Positions 1-60,204 of a stretch of 60,204 bases of DNA are shown piece after piece (the stretch's first letter is position 1; the number at the start of each line of letters is the position of its first letter). Position numbers and translations under genes: made by a program. This DNA comes from Thermoplasmata archaeon. Lineage in GTDB: Archaea; Thermoplasmatota; Thermoplasmata; Thermoplasmatales; Thermoplasmataceae. A model generated the notes under the pieces. That model made no database searches, had not been told where the DNA came from, and saw nothing but the letters and a program-made list of their open reading frames with translations. The stretch spans positions 1 to 60,204 of the forward strand of contig JAKADQ010000003.1 of the NCBI GenBank assembly GCA_021820405.1, in the 5' to 3' direction.

Positions 1-1021
1 CCTCAGTGTCAACAATGATGTTGTTGTTTTCAAGTTTTCTGCTGATTTCTCTAAAGTCACCGAATTTGTTGCTGTTTTCCTTCGAAAGTATGACCTGATG
101 AGACTCCGTATACCACGGACCATATTTTACAATTATGCCTGAATCCTCAAGTGACCTTGCAAGATTTACGGAATTTGAAACAACCCAGGATGCGTATGAC
201 TCACCAAACTGTATGAGATCCTGGGCTGCTATCCCTAAGGCTGCCACGTGATTTGGATGATAATTGTCAAAGGTCTTCCATACAGTATTTTCTTGAATTT
301 TGGAGTAGATATTTTCATCATTGGTTAAGATGATGCCACCCTGTGGCCCAAAGAACGTCTTATGGGTTGAACCGTAAAGGATGTCTGAGTATTGAAGGGC
401 GTCTGCCTGAAACTTTTTTCCAGCGATGAGACCCATCGGATGCGATCCATCATACAGAATCTTTGACTGCACTGAATCCGCTATTTCCCTGATCCTCTTA
501 AGATCATAGTGGCGGACGCAAAAGGATTGCCCAAGCACAATAGCATGAGGCTTCAATTCCTTTGCCTTCTTATCCATTTCGTCGTAGATTATTTCCTGTG
601 TATCACCATTGTAAGGTATAGGTTCATACTTCATAGAAAACATATCGGGGATGTACGGTTGCATATATCCCGTGTATCCACCAAATTCCTCCGGTATGGC
701 CATAATAACTCCGCCCTTGCTTACTGTTGAAAGAATTGATATTTCAGCCGCAATATGGCCTCCGGTAGGTCGAATTTCGGTAAATTTTGCATGAAACAGA
801 TTCCTGATGGATGTTTCAGCCTCCTTATATATTTCCTCAATCTTTTCTGTACCACCATAGGCATTATGGCCATCTGGCATAATATGCGAATAACGAGCAG
901 CCAAGTCTGATCCTAATGCCATTCTAACATGGGAACAGATAAAGTTTTCCGAAGCCTGCATATTCAAAACATTCCTCCTGAATCTCTCGTATCTATCCAC
1001 AATATCAACCATCGGTGCCAT
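1..1021 (-). CDS. glyA: Serine hydroxymethyltransferase (3' part cut by window edge)
   Basis: Reverse complement from ATG at 1021 reads MAPMVDIVDRYERFRRNVLNMQASENFICSHVRMALGSDLAARYS..., with YGSTHKTFFGPQGG, the PLP-lysine motif of SHMT. Not in the supplied ORF list, probably because it is open at the edge. Confidence 0.93.
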   Translation of the reverse strand, partial: MAPMVDIVDRYERFRRNVLNMQASENFICSHVRMALGSDLAARYSHIMPDGHNAYGGTEKIEEIYKEAETSIRNLFHAKFTEIRPTGGHIAAEISILSTVSKGGVIMAIPEEFGGYTGYMQPYIPDMFSMKYEPIPYNGDTQEIIYDEMDKKAKELKPHAIVLGQSFCVRHYDLKRIREIADSVQSKILYDGSHPMGLIAGKKFQADALQYSDILYGSTHKTFFGPQGGIILTNDENIYSKIQENTVWKTFDNYHPNHVAALGIAAQDLIQFGESYASWVVSNSVNLARSLEDSGIIVKYGPWYTESHQVILSKENSNKFGDFREISRKLENNNIIVDTE

Positions 1022-1141
1022 TTTTCCTCATCTGCCTTATCACATTATACGTATTATAATAATTCCATAGATTTTTGAAGTATATATGTTAGAGACATGG
1101 AAATATTTAAAAAAAATAAATTTTATGTTTATGCGATAAAA

Positions 1142-2395
1142 TCAGTAATCGATTGATGCGTTGTATGTCTCCACACCATAAAGATACCAGAATACTGAGA
1201 CGCCAAGCCCCAAATCCCACAGTATGAGATTAACTGTGAGGAAATTAACCAGACTCATTGATGATGTTACGTATGTGAATATGGGATAGGCAACCATTGG
1301 CCACAACCTGACAAGCCCTATGGAACTTGACCTGTATCTGGTGCCGAATAGCTCAGGTTCAAGAACAGATCTAGATGCCCATGCAAATTCGCTCATGAAC
1401 ATATTGGCAAATAGCAATGGAAGAAATACAAGCATATTCTGAAGATATCGAAGAAGTGTTATGATGAGTAGCATTGTGATAGTACCCATAGCGAAGGAAA
1501 AGAGGGTATAGTCTTTCCTCCTCCCTGAAACAAGCGGCGCAGCAAAGAAACCTGCAACTGAGGCCCCGATGAGTGCCACAAGAATAATCAGATTATCCTC
1601 AGAACTGCTCGGGAATTCAATAGGTGCTATCACATAAGCCATCAGACCAAACGTTAAATATTGCGAAATTCCAATAATGCCCAGAAATATGTATGACGAA
1701 ATAAATTGCGGCCTAACTTTGCGTCCTTCCCCATATTCAAATTGGCCGTCTTCCGGAGAGATATCCTGATCCACTTCTGAAGCATTTGACGATACAGATT
1801 CTTCCGTGTGAGTTGAATTCTTTTCTCTCTTTATCCATATCTTGGATTCCTCTAATCTTGATCTGGCGAGGAGCAGGGAAACAATGACTATCAAAGAGGA
1901 TGACAGAAGTATTATGCGATCGTCCAGATTATTGGTTACAATAAAGAAAAGTCCCGCCGTAAGTGCACTTCCTATATTGTTGAAATTTGTTATGATTGTT
2001 AACCAGGCCGGCCTTCGCCTAACACTTGTCTCTTCTGAAATAAGCGAAAGCGATGATGGCTCTTCGCCTCCAACGCCAAATTCGGCGAGAACCAGGCCAA
2101 TTGCCAGATACAATACAGTGTAACTTACACTGATTACTATTATTCCAATTGTATAAAGTAGCATGGTAAAAGTGAAAATGGTCTTTCTGCCGAACTTATC
2201 TGCAAGAAAACCCATAATTACATTTCCAGCAGGAACAGTAATGGGCCCGAGGAGAAGAAATATTAATTTGTCATTGTGGCTCAGGCTACCGATAATTGAA
2301 CCTGATGCAACTAATGGCCCCAAAGTGGCAATAACACCCCAGAAAGCAAATGAAAGTGAGGTTGACGCAAAAAGGGTTCTCCTGTTCAATGACAA
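1142..2395 (-). CDS. MFS transporter, probable thiamine or thiamine-precursor uptake
   Basis: About 12 hydrophobic segments and an MFS loop motif (GFLADKFGRKT). Preceded by a TPP riboswitch. TTG start with a GGAGG Shine-Dalgarno 8 nt upstream. Confidence 0.82.
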   Translation of the reverse strand: MSLNRRTLFASTSLSFAFWGVIATLGPLVASGSIIGSLSHNDKLIFLLLGPITVPAGNVIMGFLADKFGRKTIFTFTMLLYTIGIIVISVSYTVLYLAIGLVLAEFGVGGEEPSSLSLISEETSVRRRPAWLTIITNFNNIGSALTAGLFFIVTNNLDDRIILLSSSLIVIVSLLLARSRLEESKIWIKREKNSTHTEESVSSNASEVDQDISPEDGQFEYGEGRKVRPQFISSYIFLGIIGISQYLTFGLMAYVIAPIEFPSSSEDNLIILVALIGASVAGFFAAPLVSGRRKDYTLFSFAMGTITMLLIITLLRYLQNMLVFLPLLFANMFMSEFAWASRSVLEPELFGTRYRSSSIGLVRLWPMVAYPIFTYVTSSMSLVNFLTVNLILWDLGLGVSVFWYLYGVETYNASIDY

Positions 2396-2469
2396 GGCAA
2401 TAACCTCCCTAAAAATATATCACCACTGGCAGGCATTTCCAAAATTTCCAATATGCAACAACGTATCAT

Positions 2470-2553
2470 TTTATCCCTCCGCCGGCATTACCCGGATCAG
2501 GTTCAAAGGGTCGATCCAACGGATCCTCTCAGCCTTTCAGCTCCCCTGAACTG
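2470..2553 (-). promoter_or_regulatory. TPP riboswitch (THI element)
   Basis: Reverse complement reads ttcaggggagctgaaaggCTGAGAggatccgttggatcgACCCTTtGAACCTGATCcgGgTAATGCCGGCGgAGGGAtaa, matching the conserved CUGAGA, ACCCUU, GAACCUGAUC and UAAUGCCGGCG-AGGGA blocks. Confidence 0.93.
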
Positions 2554-2655
2554 GTACATCTATTGCAAATGACAAAATAAATGTTCTGTTGCAAAAATAA
2601 ATACTAACCGGTATGGAATGGAATAGATTTTAACCCTGAATAACATGTAAAGATA

Positions 2656-5016
2656 ATGCAAATAAAGATGAGGATTATCGCAGCCTCATACCGTCTTGAT
2701 GATATAAGAGTGGAGTTGTTTGGAAGGATGGAGGATGGGCGATCTGTGACAGTTCTGTGTGGTGGTTTTGATCCATACTTTGACGTGATTGACCCCACAG
2801 ATGCTGAGATTAGAGGTATACAGAATAATCCTGAATTTAAAAGAATAGAGAATAAAAAATTATGGTATGACGGCCAGGATAGGGATGTAAAAAGAATTTA
2901 CATCATGCACCCATACAAGGTTCCAGAGATAAGAAAACTATTTGTTTCAAGAATCGCGGCAGCCGACATACCTTTTCACCACAGATTCATATACGACCAT
3001 GATCTTGGTTCATGCATAGAGGTTGAGGGAAATGTCGTGGACAAGCCAAAATACTCCACCGATATTACAATTGAGACAACCTGGGACGGGATCAAAAACG
3101 TCAATGATTTCAACCCCCCGGTAAGGATATTAAGTTTTGATATTGAAAATGCTTTTCCCCCGGAAAATAATGAAGAATATGGCAGAATTCTCATAATAGG
3201 CTATTCCATTTCAAATGGAAAAAATAGCCATGTTGAAAAGGGCTGTCTGACTGGTTCAGAGGAAGAAGTACTTAGAAATTTCAACCAACTTGTATACACG
3301 GTAGACCCCGATATTATCATAGGGTACAATATCGATGGGTATGATCTTCCTGTGATCGAGTACAGGATGTCAAAATATAATCTTACACTGGATATTGGAA
3401 GAGATAGAAGCAAAGCCAGAAGGGTAAATGGGCAGTTCTGGAGGGCAAAAGGCAGAATAATCAGTGATGTCTGGTGGAACGTTAAGAAATATCTCCACCC
3501 CAAACATGAAACACTCAACTTTGTAGCGCAGGAGTTACTTGGAGAAGGCAAGGATGATGTTGACAGGCTTAGAATTGTGGAGGAATATCAGAATAGGCCA
3601 CAGGAAGTTATCGCATACTGTATCAAGGATGCGGATCTGACAAGGCAGATAATGGAAAAAATGAGAGTTGTTGAGAGAAATATGTTCATGTCCACTGTAA
3701 CGAAATTGCCATTGGAGGATACAACAAATGGAGGCACCAGCAATTACGTGGACTCCTTACTTATAAGGCTTGCAGATAGACGCGGAATAGCAGTGCCAAT
3801 GACATCATCGTCTAATTTGAAGGACAAAGCCATTGAGGGAGGACATGTTGAGTCCATAGGATCTGGAATTTACGATATGGTAATAGTCCTTGACTTCAAG
3901 AGCATGTATCCATCCATGATCATGAAATACAACGTATGCTTTTCCACTCTCAGTCCGCAGGGAACTATCGTTTCCCCAACAGGTGCAAGATTCCTGGATC
4001 CTTCTATCAAAAAAGGAATAATTCCTGAATTGCTAAGGACCCTTATGGACAGGAGGGATGAGGTCAAAAGAGCAATGAAAAACTCGTCGGGTGAACAGAA
4101 GGCTTACCTCGACGGAGTTCAGAACGCCTTAAAGATTTTGATGAATACATTTTATGGTGTGCTGGCCTCTTCCTTTTATAGATTCACAAACCCGGAGCTG
4201 GGAGCATCTGTCACTGCCTTTGCAAGAGATACCATTCTGAAACTTATCGAAGATCTGAAAAAAAATGGGTACAGAGTCATATATGGAGATACAGATAGTG
4301 TTTTCATAGAATCCAAAAAGAAAAAAGTAGAAGATGCAATAGCTTTGGGTAAATCCCTTTCAGAGGAAATTTCCAGGAAACTGCAGGTGATCATCGAATT
4401 TGAGAAAATAATGGACCCGTTCTTTTCCCATGGTGCGAAAAAGAGGTATGTCGGAACTATTGTGTATCCAGAGCAAGATAGGGGACAGATGCTTGTGCGG
4501 GGATATGAAGTGAGGCGAACAGATTCCTTTGATCTGCAAAGTGAAGCACTTCAGACCGTATTTGACTACCTTATGAAGAGAGATGTCGAGGGCGCAAGGA
4601 AATACTCAGAAGATATTGTCAGAAGATTGTTAAGTGGTGACCGGACTCTTGGTGTTGAAAACTTAGTAATATCAAGATCAGTGAAAGATGAGGATTCCTA
4701 TGCCAATGCAGATTCCCTTGCGAACGTAAGAGCTGCAAGAAAACTGCAGGAAAGGGGCGAAAGATTCATACCTGGAATGAAGGTTTCCTGGATAGTAACT
4801 GATAGTTCAAGAACCCCGCAGGAGGTGGAGCCATACATCGATGGTGAGACATTCAAATATGAGCCTGACTGGAACTATTATGCAAGGAGGGTTGAGGAGA
4901 CCGTAAACAGGGTTCTTGAAAGCCTCGGGGAGCCTTTAAATCTTGCCTCTGCAAAGAAATCGCAGAAGAGGGCCAGCAACAGCAATGGGGCCAGTACACT
5001 GGATAGTTTTTTCTGA
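2656..5016 (+). CDS. polB: DNA polymerase family B
   Basis: Exonuclease motif SFDIENAF; polymerase motifs DFKSMYPSMI, LMNTFYGVLASSFYRF and YGDTDSVF. Confidence 0.95.
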   Translation: MQIKMRIIAASYRLDDIRVELFGRMEDGRSVTVLCGGFDPYFDVIDPTDAEIRGIQNNPEFKRIENKKLWYDGQDRDVKRIYIMHPYKVPEIRKLFVSRIAAADIPFHHRFIYDHDLGSCIEVEGNVVDKPKYSTDITIETTWDGIKNVNDFNPPVRILSFDIENAFPPENNEEYGRILIIGYSISNGKNSHVEKGCLTGSEEEVLRNFNQLVYTVDPDIIIGYNIDGYDLPVIEYRMSKYNLTLDIGRDRSKARRVNGQFWRAKGRIISDVWWNVKKYLHPKHETLNFVAQELLGEGKDDVDRLRIVEEYQNRPQEVIAYCIKDADLTRQIMEKMRVVERNMFMSTVTKLPLEDTTNGGTSNYVDSLLIRLADRRGIAVPMTSSSNLKDKAIEGGHVESIGSGIYDMVIVLDFKSMYPSMIMKYNVCFSTLSPQGTIVSPTGARFLDPSIKKGIIPELLRTLMDRRDEVKRAMKNSSGEQKAYLDGVQNALKILMNTFYGVLASSFYRFTNPELGASVTAFARDTILKLIEDLKKNGYRVIYGDTDSVFIESKKKKVEDAIALGKSLSEEISRKLQVIIEFEKIMDPFFSHGAKKRYVGTIVYPEQDRGQMLVRGYEVRRTDSFDLQSEALQTVFDYLMKRDVEGARKYSEDIVRRLLSGDRTLGVENLVISRSVKDEDSYANADSLANVRAARKLQERGERFIPGMKVSWIVTDSSRTPQEVEPYIDGETFKYEPDWNYYARRVEETVNRVLESLGEPLNLASAKKSQKRASNSNGASTLDSFF

Positions 5017-5017
5017 G

Positions 5018-6181
5018 GTGATTCCTATTTATGATTTTATAATTAGTGGGGCAGGTCCAGCAGGTTCCTTTGCGGCATACAATCTTAGCCTCAGGGGATT
5101 CAAGGTGCTTCAACTTGAGGAACATTCGTCTGTGGGTAAACCTGTTGAATGTACAGGCCTGGTTTCCAGAAGAGTCATAGAAATGAGTGGAACAAAATCC
5201 ATCGTAAACCGTGTGCATGGGGCACATATAATCTTTCCAGATGAAAATAGCATACACATAAGAAAGGATGAAGAGAGTTACGTGCTGGAAAGGGATAGGT
5301 TTGATCAGGATGTGTCCGGCCTGGCAACAGGGGCTGGTACAGAACTTAAATTGAAGAGTACCGTGCTTGATATAAAGGTAGATGAAAGGAAAGTAACTGT
5401 AAAATACAGGCAAAATGGGAACATTAGAGAAGAAACTGCCATTGCCATTATTGGTGCAGACGGAGCAAATAGTATAACGAGAAAGATATTGTTTCCCGGC
5501 ATGAGAATACAGAGAATGATATCCGCATATCAGATAGATGGTGCAAAAAGGATGGACGACCAGGATTCGGTTAATGTATATCTTGGTTCGAAATTTTCCA
5601 GAGGATTCTTTGGATGGGCTGCACCTGCCGAAGATCTTTCCAGAATAGGAACGGCAGGTTTTGGATTATCCAGAGAAAAATTTATGAAAATCAATGAAGG
5701 TATGGGAGACCCTTCAAAGATAACCATAACGGGGGGGCCCATACCGATCAGTACCCTGAAGAGGACCTATGGAAACCGTGTACTTCTGGTGGGTGATGCA
5801 GGCGGTATCGTTAAGCCTCTCAGTGGAGGAGGAATTTATACAGGAATGATCTCGGGGCAGAAGGCTGCAGAGGCACTCATAAAGGGTTTTGAACATAATG
5901 ATTTTTCCCGATCCTTTTTGAAAACCTATGAAGACATGTGGAAAAGCTATATCGGGAAGGAATTGCGCAGAGATCTTAAAATTCAGAAGATGTTTGCGAA
6001 AATAAGTGACGCATCCTTTGTGGAACTTGGCAGAAGGTTGAGTAACCCGAAGATTAGACATATCATAAATAATCTTGGGGATATAGATTATCCGTCAAGG
6101 GTTGTCTTCAATGTGTTGCTCAGGAGCCCTGGAATTCTCAGGCACGTACTTTTTCCCGTGAGGGATAAATTTGGAGAATGA
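5018..6181 (+). CDS. Geranylgeranyl reductase family flavoprotein (digeranylgeranylglycerophospholipid reductase-like)
   Basis: N-terminal YDFIISGAGPAGSFAAYNLSLRG Rossmann motif; GDAGGIVKPLSGGGIYTGMISGQKAAEAL FAD motif. The GTG at 5018 fits better than the longer ORF start at 4943, which overlaps polB. Confidence 0.85.
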   Translation: MIPIYDFIISGAGPAGSFAAYNLSLRGFKVLQLEEHSSVGKPVECTGLVSRRVIEMSGTKSIVNRVHGAHIIFPDENSIHIRKDEESYVLERDRFDQDVSGLATGAGTELKLKSTVLDIKVDERKVTVKYRQNGNIREETAIAIIGADGANSITRKILFPGMRIQRMISAYQIDGAKRMDDQDSVNVYLGSKFSRGFFGWAAPAEDLSRIGTAGFGLSREKFMKINEGMGDPSKITITGGPIPISTLKRTYGNRVLLVGDAGGIVKPLSGGGIYTGMISGQKAAEALIKGFEHNDFSRSFLKTYEDMWKSYIGKELRRDLKIQKMFAKISDASFVELGRRLSNPKIRHIINNLGDIDYPSRVVFNVLLRSPGILRHVLFPVRDKFGE

Positions 6182-7061
6182 TGTAAAGTATTCTTTTCTG
6201 ATAATCATATCTACGCTTTCATGGGGTGTGACCTTCCCCCTGATTAAGGTTTCACTGGAATACATGTCACCCGTAATATTCCTGTCCATAAGATTTGGTA
6301 TTTCAGCCCTGATAATGCTGCCCTTCATCCAGAGGCCACTTAACCTTTCCGGGTTTCGCGAGGGAATGATTGCGGGATTCTTCCTGTTTATTGGATATTA
6401 TTTTCAAACAGTGGGCCTTTATTACACAAGCCCAGCCATCTCGGGGCTTATTACGGGGCTTTATGTGGTTCTTGTCCCGATCATATCCTTTTTATTCCTG
6501 CACTTGAAGGTTTCTAACTCTGACTGGCTTGCAGTGCTTATCGCAGTGGCAGGGCTTGTCATAATCACTGGGGGCCAATTGCAGAATGCATCGGTGCAGT
6601 TTGGTGACATTCTGACACTGGTATGCGCTGTTGGTTATGCACTTCAAATGATCTATGTTGCAAGGCACAATAATATAGAGATGATTAAATTCACCTTTTA
6701 TCAGATGCTGGCTGTCTTTTTATTCTCTTCCCTGATGATTCCATCATTCCCCATCTATGCAAACTTTTACGTTCCTATGGTTATTTTCAGCGTACTGTTC
6801 ACTGCCATATTTGCGGGCATCATAGCCTATTTTCTTGTTAATAAAGCACTTGTATACGTTAAACCTGAGAAGGCTGGTATAATAATGGTTTCAGAACCAG
6901 TATTTGCTGCATTATTCTCTGTGATTATAACGGGAGTGCCTCTGAGTTATTACACAATTGCAGGAGGAACCCTTATGGTTATTGCAATGTTCTGGACCGT
7001 TTACGATCAATATTTACAGAAGAGGGGATCTATGAACTATTCTTCTGGTGGTGATTTATAG
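6171..7061 (+). CDS. EamA/DMT family transporter
   Basis: About 10 TM segments; WGVTFPLIKVSLEYMSPV and ALFSVIITGVPLSYYTIAGGTLMV EamA-type repeats. Confidence 0.85.
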   Translation: MENDVKYSFLIIISTLSWGVTFPLIKVSLEYMSPVIFLSIRFGISALIMLPFIQRPLNLSGFREGMIAGFFLFIGYYFQTVGLYYTSPAISGLITGLYVVLVPIISFLFLHLKVSNSDWLAVLIAVAGLVIITGGQLQNASVQFGDILTLVCAVGYALQMIYVARHNNIEMIKFTFYQMLAVFLFSSLMIPSFPIYANFYVPMVIFSVLFTAIFAGIIAYFLVNKALVYVKPEKAGIIMVSEPVFAALFSVIITGVPLSYYTIAGGTLMVIAMFWTVYDQYLQKRGSMNYSSGGDL

Positions 7062-8883
7062 TTACTGCAATTCCCTTTTTATACTCTCTCATTTCCCTTC
7101 CTGATGCCAGTGCCCTTCCAACTGCCACAAGGTTATCCTGAGGGTCAACTACAAGAACATCATTGTATGGGATTATTTGAGGATCACATTCCTTGATGAA
7201 CTGGTAGAAGACTGACTTTCCTAAGGCGTTAAATTTTGCGCTATCCTCTGTCACCCTCACTCGGTTTTTAATTCCCTTATGCAATTCTTTGATTATTTTC
7301 GCCCCTTCCATTGTCAATGCAAGGTATCCATCATGTGCCCTCATGGTTGCTATTATTTCTCCGTTCTTTCTCACTGTCCTGATTCGTCCTGTATTTTTTG
7401 AAATATCGATCTTTATGTTTTCACTGAACAACGCTTTACCGGACCCTTGGCCAAATTGTACGTCAGCCAGAAACCTGATCTTCTCTAATGGGAACTGCCT
7501 TGCCGTAACTGCCCCCTCATCGATGTCAACATTTTTCCAAGAATAGTGCTCAGGTATTCGGTTGCATATGATTGACTGCTGCACAGGATAAGATTCCTCC
7601 AATTCAGCTGGTACCATCAAATCTCCAAAAGGAAATGAAAAATTAACCGTGCTTTTTTCATAAATCTCATGTATGAATTTTGGATCCAATCCAGCCGGAA
7701 GGCAGAACCTTTTCGGAATGGAGACATAATTTTCCCTGAACTTTCCCATATTGCTGATCCTCACGCCGTATGGAGTTTTTGCGGAAAACTCATCAAAATA
7801 AAAAAAGGGTGATTTTCTGTATAACTCTGTGTATGGAAGCACCTTTTCTGAATAGGCCAGTATTCTGCGAAATGCCTGCATGAGTGCAGGGTGGCTCCTT
7901 GCCTTGCTTTCCACGTATTGCCACAGAGTTTGTTCCCTGATTCTTTCCCTTATTTCTCCAAGTTCCATATATATAGTGAAAAGGTTATGTTCGGCAAGTG
8001 CCTGCGTTTTTTCTCCCCTTTCCAGCGATTTCAATTCTGACATTGAAAAACGATCATGAAGGGGTGACCATATGGGAATCTCTGTGAGTTCCTTTAAATC
8101 TCTTGTTCCTTCTGGAAAAAGGAGCCTGTCATCCTTTGCATACTTCACGTAGGACGCCGAATCAAACATATCCACTCCAAGTAAAACGGCCATACCCATG
8201 AACATGGGATGCCCACCTCCGAACAGATGAATTGGCTTTGAAAAATCTGAATTAAGCTTAGATGTGAGAATTATATCAACAAGCTCACTGTAGCGATATT
8301 GCTCCAAAAGTGGAACAACACCGCCGATCGGCAGATATGAGGCTGGAGATTGGGACATAATTTTTGCACTTCTGGCCCTGAGTTCAGAATATACTGAACC
8401 TTGTATTGGCCCTGCGATGTTGCTCCTCTCGCAATAAGATTCGACCTCGTCTATTCTTCTCTTTGTTTCTTCAACTGCATATGATGCTTCCTCATTGCTA
8501 TTTTCCGGGGTTGAAAATATATCGAGTATTGTTGAAATATCACTTCCTATATCCACCTGAAATTTTACGGTATCGGTATTGTGGAATTCCACATCTCCAT
8601 ACACATAGCTCTGGAAAGTTCCGGAATCAGTCATTATTGGCCCATCAAATCCAACGAGAGAGTGAAGGCCATCTTTCATTGCCTTTTCTTTTAACTCAGG
8701 TGTTCTCCTGATTATATAACTGTTTGTTATCAGACACTGCATTCCCATTCTTTTCATTATTTCTATGGGCAACGTCCGAATATTTGGGTTGATTACAGGC
8801 ATAATATTGGGCGTTTCTACCTCTCCGTGTGGAGTCCTGAAACGACCTATCCTGGCCAATCCCTCCCTGTGAAGCAATTCCAT
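7030..8883 (-). CDS. tgtA: Archaeosine tRNA-guanine transglycosylase
   Basis: TGT motifs RIGRFRTPHGEVETPNIMPV, MTDSGTFQSY, GGVVPLLE and HLFGGGHP; C-terminal PUA-like domain. Confidence 0.93.
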   Translation of the reverse strand: MELLHREGLARIGRFRTPHGEVETPNIMPVINPNIRTLPIEIMKRMGMQCLITNSYIIRRTPELKEKAMKDGLHSLVGFDGPIMTDSGTFQSYVYGDVEFHNTDTVKFQVDIGSDISTILDIFSTPENSNEEASYAVEETKRRIDEVESYCERSNIAGPIQGSVYSELRARSAKIMSQSPASYLPIGGVVPLLEQYRYSELVDIILTSKLNSDFSKPIHLFGGGHPMFMGMAVLLGVDMFDSASYVKYAKDDRLLFPEGTRDLKELTEIPIWSPLHDRFSMSELKSLERGEKTQALAEHNLFTIYMELGEIRERIREQTLWQYVESKARSHPALMQAFRRILAYSEKVLPYTELYRKSPFFYFDEFSAKTPYGVRISNMGKFRENYVSIPKRFCLPAGLDPKFIHEIYEKSTVNFSFPFGDLMVPAELEESYPVQQSIICNRIPEHYSWKNVDIDEGAVTARQFPLEKIRFLADVQFGQGSGKALFSENIKIDISKNTGRIRTVRKNGEIIATMRAHDGYLALTMEGAKIIKELHKGIKNRVRVTEDSAKFNALGKSVFYQFIKECDPQIIPYNDVLVVDPQDNLVAVGRALASGREMREYKKGIAVTINHHQKNSS

Positions 8884-8912
8884 GGTAATCTTTTCTTCTG
8901 ACAGTATATCAC

Positions 8913-10688
8913 CTAATCTGCGTAGTAGTATTCCCCTTTGTTTATCTGTTCCCTGTCCATACTGCTTCCAGGCTTATTTATTCTTGGCCTTCCAGTGTTG
9001 TGATCCCTTCTGAATGTAACGCCAGCTTCCTTCAGGAAAAGGTTCATTCCCTCCCTCATTGTCATTGGGCCGTATGCCGTCCCATCCTTTCCGGGTTCAC
9101 CTAAAAATACCATCAGGAAATCTGATATGATGTCTATGAAGTAAATGTCATGATCCACTATCATGGCAGTTTTCTTTCTGTTCTCCATGGTCCTTCTGAT
9201 CACCTTTCCGACTTCCATTCTTGTGGAGCTGTCCAGATTTGCTGAGGGTTCATCGAGAAGATAAAGGTCGGCATCTGTGGCAAGAGTTATCCCGATGGAG
9301 AGCCTTTGAAGTTCGCCCCCAGAGAGATTCTGTACCTCCTTTTCCATCAATGGATCTATATCCAGTGGCCGGAATATCTCATTCTTAACAAACATATCAC
9401 TCATATTTTCCTTAAGCGATTTGTAAAGAAGATCCTCACATGTGCCCTCATAATCTGTGGATATATATTGTGGCTTGTATGCAATTTTCACCTTTGGTTG
9501 CACATACCCACTCTCGGATTCCATTACGCCTGCAAGTATTTTTGTAAAGGATGACTTTCCAAGAGCGTTTCTTCCAAGGACGCCCGTAACTGAGCCAATT
9601 TCAAGATTTCCTTTCGGAGCTCTGAGAGTAAAATCTCCCAGTTTCTTTGTTATGTCTGACCATTCCACCAGATTGGGAGTGACAGTTCTTCGGTTTGCAC
9701 CCTTCTGTTCAAATTTAATCTTCTCCTTTCTGATTCTGACGTTTTCCTCCTTGAGATACCCCTCAAGAAACTGGTTTATTGCCTTATTGGGAGATTTCTG
9801 CTGAACAATTACACCGTATACTCCCTGAGAGCCGTATACAAGATGGATCTGGTCTGAAATCCAGTCAAGAATTGCAAGATCATGTTCAACAACAAATACA
9901 GTTTTGCCTCTGTCTGCAATTTCTCTTAAAATTCTTGCAACTCGCAGTCTTTCCGATATATCCAAATAGGATGAAACCTCATCTATGAGCAGAATATCCC
10001 CCTCCTTCAGCAGCGCAACTGCAACTGCAAGCTTCTGAAGTTCCCCGCCTGATGCGCTTTTTACATCCTTCTCGAGCGAGTTGCCCATAGCCAGGTCATC
10101 TACAACCTTGTCCATATTTCCACTTAAGTCTGATTTAGCAAGCAGATCCTTTATTGTCCCCTTTGCCACCCGTGGGATCTGATCAACGAATTGGCTCTTA
10201 AGAACCACCTTCCTTTTTCCATCATAGACGTCACGGAAGTAGTCTCCAACAATACTATTCGAATATTTTTCGATCACAGCATCTTTGCTCCCCTCAGCAG
10301 TGAACTTTCCAAAGTTCGGTATGGTTATCCCACTCAGTATGTTCATGGTTGTGGTTTTGCCCATTCCATTTGGACCAAGTATGGCAGTTATGCCCTTAGC
10401 AGGAACCGGTATTGAATAGAGCCTGAACCCATTTTCGCTGTATTGGTGTACAATTTCCTTGTTAAGTTCATCAGGGACCGTAACTATTTTAATTGCTCCA
10501 AATGGGCATCTGTTCACACAGATTCCGCAACCAATACAGAGATTTTCAGTTATAACCGGATATATGTCTTCTCCCTGATTGAATTCTATTGTAGGAGTTC
10601 CGGAACGCACAGGGGGACAATATGCCTGACACTCGTGATTGCACTTTTTAGGATGGCACTTTTCCTTATCGAGCACCGCAATATGCAT
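8913..10688 (-). CDS. ABCE1/Rli1 ribosome-recycling ATPase
   Basis: N-terminal Fe-S domain (CHPKKCNHECQAYCP, CIGCGICVNRCPFGAI) and two ABC domains (LGPNGMGKTT, SGGELQKLAV, LGRNALGKSS, LSGGELQRLSI). Confidence 0.96.
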   Translation of the reverse strand: MHIAVLDKEKCHPKKCNHECQAYCPPVRSGTPTIEFNQGEDIYPVITENLCIGCGICVNRCPFGAIKIVTVPDELNKEIVHQYSENGFRLYSIPVPAKGITAILGPNGMGKTTTMNILSGITIPNFGKFTAEGSKDAVIEKYSNSIVGDYFRDVYDGKRKVVLKSQFVDQIPRVAKGTIKDLLAKSDLSGNMDKVVDDLAMGNSLEKDVKSASGGELQKLAVAVALLKEGDILLIDEVSSYLDISERLRVARILREIADRGKTVFVVEHDLAILDWISDQIHLVYGSQGVYGVIVQQKSPNKAINQFLEGYLKEENVRIRKEKIKFEQKGANRRTVTPNLVEWSDITKKLGDFTLRAPKGNLEIGSVTGVLGRNALGKSSFTKILAGVMESESGYVQPKVKIAYKPQYISTDYEGTCEDLLYKSLKENMSDMFVKNEIFRPLDIDPLMEKEVQNLSGGELQRLSIGITLATDADLYLLDEPSANLDSSTRMEVGKVIRRTMENRKKTAMIVDHDIYFIDIISDFLMVFLGEPGKDGTAYGPMTMREGMNLFLKEAGVTFRRDHNTGRPRINKPGSSMDREQINKGEYYYAD

Positions 10689-10697
10689 AAAACCAAC

Positions 10698-11123
10698 TCA
10701 GTTTAAGGACCAATATTCGTCGGGAATTTCTTCGTAAACGGAAAAATCCTGATCTTCTCCCATATCCATATAACTCGTTTGCATCTGGGCAAGGGATATT
10801 ATCCTTGAGATGTTCAGTATCCAGTAATGAATTCTCCATTCCCTTCCATCGAAAAGAGTGGTTTCTTCCCTCTCCGTTCTTAGAACACCAATGTCTTCCA
10901 TGGTATAAAATGCATCCCTGTCCTCAGGCTCCAGCATATTATCTATGACTCTATCGCTATACCCAAAAAAATTAATTAGATGTTCAGCAGCAGCCATTGA
11001 CTCTTCGTATACCATCTTTTTATTTTGTAAACTTAATCCCTTACTTATGGCTTGAGACAGCTCATCAATCTTTGTATAATTTCTGACTCGTTTATCCTTA
11101 ATATCATTATTATCGTCTGACAT
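10698..11123 (-). CDS. Conserved hypothetical small acidic protein
   Basis: 141-aa ORF just upstream of, and co-directional with, ABCE1; no motif recognised with certainty. Confidence 0.6.
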   Translation of the reverse strand: MSDDNNDIKDKRVRNYTKIDELSQAISKGLSLQNKKMVYEESMAAAEHLINFFGYSDRVIDNMLEPEDRDAFYTMEDIGVLRTEREETTLFDGREWRIHYWILNISRIISLAQMQTSYMDMGEDQDFSVYEEIPDEYWSLN

Positions 11124-11208
11124 ATGAACACTCTATTATCGGCAGATATAACATATTACAATTGACCTATTAACGTTATTGATTTATATACTCATAACAT
11201 TCATATGC

Positions 11209-12228
11209 ATGGAATCTCACACTTCTTTTTTCTACCCGCTATATATGAATGGTGATGGATATTACGTAATTAATGCTTATTATAAGATAGGAGAAAAATT
11301 AAAAAATACAATACGCATAAATGATGAGTTTTTTCAAAAAAGGAGAGAAATTCTTAGGGAAAACGAAATGATGGAGATGATCAGATCCATGAACCTTGAG
11401 AGTTATGGTAGGTTCATGGTGAATGGAATTAAAAACCAACTTAAAAGCGAAGAACTGAAAAAAACAAAAATAATGGGCATCGTGAATCTAACCCCAGACT
11501 CATTCTACAGTAATTCGCGGTTTACATACAAGGATTCAGACCTTGCCATTAAATCTGGTGCAGATATCCTGGATATAGGAGGTGAAAGCACAAGGCCTGG
11601 ATCCACAGAACTGGATCCTGAAACCGAAATAAGCAGGCTGAATGTTTTTCTGCAGGATCTGAGAAGTAAATTCAAGGGGATGGTTTCCCTTGATTCCAGA
11701 CATTATGACGTAGTTCGGACACTTTTACCGTATATAGATATAATAAACGATGTATCGGGATTGGCCGATGATAGAATCGCAAACTTGGCAATTGAACACG
11801 ACCTAAAATATGTATTAATGCACATAAAGGGAGAAGTAAACAAAATGACAGAATATGAACATTACGAAGATCTTCCTGGCGAGGTTTCAAAATTCTTCAT
11901 AGACGGACTTAAAAAACTCCACGGAATGGGAATGAAACCCGAAAACATAATTATCGACCCGGGTCTTGGTTTTTCAAAAAATGCCCAGCATGACTATTTT
12001 CTAGTCAAGAATGTAAATGTTTTCTCGTTTGGTTTTCCGAGGCTGGTTGGACATTCCAGAAAGAGATTCCTTGGTGCAATCACAGGCTCAAAAATTGAGG
12101 ATAGACTCCCTGAAACACTGGCACTAAGCCTCTTTCTGAATCTAAAAAATATTGAAATACTACGAGTTCACGATGTTTCTGAAAATATTAGATTTCTTGA
12201 AGAATACCGTTTTCTTTCTCAGACTTGA
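11209..12228 (+). CDS. folP: Dihydropteroate synthase family protein
   Basis: MGIVNLTPDSFYSNSRF, ADILDIGGESTRPGS, IINDVSG, IIIDPGLGFSK and VGHSRKRFLG. Start placed at the in-frame ATG 11209 downstream of a TATA-like tttatatac; the ORF track begins at 11179. Confidence 0.88.
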   Translation: MESHTSFFYPLYMNGDGYYVINAYYKIGEKLKNTIRINDEFFQKRREILRENEMMEMIRSMNLESYGRFMVNGIKNQLKSEELKKTKIMGIVNLTPDSFYSNSRFTYKDSDLAIKSGADILDIGGESTRPGSTELDPETEISRLNVFLQDLRSKFKGMVSLDSRHYDVVRTLLPYIDIINDVSGLADDRIANLAIEHDLKYVLMHIKGEVNKMTEYEHYEDLPGEVSKFFIDGLKKLHGMGMKPENIIIDPGLGFSKNAQHDYFLVKNVNVFSFGFPRLVGHSRKRFLGAITGSKIEDRLPETLALSLFLNLKNIEILRVHDVSENIRFLEEYRFLSQT

Positions 12229-12631
12229 GGCATTCTTCACAGATACCCTTGACAAGAAGCACCGATGATAGAACTTTACCTTTTACCTCTGCTTCAATGC
12301 TTCTTATGTCGCCATGAATTTCTGAGTCGGTTATTTTTCCACAGGATTCGCAATAAAAGTTAATATGCGGTTCTACCCTTCCCTCGTACATTGCCCTTCC
12401 ATTCACTTCGAAGGAATTTATCAGCCCCCTCTCTGTGAATACTTTCAGGATATTGTAAACAGTTGCCGCAGGTATATTTGGATTTTCTTTCTTCACATAT
12501 TGGTGTATGCTCTCTGCAGAAAAATGTTCTCCATCTCCCTCCTTGATATACTCAAGTATTTTTACTCTCTGGGGTGTCACTTTGAGACCGTGACTTTTGA
12601 TTTGTTCTTCGATTATTCCCATTCTAATCAA
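12188..12631 (-). CDS. Fur/PerR family metalloregulator
   Basis: LKVTPQRVKILEYI...HFSAESIHQYVKKENPNIPAATVYNILKVF winged helix; HINFYCESCGKITD and CEECL zinc ligands. Confidence 0.9.
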   Translation of the reverse strand: MIRMGIIEEQIKSHGLKVTPQRVKILEYIKEGDGEHFSAESIHQYVKKENPNIPAATVYNILKVFTERGLINSFEVNGRAMYEGRVEPHINFYCESCGKITDSEIHGDIRSIEAEVKGKVLSSVLLVKGICEECLKSEKENGILQEI

Positions 12632-12681
12632 ATCATTTAATCCTTATTAAGTATTTTTAACTATCACCTTAAGGATAAGCT

Positions 12682-13953
12682 ATGATTGAACGACTCAAAG
12701 GTTTCCGTGATTTTTACCCTGAAGACATGGAGGTTAGAGAGCATATATTTAGTATAATGCGAGAAAACGCCAAAATTTTTGGTTTCCGGCCCATAGACTA
12801 TCCAAGCCTTGAACTTTTAGAGATGTTTCGAATAAAGTCCGGTGAGGAAATTCTATCCCAAACTTACAACTTTAAGGACAGAGGAGAGAGGGAGATAACC
12901 TTAATTCCGGAGGCTACACCATCAACCGTGAGGATGTTAGCTTCAAGGAAGGATCTCCCTAAACCTGTCAGATGGTACAACATACCCAAGTTGTGGAGAT
13001 ATGAAGAACCACAATCGGGACGAACCCGAGAACACGTGCAGATGAATGCTGATATCTTTGGGGACGGATCGGCTGTGGCAGATGCTGACATAATCGGCCT
13101 GGCCTGTACAATTCTTGATTCCCTTGGCCTGAAAGGACATTATGAAGTGCGGATAAATGAGAGAAAATTGATGGAAAAAATACTTACTATTTCAGGTTCA
13201 AGAAATATAATATCTGACATGGGGATAATAGACAGATTTCATAAGGTGGATAAGGATGAAATTCTTCTTAAACTTGCATCAAATGGTATGGGCCATGAAA
13301 ATGCAGAACACATTTACAGTTTTCTGGGGAAAAAATATAAAATAGGCAATATTGAAGAAGGTGTTGGAGAATTCTTCAATTTAAGTGAGATGGATCAACT
13401 TGTCCATAGAATTAAGGAAACAGGAGATATTTTAACAGAAAACGGTTTTCAGAATATACTTTTCAACCCTTCTACGGTAAGAGGGCTGGCGTATTACACT
13501 GGAATAGTTTTCGAGGGTTTTGACATTAAGGGTAAATTCAGGTCAATCTTCGGAGGAGGAAGGTACGATAATCTCAGCACATTATTTTCAGGTACAGAGA
13601 TACCTGCTGTAGGTTTTGGAATGGGCGACGCAGTGCTGGAAAACCTGATGAAAGATCTTGGGCTATGGAACTGGGAAGATAACCATAGAAGATATTATAT
13701 AATAGGTATGGGGGAAGAAGGCTATAATGAGGCTATAAAACTGAGTTTCAATATGAGGAAAAATGGGGTTAAGTGCATTATTCACAATGGTGGAAAGAAT
13801 CTATCTAATGCCATGAAAACGGCATCTAGCCTTCAATTTTCTCATGTTATTATAATTGGTAAGAAGGAAATTGAAGATAAGATATATACCGTTAGGGATC
13901 TGAAAACTGGAGAGCAGACGGGGGTTAGATACGAGGATATAATGAAAACATGA
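12682..13953 (+). CDS. hisS: Histidyl-tRNA synthetase
   Basis: Class II motifs: KGFRDFYPEDM, LIPEATPSTVRM, RYEEPQSGRTREHVQMNADIFG and GLAYYTGIVFEGF. Confidence 0.95.
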   Translation: MIERLKGFRDFYPEDMEVREHIFSIMRENAKIFGFRPIDYPSLELLEMFRIKSGEEILSQTYNFKDRGEREITLIPEATPSTVRMLASRKDLPKPVRWYNIPKLWRYEEPQSGRTREHVQMNADIFGDGSAVADADIIGLACTILDSLGLKGHYEVRINERKLMEKILTISGSRNIISDMGIIDRFHKVDKDEILLKLASNGMGHENAEHIYSFLGKKYKIGNIEEGVGEFFNLSEMDQLVHRIKETGDILTENGFQNILFNPSTVRGLAYYTGIVFEGFDIKGKFRSIFGGGRYDNLSTLFSGTEIPAVGFGMGDAVLENLMKDLGLWNWEDNHRRYYIIGMGEEGYNEAIKLSFNMRKNGVKCIIHNGGKNLSNAMKTASSLQFSHVIIIGKKEIEDKIYTVRDLKTGEQTGVRYEDIMKT

Positions 13954-14018
13954 TTAAAACAGTTCATAACCAGTTGAAAAATTTATTAATCAATTGTCAT
14001 TTAGTGGATGGTGATATT

Positions 14019-14252
14019 ATGTCAATAGCTTTCGTTCTTGTAAGCACTGTTCCCGGCAAGGAACAGGAGGTATATAATAAGATATCTAAAATAAACTATG
14101 TCGTGGAGATACATCCACTGTTTGGCGAGTATGATTTGATAGTTAAAATTGATGCCCAGGACTTTAGTGAACTTGGGAAGGTAGTGATTGAGCAGATAAG
14201 GAAAATCGATGGTGTTATAGATACGAAAACACTTGCAGGAATAAAGTTGTGA
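14019..14252 (+). CDS. Stand-alone Lrp/AsnC ligand-binding (RAM) domain protein
   Basis: MSIAFVLVSTVPGKEQEVYNKISKI...VVEIHPLFGEYDLIVKIDA..., a RAM domain with no HTH. Internal ATG 14019 preferred over the 13950 start. Confidence 0.85.
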   Translation: MSIAFVLVSTVPGKEQEVYNKISKINYVVEIHPLFGEYDLIVKIDAQDFSELGKVVIEQIRKIDGVIDTKTLAGIKL

Positions 14253-14257
14253 TTTAA

Positions 14258-14578
14258 ATGAGTAACGTTATACCTTGGTACCCCACATGGAATCTTGACA
14301 TATTCTTTCTTACTATAATTGGTATTATAGCGCTGTCCCTACTGGTTCTCGGTATTCTGACCGCTTATTTTGGCAAATCAAAGACAAGGGCAGTAGGCGG
14401 AGGAATGATTGTTGGCGGTCTGGTTATAGGTTTCCTGACTTACTATCTTTCCGATTTTGTCTTTAAACTGAGCCTTGTGAATGAGGTGATTCTTGGTGCC
14501 TTGTTTTATCTGATCGCGGCAATTATAGGTGTTGTTATAGGATTGCTTATATTTCTCGCTGCCATTATGAAAACCTGA
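14258..14578 (+). CDS. Small membrane protein (about 3 TM)
   Basis: Hydrophobic 106-aa ORF in a tight co-directional cluster between the Lrp-like gene and GMP synthase. Confidence 0.65.
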   Translation: MSNVIPWYPTWNLDIFFLTIIGIIALSLLVLGILTAYFGKSKTRAVGGGMIVGGLVIGFLTYYLSDFVFKLSLVNEVILGALFYLIAAIIGVVIGLLIFLAAIMKT

Positions 14579-14584
14579 AGTGTA

Positions 14585-15514
14585 ATGGCATCTCAGATGA
14601 TGGATGATGTTCTCAGGAACATAAGGGAAAATTTAAAAGGGAATGGCATACTGGCTTGCTCTGGAGGCACTGATAGTTCCGTACTGGCTGTTCTAAGTGC
14701 GATGGTTGCCGGGGAAGCTGTAAAAACTATTTTTATTAATACCGGCCTTCTAAGGATAGGCGAGAAAGAAAGGGTTCAAAAACTCTTTGCGGATTTTCAC
14801 ATAAATGGCGAAATAGTTGATGCTTCCGAAAGGTTCCTTGGTAATTTGAATGGTGTAACTGACCCTGAAAAAAAGAGGAAAATTATCGGAGAGACCTTTG
14901 TAAGGGTGTTTGAGGAGATTGCAAAAAACAGCGGTGCCAAATATCTACTTCAAGGCACAATTGCACCGGACTGGATTGAAAGTGGTGGAAAGAACAGGGA
15001 TTCAATAAAAAGCCACCACAATGTTGGAGGACTCCCTGAAAAAATGGATCTCAAGCTTATAGAACCCCTTAGAGACCTTTATAAAGATGAAGTTCGACAG
15101 ATTAGCAAGGAGATAGGCCTTGATGAATACCTGCAGCCATTCCCTGGGCCAGGCCTTGCAGTCAGGATAATAGGAGAAGTTACAAAGGAGAGGCTCGATA
15201 GGCTAAGAAGAGCAACAAAAATAGTCGAAGAGACCATTGAAATGAAATATTCACCTGAAGATAGGCCATGGCAGTATTTTGCGGTTTATGTCCCTGTGAA
15301 AACCACCGGAGTTCATGGAGACAAAAGGTCCTATGGTGATACAATTGCATTGAGAGCGGTCAACTCTATGGATGCAATGACTGCAACCTTTTCCAGAATA
15401 GATTGGGATACTATGGAAGAAATCTCAGTGAGGATCAGCAACGAAATAGAAGGTATCAACAGGGTAGTTTATGATGTTACACACAAGCCACCCGGAACAA
15501 TTGAATGGGAGTAA
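14585..15514 (+). CDS. GMP synthase, ATP-pyrophosphatase subunit B (split archaeal form)
   Basis: [10 protein letters not shown]-loop, [41 protein letters not shown]-terminus [17 protein letters not shown]. Confidence 0.95.
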
Positions 15515-15583
15515 TGAGTGAAATTAATATATATTTAAAAAGAATGAGCATAGACCTTAAGAGTAAAAAAGAGATGAAATAAA

Positions 15584-16183
15584 ATGACAAATGAACTATT
15601 AATTGCGGAAGAGGAGTATCAGAAATCTGGTGTTCATATTGGAACTCAGGTGAAGACACACGATATGGTCAAGTACATATTTAAGATAAGAAATGACGGC
15701 CTGTATCTTCTGGACATAAACGCCACTGACTCAATGCTCAGAACCGCCGGTAAAATGCTTGCCAGAATACCTCCTGAGCAAATTCTTGTGGTTGCACAGA
15801 GGCAGTACGCATTCAGGCCAGTTACGAAATTTTCTGAAGTTATTGGATCAAAGGCAATTGTAGGAAGGTTTATACCGGGCACATTGACAAACCACCAGTT
15901 ACCGACGTTTACCGAAACCAAGGCTATAGTGGTAACAGATCCACTTGCGGATACCCAGGTGATGAAAGAGGCCAAAAATGTGGGTGTACCCATAATTGCA
16001 CTCTGCGATGCCAATAATAAGACTGATTTTGTTGACCTTATAATACCAAGCAACAACAAAGGCCGAAGATCCTTAGCGCTTGTTTACTGGATACTGGCCA
16101 GAGAGATACTTAAGAACAGAGGGCAAATCCAGAACTATGAAGATTTCAAATACACCATAGAGGACTTTGAATCTCAGATATGA
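15584..16183 (+). CDS. rpsB: 30S ribosomal protein S2 (uS2)
   Basis: LIAEEEYQKSGVHIGTQVKT, GRFIPGTLTN, VTDPLADTQVMKEAKNVGVPIIALCDANN and IPSNNKGRRSLALVYWILAREIL. Confidence 0.96.
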   Translation: MTNELLIAEEEYQKSGVHIGTQVKTHDMVKYIFKIRNDGLYLLDINATDSMLRTAGKMLARIPPEQILVVAQRQYAFRPVTKFSEVIGSKAIVGRFIPGTLTNHQLPTFTETKAIVVTDPLADTQVMKEAKNVGVPIIALCDANNKTDFVDLIIPSNNKGRRSLALVYWILAREILKNRGQIQNYEDFKYTIEDFESQI

Positions 16184-17130
16184 TTTGAAGAGTTGAACTC
16201 CTCAATATTTTTTATACGTTTTATTTCAACATAGACAGGTTCTTCATTTATTGTGGCTGCGAAGATCATTCTCTTCCTGACGGCGGCTGCCAATCTTACG
16301 GCTCGGCTTATTTCGTACCACTCCATTATGTCATCGGCTATGTGAATAAGATATTCGGAGTGATCCTCCAAACTTTCCTCGTATGCCCTGAAAGTACATC
16401 CGTATTTGAAACCTGTTTTGACGATCATCCCCCTGTTCACAAGATCACGATAAATTCGGGTTACGACGTCTTTTCTCTCAGTTTTAGTTAGAATTGACAA
16501 TTCCTGTTCTGAAAGAAATGTGATTTGATCTAAAACATCACCCATCCATGCTGGAACCTTTCCTTTTTTTCCTAAACCTCTGGCGCCAATCGGTATAAGT
16601 TCACCATTTTCTTCAATGTTCTGTGTAACATCTATTGAATTTTTTCCGGTAAGATTTGCAGAATGGATTGCATAATAGGTTATATCGCCATCATCATCAA
16701 CAGACGCCACATTGGAACCAACCATTTCGCTTAGCCACTGAAAAGTGATCCGCCCGTTTTCCCTTACAGGAACCACTATTCTCCTGACTGATTGTTTTTC
16801 ATTCTTTCTAACAACATTGAAAAAATCAGGCTCTATTGCGATTTTTGTTCCTTCTTCCTTCAATTCAAGGTATGCCCTGAGTTTATGGATATCACTTTCC
16901 TGAATGAGAGCTGAAAAAATCGATAGTTCATCATTAAGCATGCCATTTAATGGCTTTATTCGTTTCCTCAGATAAAGATATATGGCTTCATAGGGTTTAA
17001 GAATCAGGGTTTTTTTGTCGACCCTCCCAACCGAATATTTGTTGTGCAAATACAATGAACTTTTGCCATTTGTTACATGAAATGCAATTTTTTCGCATAT
17101 GGCGATTGATTGATTATTGGGGTTTTCCAT
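16174..17130 (-). CDS. endA: tRNA-splicing endonuclease
   Basis: C-terminal catalytic pattern VTRIYRDLVNRGMIVKTGFKYGCTFRAY...HSEYLIHI...AVRLAAAVRKRMIFA (Tyr/His/Lys triad); long duplicated-domain form of about 318 aa. Confidence 0.88.
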   Translation of the reverse strand: MENPNNQSIAICEKIAFHVTNGKSSLYLHNKYSVGRVDKKTLILKPYEAIYLYLRKRIKPLNGMLNDELSIFSALIQESDIHKLRAYLELKEEGTKIAIEPDFFNVVRKNEKQSVRRIVVPVRENGRITFQWLSEMVGSNVASVDDDGDITYYAIHSANLTGKNSIDVTQNIEENGELIPIGARGLGKKGKVPAWMGDVLDQITFLSEQELSILTKTERKDVVTRIYRDLVNRGMIVKTGFKYGCTFRAYEESLEDHSEYLIHIADDIMEWYEISRAVRLAAAVRKRMIFAATINEEPVYVEIKRIKNIEEFNSSNHI

Positions 17131-17635
17131 TTTTCCTTTCCAGGAGTTTTGTGGCTATATCTTCAGTCATCTTCTTTACAGTATCAGGCATCCGTGACGA
17201 TACCATATACACAGGAACTTTATACATCTTTGAAATCGGATCAAGATCCTCCTGCCATGTTACTGCCTCATATTTTCTGTCAATCTTTGTGGCAGCTATG
17301 ACCATAAGAGGTTTTCTTTCAAGAATTGAAACGAATCTGATAAATTTCTGGATTTCTCTCTCATTTAGTTCTTTGGTCACATCGGCCACAATTATAATTG
17401 CACTTGAACCAGACATAATTTTCTCGTTTTCAATAAAGCCATCAATTTCCTGTATTATGAATTCACTTTCCACGGGCTTGCCTTCATAGGTTACGTTTAT
17501 CTTCTTTCTTAATAACCCCTTGTTGCCAATGGCACCATTATCACTGTCGTAAACTATTCTGGAAATCAAAGAACTTTTGCCGGATCCAGAGGTACCTACA
17601 ACACTTACCTTCCATATAAACCGGCTTGAAATCAT
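17114..17635 (-). CDS. Ras/Era-like small GTPase
   Basis: P-loop GTSGSGKSS; G4-like AATKID; G5-like VSS. Confidence 0.75.
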   Translation of the reverse strand: MISSRFIWKVSVVGTSGSGKSSLISRIVYDSDNGAIGNKGLLRKKINVTYEGKPVESEFIIQEIDGFIENEKIMSGSSAIIIVADVTKELNEREIQKFIRFVSILERKPLMVIAATKIDRKYEAVTWQEDLDPISKMYKVPVYMVSSRMPDTVKKMTEDIATKLLERKNGKPQ

Positions 17636-17762
17636 GCCTCACGATTTTTTACTCAATTATAATAGTTTTCCTTTCGGCAAAAATGTGCAAAAAAAATAAC
17701 AGGTTAATCTAACAGCTATATAATGAGGCATATGTTTATTTTTAAACTGTTATTTATGAGTT

Positions 17763-18968
17763 ATGAAATTTAATTTTTCTGACAGTGTATTGGGAATGAA
17801 ACCATCGGAAATAAGGGAACTGAATAAAATGGCCTCAACACCTGGTTTGATATCTCTTGGCGGGGGAATGCCAAGTCCCGAAACGTTTCCAAAAAAGGAT
17901 CTTGAAGATATAATGAACTATGTAATGGAAAATTATGCCGATCTTGCACTTCAGTACGGAAATACATTGGGAAATGACAGCGCAAGGGAAGTCATTGCGG
18001 ATATGTTAAAGAAAACCGAAGGAATACAAGCAGCCTCGAAAAACATCATAATAAATTCGGGCTCTCAACAGGGGTTGTATGAACTTGCAACAGTGCTTGC
18101 CAACCCTGGAGATACTATAATTACTGAGGAGCCAACCTATGTAGGAGCCGTATCAGCCTTTTCTGCAAATCAGCTTAGAATGGAAGGAGTCGAAATGGAT
18201 CAACAGGGAATGATCGTAGAAGGGCTTGAAGGTACCATTAGAAAACTGATGGGTGATGGAAGGAAACCCAGATTTATATACGTAATACCTACATTCCAGA
18301 ATCCTACAGGTTACACCATGCCGGAGGAGAGGAGAAAAGTTCTGATTGAAATTTCAGAGACATACAATATACCCCTTGTTGAAGATAATCCCTATGGGCA
18401 ACTGAGATATTATGGAAAGAATGTTGATTCGATTAGATCAATGAAAAATGGCGAAAATACCATCTACCTTGGAACCTTTTCCAAGGTAATGACTCCAGGT
18501 TTGCGCCTTGGTTATACAATTGCCCCTGATGAAGTCATGGAGAAATTCAATCTGATAAAACAGGCTCTTGATCTGGCGACAAATTCCTTCTCTCAATACG
18601 TTGCAATGGAATATGTGAAAAGAGGGGTTATATATAGGCAGATTGAAGAAAATAAGAAAATATATAAAGTAAAAAGGGACAGAATGGTCTCAGCACTCAG
18701 GGAGTATATGGATGGTGTTGCCAGATGGTCAGAGCCGGAGGGTGGAATGTTTGTATGGGCAACACTGAATGGAAACATCGATACGAGAATGATGAGAGAA
18801 CAGGCAATGAGGAATGGAGTAGCCTATGTTAGTGGCCAGGCCTTTACCACAAATAATACCCAAAAAAGCAGTATGAGGTTGAACTTCACTTTTGGTTCCG
18901 TAGAACAGATAGAAGAGGGTATCAAAAGGATAAGAAAAACGGTGGACAGTTACATTGAAAAACACTAA
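17763..18968 (+). CDS. PLP-dependent aminotransferase class I/II (LysN/2-aminoadipate-like)
   Basis: ISLGGGMPSPETFP, IINSGSQQGLYELA, PTFQNPTGYTM, VEDNPYGQLRY and GTFSKVMTPGLRLGY. Confidence 0.9.
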   Translation: MKFNFSDSVLGMKPSEIRELNKMASTPGLISLGGGMPSPETFPKKDLEDIMNYVMENYADLALQYGNTLGNDSAREVIADMLKKTEGIQAASKNIIINSGSQQGLYELATVLANPGDTIITEEPTYVGAVSAFSANQLRMEGVEMDQQGMIVEGLEGTIRKLMGDGRKPRFIYVIPTFQNPTGYTMPEERRKVLIEISETYNIPLVEDNPYGQLRYYGKNVDSIRSMKNGENTIYLGTFSKVMTPGLRLGYTIAPDEVMEKFNLIKQALDLATNSFSQYVAMEYVKRGVIYRQIEENKKIYKVKRDRMVSALREYMDGVARWSEPEGGMFVWATLNGNIDTRMMREQAMRNGVAYVSGQAFTTNNTQKSSMRLNFTFGSVEQIEEGIKRIRKTVDSYIEKH

Positions 18969-19881
18969 AATAACAATTGTAGCAGGTTCCTTCGGATACT
19001 TCCACAGGGGACACAAACTTCTTCTCAGGGCGGCGATGGAAACAAAAAATCACGTGATAGTCGGCTTGACTTCGGACATATACGGTTCCAAGACGAAGCA
19101 TTATGACTTCCCTGCATTTGAAGAGAGGAAGAGTAAAATTGAACAATTTCTTTCAGGTATTGGATCGGACTATGAAATAAAGGAACTGTCGGATAACACC
19201 GGCGACTCAACGAACAATCCGGATTATGAAATTATTGTGGTTTCAAGAGAAACTGAAAAAAATGCAATGATAATAAATGAAAAAAGAAGGCAAAACGGAA
19301 TTGCTGAGATGAAAATTATTCCCGTTGACCTTGAAATTGCAGATGATTTTTTCCCTATCAGTTCAAGGAGAATTGAAAGAGGGGAAATAGATCAGGATGG
19401 AAAAAGGCTGAAACCTATAAGGGTGTCCATATGTTCGAATATAGCCATTAGGAAAGATCTTTACCAGAACGCTCTTTCAGGAGTTTTTAAAAACGAATTC
19501 TCGATTACAGGCTTTGTAACCTTTAAGGAAGGAAACGAACTAAAGCCGGAAGATATTCTTCTGGACAATGATTTTTCGATGTGTGTTTCCTATGAAATTA
19601 AATATGATTACAAGTCGTCCCTGCATCTTTTTACTCTAAGATGCACCATACTGGATAGATACGGAAACGCCACTGTTGGATATGGGCCGGCCATGATACT
19701 GAATGAAGAGATGTATCACACATTCATCATAAAAGATACAGACAGAACAGATCATATCATAGAGGGCTTTGGGGATCAAATCGCCGGAAATATTCTTTAT
19801 GAGAGTATAAAAATGTCAATGGAACCCAGAAAAAAACCATGGGCATATGGTCTCATGGACTATTTCAAAGACCAGGATTAG
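18955..19881 (+). CDS. Bifunctional phosphopantetheine adenylyltransferase / DUF84-like NTP phosphatase fusion
   Basis: N-terminal AGSFGYFHRGHKLLLRAA (HxGH-type) and ISSRRI of PPAT, then a second domain with VSICSNIAIRK..., VGYGPAMIL and EGFGDQIAGNILYE as in DUF84 proteins. Confidence 0.85.
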   Translation: MKNTKITIVAGSFGYFHRGHKLLLRAAMETKNHVIVGLTSDIYGSKTKHYDFPAFEERKSKIEQFLSGIGSDYEIKELSDNTGDSTNNPDYEIIVVSRETEKNAMIINEKRRQNGIAEMKIIPVDLEIADDFFPISSRRIERGEIDQDGKRLKPIRVSICSNIAIRKDLYQNALSGVFKNEFSITGFVTFKEGNELKPEDILLDNDFSMCVSYEIKYDYKSSLHLFTLRCTILDRYGNATVGYGPAMILNEEMYHTFIIKDTDRTDHIIEGFGDQIAGNILYESIKMSMEPRKKPWAYGLMDYFKDQD

Positions 19882-20240
19882 GATTTCTTTCTGAATAATT
19901 CAATAATCACAGCGATGAGCCAGAAGAACAAAACCATAGAAGAAATGACGATTGCCAGGATCAGAATGATGCCAAGATAAATTTCTCCTGACTCAGATGG
20001 AGTCATTCCGGGAATACGGCCAAAGATGGACAGGTTTATCCTTGTGGGTAAGCCCATGGCGATAATATATTTCATCTTATGCAATGAAATGGATTTCCTG
20101 CTGAAAACGCCATTCACAATGGGATTCCCTCCAGAAGAATCTTCCACAGAGTAATTATTTGCCGTACCTAAGGTTACCAGGGACGCCAGCACAAAAGGAA
20201 GCGTGAATATTCCATTGAATCTTCCCCCATTCATCTTCAT
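19878..20240 (-). CDS. Small membrane protein
   Basis: 120-aa ORF with N- and C-terminal hydrophobic segments; convergent 4-bp overlap with the upstream gene. Confidence 0.55.
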   Translation of the reverse strand: MKMNGGRFNGIFTLPFVLASLVTLGTANNYSVEDSSGGNPIVNGVFSRKSISLHKMKYIIAMGLPTRINLSIFGRIPGMTPSESGEIYLGIILILAIVISSMVLFFWLIAVIIELFRKKS

Positions 20241-20398
20241 CTATGAAACATGATTATGGAGAATAAATATTTAGCTGCCAGTAGAATCCGAAACTGCATA
20301 AAAAATATGGGCAGGAGCATGCCTGTAAATCTTGAATTTAATGACATTTTGAATAACAATAGACATATAAACCTGTTTGAAATGTTAAAAAGATAGTT

Positions 20399-20695
20399 AT
20401 GGTCACAAAGGAGGAAATTCTGGAGGAATTAAAGGTTGTAGAAGACCCAGAAATAGGTATGGACGTTGTAAATCTTGGCCTGATATATGATGTTCAGATC
20501 AATGGTGATAAGGTATATATAAAGATGACAATGACAGCACCCACATGCCCGGTAACTCCATGGATACTTTCAGAGGTACAGAAAATAGTTGAAAACATGG
20601 CAGGAGTGGAGATGGCAGACGTGGAACTTGTCTGGGAGCCACCATGGAAACCTGACTTGATGTCTGATGAGGCTCGAGAAGCATTAAACATGTAA
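20399..20695 (+). CDS. MIP18/DUF59-family Fe-S cluster assembly factor
   Basis: VEDPEIGMDVVNLGLIYDVQI...MTMTAPTCPVTPWI...VELVWEPPWKPDLMSDEAR. Confidence 0.92.
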   Translation: MVTKEEILEELKVVEDPEIGMDVVNLGLIYDVQINGDKVYIKMTMTAPTCPVTPWILSEVQKIVENMAGVEMADVELVWEPPWKPDLMSDEAREALNM

Positions 20696-20778
20696 TTCCA
20701 ATTTTCCCGGACAATTTTTACTGGATATTAACAATTATGCGTGTCACCTTTTAAGTGGCATGGATAAAAAGTGTAGCC

Positions 20779-20789
20779 TTTATATATAG
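20779..20789 (+). promoter_or_regulatory. Probable TATA box of the tbp gene
   Basis: TTTATATATAG about 31 nt (centre) upstream of the tbp ATG at 20815, consistent with a near-leaderless archaeal transcript. Confidence 0.5.
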
Positions 20790-20814
20790 TTTAAATATCA
20801 GACTTTAGGTTTTT

Positions 20815-21369
20815 ATGAGTGAGAGAGAAAAAATTAACATCGAAAATATAGTTGCCTCGACTTCGCTTGCTGAGCATCTTGATCTTAGCAAAATAGCGCT
20901 GGCGCTTGAAGGTTCTGAGTATGAGCCTGAACAGTTTCCCGGTTTAATATACAGGCTTCACGAACCCAAAACGGCTGTTCTTATATTTAGAAGTGGAAAG
21001 GTTAATTGTACTGGTGCAAAAAATCTTGCGAACGTAAGATTGACCATACAGACCATAATAGGAAAACTCAAAAAAGCAGGAATTGAAGTATATGATGACC
21101 CGGATATTGTTGTGCAGAATATCGTTGCAGTTTATGATCTGGAATCAGATCTTAATCTCACTCAGATAGCAATGTCCCTGGGTCTTGAGAATGTTGAATA
21201 TGAGCCTGAACAGTTTCCTGGACTAGTGTACAGAGTGGAAGAGCCGAAGGTGGTTCTACTTCTTTTCGGTTCTGGGAAAGTTGTATGCACAGGTGCCAAG
21301 GAAGAGAGTGAAATAGAACAGGCAGTAATTAAGGTGAAGAAAGAACTCCAAAAAGTCGGACTTATTTAA
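20815..21369 (+). CDS. tbp: TATA-box-binding protein
   Basis: Two direct repeats containing EYEPEQFPGLIYRL...VLIFRSGKVNCTGAK and EYEPEQFPGLVYRV...VLLLFGSGKVVCTGAK. Confidence 0.97.
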   Translation: MSEREKINIENIVASTSLAEHLDLSKIALALEGSEYEPEQFPGLIYRLHEPKTAVLIFRSGKVNCTGAKNLANVRLTIQTIIGKLKKAGIEVYDDPDIVVQNIVAVYDLESDLNLTQIAMSLGLENVEYEPEQFPGLVYRVEEPKVVLLLFGSGKVVCTGAKEESEIEQAVIKVKKELQKVGLI

Positions 21370-21380
21370 GTCCGCCACAA

Positions 21381-22556
21381 TCACTCTAATATCTGGTCAA
21401 GTAGTGTCGTTGCGTATATGCCCTTGCCCAAGGTAAATTGTATTATCCTTGGCTCCGGTATTTTAAAATTGATGGGGAGGAATCTTATTCCACGATAATT
21501 TCCCGTTGAACTCATTTCTGGCTTATCACGAATTTTGAATGAATTGAATGTTATCTGTTCCTCCTCCATAATTGACTGTACTATTTCCCCAGGAATACCT
21601 TTCTGTAATTTTGTTTCGGTTCCGATCAGAGGCGCAAGCACACTGACCTTGCCCTCTCCAGATAGAGTTCTGATTCGTTCAGTATTGAATGAATCCACTT
21701 CGATCAATCGATTTTCATCGATGTTCCAGTATGAATTAACTGGTGACACTATATCTCCCTGGACTACTTCAGCTGGATTGCCAAACAATTTCTTTCTTTC
21801 GATTAAAATTTTGTTGAACAGGTATGACTGATATGCATGGACAAACATTATCTTGAGGCTTCTTGGAAGCACATCCATTGCATCTCCATAGGATTTTCCA
21901 GATAAAAGTTCGTGCATCATTGCCCTCTCGAACTGTAAATGCTCGGGAAACTTTCTTATAAATTCCCGATAATTCCATTCCCTGCTCAGATCAAGCCGAT
22001 ATTGTTCCGTATCTATTATGGGATCAGCAAGATATTCTTTGACCGCTGATTCGAAACCCTCCTTTATCAGCTTCCTCCCCACTATGTGGGTATTATATCT
22101 TATGCTTCCGAACCTCTGAATTCCAAAATTGTTCCAGAAGCCACCTTCATTCAAAATACGGCCATATCTGTTCATTATATCTTCATCTGAAAGATCTGTT
22201 TCAATCCTTATTTTAAATTCATTTCCAGTGAGGTCTCCCAAATTCAGCATTCTATTGCTTTTAAAACGTTCCATGACCTCGCAATCCCTGATATTGATCC
22301 TTTCCGGGATTCTTTCTGCATTAATGCAGAAGTACTGAGTTGTCACTGCCCTCTTATCCTTTGTGCCGGCATATGTTATCCTCTTTCGGCTTATTCCAAT
22401 ATACCTGGCAAGCTCTGTTATGAAATGATTAGTTTCCCAGTTGGTCAGCCTTATCCTCAAAATTGTGTATTTTCCATCTGTTTCTGGTTTAGCATATTCA
22501 GATATTTCAGAAACCTGAAAATCGCCAGGTTCCATTTTGATTGTATAACCTGACAT
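21381..22556 (-). CDS. truD: tRNA pseudouridine(13) synthase TruD
   Basis: ITYAGTKDKRAVTTQYFCI, LNLGDLTGNEFKIRI, NNFGIQRFG and HAYQSYLFNKIL. Confidence 0.95.
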   Translation of the reverse strand: MSGYTIKMEPGDFQVSEISEYAKPETDGKYTILRIRLTNWETNHFITELARYIGISRKRITYAGTKDKRAVTTQYFCINAERIPERINIRDCEVMERFKSNRMLNLGDLTGNEFKIRIETDLSDEDIMNRYGRILNEGGFWNNFGIQRFGSIRYNTHIVGRKLIKEGFESAVKEYLADPIIDTEQYRLDLSREWNYREFIRKFPEHLQFERAMMHELLSGKSYGDAMDVLPRSLKIMFVHAYQSYLFNKILIERKKLFGNPAEVVQGDIVSPVNSYWNIDENRLIEVDSFNTERIRTLSGEGKVSVLAPLIGTETKLQKGIPGEIVQSIMEEEQITFNSFKIRDKPEMSSTGNYRGIRFLPINFKIPEPRIIQFTLGKGIYATTLLDQILE

Positions 22557-22558
22557 AT

Positions 22559-23668
22559 TCAGATGTATGACCTTATTATTTTGTAGTTGTTGTCCCTTTC
22601 AAACGGAACCATCCCAATACTCTTTAACGCCCTGATTATTGTATCCTTCCTAAGGTTGCCTACCATCTTTCCTGTTGCGGGAATAACCCTCTCGTCGTAT
22701 ATGGTGCCACCCCAGTCGTTTGCCCCAAAATAAATTGACATCTGGCCCATCTCTACCCCGTTTGTTAGCCAAGAGGATTGTATTATAGGGAGAGCCTTGT
22801 TGAAGACTATTCTGGATATGGAAATATTTCTTAGAACCTCTTCCCCTCCAACTCTCCTGGTTACTAATCCTTCTCTTTCCAGCTTTGTATTCCCGGGTTC
22901 AAAATTCCATGGTGTGAATGACAGAAAACCGTTATACTTCTTTTGAAGGTTCAGTATAGATAGTAGGTGATCTGCTCTGTGGTAGGCATTTTCGACGTGG
23001 CCAAACATCATCGTTGCACTCGTCTTTATTCCGATGCTGTGAGCCGTTTCCATTACATCAAGCCACTGTTGCCCACTGTTTAGAGGCCTCCCGAGAATCT
23101 TCCTAACATCGCTCGAGAATATCTCTGCACCTGCTCCAGGGATCGTATCGAGGCCGCTTTCCCTCAAAGTGTAAAGAACGTCCTTAACACTTGTCTTTTC
23201 CTTTCTAGCTATAAACGAGATCTCTGATGTAGATAGCCCATTAATTCCTATCCCCGGTACCTCCTTCTTTATCTTTCTGAACATGTCAGTGTAATATTCC
23301 AAAGGCAGATCTGGATTGACACCCCCCTGAATCAATAGTTGCTTTATTCCGTAAAGTGAATCGAACTGCTTAAGCCTTTCAACGACCTGCTCGGCTGACA
23401 TGGTATATGAGTCTTCTTCCTTGCCGGTACGGTAGAAGGCACAAAAGTTGCATCTCACATTACATATATTGGTATAATTGAGAATCATGTTTGAAACGAA
23501 ACTGACCTGCCTGCCAGTAATCTTATCGGTCAGGACTCTGGCTGCACGTCCAAGGGTTTTGATATCTACCTCATTATACATATAGGCGATTTCATCTCTG
23601 GTTAAATCATCACCCTCGTCAACCTTTTTGAGAATATCCATCATTGGATCCTGAACACTGAACATCAT
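22559..23668 (-). CDS. mqnC: Radical SAM dehypoxanthine futalosine cyclase (MqnC)
   Basis: NICNVRCNFCAFYR radical-SAM motif; QGGVNPDLPLEYYTDMF; GAEIFSSDVR; TSATMMFGH; FGANDWGGTIYDE. Confidence 0.88.
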   Translation of the reverse strand: MMFSVQDPMMDILKKVDEGDDLTRDEIAYMYNEVDIKTLGRAARVLTDKITGRQVSFVSNMILNYTNICNVRCNFCAFYRTGKEEDSYTMSAEQVVERLKQFDSLYGIKQLLIQGGVNPDLPLEYYTDMFRKIKKEVPGIGINGLSTSEISFIARKEKTSVKDVLYTLRESGLDTIPGAGAEIFSSDVRKILGRPLNSGQQWLDVMETAHSIGIKTSATMMFGHVENAYHRADHLLSILNLQKKYNGFLSFTPWNFEPGNTKLEREGLVTRRVGGEEVLRNISISRIVFNKALPIIQSSWLTNGVEMGQMSIYFGANDWGGTIYDERVIPATGKMVGNLRKDTIIRALKSIGMVPFERDNNYKIIRSYI

Positions 23669-23820
23669 GGATTACTGATTCTATATTGATAAATAAACAA
23701 TTGTTATTTTTTTCTTTACATTTCCTAAGATAGTCATGGAACTAATCAGTTTTTGCATATTAATCTGGAATACAAATTTTTTTAAAAAAACATTATTATT
23801 TAAGGAGACATTACTAAAAC

Positions 23821-24930
23821 ATGATTAACTCCTATTCAGCAGATTATTGGAAAGATTTATCGATAAGTGATTACAAATTTACTCCTGGTGATGCCATGGA
23901 GATGTTGGACACTCTTGACATACATCAGATGATGTCTCTTGCAGATTCTTTAACTGATTTTGAGATCGGAAATAGAGTAACATTCGCAGTTTCATATAAT
24001 ATCAATTATAGCAATTATTGTGCCGCAAGCTGTCCTATCTGCGCCTTTTACGTTCCAGCTAAAATAAAGGGCAAAACTGACAGAGGATACGAACTGAGTA
24101 TTAACGATGTTAAGAAAGAACTCGAAAAGGCAAAGATGTATAATCCCACTGAGATACATATTGTGGGAGGTTTTAACCCATACCTACCCATAGAGTATTA
24201 CGAAGATCTTTTTTCAACCGTGAAAAAATATATGCCAGAAAGCACCCTAAAGGCTTTGACAATACCTGAGATAGATTTTATAGCAAGAACAACGGGGAAC
24301 TCCTTAAGGGAAACAGTTGAGAGATTTAGGAAGGCAGGCATGGAGGCCCATACAGGTGGTGGAGCGGAGATATTTGATTCCGAAGTGAGAAAAATTATCA
24401 CGACACCGGAGAAGATCAGCGGTGAAAAATGGCTTGAAGATGCCAGAATCATTCATTCAATAGGGATTAAGGGGAACTCCACAATGACCTATGGGCATGT
24501 TGAGAAATGGAACCATATTATAGACCATATGCTGCGGCTCAGAGATCTTGAGGCAGATGTACCGGGTTTTCTATCGTTTATACCGCTCAAATACAGTCCT
24601 GAAAATACGCCGCTTTTAAAAATAGGAAAGGTAAGCGGGCCAAGTTCAGGTGAGAAGGATCTCAAGGTTATTGCACTTGCAAGGATATTGATGGGCCATC
24701 AGATCAAAAATATCAGCGTCTATTGGGTTGCAATTGGAAAGGGTATAGCCCAGATGGCACTCACCGGGGGAGGCAATGATCTGGTGGGAACAGCCGCAAG
24801 TGAGAAGATATTTGGTGCCACAAACAGAAGAGAACAGACAACCGTCGAGGAACTTAGCTCCATGATCAACGAGATTGGAAAAGTTCCGGCTAAGAGGGAT
24901 ACTTTTTATAATATAAGGGGATATTTTTGA
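23821..24930 (+). CDS. mqnE: Radical SAM aminofutalosine synthase (MqnE)
   Basis: NYCAASCPICAFY; HIVGGFNPYLPIEYYEDLF; GGGAEIFDSEVRK; NSTMTYGHVE; GGGNDLVGT. Adjacent to mqnC and mqnA. Confidence 0.88.
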   Translation: MINSYSADYWKDLSISDYKFTPGDAMEMLDTLDIHQMMSLADSLTDFEIGNRVTFAVSYNINYSNYCAASCPICAFYVPAKIKGKTDRGYELSINDVKKELEKAKMYNPTEIHIVGGFNPYLPIEYYEDLFSTVKKYMPESTLKALTIPEIDFIARTTGNSLRETVERFRKAGMEAHTGGGAEIFDSEVRKIITTPEKISGEKWLEDARIIHSIGIKGNSTMTYGHVEKWNHIIDHMLRLRDLEADVPGFLSFIPLKYSPENTPLLKIGKVSGPSSGEKDLKVIALARILMGHQIKNISVYWVAIGKGIAQMALTGGGNDLVGTAASEKIFGATNRREQTTVEELSSMINEIGKVPAKRDTFYNIRGYF

Positions 24931-25679
24931 ACAGTTTTGCTATTATAGATCTTATACACAGTGATCCTCTTGCCAAACACCTGGATGGAAAATTTACTAT
25001 AAGGAGAGGCACCACTGGTGAAAATCTTAAACTTCTTCTTTCAGGGCAGGTTGATTATGCGATGATATCTTTAGTTGACTACTTCAAGCATTTCAACTCC
25101 CTCGATCTTGTTTACGGTCCCACAATCGTAGGCAAGATTCATTCTATGTCAAATCTACTTATATCCAGGGACTTGGATCCTTATCCCGGCATGAATATTG
25201 CAGTAACGGCTGAAACAGAAACCACTGCATTTTACCTTCGTGAGATTGTCGACGAAATGTATCCTGGAACAAGACTTATCAGAAGTAAAAGTAGTACCCC
25301 TGAAGATTTGCTTTCTGAGGAAGACTTTGCACTAGTTATTGGGAATAATGCGTTAAAAGTTTATGAATCTAATTTCAGGGTAATTTTCGATGTGACCAAA
25401 ATGTTTTCAAAACTGTTTGATCTTTACAGTATATATGCAGTTACGGCAATGAAAAAAGATAGTGGGATGGAGAGGTCAATGAAAGGCCTTTTTGAAGTGG
25501 AACCCTGGGAAAAAACAGAGATGGTTCAAACAATCAGTGCAAAGCACGGAATAAGCCCAGACATCATATCAAACTATTTTTCCGCAATTGGATATGAATT
25601 TGATTCTGTAATTGAAAAGGAGATAAAAATTATAAGAGAAATGTATGAAGAGAAGCAAGAAAATATATTCAACAAATAG
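24927..25679 (+). CDS. mqnA: Chorismate dehydratase-like menaquinone protein (MqnA/MqnD superfamily)
   Basis: GTTGENLKLLLSGQVDYAMISLVDYFKH and SMSNLLISRD; 4-bp overlap with mqnE. Confidence 0.8.
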   Translation: MNSFAIIDLIHSDPLAKHLDGKFTIRRGTTGENLKLLLSGQVDYAMISLVDYFKHFNSLDLVYGPTIVGKIHSMSNLLISRDLDPYPGMNIAVTAETETTAFYLREIVDEMYPGTRLIRSKSSTPEDLLSEEDFALVIGNNALKVYESNFRVIFDVTKMFSKLFDLYSIYAVTAMKKDSGMERSMKGLFEVEPWEKTEMVQTISAKHGISPDIISNYFSAIGYEFDSVIEKEIKIIREMYEEKQENIFNK

Positions 25680-25913
25680 AACATTTCTTCCTAATAAAAA
25701 ATAAGATCAGCCCAACCGCGGACTAACAATTTTGAAAAGCCGCCCTAATCCTTTGATTCCCTAAAACACTTAAAATTACGAAAGCATTTGGTAATTATGT
25801 CATTTGCACTTTGATGCAAAAATAGTAATGCAAATAATAAATATAATGTATTAAATAGCAATCTGTTTTAAGTTGCATTTCTCAAATTTTGAGATATATG
25901 TTAATGATATTAT

Positions 25914-26453
25914 ATGGTAGATTTATCTTCCTTTATGATCCGTGAGATTAAATGGCAGGACATGAGCGATTTGATTGAAAATTATTATTCATATTACGAT
26001 GAACTTAATGAAAACAATGGGTTCGGGATTTCCTTTTATGATGAGAAGCCGAGTTATGTAAAGGAAATACAATGGTTTTCTGATTTATATGTAGAAACCA
26101 TCTCAGGGGATGCAGTGGCGGTTGTGAGTGAAGAGAGTGGAAAAGTTGTAGGTTTGTGCGAAATTACCAGATTAAGGCCAAAATCTGACATGGGGCACAT
26201 CGGAACCCTAGGTATCGCTATTCGTAAGGAATATAGGGGGAGAGGAATAGGAAGAGAACTTTTAAAGAAAGCCCTTGAACTGTCAGAAGGAAAATTCCTT
26301 ATAGTAAAACTTGAGGTGTTTACTATAAATAATGGGGCTATACAATTATATAAAGAAATGGGCTTCAAAGAGGCAGGAGTGATACCAAAATCAATTAAAA
26401 GAGGAGACAAATTTTACGACATAATGCAGATGTTTTACGACTTAACTAAATAA
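25914..26453 (+). CDS. GNAT family N-acetyltransferase
   Basis: IGTLGIAIRKEYRGRGIGRELLKKALEL...VFTINNGAIQLYKEMGFKEAGV. Confidence 0.9.
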   Translation: MVDLSSFMIREIKWQDMSDLIENYYSYYDELNENNGFGISFYDEKPSYVKEIQWFSDLYVETISGDAVAVVSEESGKVVGLCEITRLRPKSDMGHIGTLGIAIRKEYRGRGIGRELLKKALELSEGKFLIVKLEVFTINNGAIQLYKEMGFKEAGVIPKSIKRGDKFYDIMQMFYDLTK

Positions 26454-27526
26454 TCATAACTCCACAGAATTTTAGGGTATAACTTTAACCCAAATAACCC
26501 AGCAACCTTCCTTGATCTCTCAAGTATCTCGGCGAGTGTTCTCCTTGCCCCATCCGATATGACATATATCTTTGACGGTTCGAAGAGAGCTTCCTTCACA
26601 GACATCTTCTGCGACATGCCATTATCCTTCAGCATCTGGAGGATGCTGAAATACATGTAAAGCGATACGAAGGATATGAAGAAATATCCCCTGAGGCCGT
26701 CGGTTGTGTGCACATATGCCTTGTCGTTCTCCAGCTCGTTCTTCATGGCATCGAACGCAACATCCACTTCTTCCCGTGACCTGTAGAGTTCGTATATCTC
26801 CTTAGGATCGGACCGCATGTTGCTGAGGATTGCAAATTTTCCAAGCTTCTTTTTCTCCACCATGAGATCTTCCTGTGACATTTCGCCGGATTCAATCTTC
26901 CTGATGAGATTTGTCTCCTCCTCCGCCCTCAGTGATGTGTCCTCATACATGTACAGGATCTTATCGCTAAGATCCTTCATTCCTGCATTTATCCCTCTGT
27001 TACGGAATATGAAGCTTCTATCCAGATCCATATTGAAATCAACAATGCTGAAATTCCTCCTTATTGCCACTATGAGATATACGCCATTTTTCCTTGGCAT
27101 GTCATACGACGCAAGACCACGATCTGCAATGATGATGCATTTCCCGATGTCGTATCTCTCCATAATGGAATCAAATGCCTTGTAATCCCTCACGGATCCT
27201 GGAAGTATTTCCAGGATGACTGGCCTATGTCCCTTTCCGGAGAAGACAAGGGCAAAGTTGATCTGATCCAGGTGCAGATGCTTGGGATTATGGCCTTTCT
27301 CAGCAAGGTTGATATTCTGTGATCGGGAGAATATTGATGACAGATCGAAGAGTATCTGATCCCGATTGGTTGTCAGAGAATGGAAGAACCCTGTCTGTGC
27401 TACGGTGTCGGACCCTATTATCCTGATCTTCTCTGATATGGTGTTCTCTGAAAGCGAGGCATCTATCTGCGTGGATGCGTATAATTTCTCCCATGCACTC
27501 CTCATGTATCTTATGGGTCTTGGCAC
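26435..27526 (-). pseudogene. Transposase, C-terminal ORF (DDE domain; -1 frame relative to the N-terminal ORF)
   Basis: CIIIADRGLASYDMP, KFAILSNMRSDPKEIYELYRSREEVDVAFDAMKNELE and GYFFISFVSLYMYF typical of IS1634/IS4 transposases; continues from 27511..27843 in the -1 frame. Confidence 0.8.
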
Positions 27527-27954
27527 CTTATCATGGACATTGCAAAGATCTCTTTCCAGTGATCCGGAAGGTGATGCCTGAGTTCAGGCATTATCTCCTT
27601 CACTACAGAAAGAAGGAGTTCAGAATTACCGAACTCATATATGGATCGGCGGTTCTTCTCAACGAGACCATTCCCATTGATCCTCCCTATGTATTCGGAT
27701 ACGCGGACACTCTTCTTCCTCTCCTTATCCCATCTTGTTGTGTCCTTGTATAGATAGTATGAATTTACTATCTTCTTGACCTCAACCGGAATACCGCGTT
27801 CTTCGCCTATTCTCTTCACTATCTCCCTGATCTTGGGATCCATATATACAGTAATAACATATACACGAATATAGAGAATTCTATTATCAAAACTTGTAAA
27901 ACACCCAATTTTAGAATAATAGGAAGAATTATGCCCTAGAAAATTGAGGAGTTA
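26457..27954 (-). mobile_element. IS1634/IS4-like insertion sequence, about 1.5 kb
   Basis: Two overlapping transposase ORFs flanked by imperfect terminal inverted repeats: left taactccacagaattttagggtataac, right (reverse complement) taactcctcaattttctagggcataat. Confidence 0.75.
27511..27843 (-). pseudogene. Transposase, N-terminal ORF
   Basis: SYYLYKDTTRWDKERKKSVRVSEYIGRI N-terminal domain; ends ...SMIRCQDP* where the -1 frame continues VPRPIRYMRSAWEKLY. Confidence 0.78.
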
Positions 27955-28166
27955 AGATAGCCATTCATGGGAAAGATTTCATGAAAAATGTAAAGAGGTT
28001 CCCAGATAATAATGAATAGATTCTGCACAAGCATGGGTGAGATCTGGGGAGGTCCCAGAAGAGGTATCCTTAAATTTACGTAAGATTCTGGACGTTCACC
28101 CTATGTATATAGACTCTAAAGCATCCTATATATCAAATTGTTTATAAGCAAATTTGTATTATTTTT

Positions 28167-30050
28167 GTGATGAAAACAAATATTGTCATGATGAAAACAA
28201 ATAGCAGATATCCAGTTGTAATACTATCTATCTTTCTTCTTGCTGCATTGGTATCTGGTATTTTCGCAACTAATCCTCAGACGAAGGCTTATATCAGCGG
28301 AAATACATCCATAACAGCAGTTGGGCCCTGGACTCAGATCAGTTTCGGGCCCTCCGTACAGAGAGTGAATTGGGAGATAATGAACGTAAGTTCCGGGAGC
28401 CTTGTATATGTAGACAGGATCGGAATAAGCAGGATAGATAATTATTGTCAGAACTCTGTGATCGAGAGGTTCAGCGGAAAGCACATAAAAGTGGCCCAGG
28501 TGTACACCTTCTCGAACACCGGCGTGGATGCAAGCATCGTTATCAAGAACACAGGGCATACAAAGGCTACTCTGGCTGCGATTTTTGTCCTCAAGAGTGG
28601 TCCGCATAACCTAATTCATGTTGGCTCCATAGACCCGGGTTCGTTCATTTTCGACCAGCAGAACGGTCTTTACACACTCAACCGGAGCGCATTCGAGATA
28701 ACCGAGGGGAATATCAACGTGAACTGGCAAGCTGAATCGAACATCTTCCATACCGGAGTTGTTTCACACTCAGGTACTTCCAACATCCTGTCATTACCCT
28801 TTGGTCCTATCGTTCTTGTCAGAGGTCAAACATACACAATCGACCCTTCCATTAGGTCCATGGCGAAGATGTGGCTTGGCGGTGTCGGAGAGGCGTCCCA
28901 AGAACCAGCAGTTATCGGATCATTCAGTATCGGAAACTCATACCCATCGACATTTGAGAACGGGACTCAGACCATAAAGTTTGACTATTCAGTAGTATCA
29001 ATGGGATCTTATTCCAGTGCCAAGATTGGCTTCTTTATTGCAGACCCATCGTACTATTACTATCAGATTGGTTCTACCACTGTCTACGGCACTGGCACCT
29101 ATTCCTTCTCGGTAAATCCGAACTACATAGGGCAATGGGAACAGTTTGACATAGCAGTATGGTACCCATACTTCGGTAAATGGGATTTCCAAAATGCCGC
29201 CGGGCACAGTTTTATTGTTTTTGAAAACACTGCCAATGGGTACAGTTATCCCAACCAAGGGTACCTGTGGGGGAATATGAAACCTATCAGGAACTCCGCA
29301 GGAACCATTGTGGGTGATATGTTCGCTTCCATACAGTCCCCTGCTGCTCTTCATCCTGATATGACAGTTGAATACCAGTTGATGTCAGGCATCGTACCAA
29401 GGAACAATGACTACCAGGTCAACAGGGTTGCAATGTACTTCAACTATACAGGCAATTCCCTGGGGCAATCCCCCCTCTGCATGAAAGGATCGAATGGGGT
29501 TCAACAGTGGATATTGTTCAGCTCATATCTGAATTACCAGAACAGCTCATTCTGGTCGTTAATTGACCAGATATTGTGGAAATCGGCGTTCGATGTAGCT
29601 TCAGCTTTAACTGACGGGAATACGAGCGCTCCATTTGCGGTAGGTGGCGGCCTGAATACGTTCACCATCTTGGGTCAGACCACACAGAGTGAGCCCTCGG
29701 CCTCGTCGATAAATCTGACGTACACCCAGAATGCTGGATGGGGGTCTATTCCTTGTTGTTTTTCGGGAGGCTATTACTGGAATGCTCTGGGAACCAAATA
29801 TGATCAAACGTGGTATGGGTCATACAACTTCAAACCGTCTTACATGTTTGACGTCGGGGACGAAATTGAAATGGGGAATTTCGACAATAATGCAAAAACT
29901 CCGTACGTCGTAGATTATTTCCAATATACCATTGTCTACTCAATCTTCAATACAAGTAACGACATGGGTTATAACGGTTTTCCAAGCTTGTACACAGGAT
30001 CATACACTGTCTCGGCTTACTTGCCAGAGGCTGTGGTCACGACAACATGA
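28167..30050 (+). CDS. Large secreted/surface protein
   Basis: 627 aa; N-terminal signal/anchor YPVVILSIFLLAALVSGIFA, then a long S/T/N/Y-rich ectodomain with many N-x-S/T sequons. Confidence 0.7.
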   Translation: MMKTNIVMMKTNSRYPVVILSIFLLAALVSGIFATNPQTKAYISGNTSITAVGPWTQISFGPSVQRVNWEIMNVSSGSLVYVDRIGISRIDNYCQNSVIERFSGKHIKVAQVYTFSNTGVDASIVIKNTGHTKATLAAIFVLKSGPHNLIHVGSIDPGSFIFDQQNGLYTLNRSAFEITEGNINVNWQAESNIFHTGVVSHSGTSNILSLPFGPIVLVRGQTYTIDPSIRSMAKMWLGGVGEASQEPAVIGSFSIGNSYPSTFENGTQTIKFDYSVVSMGSYSSAKIGFFIADPSYYYYQIGSTTVYGTGTYSFSVNPNYIGQWEQFDIAVWYPYFGKWDFQNAAGHSFIVFENTANGYSYPNQGYLWGNMKPIRNSAGTIVGDMFASIQSPAALHPDMTVEYQLMSGIVPRNNDYQVNRVAMYFNYTGNSLGQSPLCMKGSNGVQQWILFSSYLNYQNSSFWSLIDQILWKSAFDVASALTDGNTSAPFAVGGGLNTFTILGQTTQSEPSASSINLTYTQNAGWGSIPCCFSGGYYWNALGTKYDQTWYGSYNFKPSYMFDVGDEIEMGNFDNNAKTPYVVDYFQYTIVYSIFNTSNDMGYNGFPSLYTGSYTVSAYLPEAVVTTT

Positions 30051-30078
30051 GGCAAATTGACAACGGTTGGGATGAAAT

Positions 30079-30681
30079 ATGATTCGAAGACATGTGATCA
30101 GAACCAAAGTGGTCGCTACTGCAGTTGTGGTAGCGATCGTGATTTCACTGGTAATCCCATACGAGTTATTGACTGTTCCCAAGGATCAGATATCACAGGG
30201 TAACATACCCTCCTTGAACTGCACCTCTTTCCTTGGATACTACAACATAACCCATCCTACTAAATTCAATGAATCCGGAAACGGGTTTAAGGTAACCTTT
30301 GAACTGAGAACTGGTGGACCTACGATAATCTATCCCTGCATGGGTGACCACGCATACTTCACGATAGCCTACGTGAGCAAGAGCTACTCTTCTCCATATA
30401 CCGGGGTGGCTTTTTACGTCAGCCATGCAGCGCTTTCCATTGGAAACTATACCATGACCGCGTTCAACGTCTCGTATGTGAAATTTGGTTCGGGTAGAGT
30501 AATGTCACTGCAGTTTACAGTACAGGAAAGCATACTTACATACGACAGTGCTCACCATAGCTACGGATATTCATTCTGCATATCAGTACTTCCCGTAATG
30601 TTTTTCGGACCGTTCCATACCGACAGGAGTCCCATAGTTATGAAAGTTGGAACTACACTTCCTTGGTACTATATCGAATGA
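30079..30681 (+). CDS. Membrane-anchored exported protein
   Basis: 200 aa; N-terminal TM VVATAVVVAIVISLVIPYELL and a beta-rich ectodomain; 29 bp downstream of the surface protein on the same strand. Confidence 0.65.
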   Translation: MIRRHVIRTKVVATAVVVAIVISLVIPYELLTVPKDQISQGNIPSLNCTSFLGYYNITHPTKFNESGNGFKVTFELRTGGPTIIYPCMGDHAYFTIAYVSKSYSSPYTGVAFYVSHAALSIGNYTMTAFNVSYVKFGSGRVMSLQFTVQESILTYDSAHHSYGYSFCISVLPVMFFGPFHTDRSPIVMKVGTTLPWYYIE

Positions 30682-30720
30682 GCAGTGAGCAGAAATAGGT
30701 AACCAAAGAAGGTCAGGGAA

Positions 30721-31083
30721 GTGCAGGTGCAGGACATCGGTCCAACCTCTGTACAGCTCGAGAGACAGGCGTGGGATATCCTTGGAGACCTCAGCAAGAT
30801 CACAACTGTGGACCATCTTTTACTGCAGATGAGGAAGTTTTCCTGCACCCAGGGGGGACTATTCGGGCTTCAATGCAGTTCTCATAGGGGTGCAGGATCC
30901 AGATGCTACAGTAGTGTGATCAAGGAACGAGTGGAAATACTTCGGAAAGACGTATCGGACGATGCAAGGCCCGTAAGCGTCCTCTATCCCGTGGGCGTTG
31001 CACGTAAGGTTGGTCCCGGAAAGGTCAAGGACTTCATTAAGAATCAGAGAATGAAGGCTATGTCGGATAAACTTTTTTCATAG
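30721..31083 (+). pseudogene. Frameshifted relic of an ArdC-N-terminal-like (antirestriction/ssDNA-binding) gene
   Basis: Reading across frames gives ...WDILGDLSKITTVDHLLLQMRKF(fs)PAPRGDYSGFNAVLIGVQDPDATVV*SRNEWKYFGK(fs)VSDDARPVSVLYPVGVARKVG..., resembling the N.LLI..Q.PDAT.V...W...GR.V..G...I.IL.P pattern. Confidence 0.55.
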
Positions 31084-31145
31084 AGGACACTATCATTTTA
31101 CGGAACCACATGAAAAATTTATGTACTTTTATACTCTCCCTTTTC

Positions 31146-32600
31146 ATGTTTGCAGATAAATTGAAAAGGGTAAGGGAGGGGTTGACCTTTGATGATGTTC
31201 TGGTTTTACCAAGCAGGTCGCCCATAGAGCCCAGGGAGACCGATATAAAGAGCAGGTTTTCAAGAAATATCCGGTTAAATGTCCCGATTTCAAGCTCTCC
31301 AATGGATACCGTTACCGAGTGGGAGATGGCAGTAGGTATGTCACGAACGGGAGGCATTGGAATTGTTCACAGAAACATGTCAAGAAACGAAGAGGCAGCC
31401 ATGATCAGGAAGGTAAAAAGAGAAGAAACCCTGATCATAAGAAATGTGCACACCATTGATCCCGAAACACCCCTAATTGTCGCAAGAAATATAATGTCTG
31501 AAAAGAATATAGCGGGATTTCCGGTAGTCCACGGAGAAAAACTTGTAGGGATAGTTACTAAGAGAGATATTGAATTTGCGGATGGTGACAGGACAAAAAT
31601 AAGAGACATTATGACAAAGGACGTTGTGTTTGCAAAGGATGACATATCGCCAGAAGAGGCAAGAAAAATACTTTATGAGAACAGAATTGAGAAACTCCCA
31701 CTTGTGGATACCAATGGGAAGGTCGTTGGCCTGATAACTTCTAAGGATATTGTAACAAGGCAAAAATTTCCATATGCCACCAGAGATGAGGACGGACAGC
31801 TTATGGTTGGAGCAGCGGTTGGGCCATTTGATATTGACAGGGCAATTCTCATGGAAAAAGAGGGGGCAGATGTCATTGTGATAGATACCGCTCATGCTCA
31901 TAATGACAATGTTATTGAATCTCTGAAGAGGATGAGAAAACAGGTGGACGTTGACATTGTCGTCGGAAATATTGCCACTGAGCAGGCTGCCATTGATCTG
32001 ATATCATGCGATATAGACGGCCTGAAGGTCGGAATTGGCCCTGGTTCTATATGTACAACAAGGGTTGTTGCCGGTATCGGAGTACCTCAGATAACAGCAA
32101 TTTCTGATGCAGCTGATTATGCGAAGGAGCACAATGTTCCAATAATTGCAGATGGGGGAATCAGATTTTCGGGAGACATTGTTAAGGCAATCGCAGCAGG
32201 TGCTGAGTGCGTTATGTTGGGCTCACTTCTTGCAGGAACAGATGAGAGTCCTGGTGCAGAGATGATAATAAACGGAAGAAAGTATAAAACTTACAGGGGA
32301 ATGGGTTCCATTGGAGCTCTCTCAAAAGGATCTGACAGATATGGTAAATTCTCAGGAAGCAAATTTGTGGCAGAAGGAGTTGAAGGGGCGGTTCCATACA
32401 AAGGAAGGGTTGAAGAGGTTATCTATCAACTCAGCGGAGGAATAAGGGCCGGAATGGGCTATGCGGGATGTAAAAATATACATGAACTTAGAACTAAGAC
32501 CGACTTCATAAAGATAACAAACAGTGGACTGAGAGAGAGCCACCCCCACGATATAAGGGTAGTGTCTGAACCTCCAAACTACCAGATGTTTTCAAACTGA
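31146..32600 (+). CDS. guaB: Inosine-5'-monophosphate dehydrogenase
   Basis: [13 protein letters not shown], two CBS domains, [47 protein letters not shown]. Start placed at ATG 31146. Confidence 0.96.
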
Positions 32601-32625
32601 TTTACGGATAAGATATAACAAAAAT

Positions 32626-33996
32626 CTATCTTTTATCATTTATTTTAAGTACCTCAAGTATTAAGGGTTTAAATGAATCTCCCCTGTCTTTAAGATTGAA
32701 CGGATACGCCTCCCTCCTTACAATTATATCCTCAGGAAAAATAGCACACTCATAATCCCTCTCGTATTCATAAAGATCCATTCCCACCAGATTCGGTCTC
32801 CTGTAATTTATCTCGGGCTTTCCCTTTACATTGATTTTTTTCCCGGAAACTTTCCCGTAGAGTTTTGCCACTTTTCTTGCGACGGATCTGTAATTGGTCA
32901 GCTTTCCCCCATAAATATTTATTATTTTGCCCTTAGATTTTATCACGAATCCCCTGGATATTGAGCCAGGATCATCGCTTTCTCCATAAAGTGGCCTGAT
33001 TCCTGCGTAAGCATATGTTATATCAGATTGACCTATCTCAGGATATATTCGCCTTGCACTTTCCAGTATGTATTCCACATCTTCACGATCCACTGCAAAA
33101 TCATCGGGAGACTTTACAAATCTATCTGTGGTTCCGATTATGGTCACTTCCCCTCTTGGAATTATAAACATCTGCCTCCTATCCAGATGCGATCTGAATA
33201 CGATTGAATCCTTACTGAGGATCTTCTCTGACGGAACAACTATGTGAATCCCTTTGCTTAGTTTCAATGACCCAGAAAAATTTGAATTTTCCATTTTTGA
33301 AATTTCACCTGCCCATGGACCCCCAGCGTTTATTACATATCTAGCAGGGATTATCTTTTCAAGCCCACGAATTCTATCGGTAAACTTTACAGAAACGGTG
33401 CCATTCGAATCTTCAATTTTTTCAACTTTACAGTAATTCAGGCAAATTGCACCCTCTCTTACGGCTGATACTATGTTGTAAATGACCATCTTGGTGTCGT
33501 CTGTCCATGCGTCCACATAATTGAAATATCCTCTGATTTTTTCGGACATTTCACCTTTATTTTTTACATACTTTGGAAATGATAATTTGCCACTCAATAT
33601 ATTGTAAACTAATATTCCAAGCCTTAATGTTGATTTTTTCCATGAATATTCATCTACTAATATTTTGAAATTCATTGGTCTGACTATATCTGTGTGCTTT
33701 AGAAGATAATTTCTTTCGCGAAGTAAATCTTTAACCTCTCCTATCTGGAAATTTGCAAGATACCTTATTCCACCATGTATGAGCTTGGAAGATCCCGAAC
33801 TTGTCCCAGAGGCAAAATCATTCATCTCAAAAAGCACACATTTTACACCGTTGCCAGAAAGGACATTTGCTATGCCGGCCCCGGTGATGCCTCCCCCAAT
33901 TATGGCTACATCAAAGACCTCTTCATTGCGATCAAATGAATCTATCCAGTCACAGCGCTTGTGAAAATCAAAATTGTCATTGTCAGGCATTACCAT
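32626..33996 (-). CDS. FAD-dependent glycerol-3-phosphate dehydrogenase
   Basis: FDVAIIGGGITGAGIANVLSGNG, SGTSSGSSKLIHGGIRYL, NAGGPWAGEI, TIIGTTDRF and YAYAGIRPLYGE. Confidence 0.92.
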   Translation of the reverse strand: MVMPDNDNFDFHKRCDWIDSFDRNEEVFDVAIIGGGITGAGIANVLSGNGVKCVLFEMNDFASGTSSGSSKLIHGGIRYLANFQIGEVKDLLRERNYLLKHTDIVRPMNFKILVDEYSWKKSTLRLGILVYNILSGKLSFPKYVKNKGEMSEKIRGYFNYVDAWTDDTKMVIYNIVSAVREGAICLNYCKVEKIEDSNGTVSVKFTDRIRGLEKIIPARYVINAGGPWAGEISKMENSNFSGSLKLSKGIHIVVPSEKILSKDSIVFRSHLDRRQMFIIPRGEVTIIGTTDRFVKSPDDFAVDREDVEYILESARRIYPEIGQSDITYAYAGIRPLYGESDDPGSISRGFVIKSKGKIINIYGGKLTNYRSVARKVAKLYGKVSGKKINVKGKPEINYRRPNLVGMDLYEYERDYECAIFPEDIIVRREAYPFNLKDRGDSFKPLILEVLKINDKR

Positions 33997-34191
33997 TACG
34001 ATGAAATCTCAATTGATCTTATTATCTTACCTGACATGATTGCATATAACGATGATGGTTTCATAATACTGAGGAGGAAATTTTTTGGCCCCCTCCTAAA
34101 ATGATATTTGTGCAAGAACACTAAAGATGAGTGCACAGCGTTTGATTTTCCTATGAAAACAATATTTATGACCTGTCCTATACAGTGAAAC

Positions 34192-34908
34192 ATGAAATTT
34201 AGAATGATAGGGCACAGGGGTAATCCATCGCAAAATCCAGAAAATACAATCGTTTCCTTTATCAGCGCGAGGAATTGTGGAGTCTATGGGATTGAAACAG
34301 ACATACAGATTACTGCCGATCAAAAAATTGTAATTTTTCATGATGAGGATTTGAAAAGGCTCACTGGGATGAGGGGCAAGATTTCTGATTTTCCCCTCTC
34401 AGAACTTAAGGAAATAAATGTTCTCGACTCAGCCCAGAAGATACCTACCCTTGAGGAATTTCTTGAGTCCACTGGCGATGTTACAAAATATATAGAACTC
34501 AAGACAAGAAACGAAAAAGCGGAAAGAATCAACGATGGCCTGGAAAAACGCCTTCATGAATATTTTAAGGGCAACTATTCAGATAATATATATTTTATAT
34601 CCTTCGATGTTGAAGCCATAAGAAAAATGAAAGAGTATGATAAGAGGTATAGAGTTGGTCTGGACATAGGAAATGAGACTTCATTCATCTGGGACAGCAT
34701 GCTTAAGGATCATATTCCCGAATTTCTTGATCTTGTGATTCCCCAGTATGACATCATAAAGAAGGAGACAAGGGATCTTGAAAAGTATGCTGAGAAAATA
34801 ATCCCATGGGTAATAAATTCATCAACGGATCTAGAAAAATTAGAAGAAATGGGGATTTACTCCTTCATGACTGATACCCCGTGTAGCATGAAAAATTTTA
34901 TAGAATAA
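34192..34908 (+). CDS. Glycerophosphodiester phosphodiesterase
   Basis: MIGHRGNPSQNPENTIVSFISA, GIETDIQITADQKIVIFHDEDLKRLTG and PTLEEFLE. Confidence 0.94.
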   Translation: MKFRMIGHRGNPSQNPENTIVSFISARNCGVYGIETDIQITADQKIVIFHDEDLKRLTGMRGKISDFPLSELKEINVLDSAQKIPTLEEFLESTGDVTKYIELKTRNEKAERINDGLEKRLHEYFKGNYSDNIYFISFDVEAIRKMKEYDKRYRVGLDIGNETSFIWDSMLKDHIPEFLDLVIPQYDIIKKETRDLEKYAEKIIPWVINSSTDLEKLEEMGIYSFMTDTPCSMKNFIE

Positions 34909-34911
34909 ATT

Positions 34912-37614
34912 TTAGGATTTGTCCTTTGCATTATCTTTCAGGGCTGCTCTTGCGGCTGAAAGCCTTGCTATGGGGATTCTGAATGGGGACGCTGATACAT
35001 AATTAAGGCCAATTCTATGGCAGAACTCAACAGTCTCGGGATCTCCTCCCTGTTCGCCGCATATGCCTACCTCAAGTGATCTGTTTCCTCTTCTGCCCTT
35101 TTCTACGGCCATCTTCATTAGTTCACCGACACCATCGAAATCAACTGTCCTGAATGGATCGCCCGGAAGGATGCCCTCTTCGAGATACTTGGCCATAAAT
35201 TTGCCTTCTGCATCATCCCTGCTGTATCCAAAGGTCATCTGTGTGAGGTCGTTTGTACCAAAGGAAAAGAAGTCCGCATATTTTCCAATCTTATCTGCCG
35301 TTACGCATGCCCTGGGGATCTCTATCATTGTTCCGAACTTGTAGTCCACCTTTCTGTGCCCCATGGTGTTTATTGCCACCTTTTCGAGCCTTTCCCTGAG
35401 TATGGCCAGCTCTCTGTCAGTACCAACCAGAGGTATCATGATCTCCGGAAATATCTGCTTCTTTTCAGACATGACATTGAGTGATGCGCGAATGATTGCC
35501 TCCACCTGCATTTCATATATCTCCGGAAAAACAATGCCCAGCCTGCATCCTCTGAATCCCAACATAGGATTGAACTCTTCCAATGATTTTATGGTTTCAA
35601 GCATTTCTGTCTCACTTGAAATCTTCGATAAAATGTCGTCCATCTCCTTTGAATCAGAAATATTTCTAAGCCTCAACTTCATGGAGTGAATTGAATTCAT
35701 CACTTCCTCCTTGTCCGGAAGGAATTCATGTAGTGGTGGATCCAGCAGCCTTATTATAACCGGGAAACCTTCCATTGTCCTGAAGAATTCCGTAAAGTCA
35801 TGAATCTGCATCGGAAGCAACTTGCTGAGAAATAATTTTCTGTCTTCCAGCGTTTTGCTCATTATCATAGCCCTCATAATTCCAATTCTCTCACCCCCTA
35901 GGAACATTCTTTCGGTTCTTGCCAGGCCTATTCCTTCTGCCCCGTTCTTCCTTGCCATTATTGCCTCTTCGGGTGTATTCGCATTGGCTCTGACACCAAT
36001 TTTTCTAAAACTGTCAGCCCATGATAGGAGCTTATCAATATGGGTTCCGGACTGTGCCTCCTCCAGTTCTGTGGTTCCTAAAATGAATACGCCATCGGTA
36101 CCATCTACGGTAATTATATCCCCTTCACTAAGAATGGTTTCTCCAATGGTAAGTGACCTTTCCCTGACATTTACATTCATGGATTCAACACCAACAACTG
36201 CAGGCTTACCCATTGCCCTTGCTACAACGGCCGCATGGGATGTCATGCCACCCTTTTGGGTGAGGAACCCTTCCGATACAGACATGCCACGAACATCATC
36301 AGCAGTGGTTTCCGGCCTTACAAGAATGACCTTTTTCCTTTCCTTTGCCAATTCCACGGCCCGATCAGATGAAAAAACGATCGCACCGATTGCGGCTCCA
36401 GGGGATGCAGCCAAGCCCCGTCCCAGTATTTTTTCCCTTCCTGTTTTTTTCACTTGAGGATGGAAAAGTATATCGAGTGTGGATGGTGTTACACGCATTA
36501 TTGCCTCCTCTTTGGTTATCAAACCTTCCTCGGCCATCTCCACTGCTATCCTTACAGTCGCCTTCGCGCTCCTCTTCCCACTTCTAGTTTGGAGCATATA
36601 GAATTTGCCCTTTTCAATTGTAAACTCCATATCCTGCATATCTCTGTAATGCTTTTCCAGAATCTCTGCACTTTTGACAAATTCTCTGTATGCTTCGGGC
36701 AATATCTTTTCCATTTCTGAGATTTTTTTGGGCGTTCTGATGCCTGCCACAACGTCCTCCCCTTGTGCATTTTGAAGAAATTCACCGAATAGTACCCTTT
36801 CACCAGTATTTGGATCCCTGGTAAATGCAACTCCGGTGGCAGAATCCTCCCCCATATTTCCAAAAACCATAGATACAATGTTTACTGCTGTTCCAAGGGT
36901 ATCCGGAATCTGGTTTATCTCCCTGTAAACCTTTGCCCTTGGCGAGTTCCATGAATTAAAAACGGCTTCTATTGCAAGAGTTAACTGTTTTAATGGATCC
37001 TGTGGAAATTCCTTACCCTCTGACTTATACACCTGATCGAATTTCCTGTTTATCTCCTCCATCTCTGATTCATTCAGTTCTATATCCTCTTTCTTCCCGG
37101 TTCTTTCCTTAATACTTCTGATCTCCTCCTCAAACTTTTCATGTTCAATGTTCATTACCACAGTACCAAACATCTGTTTGAGCCTTCTGTATGAATCCAA
37201 TGCGAATCTCTTATTTTTCGATGAATTGATCAGCCCCTTTATTGTTGAATCATTCAAGCCGACATTCAATATTGTATCCATCATTCCGGGCATACTGATT
37301 GGAGCCCCCGATCTTACTGATACCAGGAGGGGATTCAAATCGCTCCCTAATTTCTTTCCGGTTTCCTCTTCCACTTTGGATAAAGATTTCATCACAGACT
37401 CCATCATCCCCTCTGGAAACTTCCCGGATTTCTGGTACAGGATGCATGCCTCAGTAGTTATGGTAAAGCCAGGTGGTACAGAAAGGCCTATTCTTCTCAT
37501 TTCTGCCAGGCCGGCACCCTTTCCCCCAAGGAGTCCCGCCATATCCTTATTTCCTTCTTCAAACATATATACAAGTTTTTTTGTTGCTGTCACATTTGAT
37601 TTATCAGGATGCAT
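34912..37614 (-). CDS. ppdK: Pyruvate, phosphate dikinase
   Basis: GGKGAGLAEM, VSVRSGAPISMPGMMDTILNVGLND, TQKGGMTSHAAVVARAMGKPAVVG, FGTNDLTQMTFGYSRDDA and GICGEQGGDP. Confidence 0.97.
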   Translation of the reverse strand: MHPDKSNVTATKKLVYMFEEGNKDMAGLLGGKGAGLAEMRRIGLSVPPGFTITTEACILYQKSGKFPEGMMESVMKSLSKVEEETGKKLGSDLNPLLVSVRSGAPISMPGMMDTILNVGLNDSTIKGLINSSKNKRFALDSYRRLKQMFGTVVMNIEHEKFEEEIRSIKERTGKKEDIELNESEMEEINRKFDQVYKSEGKEFPQDPLKQLTLAIEAVFNSWNSPRAKVYREINQIPDTLGTAVNIVSMVFGNMGEDSATGVAFTRDPNTGERVLFGEFLQNAQGEDVVAGIRTPKKISEMEKILPEAYREFVKSAEILEKHYRDMQDMEFTIEKGKFYMLQTRSGKRSAKATVRIAVEMAEEGLITKEEAIMRVTPSTLDILFHPQVKKTGREKILGRGLAASPGAAIGAIVFSSDRAVELAKERKKVILVRPETTADDVRGMSVSEGFLTQKGGMTSHAAVVARAMGKPAVVGVESMNVNVRERSLTIGETILSEGDIITVDGTDGVFILGTTELEEAQSGTHIDKLLSWADSFRKIGVRANANTPEEAIMARKNGAEGIGLARTERMFLGGERIGIMRAMIMSKTLEDRKLFLSKLLPMQIHDFTEFFRTMEGFPVIIRLLDPPLHEFLPDKEEVMNSIHSMKLRLRNISDSKEMDDILSKISSETEMLETIKSLEEFNPMLGFRGCRLGIVFPEIYEMQVEAIIRASLNVMSEKKQIFPEIMIPLVGTDRELAILRERLEKVAINTMGHRKVDYKFGTMIEIPRACVTADKIGKYADFFSFGTNDLTQMTFGYSRDDAEGKFMAKYLEEGILPGDPFRTVDFDGVGELMKMAVEKGRRGNRSLEVGICGEQGGDPETVEFCHRIGLNYVSASPFRIPIARLSAARAALKDNAKDKS

Positions 37615-37735
37615 ATAAAAAGATTATTCATAGACAATATAGACCACGACGAAATTCGGCATGAATTTTGATTTACCCTGTATGGATTAAAAATAAATGT
37701 GAATATTTTATCTGATGGCGCAATAAGGTTTTTAT

Positions 37736-38443
37736 ATGAATAGGTTCTTTGTTGAGACAAGTAAAGGAAGAATTTCATATTTAAAAAAAGATGGAAAACC
37801 CGCAATTATACTGCTTCATGGTATGGGTGGCATGGGAAACAACTTCTTGAAGATCGCTCCATGTGTGGACAAGAATTACGGTTTAATATTTCCAGATCTT
37901 CTTGGCCACGGAAAATCTTACATTCCGCCAGATATCTCTGTGGAGATACAGGCGGATGCATTACAAGAATTTATTGAGAAGACAGGAATTGAAGAATATT
38001 ATATCGGTGGAAATTCCTATGGCGGATGGGTCAGCCTTTATCATGAATATAAATATGGTGGGAGCCTTGGATTAATTCTCATAAGCAGTGCCGGAACAAA
38101 TCCAACTGTAAGTGAATATGGGGGAGAGAATGAGGATCAATTTATTGAAAGAATTATGAGGATGAACCCGAACAACAATGAAGATGCAATCAGAAACATG
38201 TTGAGAAACAATGCTAACGGAAACTTCAAAATAACACAAGGCATCATGGAAAAGTTGCATAAAAGAACGCTGATAATATGGGGTGAAAGAGACAGGATGA
38301 TACCAATCTCATATGGAAATATTTTACATGAGGGGATAAAAAACTCAGAAATGCATATAATAAAGGATGGAGGTCACACTACTCAGGTTTCCCATCCGGA
38401 AGAAGTGTGTTTACTCATAAATGATTTCCTTAGAAGGAAATGA
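37736..38443 (+). CDS. Alpha/beta hydrolase
   Basis: ILLHGMGGMGNNF, FPDLLGHGKS, nucleophile elbow GGNSYGGWV, WGERDRMIP and GGHTTQVSHPE. Confidence 0.92.
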   Translation: MNRFFVETSKGRISYLKKDGKPAIILLHGMGGMGNNFLKIAPCVDKNYGLIFPDLLGHGKSYIPPDISVEIQADALQEFIEKTGIEEYYIGGNSYGGWVSLYHEYKYGGSLGLILISSAGTNPTVSEYGGENEDQFIERIMRMNPNNNEDAIRNMLRNNANGNFKITQGIMEKLHKRTLIIWGERDRMIPISYGNILHEGIKNSEMHIIKDGGHTTQVSHPEEVCLLINDFLRRK

Positions 38444-39169
38444 GTAATAACCAGGATCTTCGATTTTTCTCTGCTCTCTCTTCTTATCCACGTTTCCATC
38501 GGAATATTCACAGGTGAATTTGTCCATGTTCAATGCTTCTAATTTTAATACACGAACTCCATTATTTTCCTCATACGTGTCAACAAATATTGAATCACCT
38601 TCAAAATTTGCATTATTGGAATTAACTGATATAACACTGATCCTGTTTTCCAGAGCTCTGGACTGAATATAAAGGTGCCATTCCTGATGAAAGTCCTTCC
38701 TTATTAAGGATGGATTTATCAACAGGGTTGCGCCCTTCAATGCACTTATTTTTGCGTAGAATGGGAAATCTATATCATAGCATATTGGAACTGAAAATGT
38801 TATCACAGGCGTTCGGAATATGTTAATAATCCTGCCTTTTTCAACCCAGCCTCTCTCCCTATCGAATGGAACGATTTTATCCTGGAACCCAATGATCTTC
38901 CCATTCATAAATACGTAAGATCTGTTAAAAATGCCCTTATCGGTCTTCTCAAGGACAGATCCAGCAACTAAAATTCTGCCCTTTGAAATGCCACTCAACA
39001 TTTTTGAGGCTCTCGATTGGGGAAATTCGTGAAACGTATCCACAATAAACCTTTCGGGAAACACCACTATATCGAGATCATCATAGTTTTGCTCTCCCAG
39101 CTTTTCAAGCATTTCTTCCTCTTCCAGAGGGCCTATCTGGAACCCTCCTATTCTGATTCTGGTACTCAT
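38411..39169 (-). CDS. Carbon-nitrogen hydrolase (nitrilase superfamily)
   Basis: VVFPERF, KIVPFDRE and VPICYDIDFPFYAKISALKGATLLINPSL. Confidence 0.88.
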   Translation of the reverse strand: MSTRIRIGGFQIGPLEEEEMLEKLGEQNYDDLDIVVFPERFIVDTFHEFPQSRASKMLSGISKGRILVAGSVLEKTDKGIFNRSYVFMNGKIIGFQDKIVPFDRERGWVEKGRIINIFRTPVITFSVPICYDIDFPFYAKISALKGATLLINPSLIRKDFHQEWHLYIQSRALENRISVISVNSNNANFEGDSIFVDTYEENNGVRVLKLEALNMDKFTCEYSDGNVDKKREQRKIEDPGYYSFPSKEIIYE

Positions 39170-40341
39170 TAAGTTTGCATCTCCCTTATTATAAAATCTG
39201 CCAGTTCTATCTTATTCATTATCTTGTTCATAATTCTTTCCCTTCCCTTGAAGATAGAATATCTGTTTGTCGATTCCCGGAATGGATCATCCGATACAAG
39301 ATTCAGTATTGTAATATAGTCTATGTCAGAATCTGGGGTGAAATCCTCATCTCCAAGCTTAAATCGAATTATTCTAGGTTTCTTTTTCCATGATCTGGTT
39401 TTTTCCAGAATAGCATTAACAAGTTTTTCTCTTGGCTCAAGATTTATTGTTAATTCAGAAGTGCTCTGGATCTTTTTCTTATAAGCTTCAAATTTGAAAT
39501 CAGAAAGTGCCGCTGGGATAATAATGTAATCGAATTGCTCTTTTTCAAGAATTCCAACTGTTTTTGAATAAAAATCTTCAACATCACATGCCTTGATCCA
39601 CTCACAATACAGAGGTATCCTGTAAATGGAATTTCCAAGATATACAATTCTATGAAAACCGCTTCTCTTTGCAGCCCTCGCGAGAGAAATGCCGGTAAAG
39701 CCTGAACTTCGATTTGATAGGCTCCTAACAGGATCGATTTTCACTTCACTCATTCCGGAAATTATGAGAACCGACTTTTGATTCTCTTCCTTCTGAAGAA
39801 TCGTGTCAATAATCTCTTCTGACCACATTATCTTGGCCTTCCCATCTTCTATCCTTGGCTCCACAACACTGACACCGACCTCTTTCAGAATTTTCAAATT
39901 TCTTGTAATAATGGGATTTCTGTACATTTCAAGATGCATCGCCGGGACAATTACAATGGGAATCTTCATCCCAAGTGCATTGGAGAAGAAAGTTTCAGAA
40001 ACACCGTCTGCTATTCCGTTTGCTATCTTTCCAATCTGGTTATATGTTGCTGGGCACATCAAGAGAACGTTTCTTTTATCCCTATTTTCAAGAAGCGTTA
40101 TATGTTCCATCTTCCCGGTGAGTTCTCTTATGACGGGATTGCCCGATGCCCATTCCAATGCCTGCTCGCCTATCATCTTTTCCGCTGATTGAGAAAGTAT
40201 ACAATGGACTTCAGCGCCCTCCCTCCTGAGATCACGAACAATATCCGGAGTTCTATAGGATGATATGCTACCGCCTATAGAAATAAAAATTCTGTATCCG
40301 TCCAATAAATTATAGGAATTATTTATCTGTATATGCCCCAC
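39169..40341 (-). CDS. coaBC: Bifunctional phosphopantothenoylcysteine decarboxylase/phosphopantothenate-cysteine ligase
   Basis: ISIGGSISSYRTPDIVRDLRREGAEV, CPATYNQIGKIANGIADG, VPAMHLEMYRNPI, VRSLSNRSSGFTGISLARAA and AALSDFKF. Confidence 0.92.
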   Translation of the reverse strand: MGHIQINNSYNLLDGYRIFISIGGSISSYRTPDIVRDLRREGAEVHCILSQSAEKMIGEQALEWASGNPVIRELTGKMEHITLLENRDKRNVLLMCPATYNQIGKIANGIADGVSETFFSNALGMKIPIVIVPAMHLEMYRNPIITRNLKILKEVGVSVVEPRIEDGKAKIMWSEEIIDTILQKEENQKSVLIISGMSEVKIDPVRSLSNRSSGFTGISLARAAKRSGFHRIVYLGNSIYRIPLYCEWIKACDVEDFYSKTVGILEKEQFDYIIIPAALSDFKFEAYKKKIQSTSELTINLEPREKLVNAILEKTRSWKKKPRIIRFKLGDEDFTPDSDIDYITILNLVSDDPFRESTNRYSIFKGRERIMNKIMNKIELADFIIREMQT

Positions 40342-40721
40342 ACCCCATTTGCCACAGCTGTATTTTCACCCTCATCATTGTACATATTCAAGTGAATAAA
40401 TGCATGAGTTTTGCCGTGGGATTTTGATTCTGAAATGATCCTGGCATAATTTCCTGAAAGAGATCGCATAAAATTTGTATTCAATGAAATTGTAAAACCA
40501 TTAATCACACCATCTATAGTAAATATGGTGAGGGCACCCGCTATATCAAATAGTCCAAGAATCACACCACCATTTACAATTTCCCCCATTCTTAGCATAT
40601 CCTCCTTGATGGCAACCCTTAGATCAATATATCCCTCCTTTACTTGGTTTAACTCCATTTTAAATCGCTTCATGAAATTATCCGTATTCATCAATGCCTG
40701 AAGTCGTTGTTCTCTCTCCAT
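40323..40721 (-). CDS. PaaI-type hotdog thioesterase
   Basis: NGGVILGLFDIAGALTIFT...TISLNTNFMRSL hotdog pattern. Confidence 0.8.
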   Translation of the reverse strand: MEREQRLQALMNTDNFMKRFKMELNQVKEGYIDLRVAIKEDMLRMGEIVNGGVILGLFDIAGALTIFTIDGVINGFTISLNTNFMRSLSGNYARIISESKSHGKTHAFIHLNMYNDEGENTAVANGVWGIYR

Positions 40722-40824
40722 AGCATGACAATTTTCCTCTTTATATAATATCTTTTAATGCGTAACCCATAAAATTAAATTTGTGAGGAAAATTAGTTTT
40801 GAAATATAATAAAATGCTAATTAT

Positions 40825-41616
40825 ATGTGTAAAATAACTGCTAAAAAGAGGAAAACAATATTAATAATTGTGATATATTTAGCTATGGAAACTACAACAT
40901 CCAGACTTGAGAAAGTCGCCGAGATGTTGAAACTGTTCGGGCTTTCTGCATATGAGGCCCAGGGTTTCTCAGCCCTCGTGTATCATGGTGTTGCCAATGC
41001 AGACGAAATAGCTGATACCGCAAAAATTCCAAGAACTTCGGCGTACAAGGTAATGGAATCCCTTGTGGAAAAAGGCTACGCAAAGGAAACTGAAGGGAGG
41101 CCAAAAATGTTTAAGCCTGAAGATCTTGAAACTCTCAGAAAAAGGATCGATATGAGGGTTCAGGAGCTGTTCTCTGAGATGAGAATGATGCAGGAAGAGT
41201 TGCCTTCAAAGGGAGATCCTCAGCTTGTATACACCATATATGGAAGAACAAGGGTAATGAATAAAATATCTGAGATGATAAATCTCGCTGAAAGCGAACT
41301 CTACATCTGCACACCTATGGTAAAGGAGATGAGACTTGAAATGAAAAAGAATATAGAAAATGCCTTGAGAAGAGGAGTGAAGGTTATATTTGTAACCCCA
41401 CCAAATAAGAGAGTACCACCAAACGTCCAGACATTCAGAAAGGATGGATTAATTGCCACAGATATAGTTTCAGACAGGACAAGGGCCCTATTAGCAGGTC
41501 CCGATCTCAACGCATGCGGTTATACCGACAACCCGGCCCTTGCAATGCATGTGTATCAGTTTGTTCAGATGATCATTGATAGCAGTGATTTCCATATCTC
41601 CGGTGGTATAGAATGA
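40825..41616 (+). CDS. TrmB-family transcriptional regulator
   Basis: EMLKLFGLSAYEAQGFSALVYHGVANADEIADTAKIPRTSAYKVMESLVEKGYA helix-turn-helix. True start may be the ATG at 40885. Confidence 0.9.
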   Translation: MCKITAKKRKTILIIVIYLAMETTTSRLEKVAEMLKLFGLSAYEAQGFSALVYHGVANADEIADTAKIPRTSAYKVMESLVEKGYAKETEGRPKMFKPEDLETLRKRIDMRVQELFSEMRMMQEELPSKGDPQLVYTIYGRTRVMNKISEMINLAESELYICTPMVKEMRLEMKKNIENALRRGVKVIFVTPPNKRVPPNVQTFRKDGLIATDIVSDRTRALLAGPDLNACGYTDNPALAMHVYQFVQMIIDSSDFHISGGIE

Positions 41617-42461
41617 AGGTTATAGAAGAGCGCCTGGTGGGTGGGCATCTTTCAACATCGGTTGGGATCGAGAATACTCCAATAAGTGCCTCGAAGTTTG
41701 GATTCAGGACATATCAGATATTTTCAAAGAACCAGATGCAATGGAAGGCAAAGCCAATTCCCCCTGAAACCCCAGACAAGTTTAAGAAGAACAGAGAAGC
41801 AAATAGAATACAGAGTGTGATGGTTCACGCTTCATATCTCCTGAACACAGCATCCAGTGATGATGAGTTAAGGGAGAAGGTAAGGGAAGCTTTCAGGACT
41901 GAAATAGAAAGATGTGATGCAATTGGAGCGGAACTGCTTACATTCCATCCAGGTTCATTCAAGGATGCAACTCTGAAAATAGGAATTGAAAATGTTGCAT
42001 CTCTACTAAATGATGTTATCAGCAAGAATCAGAGTGTAACTGTATTGATCGAAAATTCTGCAGGGCAGGGGAATAGTGTGGGAAAAACTTTTCATGACAT
42101 TGCAGAGATAATTGACAAAATTGAATACAAGGACAAGGTTGGCATTTGCCTTGATACGTGCCATGCGTGGGCTTCCGGTTACGATTTTACCAATGAACAG
42201 GGATACCAAAACATGATTGACGAAATTAAAAATACTGTCGGAATCGAGAAAATAATGGGATTTCACCTTAACGACAGCAAGAAAGGACTTGGGGAACACG
42301 TCGACAGGCATGAACAGATCGGTCTTGGGAAGATAGGAGTAAAAGGGTTTTCGCTTTTACTAAATGATAAAATATTCTTCAATGTTCCAATGATAATGGA
42401 AACACCAAAGGGTGAGGCAGGATATATGGACGACCTATCTGTTCTGGAGACTATTGTTTAA
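41613..42461 (+). CDS. nfo: Endonuclease IV (AP endonuclease)
   Basis: GGHLSTSVGIENTP, LTFHPGSF, ENSAGQGNSVGKTF, GICLDTCHAWASGYDF, FHLNDSKKGLGEHVDRHEQIGLG. Confidence 0.95.
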   Translation: MKVIEERLVGGHLSTSVGIENTPISASKFGFRTYQIFSKNQMQWKAKPIPPETPDKFKKNREANRIQSVMVHASYLLNTASSDDELREKVREAFRTEIERCDAIGAELLTFHPGSFKDATLKIGIENVASLLNDVISKNQSVTVLIENSAGQGNSVGKTFHDIAEIIDKIEYKDKVGICLDTCHAWASGYDFTNEQGYQNMIDEIKNTVGIEKIMGFHLNDSKKGLGEHVDRHEQIGLGKIGVKGFSLLLNDKIFFNVPMIMETPKGEAGYMDDLSVLETIV

Positions 42462-42474
42462 TTGGTGAAAAGAT

Positions 42475-43632
42475 TTGATATTGGACACATTTAAACCAGT
42501 GATATACGAGACAGTATATGGCGATGTGATTTCTCCACCCTATGACACACTTACAGAGAAGGATATAGAAGAACTCAAAGATAACCCCTACAATATTTTG
42601 AATCTATCGGGTCACAGTGAGGAGGAGAGCAGAAAAAAAATGCAGGGATGGATTGACAGTGGCATTCTCAAAAATTTTGAAAAGAAATCACTTGTAATAC
42701 TCAGGCAGAGGTATTCTGAAAACGGTTCCTTTTTTGAAAGGCTCGGAGTGATAGGTGTTATTGACATCTCTTTGGAGGAGAATAAACTCCTTGAACATGA
42801 GAATGTGATTCCTGATTATGTGAAGCAACGAAAAGAGCACATAATGAAACTCGGGGCGCAGACTGAGCCTGTGTTCACAATTGTTGATTCGATAAAACTC
42901 CATTCCATATTGTGGGAAATAATGGAAAAGAAAGGATGCGCCAAATCATACGAGGAACCAAAAGGGACATGGAATGACATATGTATCGTTCACGAGCAGG
43001 AATATATAGATAAAATTGCGGCCGATCTTCGAGATCAAACTGGGATAATCGCAGATGGGCATCACAGATATAAGGCAATGAATGAAATCCTAAGGGAAAC
43101 CTCAGGTTTATGGAAAAACATGCTTGTATATGTGACTTCAATAAAATCAGACGCAACAAGAATTGGTGAGGTTCACAGAATTTTTGAACCATGGGATGGG
43201 ATTTATGATGACCTTTCAAAATTTTACGATTTCCAACGGTTCAATGAGGATGGAAAAATCCCTGCACCGGCCTTTATAAGTAAGGAGAATGCACTGATTT
43301 TGCAAAAGAAGGAATCAAGAAATGATTACGAAGATGTATACCTCATTGATGATTTCCTAAGGATTGGAAGAGCAAAGAATGAAGATTTCAAGTTGGAATA
43401 TACTTCAAGCCTGGACAAACTGAATGAGGAGATTGAAAATAACGGAAAAAAGGCGGCCATTATAATGCCAGTATGGGATAAGGATAAATTTTACGAGATA
43501 GTTCGCGGTGGAAAACTCCTACCAGCCAAATCCACATATTTTTATCCCAAAATTCCATCAGGCATTGCGTTTTACATAATGGATAAAATTGAATGCCACT
43601 GTAGCTCAGGAGGTAGAGCAGCTGATTCGTAA
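42475..43632 (+). CDS. DUF1015-family protein
   Basis: VISPPYDTL, NPYNILNLS, RQRYSENGSFFERLGVIG, IIADGHHRYKAM. The stop codon is inside the downstream tRNA gene. Confidence 0.85.
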   Translation: MILDTFKPVIYETVYGDVISPPYDTLTEKDIEELKDNPYNILNLSGHSEEESRKKMQGWIDSGILKNFEKKSLVILRQRYSENGSFFERLGVIGVIDISLEENKLLEHENVIPDYVKQRKEHIMKLGAQTEPVFTIVDSIKLHSILWEIMEKKGCAKSYEEPKGTWNDICIVHEQEYIDKIAADLRDQTGIIADGHHRYKAMNEILRETSGLWKNMLVYVTSIKSDATRIGEVHRIFEPWDGIYDDLSKFYDFQRFNEDGKIPAPAFISKENALILQKKESRNDYEDVYLIDDFLRIGRAKNEDFKLEYTSSLDKLNEEIENNGKKAAIIMPVWDKDKFYEIVRGGKLLPAKSTYFYPKIPSGIAFYIMDKIECHCSSGGRAADS

Positions 43633-43667
43633 TCAGCAGGTCGGGGGTTCAAATCCCTCCAGTGGCT
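43595..43667 (+). tRNA. tRNA-Thr (CGT anticodon)
   Basis: Cloverleaf GCCACTG TA GCTC aggaggta GAGC a GCTGA TTCGTAA TCAGC aggtc GGGGG TTCAAAT CCCTC CAGTGGC T; perfect acceptor stem, anticodon CGT. Confidence 0.95.
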
Positions 43668-44222
43668 TATATAGGAAATAGTGGTTTTTTAGAATATTAC
43701 AGTGCGTTTATTTTCATGAACAACTAATTTTCGTTTCCCTGTAAGTCCATAGAGATTCTATACTGATTTTTTCTTTATTTTCAAAGCTTTTTCAATATTC
43801 ATTTACTGATTTTTTGGTATACTTAATTCTACATAATCTTCAGTATAAAAAATTCATAATTTTTCATTAAAGGTCTTTTCTTTTCGGAGCTATGAAAATT
43901 GCATAAATCTAAATCATGATAAGAGGAATTTATATCACGTAATAAACCCATTAAATTCGGCGTTTAACAGGGTTGTAATGTTTATCTGTATAAAATATGT
44001 CGGGATAATGTTTTAACGTGAAATTTTTACATATTTCCTTAAGATTTAATTACAATATATTATTGCAACCATCCACCATATACTACCTATTTAAAAGTTA
44101 TGACATTGTAAGGTATACATTGGCAATCATTATTATTAAATACCTAATGAAATTATTGGACTATACTGTTTGGGTGTTATTGTCAGGAAATACCGTTATA
44201 TCCATTCTGACGCAGTAAGGAC

Positions 44223-44462
44223 GTGAAAAAAGTGAAAACACAATTGCAAGCATGGATAGATACGGATGTAAACGTAAGGCAAGTAATAGATGAGCATATA
44301 GCAGTGAGCGAATACACAGTTTTATGCCAATGTGGTGGACATTACAAAGTAAGCGGAAAAAAGCAACATGAACTCGCAGGCATAGACAGGAAATGGCAGC
44401 TAACTGCTAACGCATACACTCAATTGCCAAATCGTAAACAAACACCTTCTACGCTAATATAA
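44223..44462 (+). CDS. Hypothetical small protein with a CxCG...H zinc-finger-like motif
   Basis: TVLCQCGGHYKVSGKKQHELAG; short ORF in an AT-rich accessory stretch. Confidence 0.35.
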   Translation: MKKVKTQLQAWIDTDVNVRQVIDEHIAVSEYTVLCQCGGHYKVSGKKQHELAGIDRKWQLTANAYTQLPNRKQTPSTLI

Positions 44463-44873
44463 TTTAATTATATGGAACTACAAACACTGATAGGGAGATG
44501 TCCAGAAGGGCAAGAATTTGTAAGAGGGTATCGGAAAATAAGTGGCGAGTACGTAAGGAATTTTGTCGCAAGAGACATGAGCATATCACACTACATGATA
44601 GAGAAGTTGACCTAAGAAACATACGCAAAGTAAAACAATTCAGAGAAGATGATGAATCTGAACAAGAAATCAAGGAAGAACACAATGACAGGATATTTTT
44701 ATAGGATATTTACATTGTAAATTGGTGGAACTGTGAACTCTGGAAAGCAATCCCTAAATAGGCCTGTTTGTACACACTTTATTTTCCGAGAAAAATCACA
44801 GTGGTTTTAAATAAATTCATATGAACGTTTCCCATTGATCTACCAAAAAAACTTTATATCTCTAAGAAATTGA

Positions 44874-45227
44874 TTGGATATGGTCAGAAGTAATATCAAT
44901 GAATGCCCCAACTGTCATTCTAATATGACCTTAACAAAAGCCCCTTACATATACCATGGTTCTTACATAGGAATGTTTGAAGCATATATTTGTAATTTTT
45001 GTAACAGAGTATATTTTACCGAGGATGCTTATCATGAAATAATGGGAGTTCCTACCTCCTTAGAAGACTTCACTCCTTTCGTAGAACAAGAACCTATATT
45101 AATAGAACAAAAAGAAGTCCCACAGCCCTTTTTGGAATTGCAATCTGTATCAGACAGTCATAAGAATAAGAAACCAGTAAGTATCAATGAGGAAGACTCA
45201 ATTATCTCATACGTGGTGGTTGATTGA
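44874..45227 (+). CDS. Zinc-ribbon protein, YgiT/MqsA-antitoxin-like N-terminus
   Basis: CPNCHSNMT...YICNFCNRVYFTEDAYHEIMG, a paired CxxC zinc ribbon followed by a short tail. Confidence 0.6.
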   Translation: MDMVRSNINECPNCHSNMTLTKAPYIYHGSYIGMFEAYICNFCNRVYFTEDAYHEIMGVPTSLEDFTPFVEQEPILIEQKEVPQPFLELQSVSDSHKNKKPVSINEEDSIISYVVVD

Positions 45228-45721
45228 CAATAGGGGGACTTAGTCCTGATAATACAGAAGACTTAGAGTTCAGAGTTCAAAAATTCGAATATAATCAGTA
45301 CTCGCTTATTGATGATATACATCAAATAAAGGGGATTTTAAGAGTGGCCACTGTTCCATATAGAATACTAAGCGTGAAAAAAACCGCAGATGGAAAACCT
45401 CGGTTTTTAATGCAGTCTGTATATGTGATATCCTTCGTCAACAAAGGAGAGCCAAGGGAGCCAAGTCCCGTTTCCCAAATAACCACGGAAATTGAAGACA
45501 TCAATAAATTAGATATTACTGACAATTTAGATGTTTTAACGGAGCCGTATAATATATATATTACAGTGAATACAAAACGTTATTTTGCGATCAGGGCCAA
45601 GTCCAGCATAATCAAGGCGGAACTATTGGTAGGTAGATATGACTATTACGGGAATCCAATGTTTAATTTAGAGGTCAACACAGCAATCAGCTACGCATTT
45701 GCAAATCAGCCATCAACGTAA
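45224..45721 (+). CDS. Hypothetical protein
   Basis: 165-aa ORF overlapping the zinc-ribbon gene by 4 bp; no motif recognised. Confidence 0.55.
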   Translation: MTIGGLSPDNTEDLEFRVQKFEYNQYSLIDDIHQIKGILRVATVPYRILSVKKTADGKPRFLMQSVYVISFVNKGEPREPSPVSQITTEIEDINKLDITDNLDVLTEPYNIYITVNTKRYFAIRAKSSIIKAELLVGRYDYYGNPMFNLEVNTAISYAFANQPST

Positions 45722-45736
45722 GTGAGTCGGGTCTAA

Positions 45737-45985
45737 ATGTCTAATCCGTGGAAGGATTGTAAGTTATTATTTAATGAAAATGATGGTCATTTTATCGAAC
45801 GTATGAAAGATAGGTCATATTCTGGCCCTGATTTTAGAGAATTCCTGATAAATGGCACCAAGCAACCTAATTCCAAAAAGGACGAATGTGAGCAAGATTT
45901 TGTAGTAGAGTACTCAGGATGGATTGTAAAATGCAAAGTACGATGTTGTAATATAGTGATGGGAACTTTGTATCGTTCCCGTTGA
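45737..45985 (+). CDS. DUF4258-like small protein (candidate toxin)
   Basis: HFIERMKDRSYSGPDFREFLINGTKQPN...VEYSGWIVKCKVRCCNIVMGTLYR matches the H..eRm..R......f..fl..G layout of DUF4258 proteins. Confidence 0.5.
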   Translation: MSNPWKDCKLLFNENDGHFIERMKDRSYSGPDFREFLINGTKQPNSKKDECEQDFVVEYSGWIVKCKVRCCNIVMGTLYRSR

Positions 45986-46375
45986 GTAAAGTGATCAAAA
46001 CACTGACCATAGTCGAGCAGACTGTTGTCACCCATTCTTTACGAGATTTTGGGATTGTTAAAATTTAACAAACCGGTCAGCATAGATATACTGCAAAATT
46101 GTTCCCATGGGATGTTTCTAATTTCTTCTCTATTTCCCCACAGAGATGTTAAAACTTGTTATTTTAATAGAAAATATAACAATGTTAACCATTTACCTTC
46201 ATAATTGTACCCTTTTTCTCCCATTTCTCCTTAGGATTTCTTTGAAAATTTATATCTCACCCTATCCATTTATGATCTTCAATGCATGTAGATTGTATGC
46301 AAAACATGCAAACATGAACTTTACCCTTACTCTACGTATAAGGGTAACCATTACATGTGAGAAATGAAATACCCT

Positions 46376-46921
46376 TTAAATAATAGAATAGGGATATTCT
46401 ACCAGTGATCTTTTTCTTAAGATCCTTAAATTTCTTCCAATAGATTCAATGGGTAATTTATGATTCCTCACAGATCGATCCATTGTGCCATCTATTCCCT
46501 TTAGATCATGTCCAAAGTATCCTCTGTCTCTATATACGATGATTCCTCTCTTTGAAAGATCAATTGTTGTTTCATGATCCTTTCCTGTTTTTGATAATCT
46601 TTCACGAAATAACCATATGGTTCTTTCATCAGGATACTGATCTGGATAATCTAAAAAGTTCATGAATGATGTTCTATCCTTTATGAGTGTTTCTGCCTGT
46701 TCATCAACCATGTTGAACATGCTCTGCAAGAATAATACTTTCACCATGGTTTTTACAGGTATGTTTGGCCTGCCACCATTATCTGTATCATTATGGTACA
46801 GATCATTCAATAATGGTGTGAATACATCTCACTCTGTTGAATTCTTCACGAATATTAAGGGATCCTTTATCTTCATTGAATTGTATTTTTCCTTTATTGC
46901 ATGATCGAGTAAGTCACTCAT
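46376..46921 (-). pseudogene. Decayed IS5-like transposase
   Basis: Reverse complement from ATG 46921 reads MSDLLDHAIKEKYNSMKIKDPLIFVKNSTE*DVFTPLLNDLYHNDTDNGGRPNIPVKTMVKVLFLQSMFNMVDEQ...ERTIWLFRERLSKTGKDHETTIDLSKRGIIVYRDRGYFG..., with an in-frame TGA at 46829-46831 and an apparent internal deletion. Confidence 0.8.
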
Positions 46922-47315
46922 ACAGTAACATGCGTGTTTCATGAATGTGTGTTAAGGTGATTTCTGTTAGGTTATTAGAAATCCTCAATAGTTATTTTTG
47001 ATGGTCATAACCCGTTATCATCATTTTCTAAGAGGCCCCCATATGCCTTCTCGTCAATTCCATGTACTATCTCTCATAGGGATATATTTCCACCTCGTCA
47101 TTTCCATAAATACAATTTGTTAATTATTTAAATGTTTGAATTTATACGAGTTTCATGTAGGAGCAGGGTTAAAGCGATACTTTGGATATTTACTATAATT
47201 TCGAAAGGATTGCTAATACGTTCAGCGGCATAATCACCATGGGTTAAAGTATGGGGACTTGCACTTATTTAGATTGTTCAAAAAAAAATTATATAGACTT
47301 TAAAATTATAATCTC

Positions 47316-48152
47316 ATGAATCTTGTACACCTTAGAGAATTTATAGACCACACATGCAACGAAACAAATTCAAGATATTATTCCCCAGGTGAACTGGAAC
47401 CGTTGGAAATTGATGGGATTAAGGGGCGGATATCGAATGTGGATTCATTTGGCCTTAATTGTGTGGGATTCAGTGAACTTTCAGAAGAAAATGCTGAGAA
47501 TACAATAAGGGAAGCCATTGCACGGTACAGCCAGAGGTCCAAAAACTTCACATGGATTGTTGGGGCTTCATCATCACCAGGCAATCTCCCAAGACTCCTT
47601 GAACGAAATGGACTCATAAAAATTCCTCAGGTATGCATGTCCGGCATGTACGTAAAACTCAATGAATTGAGAATAAAGGCCAATGAGGATGTTAAGATCG
47701 AAAGAATACCCATTTCAAAGATTGCTGATTACGCAGGTATGATGGTTTCAGCTTATGGCTTTGGTGAATCGGCAGAGTCGTTTGCAATAAGATCAAAACT
47801 GATTATGCATTCAGGAGATGGAGGGGATCTTTACCTGGCGTTTCTTGAAAATAATCCAGATCCGGTAGCCTATGGAGTGAGTGTATATTATAAAAAGGAA
47901 AAAATCGTTATTCTTCAGGGATCCGGAACTATTGCGGGCTTCAGGCGAAAGGGAATCTATACAACCCTTGTGGCAGCAAGGGTATCTGATGCCATTGCAA
48001 TGGGTATGGAAACTGCTGTTATCCAGGCCATTAAAAGCACATCCATGCCCATATGTGAAAGGATAGGATTCCAGAAAATCTCGGATATTGATTCATACGC
48101 CTATGTCAAAGCCAATCCTGAACACGCCAGCAGAGCAAGGTCACAACTTTGA
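47316..48152 (+). CDS. GNAT-like acetyltransferase
   Basis: C-terminal VVILQGSGTIAGFRRKGIYTTLVAARVSDAIAMGMETAVIQAIKSTSMPICERIGFQKI; the track start reads IVILQGSGTI for the same segment. Confidence 0.8.
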   Translation: MNLVHLREFIDHTCNETNSRYYSPGELEPLEIDGIKGRISNVDSFGLNCVGFSELSEENAENTIREAIARYSQRSKNFTWIVGASSSPGNLPRLLERNGLIKIPQVCMSGMYVKLNELRIKANEDVKIERIPISKIADYAGMMVSAYGFGESAESFAIRSKLIMHSGDGGDLYLAFLENNPDPVAYGVSVYYKKEKIVILQGSGTIAGFRRKGIYTTLVAARVSDAIAMGMETAVIQAIKSTSMPICERIGFQKISDIDSYAYVKANPEHASRARSQL

Positions 48153-48154
48153 AT

Positions 48155-48186
48155 TCACCATGAACTTTTTCACTCTTTCATGGTGA
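48155..48186 (+). terminator. Hairpin immediately after the GNAT stop codon
   Basis: Perfect 10-bp inverted repeat TCACCATGAA (48155-48164) / TTCATGGTGA (48177-48186), 12-nt loop, 3 nt after the stop codon. Confidence 0.4.
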
Positions 48187-48365
48187 CAGGATAAAACGTA
48201 AACGGTAACGCGAGTGATTTCAAATGTTAAGAAGATTAGATGGATTCGCTCGAGCCATCACGAGGTGGCATATACATCTAAATGAGTAGGATAGTTTCAT
48301 ATTGAATTATCTGGAAACCTGCCTGAATTTTATGAATTTGAATATCCTCATGGATTGTTCTAATT

Positions 48366-48653
48366 TTAGGGAGTAAGTACCCTGTATAGCAAAATGAGTA
48401 TTCCAATGCCAAAAAGGTTTATCAGGAATAAGGGCGCCGACAGGATCAGGCCATACCTTAGGGAAAAACCGTAATAAATGTATATGGACACTGCATTTTG
48501 CATCAATATTAATAATCCGAGGGCAAGTATTGGACGGTAGATTCTGACTCTATTCCTTTTTATTTCCCTGGAAAATATGTAAACTATGGCAATTGATATA
48601 AGCAACTCAGCGCTAAGAACCGCTATGTTCAGGTCCCACATTATCTCAGTCAT
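48366..48653 (-). CDS. Small integral membrane protein
   Basis: Three hydrophobic segments; overlaps the upstream wHTH gene by 8 bp. Confidence 0.65.
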   Translation of the reverse strand: MTEIMWDLNIAVLSAELLISIAIVYIFSREIKRNRVRIYRPILALGLLILMQNAVSIYIYYGFSLRYGLILSAPLFLINLFGIGILILLYRVLTP

Positions 48654-48945
48654 TCAACAACCCCTTCTTTCTCATCAATTCCTGAATCTCCATAAAGTTA
48701 TTCTCAATTTTTGGTGATGGAAAATAAGTTTTACCATATCCCGCACCCTCCTCCATAATGAAGCCGTTTTTAAGTAGTATGTCCAGATGATGCTGTACCG
48801 TTCTGTAATTCACACCGAGTGAATTTGCAATAGAGTTCCTATTGCCCGGTGTGCTCATAATTTTCTTCAGTATCTTAAATCTCATCGGTCCGCCCCGTGT
48901 GGCACCAAGAAGGTACCAGACAATTCTCTCGGTCTCCCTGTCCAA
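48646..48945 (-). CDS. Winged-HTH transcriptional regulator
   Basis: MRFKILKKIMSTPGNRNSIANSLGVNYRTVQHHLDILLKNGFIMEEG. Confidence 0.85.
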   Translation of the reverse strand: MDRETERIVWYLLGATRGGPMRFKILKKIMSTPGNRNSIANSLGVNYRTVQHHLDILLKNGFIMEEGAGYGKTYFPSPKIENNFMEIQELMRKKGLLND

Positions 48946-48995
48946 ATATTACACTACCAGATAAGCTCATAAAAAATTAATATATTGTTTTATCT

Positions 48996-49973
48996 CTAAA
49001 CCTTATTTATTGGCCCAATGGCAGTGTTATCAAAGTTTTCGTAGACTATCTCGAAATCGAAGTTCCCTGTGTGAATGTTAAATCCCGTCATCATGTACTT
49101 CAATCCGTAAGTCACGTTTATGTACATGAATTTTGAGAGATTGGAACTGCTCTGGACTACGAATTGAACCGTTGCGTTCACAGTTGCCACATTTCCATGG
49201 ATCGCAACTGTGGGCGGTGCCTCAGTATAGAACCAGACTGCATTCCACAGCCCAAAGAACCTGTTCCAGGTGTTCTGTATGGATGCTGTTCCATTGTATA
49301 TGCCCTTCAAGGGTCCGCTTGCCCAATTAAGGGTTGCATTGGCTGCGTATTGTGGCATAACTGTTGTGATATTTTCGATTGCTATGTTGTTCCAGTGACT
49401 GAAAGCAAGTGATGTGATCTGATTGACCATAACGGCCTGATCGTTTGTACTGATGAAACCAGTTCCAGTTATCTTCCATACCTCATTCTGAATGAGATTT
49501 GTTGAGCCCGAATATACAATCTTGTAACTTACGTTGATGTACTGCACCTGATAGGGATCATTCGCTGGAGTTACAACAAACTGATTCTGGGATGTTACCG
49601 TTGCATATTGTCCGTAGATTGTTACTGTTGGAGGAGTTATTGTATAGAACCAGACAGCACCCCATAGGTTGAAAAACTTATTCCAGGTTGCGGTGATGTT
49701 TCCTATACCTGAATACGTCCCTGACAGGGGGCCACCTATCCATTGAAGTGAGGCATTATTTGCATACTGATTGCTGAGAAGTGTCGAATTTTCTATGGAT
49801 ATATCATTCCAGTGTGAAAAGGCATCTCCAAGAACCTGGTTGCTGTTCACTTTATGGGTATTCCCATTGTTTCTGTTCATTTCGGAATATGTATAAACAA
49901 ACGCTCCGGCGAATACAACCATCAATACACCAAGCACAACAGCTACTATCTTGATTGAATTCATGTTTATCAA
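48996..49973 (-). CDS. Exported protein with two tandem NTF2/SnoaL-like domains
   Basis: N-terminal signal/anchor; two repeats: AFSHWNDISIENSTLLSNQYANNASLQWIGGPLSGTYSGIGNITATWNKFFNLWGAVWFYTITPPTVTIYG and AFSHWNNIAIENITTVMPQYAANATLNWASGPLKGIYNGTASIQNTWNRFFGLWNAVWFYTEAPPTVAIHG. Confidence 0.78.
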   Translation of the reverse strand: MINMNSIKIVAVVLGVLMVVFAGAFVYTYSEMNRNNGNTHKVNSNQVLGDAFSHWNDISIENSTLLSNQYANNASLQWIGGPLSGTYSGIGNITATWNKFFNLWGAVWFYTITPPTVTIYGQYATVTSQNQFVVTPANDPYQVQYINVSYKIVYSGSTNLIQNEVWKITGTGFISTNDQAVMVNQITSLAFSHWNNIAIENITTVMPQYAANATLNWASGPLKGIYNGTASIQNTWNRFFGLWNAVWFYTEAPPTVAIHGNVATVNATVQFVVQSSSNLSKFMYINVTYGLKYMMTGFNIHTGNFDFEIVYENFDNTAIGPINKV

Positions 49974-50211
49974 AATAGAATTATTTACCTATTAAAGGTG
50001 ATTTTTCAAACTTTAATCAAAATTATATGCAAATTTATTGCAAATTTTGTTTAATTTCGCTGAAACACTGAAAATATTTTTTGCATACAATTCCACAATC
50101 TTCTTCAACCCTGTTCATTAGATGAATTGCCATAATATAGAGGATGTTGATCAAAATCATCATGAAAAGGGTGATTTCCTTTGAATATCCCTAAAATCGT
50201 TATGGACATTT

Positions 50212-51339
50212 TCAATCAATGATTATGAGTGGTATGAGCATCTCCTCTGGACATAGCCCCCCATGCCTCCCTTTGAAATATGTTGTGTTTCCCTCGTCAT
50301 TTGTTCCAGGATAGAAATAGGAACTTGAATCTGACGGTACTCCGATATAGTCGAAGGTCGCAATCTTGTGGCCTTCATAGGATCCTAACATCTTCTTGAA
50401 ATTCTGCCTGCTGTTGTCAAAGATATTCAATCCCGGGAAGTCCCTGTTTAGAATATCAAGAAGGCTGCCGTTTCCGGATAGAAAGATCGATCTTGTGGAA
50501 CCGAAGGGAGGTATCTCAAAAACAGCCCTGAGCGATGCGTTTGAACCCATATCAATGGGCTTTCCTGCCTCAACGTGGCCATGATCGGCAGTGATCACAA
50601 CCCTGAATTTATCCTTATAATCCTTAGCCACATCACTGATCATATGGACAATCTGTCGAAGTGCCTCGAGATTTGCCTCCGAATATGGGCCATACTGATG
50701 TGAGAGTTTATCGGCAAATGGTATATACATGTAGACAAAATCGTAATCTCCCTCCATTGCTTTTCTGTAATAATAAAGGGCATCCCAGATATTATAGTAA
50801 TTGAAACGATCACCCTGATTGCTGGTTGTTATGGTTGTGAGTTCAGAATTTTTTATAAAATCTGGAGAAATTATGGCACACTTTTTGCCGTCATTGGCAG
50901 CTCTTTCAATAATATTCTCGACCTGAAACAGTTCCTTCATCGGAACAATATCCTTAAGGGAATCCTTAACTCTGGAATATACTGGCGAATAACTGAAATT
51001 ATCGATTATTACGCCGAGTTTTTTCACATATGTGGTGCCTCCCAGAATACAGTGCTCCCCGGGCATCTGGCCCGACATCAGAGTAACAAGTGCAGTCGTG
51101 GTTATAGACGGAAACACGCTTGTCATATAGGGATCATCTTCCGTCAGAATTCCTGCCTTGATCCCGGCCATATAACCAAATCCATCTATGAGCACAACCG
51201 ATAACTTCTTTCCATCTTCTGGTATTTGCTTGACCACAGGCTTTTTTGAAGGCAATCCAAGGCTGACCATTATATTTTGTGATAAATTATACAGACTGTT
51301 TCCATCATATTGTGGATATACAAGATCAGATTTTTCCAT
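50212..51339 (-). CDS. Type I phosphodiesterase/nucleotide pyrophosphatase (alkaline phosphatase superfamily)
   Basis: LSVVLIDGFGYMAG, SVFPSITTTALVTLMSGQMPGEH and VVITADHGHVEAG. Confidence 0.88.
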   Translation of the reverse strand: MEKSDLVYPQYDGNSLYNLSQNIMVSLGLPSKKPVVKQIPEDGKKLSVVLIDGFGYMAGIKAGILTEDDPYMTSVFPSITTTALVTLMSGQMPGEHCILGGTTYVKKLGVIIDNFSYSPVYSRVKDSLKDIVPMKELFQVENIIERAANDGKKCAIISPDFIKNSELTTITTSNQGDRFNYYNIWDALYYYRKAMEGDYDFVYMYIPFADKLSHQYGPYSEANLEALRQIVHMISDVAKDYKDKFRVVITADHGHVEAGKPIDMGSNASLRAVFEIPPFGSTRSIFLSGNGSLLDILNRDFPGLNIFDNSRQNFKKMLGSYEGHKIATFDYIGVPSDSSSYFYPGTNDEGNTTYFKGRHGGLCPEEMLIPLIIID

Positions 51340-51689
51340 TATTCTATAATGAAGGTAAAAACTTTAAACTATCTTATCTAAAATATATTCCGGTAATGTT
51401 TGTATATATCATAATTTAAGGCGTTCGAAGACTGATTATAAGTGGAATAGTTTTAGGAAAATATTGATCCAATAATCTGATGTCATATAGAAGGGCAACA
51501 TATTCCTCCTGACACTTAAAAGACTGAAGAATTGCTTCTCAATATTGGAAAAGTATATCCATTTCAAGATTTTTGTAAAGAGCTCTTGTGTTACCCAGCT
51601 TTGATTCTTTTAATAAAGATCTTATTGGAATTTTAAACACTCTCCTGCACCCACTAATCTTTGGAAAAGAAAAGATTGTAGATTTCCCC

Positions 51690-51905
51690 ATTCTACCATA
51701 CATGGATGTGAGATGGAATACGGCGAAATTATCGTTCAATATTGATAAGGTAGTGGATTGTTGACATACCTGCTACGTAGGGGACAGGAACTGTGAAATT
51801 GCTGTAGATGAAAGAGTAGTGGTATGCAACTGCCTAGTGCTGATCGACTTAATCTAAGAATAATCAACGAGGTACATTATGAAGGTTAGTGTTCGATGTA
51901 ATTTT
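51690..51905 (+). repeat. Diverged direct repeat, copy 1 (left of ABC island)
   Basis: gGGGACAGGAACTGTGAAATTgctgtaGATGAAAGagTAgTGGTATgCAActGCctAGTgCTGATC matches copy 2 at 56018..56235. Confidence 0.7.
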
Positions 51906-51936
51906 GGGAAATATAAAAAAAATTATCCAATTCCAA

Positions 51937-52536
51937 TCAGAAAAGATTCCTGTTTTTCCGATAACTTAGATAACTGAGGGAGATCAGCACTGAGATGGAT
52001 GCAATCTCTGCCAATATCAAATAAAAGAGAAGTGTTGGCCTAGGAAGATGGAGTATCATAAATGCCGAATGCTGGGCCGGAAGAGTTCCATTTAAATATT
52101 GACTCTGATTGTTATAATCCAGAAGTGTCCCAAATTTAATCTGGAAATAACCGGGAGTGAGATTCAAGTATGTGGAATAAAATTGCCTGCTGGTCATGTC
52201 AATTGAATAATTTGCGAAAGTGGACCATTTTCCACCAGGGGTTGTTTCCCTTTCAATGTATATCATTTGAAAGACTGAGGCATAGTGCAAGGGCTTACTG
52301 GAAGAGGCATATTCGCTGTATATTGTAATATATCCTCCACTGCCATATACATCTATGAATCTTCCATCGAACTGCATACCGGAGGGCTTCGAATTCTCAC
52401 AGCTTGCATTTAAAGGCGCCTCAAGTTCAATTGAAGTCCCTTTTTCCGTAGAAACCATGAAGAAAGATAGTGTTATAATTAGAATTGATAAAGAGAGCGC
52501 TAGAAGTTTGTTGTATAGTGACATTTTATAGATCAC
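51937..52536 (-). CDS. Membrane-anchored exported protein with N- and C-terminal TMs (ABC island component)
   Basis: N-terminal LLALSLSILIITLSFFMV, beta-rich ectodomain, C-terminal LLFYLILAEIASISVLISLSYL; overlaps the upstream permease by 4 bp. Confidence 0.65.
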   Translation of the reverse strand: MIYKMSLYNKLLALSLSILIITLSFFMVSTEKGTSIELEAPLNASCENSKPSGMQFDGRFIDVYGSGGYITIYSEYASSSKPLHYASVFQMIYIERETTPGGKWSTFANYSIDMTSRQFYSTYLNLTPGYFQIKFGTLLDYNNQSQYLNGTLPAQHSAFMILHLPRPTLLFYLILAEIASISVLISLSYLSYRKNRNLF

Positions 52537-53171
52537 CTCCCACTCTTTAGATTAAGGTGTGTTAGCAAAAGGAACGATATTTCGTAGAAAGCAACCGAGA
52601 TGATTATAATAAATATGGCAAGTTCCAGAATATGCATAGACACTCTTGTAGTATCCAGCACACTTACTCCGCTCGTGATCAACCATAAAAGAGGTGATGA
52701 ACGAAAGTGGAAGGAGATACCATTGAGTGAATAATAAAATCCAAATAGAAATACAAAACTTGCCAAACCATTTCTGGTAATTGCTGCCACTACTCTCCCT
52801 GTGGACAGTAAGAGAGATATATTTGCCGTTAGAATCGTAGCTACAAATGCCACGTATGAAAAGTTAAGAGAGAAGAAAGTAATTTCATACATCACAAAGA
52901 AAAGAGCAATAATCATCAGCACAGGAATGAGAATCTCCATATACATGGAATAACGTGCCAGGGTTTTTCGGTTAATTGGCATGCTGAAAATGTATCCCAT
53001 TACACCCCTCTCTATCTTGGAGGAATAATTGTAGGATATGATTGAACAATAAAGAATCAAAAATATTTCGATGTAACCGAAGCCCCCTAATCCTGGTGGA
53101 TAGGAGGCGTAAAGATTTGCATCTGTAATAGAGACAACTATTATGGCAGTGATTATAGCCAATATCTCCAC
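52533..53171 (-). CDS. ABC-2-type permease-like membrane protein
   Basis: About 6 TMs; YNYSSKIERGVMGYIFSMPINRKTLARYSMYMEIL resembles the ABC-2 coupling/juxtamembrane segment. Confidence 0.7.
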   Translation of the reverse strand: MEILAIITAIIVVSITDANLYASYPPGLGGFGYIEIFLILYCSIISYNYSSKIERGVMGYIFSMPINRKTLARYSMYMEILIPVLMIIALFFVMYEITFFSLNFSYVAFVATILTANISLLLSTGRVVAAITRNGLASFVFLFGFYYSLNGISFHFRSSPLLWLITSGVSVLDTTRVSMHILELAIFIIIISVAFYEISFLLLTHLNLKSGR

Positions 53172-53223
53172 TATGTAGAACGGATCGGTGGAGTATTCAA
53201 GGTATTTTATCAGATCAATTCGT

Positions 53224-54096
53224 CTAACTATTTAGAACACCTCCTAAGTAGGATGGGAATTTGTGTATACTGAGTATGCCCTCAAGTAATTGAGGGTCGA
53301 GTTTGGATAGGAATACCCTCAAGTTGGAATTCCTTATAATCAGTTGGCCATTGTTTACAATGACATCAAACTCCTTCTCCAAAGCCTCCTTCATATATTC
53401 CATATCGGCCACCGTTAACACTATAAAACCATCTTTACCAGATCCATCATTTGTGGTTATCGGGCCATTTAAAGACTCTTTACTTGCAATGATGGCATAA
53501 TCCGCAATGGGAAGTATTTCATCAAGGAGATGACTTGTTATGAGAAATGATGCCGAGAATTCTGTGTTCATTTTCCTGATGAACCCAGCAAGCTTCATTC
53601 GATTAATTACGTCCAGATTGGCATTTGGTTCGTCCATAACAAAAAATTTTGCCTCGGCACTCAGACATAATATGACCGATACTAGCTGTAGCTCACCACT
53701 GCTGAGTTCCTTCCACTTCCTGGGTATAACATACTCAATGTCAAACAATGAAAGAAGATCACGAAGCCTTTCGCGCGATATCTTTCTTAGCAGGGAGTAA
53801 TACTTAATCCACTGCCGTACCGTGCCTCCTGCAATTCCCACTGGCCTTTCTGGTAAAAACGAGACCTCTGAAAAAGCATTGACCGATTCATTGTAAGGTG
53901 AAAAACCCATCAATTTTACCTTTTCCCTGTGATCTACTCTGGTCAAACCTTCAGCAACTGATATGAGGGTGCTTTTTCCGATACCGTTTGGTCCAATCAG
54001 TACAGTTACTCCTTCGGGGATTGACACCGTCAGTTTCTTTAGGGAAGCGTTGTTTGCATAGCTCACCCTAACTTCAGATATGTTTAACAGGGACAT
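53224..54096 (-). CDS. ABC transporter ATP-binding protein
   Basis: VLIGPNGIGKSTLISVAEGL, ELSSGELQLVSVILCL, KFFVMDEPNANLD and LITSHLLDEIL. Confidence 0.93.
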   Translation of the reverse strand: MSLLNISEVRVSYANNASLKKLTVSIPEGVTVLIGPNGIGKSTLISVAEGLTRVDHREKVKLMGFSPYNESVNAFSEVSFLPERPVGIAGGTVRQWIKYYSLLRKISRERLRDLLSLFDIEYVIPRKWKELSSGELQLVSVILCLSAEAKFFVMDEPNANLDVINRMKLAGFIRKMNTEFSASFLITSHLLDEILPIADYAIIASKESLNGPITTNDGSGKDGFIVLTVADMEYMKEALEKEFDVIVNNGQLIIRNSNLRVFLSKLDPQLLEGILSIHKFPSYLGGVLNS

Positions 54097-54989
54097 TCTG
54101 AGATCCTACCTTCTGTTTTCATTTTCTCTTTCCTTAATTGTTTTCTCTTTTTTGCACTTCTTAAAAGCGCGTAAAAAACTGCAAAGGAAATGATCCATAT
54201 GGGTGGTATATAAAACGCATATTCAGACAGATAGTGAGTGTAGTCAATAGGATGCAGCGCTACATTAGTCGCCACAAGTAATAAAGAAAAGCCGATTGAA
54301 TACTGCAACCCCTTAGTATTAAATACCTGATACAGAAATGATGTGTTCCCTGTAATAAAGGCGCGTACCAATATGTTAGTGTTGCCTGCATGATCATAAT
54401 CGAACTGGTTTTTTTCTATTGAAAGGTGAAATTTATCTGAAACAGGTACCATAGACTCATTTACATTGTTTACCTGTATTTCAGTTGGGCTTGTTATGCC
54501 AATTTTGGCCTGCAGTGAAGAAAGTGAAGCATTACTGGTCATATAGATGATTTGATAGTTTTGTGGATCTCTCATGGCTGTGCCAACGAGTCCCTCAGGA
54601 AGTTTGTAAAATGATCCGATCTGAATAGGAAGGCTGTTAAGAAAAAACTGAACAAACGAATTATCTATAGAGATAATTTCATTCTCTGAATAATTAATAG
54701 TATCCTGTTCACCACAGTAGAACTTCTCCTTTATTTTTACCTTATTTGATAGAACAGTGAGTTTTATTACACCTTGTGGGAAAGTGTAATTGTTACTGTT
54801 AGACTGCAGCTTAGCGTAGCTATTCCTATCAGCGCACACGTAATAAGTGTAATAAGAACCATCTGACAAGGCATTGGAATTCAAGGAATCCCTTGATTGT
54901 TCAAATTCTTCCAGTGGAAGAAGAATAATTGTAACTGATATTACTACTAATGCTACAATTAAGATAACGAGGAGTTTTTTAGCTTTCAT
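54084..54989 (-). CDS. Membrane protein with large ectodomain (ABC island component)
   Basis: N-terminal TM LLVILIVALVVISVTIILLPL, about 200-aa ectodomain, C-terminal TMs, basic tail; 13-bp overlap with the ATPase gene. Confidence 0.65.
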   Translation of the reverse strand: MKAKKLLVILIVALVVISVTIILLPLEEFEQSRDSLNSNALSDGSYYTYYVCADRNSYAKLQSNSNNYTFPQGVIKLTVLSNKVKIKEKFYCGEQDTINYSENEIISIDNSFVQFFLNSLPIQIGSFYKLPEGLVGTAMRDPQNYQIIYMTSNASLSSLQAKIGITSPTEIQVNNVNESMVPVSDKFHLSIEKNQFDYDHAGNTNILVRAFITGNTSFLYQVFNTKGLQYSIGFSLLLVATNVALHPIDYTHYLSEYAFYIPPIWIISFAVFYALLRSAKKRKQLRKEKMKTEGRISECPC

Positions 54990-55029
54990 TTTGAACTACA
55001 CACCTATTAAAAATAATATTATTTGGAGA

Positions 55030-55704
55030 CTAAGAAAGTCCAAAAGAAATTATTGTAAACGCAATTGCCCCCCAATGGACTGCAATATTGCTGTTTATTT
55101 CAGCCATACCCTTCACAGCTCCCTTTCCGGGTTCTGCAAAGGCCCTTTCTTTAATAAGTATGTTTGTCGTTAAGGTTGTAGAGCCCATGTTTTGGCTTGC
55201 CGAAAACGACGGATCCCAATACACTGCCCTCGTTGGGATACCTGTTGACGTGTAATATATTGAACCCACCATCAAACTACCTTTGTTATCGGACATACCC
55301 CACGGCCAGAGGTTTGTATAGTCTAAATTAGTCTTTGATTTCAAAGCTTCGAGATTGTAGGTTATATGACGACCATTAGGAGTTATGATGTAATGCACGG
55401 GAAAAGAGAGGTTTAGGGATGCATATTCGTCTCCAATTCCATTAACGGGAAACGTAGACACATTTACAATCTGGTTGTATTGCATTTCTCCCCACACCGT
55501 AGTAGTAGCGGAAAGGAGCGATGGTCGAGCCCTAGATTCATGCCCAGATTGTGAAACTGGTTCAACAGTGGCCGAGAAAGAAACCATAAGCACACTAAAT
55601 AATACAGACATAAACAATAGACCCTTCAAAACAGAAAGTAGGTCCGATACAGTAACGTCAATATCGGACAAACTCATCCTATCGAATTGTTCATGATTAT
55701 CCAT
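55030..55704 (-). CDS. Exported protein with hydrophilic N-terminal leader and hydrophobic C-terminus (first gene of ABC island)
   Basis: MDNHEQFDRMSLSDIDVTVSDLLSVLKGLLFMSVLFSVLMVSFSATVEP...; C-terminus WGAIAFTIISFGLS. Confidence 0.6.
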   Translation of the reverse strand: MDNHEQFDRMSLSDIDVTVSDLLSVLKGLLFMSVLFSVLMVSFSATVEPVSQSGHESRARPSLLSATTTVWGEMQYNQIVNVSTFPVNGIGDEYASLNLSFPVHYIITPNGRHITYNLEALKSKTNLDYTNLWPWGMSDNKGSLMVGSIYYTSTGIPTRAVYWDPSFSASQNMGSTTLTTNILIKERAFAEPGKGAVKGMAEINSNIAVHWGAIAFTIISFGLS

Positions 55705-55721
55705 AGTTGTTAATATACATG

Positions 55722-55736
55722 CTTTATATAAATTTT
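55722..55736 (-). promoter_or_regulatory. Probable TATA box for the ABC island operon
   Basis: Reverse complement aatTTATATAAAgcatgtatattaacaactATG: TATA element about 25 nt upstream of the start codon at 55704, as in leaderless archaeal transcripts. Confidence 0.5.
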
Positions 55737-56017
55737 CTGTATGCTAAGTCTATTAAATGCCTGACGGTTATTAAATATTATTAATCCAATAATATTAGTG
55801 CCCTACAAAAGCTGTGATATCCAATTGAGTATGAAAAGGTTGGATAGGATTTCATTTTAAGAACTGAGGAGCAGGGCTATTGGGGATAATCATTGTAAAA
55901 AAATCATCGCGATGTTCAGGGTTCACTATATCTCATAAAGAGCATCATGCAAAATATTAACAACCACAACAAAAACTTTTCTCCGCATAGGATACATATA
56001 ATTCTAAGGTGTTCCAT

Positions 56018-56235
56018 TCTATCTTACGTGGATCTAATATGGGAAGAAGGAAGGTGATCCTCAATATTTATGAGATAGGATATCGTTAAGACATTTATTA
56101 ATCTGAGGAACAGGAACTGTGAAATTCCTTTTGATGAAAGGTTATTGGTATTCAACCGCGCAGTTCTGATCAATCATATGGGTTCATGATCGATAATGTG
56201 GATGATGAAACTCGGTGTTTGATTTGAGATTAAAG
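56018..56235 (+). repeat. Diverged direct repeat, copy 2 (right of ABC island)
   Basis: GgaACAGGAACTGTGAAATTccttttGATGAAAGgtTAtTGGTATtCAAccGCgcAGTtCTGATC matches copy 1; preceding stretches cattctatcttacgtggat / cattctaccatacatggat also align. Confidence 0.7.
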
Positions 56236-56264
56236 GCTAGATCAAATATATTTTTAGATATTGA

Positions 56265-57230
56265 TCATGTGAGATATGGAATTGCCCTGCCGAATCCCAC
56301 CATAATGGCAATAACAGTCATCACAACCATCATTACGAGCACTCCGGAAAATATGTAATCCTCCCTCTTAAAGGGCGTCATAATATAGTAGGTTCTTGAA
56401 GGATATGCTCTGAATGCCCTTGTGTCTGCCGATATTCCTATGTCCTTGGCCCCTCTCAACAGATGTACCATTGTGGGAACAATTGAGCCTATTGCAGCTG
56501 CAAGCACCACAAAGGGCCTCAAGAACCTGGGCTTATTCCCTCCATACCCTCTCATCATGGATATTTTTATAGATGTGTCAAAGGAATCGAACACTGCAGG
56601 TACCGTCTTCATTGCAACGACCAGCGAGAAAATTATGGGATCGGGTATTTTGAATTTGCTCAGCGTCTTTATTATCTGTGCAGGGGTATTTGTCATAACA
56701 AGAAGAAGGCTGGCGACAACTGCCGCGGTGAATCTGAATGATATCTGCAAACTGTAATAGATGGATTGCAAAGTAAGATGATGTTCATATCCAAGGATGG
56801 AAAAGTAAGGTGGCCATGTCCATACTGTGGTAAACTTCGATACGGGCGTCTTCAGTGCCATAGAAACGATTGATAAGGGCTCATAGGGTGCATACCCCCA
56901 CACAGTTCCGACTATTATGGATAGTATTAGAAAGCCTGCCAGATACATCTTCCTCCAGCCATTCTTCAGAGATTTATATGATGCAAGCAGCCCAAAGGTG
57001 ATGATCGCACCTATCCACCATATGGAAAAGGTTGCTATCAACACTATTATTATGGAAAGCATAATTTTGACAGACGCGTTCAGTCTGTAATAGAAGGTGT
57101 CATATTTCTCATAGGTTGTTATCTCCCGGAAACCTGCTATTCCAATTGCTCCCAGTATTAAATAAAAGGGTATGCTTATTCCAAAAAGAAATAGAAGCCA
57201 GCTTATTACTGTATCCAATATACTGTACAT
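56265..57230 (-). CDS. ECF transporter transmembrane T component
   Basis: Multi-TM EcfT with the coupling motif SADTRAFRAYPSRT. Confidence 0.88.
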   Translation of the reverse strand: MYSILDTVISWLLFLFGISIPFYLILGAIGIAGFREITTYEKYDTFYYRLNASVKIMLSIIIVLIATFSIWWIGAIITFGLLASYKSLKNGWRKMYLAGFLILSIIVGTVWGYAPYEPLSIVSMALKTPVSKFTTVWTWPPYFSILGYEHHLTLQSIYYSLQISFRFTAAVVASLLLVMTNTPAQIIKTLSKFKIPDPIIFSLVVAMKTVPAVFDSFDTSIKISMMRGYGGNKPRFLRPFVVLAAAIGSIVPTMVHLLRGAKDIGISADTRAFRAYPSRTYYIMTPFKREDYIFSGVLVMMVVMTVIAIMVGFGRAIPYLT

Positions 57231-58829
57231 TTAACTGATCACCTCTTCACCTGAAACTCTTAAGACAAAATCAGACGGAGCAATGACTCCATATTTTTCA
57301 GAATATCTGAAAATCTCGTCTGGAGTCCCCTCATGAACGATTTTTCCATTTTCCATAATTCCGATGAAATCCCCATATCTATATGCAAATCGCGAATCAT
57401 GGGTAACAATCAAAAAGGAGAAGCCTGCATCACACAGCTTTCTGATCTCCTCCCCAAGTATTTTTTTGTTGAGAAAATCTTGCCCTGATGTGGGCTCATC
57501 CATAAGCATTATGTGAGCTGATGATGCGAGAGCTGCTGCCATGCATACCCTCCTCCTCTGTCCTGTGCTGAGCATCAGGGGATCACTCATCCTCTTGTCC
57601 TCAAGTGAGAACATCTCAATCAGCTGATCTCCTATGGCTTTAAATTCAGGTATCTTTCTATGCTTAGCCGAATAGTATATCTCAGTTTCCACATTCTTGC
57701 TCACAAGCATCAGATCGAAGCTTTGCGGCAGATATGCAATTTTCCGACCACGGATTACATAATCCTTTCTTGAAAGATCCTCTCCTTCAATGTTTAGCAG
57801 TGATGACACCTTAAATTGCTTTTTGTTAAGAAAATCCATTAACACCCTGATAAGTGTTGTCTTTCCTGCGCCGTTCTTTCCCATTATACAATATACCTGA
57901 CCTTTTCTTAAATCGAGTTTGGCATCCACAATCTTTCTCCCTTCGACCTCAGCGGTGACCTTTGCGGACATCACAATTTCTCCTTGATTTCTGCGCTCCC
58001 TTCTTGATAGTTGTATATTGCTTTCCCTGAGTTTCTCTCTGATTATTTCAGGGTCAATGCTGTCTATTCTCAGCTTTTTGGCGTAGATATACTCCTCGGG
58101 AATTTCGATACCAGCCTCGAGGAGTACCTCCACATCCCTCATCAGATGCTCCTTTGACACATTCAGTATGATTCTTCCGTTATTTACAACAACAACCCTG
58201 TCAACAAAGGGAAGGGCCCTCTCCACCTTATGCTCTACTATGATCTGAGTCATCCTGTTTTTATTCTCCTGAATGAACCTGAAAATCTGCTCGGTTCCTT
58301 CAGGATCTATGTTGGATGTTGGTTCGTCCAGGATCATGATTTTTGGTTCCATTGCGATTACTGATGCAAGTGCAACCCTCTGCAGTTCTCCTCCGGATAA
58401 CTTTGTAGTCTCCCTTTCCAGAAAATCCTCGATACCAACCACGGATATTGCTTTTTGTATCCTTCTTTCCATTTCATCCCGCGGCAACCTGAGATTCTCA
58501 GGACCAAAGGCTACTTCATCTACTATGCTGTAATTCATAACCTGCCTTTCCGGATCCTGAAGAAGTGTGCCCACCACTCTGGCGATGTCTGGAAGCTTCA
58601 TGTCCCTAACCTCTTTTCCAAGGATTTTAACGCTTCCCGATAAATCTCCATTGATCACATGTGGAATTATCCCATTAATGCAGTTCACAAGTGTACTTTT
58701 TCCGGATCCGGATTTCCCTGTTAGAAGTATGCTTTCTCCTTCATTTATATAGAAATCATCAATGACAAGCGTTGGCTTTTCATCGCTTAAATAAGAAAAT
58801 TTTAGATCTTTTATTTCTATGGCTTTCAT
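57231..58829 (-). CDS. ECF transporter fused double ATP-binding protein
   Basis: Two ABC domains in one ORF: LTGKSGSGKSTLVNC / KLSGGELQRVALA / MILDEPTSNIDP and MGKNGAGKTTLIRV / LSTGQRRRVCMAAAL / MLMDEPTSGQD. Confidence 0.94.
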   Translation of the reverse strand: MKAIEIKDLKFSYLSDEKPTLVIDDFYINEGESILLTGKSGSGKSTLVNCINGIIPHVINGDLSGSVKILGKEVRDMKLPDIARVVGTLLQDPERQVMNYSIVDEVAFGPENLRLPRDEMERRIQKAISVVGIEDFLERETTKLSGGELQRVALASVIAMEPKIMILDEPTSNIDPEGTEQIFRFIQENKNRMTQIIVEHKVERALPFVDRVVVVNNGRIILNVSKEHLMRDVEVLLEAGIEIPEEYIYAKKLRIDSIDPEIIREKLRESNIQLSRRERRNQGEIVMSAKVTAEVEGRKIVDAKLDLRKGQVYCIMGKNGAGKTTLIRVLMDFLNKKQFKVSSLLNIEGEDLSRKDYVIRGRKIAYLPQSFDLMLVSKNVETEIYYSAKHRKIPEFKAIGDQLIEMFSLEDKRMSDPLMLSTGQRRRVCMAAALASSAHIMLMDEPTSGQDFLNKKILGEEIRKLCDAGFSFLIVTHDSRFAYRYGDFIGIMENGKIVHEGTPDEIFRYSEKYGVIAPSDFVLRVSGEEVIS

Positions 58830-59566
58830 TGCACAAGCACTCTTGAAACCCTCAGCGCTATAAGGCCTGCAATTATTCCAAAAATGATGTTTCCCGGAAT
58901 GGCTTCGTAGAAGGAGATCAAAATCTTCTGCCAGTTAACTATGCTTCCATACAGGAATGGGCCGAAGAACGCGCTGTAGAAGAATGGATCCGGAAACGCC
59001 CATGTAAATCCAATTATTGCCCCTGTTATGCCGGCAGCCAGTGACGGATTCATTCTTCCGCCTTTGCCTGCCGATGCCTTTGATCCGGCCCTTAGATCTC
59101 CGAAAAGATTACCACGCCTTACTGTTATGGCCAGATCGATAAAAAGGCCATAGGTAAGAGCCTCGTAGAAGACAAAGACGGGTTCACCACTGAAACCGTA
59201 ATGGAATATGTCACCAAGTATATCGAAGATGGCAAGGCTCAGCATCCCTACACCAGGCTTTCTAACGAGGCCTGCAACCACGAAGAGAACAACAATTCTG
59301 CCGAAGAACCCAAAACCTATAAAGGCTGTCAGGCCAGGAGGGACTATTTTATCCAGAAGTGGCCCGACGAAGAATTCCCATACCACAGTAAATGCGGCGC
59401 CAATACCTATATATACAAAATCAACCGTCTTAAAGCCCTTGAGTCCGCCCGACTTCTTGCTGTAAAAGATCACAAAACCAAGAGCAATCAGAAAATATGC
59501 AACCACTATTTCCCAGGGTATCATCCCGGGAACGCTTATATCGGCCTTAATACCATTGAAACTCAT
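58826..59566 (-). CDS. ECF transporter S component, possibly YkoE-like (thiamine/HMP class)
   Basis: About 6 TMs, position 5' of ecfA-ecfT; segment FFGRIVVLFVVAGLVRKPGVGMLSLAIFDILGDIF...GEPVFVFYEALTYGLFIDLA recalls YkoE (…RKPGAA…SE…QGLGAE…). Confidence 0.68.
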   Translation of the reverse strand: MSFNGIKADISVPGMIPWEIVVAYFLIALGFVIFYSKKSGGLKGFKTVDFVYIGIGAAFTVVWEFFVGPLLDKIVPPGLTAFIGFGFFGRIVVLFVVAGLVRKPGVGMLSLAIFDILGDIFHYGFSGEPVFVFYEALTYGLFIDLAITVRRGNLFGDLRAGSKASAGKGGRMNPSLAAGITGAIIGFTWAFPDPFFYSAFFGPFLYGSIVNWQKILISFYEAIPGNIIFGIIAGLIALRVSRVLVQ

Positions 59567-59759
59567 CTTATTTCATATTTTTATGCAGCTGTATTAGTTA
59601 TAAATTTACTACATATCATAATTTCCAGTAAAGAGCCATATGTGATTTTCATAAAGGTAAGATCTCACCATATTCAATATAGATAAATTAGACTGTCTCA
59701 CATCTCATGAAATGTCACACAAACGTCGAACATTATAAACAGAATAGGAATATTGGGAT

Positions 59760-60204
59760 ATGCCCTCAAAACACATCCCACTAATCATGCATATAACAGA
59801 TAATATAGTTTCGCAAGATGAAAGAAAAAGAAAGTATTCTAATAGACAGATCATAAAGATACTTGTATTGCTGAATATATTTGGAATATCATACAGGTCA
59901 GCAGGGATATTCCTCAGGAACCATGAGGAATATCTGAACATGATCGATCTTAAAGAAATACCATCATTTCAGACATTATCAAGAAGAGCAAGAATGATTG
60001 ATCTTCATGCATTAAACAGAAAGATCACATATGAACATTCCATGAATGAATGTGCAGCCATGGATTCATTCATGATTCACACATGCAAGTATTCCACAGC
60101 AGTAAGAAGAAAACTGTGGGGAAATTACAAAGATCATGAATCAGGATGGTCTAAGACAACCAAGGGATGGTCCTATGGAAGAAAATGTCATGTATCCATG
60201 GATG
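59760..60204 (+). CDS. Transposase, IS4/IS5-superfamily-like (truncated by window end)
   Basis: Open frame from ATG 59760: MPSKHIPLIMHITDNIVSQDERKRKYSNRQIIKILVLLNIFGISYRSAGIFLRNHEEYLNM...CAAMDSFMIHTCKYSTAVRRKLWGNYKDHESGWSKTTKGWSYGRKCHVSMD; MDSF carries a probable first catalytic Asp. Confidence 0.75.
   Translation, partial: MPSKHIPLIMHITDNIVSQDERKRKYSNRQIIKILVLLNIFGISYRSAGIFLRNHEEYLNMIDLKEIPSFQTLSRRARMIDLHALNRKITYEHSMNECAAMDSFMIHTCKYSTAVRRKLWGNYKDHESGWSKTTKGWSYGRKCHVSMD

Follow-up and report, generated by a model that had tools for sequence, protein, structure and literature searches.

How did a five-gene operon come to stand between two same-orientation copies of one sequence in an acid-loving archaeon, and what does it encode? 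The host, whose genus we infer from kinship to be Cuniculiplasma, is represented by a draft genome of 1.35 Mb in 130 contigs that is 72.5% complete; the whole stretch of it analysed here, 60,204 nucleotides, is referred to as the window. The block at issue, 51417-56242, lies between a phosphodiesterase gene on the left and an ECF transporter operon, with its EcfT gene, on the right. With a probability of roughly 0.7, we take it to be what remains of a composite-transposon-like island that was acquired horizontally and whose operon most likely encodes an ABC-2 exporter. Its parts are:

51340-51416, no strand: left flank of the insertion site, from the phosphodiesterase gene to copy 1; alignable to the 121-bp empty site of genome G018
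51417-51918, plus strand: copy 1, a decayed, internally deleted insertion sequence (IS) relic with left end TAAGGCGTTCGAAGA; aligns end to end with the IS of genome G037 except for an internal deletion of ~493 bp
51781-51845, plus strand: core repeat of copy 1, reading DRNCEIAVDERVVVCNCLVLID; transposase C-terminus
51937-52536, minus strand: gene E, exported protein with an N-terminal hydrophobic segment, an ectodomain and a C-terminal hydrophobic segment
52533-53231, minus strand: gene D, probable member of an ABC-2-type permease family; the listed open reading frame starts from GTG 53171, and conservation reaches the ATA codon at 53231
53224-54096, minus strand: gene C, ABC ATPase (PF00005, 52.5 bits)
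54084-54989, minus strand: gene B, two hydrophobic helices flanking a beta-rich ectodomain
55030-55704, minus strand: gene A, N-terminal acidic segment, one transmembrane helix, beta-rich domain and C-terminal hydrophobic segment
55739-56242, plus strand: copy 2, a decayed, internally deleted IS relic, with orientation and, most probably, deletion as in copy 1
56107-56171, plus strand: core repeat of copy 2, reading NRNCEIPFDERLLVFNRAVLIN
56243-56264, no strand: right flank of the insertion site, from copy 2 to the EcfT gene

The pair of direct repeats that the first-pass annotation placed at the two borders is real. Their 65-bp cores are 82% identical, and the repeats score 78 against each other, whereas 1,000 dinucleotide shuffles averaged 25 and peaked at 41, which rules out chance similarity. 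When the surrounding 340 bp are compared, the gapped local alignment extends over ~160 bp, and the part upstream of the core alone also exceeds every shuffle. No other place in the draft genome matches above noise; weak core matches on contigs C104 and C23 lie within coding sequence and were set aside as noise. The repeats had been described as ~200 bp long, and copies are indeed present, but each true copy extends over ~500 bp. They had also gone unrecognised as decayed transposase genes, a homology that emerges from protein searches.

The parent element can be traced in related genomes. Among 77 genomes of the same archaeal family, three others contain the ~72-bp core of the right repeat, in each case within a reading frame that ends like a DDE transposase (IERTFSILEE...NRN...). 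Used as a protein query, the transposase fragment finds copies in 28 of the 77, several of them full-length at ~304 aa and others with stops; in the genome studied here it matches copy 1 in the window and gives four further hits, to partial copies, on contigs C79, C41 and C31. The 304-aa protein of G037 matches Pfam DDE_Tnp_1 with 75.0 bits (cut-off 23), and the full IS in that genome is 1,000 bp long with ends TAGGGTGTCCAAA. A DDE transposase of 304 aa, an element of ~1 kb and short inverted ends are all like the IS5 family. The nearest NCBIfam models of the G037-type transposase are likewise those of the IS5 family (NF033579-NF033581, 59-66 bits), but the scores stay below the curated cut-offs of 110-140 bits (best 65.9 bits against 140), so that by profile score the parent IS is outside every curated IS5 model, with IS5-like as the nearest description. 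Aligned to copy 1, the G037 protein matches with residues 243-304, across three in-frame stops, at codons 51708-51893 (E = 2e-8 in the window); aligned to copy 2, it matches with residues 231-304, again with stops, and weakly with residues 8-51. Both copies lack the middle of the transposase gene and carry stops or a frameshift, so neither encodes a functional transposase. By this homology, both repeats are what is left of one ~1-kb insertion sequence.

This identification bears on the idea that the repeats are a conserved element, either structured RNA or regulatory, lying upstream of the two operons. The core exceeds its surroundings in conservation and is found in other genera, as such an element might be, but it reads as a transposase C-terminus, the sequences that it matches in those genera are transposase genes or remnants of such genes, and an Rfam search gave no match. 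We rejected this identity for the repeats and regard it as extremely improbable.

Two further elements related to this IS were observed. A second, related IS5-like transposase, of which the N-terminal half is present, lies on the plus strand at 59754-60203, where the contig ends inside it; it has 52% amino acid identity to the G037 protein and 76% nucleotide identity to a sequence on contig C111 of genome G010. Genome G075 has an element of ~550 bp at two places (L016:1-550 and L098:1244-1790) that are 95% identical; it ends in the right half of the same IS, has an unrelated left part, and is possibly another non-autonomous derivative.

The two relics appear to be shortened in the same way. 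The left ~300 bp of the IS align to both copies (z about 10 over shuffles), as do the right ~210 bp (z 11 and 7), and the middle has no counterpart in either (z about 1). When one free deletion was fitted to each copy separately, the best breakpoint joined IS positions 297 and 790 in each, leaving ~493 bp missing; copy 1 constrains it tightly and copy 2 loosely, the optimum for copy 2 moving slightly, within its broad range, when a second reference IS is used. Most probably, to go by these alignments, both relics are ~500-bp derivatives with one common deletion. Like MITEs, they are internally deleted derivatives of an IS that retain both ends. A sequence model of the junction region found just these two copies in the 72.5% complete genome and none in 11 relatives; with no third copy in the 12 same-genus genomes, the miniature form was probably no multi-copy MITE family there.

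The copies are 54% identical to each other on the left and 62% on the right, and 53-55% and 59-61% identical, respectively, to the IS. Because they are about as far from each other as from the IS, the relics must be old. The same similarity of distances is unlike what two recent copies of one element would give, and this, like the lack of a third miniature copy, counts against our preferred reading. As in a composite transposon, one IS occurs twice and flanks cargo, here in the form of miniature derivatives. There is no functional transposase in the element and no readable target-site duplication around the block, where the ends have decayed and the expected duplication is just TA; we therefore call the island composite-transposon-like. 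In the sequence of events that we favour, the miniature elements would have been mobilised in trans by a full-length relative and would have carried the operon into the site. The copies have since decayed to ~53-62% identity, as the alignments show, and the operon has stayed open.

The insertion site can be seen without the block in a close relative. In G018, of the same genus, 121 bp separate the phosphodiesterase gene from the EcfT gene; this interval contains neither operon nor relic, and the flanks align at both sides of the block. The first-pass annotation had predicted an empty site holding one repeat copy; the empty site exists, but the repeat copy is absent from it. This comparison indicates that the block was gained in the lineage of the present genome, the less likely alternative being deletion in G018 or elsewhere, and an empty site in so close a relative suggests a horizontal origin for the operon. 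In the same-genus genome G014, the interval is occupied by a decayed MFS transporter gene (L055:4791-5347), and in G017 an MFS gene adjoins the phosphodiesterase gene.

Horizontal arrival could also have come about through homologous recombination, if one miniature IS copy was resident between the phosphodiesterase and EcfT genes and a DNA molecule with the cassette and another copy of the element entered by a single crossover. Such a crossover would leave the copies in exactly the direct orientation seen, and a common deletion suits one shared element. The G018 site is nevertheless empty of any relic, and the left halves of the copies are no closer to each other than to the IS. Integration by this route seems unlikely to us, with a chance that is still appreciable.

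The cassette itself has a patchy distribution. The gene order A-B-C-D-E recurs in five other genomes (G045, G046, G030, G014 and G017), and more distant forms occur at many other loci. A profile of B matched 26 of 117 genomes of the order; these all belong to the host's family, and several of them have two to six matches each. A broader profile, applied to 400 genomes of the class, matched 27, of which 25 are from that family. The presence/absence variation expected of a mobile cassette is thus evident among relatives. Viral contigs yielded distant ABC ATPases alone, and plasmids nothing for B. The genome studied here also has a second, distant B-C-D-E operon, on contig C128 (L145:3652-6708), with no gene A beside it in the list of open reading frames. 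Its contig C104 carries a cluster (L103:4796-9257) in which an ABC ATPase with a distant match to C is accompanied by a membrane protein and several exported proteins; the non-ATPase proteins lack any Pfam match. In G018, a DDE_Tnp_1 transposase gene lies between genes A and B of an operon of this family elsewhere in the genome (L147:7542-9086), so IS elements also interrupt these operons.

The kinship of the cassette points outside the genus. Its proteins are 56% (A), 63% (B), 70% (C), 51% (D) and 51% (E) identical to those of G045, which belongs to another genus, compared with 50% for eIF6 and 45% for PurK, the two core proteins compared between these genomes. We argue for transfer because the cassette identity of 51-70% exceeds the core identity of 45-50%. 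For C, D and E, the window is nearer to G045 than is G046, a congener of G045 with 77% (eIF6) and 81% (PurK) core identity to it. The best tree places the window cassette beside that of G045, with an alternative tree not rejected (AU p = 0.18). The GC content of the cassette, 38.9%, is near that of the genome and the 40.0% of the window, as expected for an old, ameliorated acquisition; the G045 locus has 47.6%.

These relationships weigh on the possibility that the operon is an old resident, inherited vertically, with an IS inserted independently on each side and the whole block lost in relatives. Losses are frequent in these genomes, and operons of this kind occur widely across the archaeal family, both of which would fit. 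The closest relatives of the cassette are, however, in another genus, at an identity higher than that of two core genes; G014 and G017, from the same genus as the host, have distant versions at other sites; and two independent insertions sit poorly with one deletion common to both relics. We consider old residence improbable, clearly more so than recombination. The earlier proposal of a mobile or horizontally exchanged cassette is accordingly supported by the relic repeats, the empty G018 site, the patchy distribution and a kinship closer to another genus than that of two core genes; the route may have been composite transposition or recombination.

The operon is intact, as first described, with all five genes on the minus strand and overlaps of 4 bp between E and D and 13 bp between C and B. 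The motifs of C are likewise intact (Walker A, GPNGIGKST; signature, LSSGE; Walker B; H-loop), and the protein has an additional C-terminal extension of ~85 residues. The Pfam family ABC2_membrane_2 (PF12679) matches two of 17 members of the D family, with a best value of 4.8e-8, and the window D protein itself has no Pfam match. The conserved N-terminal extension of D, IVRRIDLIKYLEYSTDPFYIVEIL (53172-53231, minus strand), also present in G045 and G046, follows directly on an in-frame stop codon and contains none of the codons ATG, GTG and TTG. An ATA or ATC codon is preceded, at a distance of 6 nt, by a GGAGGTG-like motif. These features suggest a non-canonical start or a frameshift from C.

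Neither Pfam nor NCBIfam gave an accepted match for gene A, B or E, in agreement with the first impression that the three non-ABC proteins belong to no recognised family. The predicted model of B is good (pLDDT 81) and has a beta-rich ectodomain between two long helices; comparison of this fold with the PDB and a viral library gave nothing at E <= 0.001, and a sequence search of solved structures gave none for B and weak matches alone for E. The predicted model of A is poor (pLDDT 46).

It had been concluded that the system is not a standard importer or exporter. This holds for the three partners of no known family, but C is an ABC ATPase and D probably falls in an ABC-2 permease family, so an exporter is probable. 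From gene content, we infer an ABC-2 exporter with three exported partners: C would power the permease D, and A, B and E would be exported, membrane-anchored partners that bind or hand over substrate outside the cell. One ABC ATPase adjoining one ABC-2-type membrane protein in an operon is also the arrangement of ABC-2-type exporters of the BcrA/DrrA/NatA kind, from which the window operon differs in its three extra exported families. An antimicrobial-peptide or immunity system, in which A would be the precursor and B and E would join the ABC-2 pair in exporting it or protecting against it, would suit the patchy, multi-copy distribution, the mobile context and a first gene that is exported and has a leader-like acidic N-terminus. 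We find it doubtful, since variability in A does not exceed that of the other partners, and none of A, B and E convincingly matches a bacteriocin, immunity or defence family. Anti-phage defence was considered and rejected: a defence search returned only generic ATPase matches to C and no defence family for A, B or E.

Bracketing of cargo by miniature elements has precedents. The blaPER-1 integron is flanked by two 439-bp MITEs in the same direction (PMC3934969), and TIME-COMPs are MITE-bracketed composite transposon-like elements (PMC13367494). As in these cases, two non-autonomous miniature elements stand around cargo in the window, in the same direction as in blaPER-1. Here, by contrast, the elements are decayed and of another transposon family, the host is an archaeon, the cargo is an exporter operon and no target duplication is readable. 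Cuniculiplasma divulgatum has predicted genomic islands with IS elements and transport genes, and these IS-associated transport islands, similar in that respect to the block, are thought to have been acquired laterally from other acidophilic archaea (PMC5155288). In the available part of that island account, we found no mention of a five-gene operon bracketed by miniature elements.

Taken together, and at somewhat less than even odds, the operon may represent an ABC-2 export system of five components, three of them from new exported protein families, that is nearly confined to one acidophilic archaeal family and has spread between genera, here by miniature elements acting as a composite transposon. 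If true, miniature-element composite transposition would have an archaeal example. The locus offers a concrete case in which the passage of cargo from one archaeal genus to another can be tested, the empty site being readable and the relics of the vehicle recognisable. It also defines a recurrent five-gene exporter family, three of whose protein families are absent from Pfam and NCBIfam, in archaea whose surface biology is little understood.
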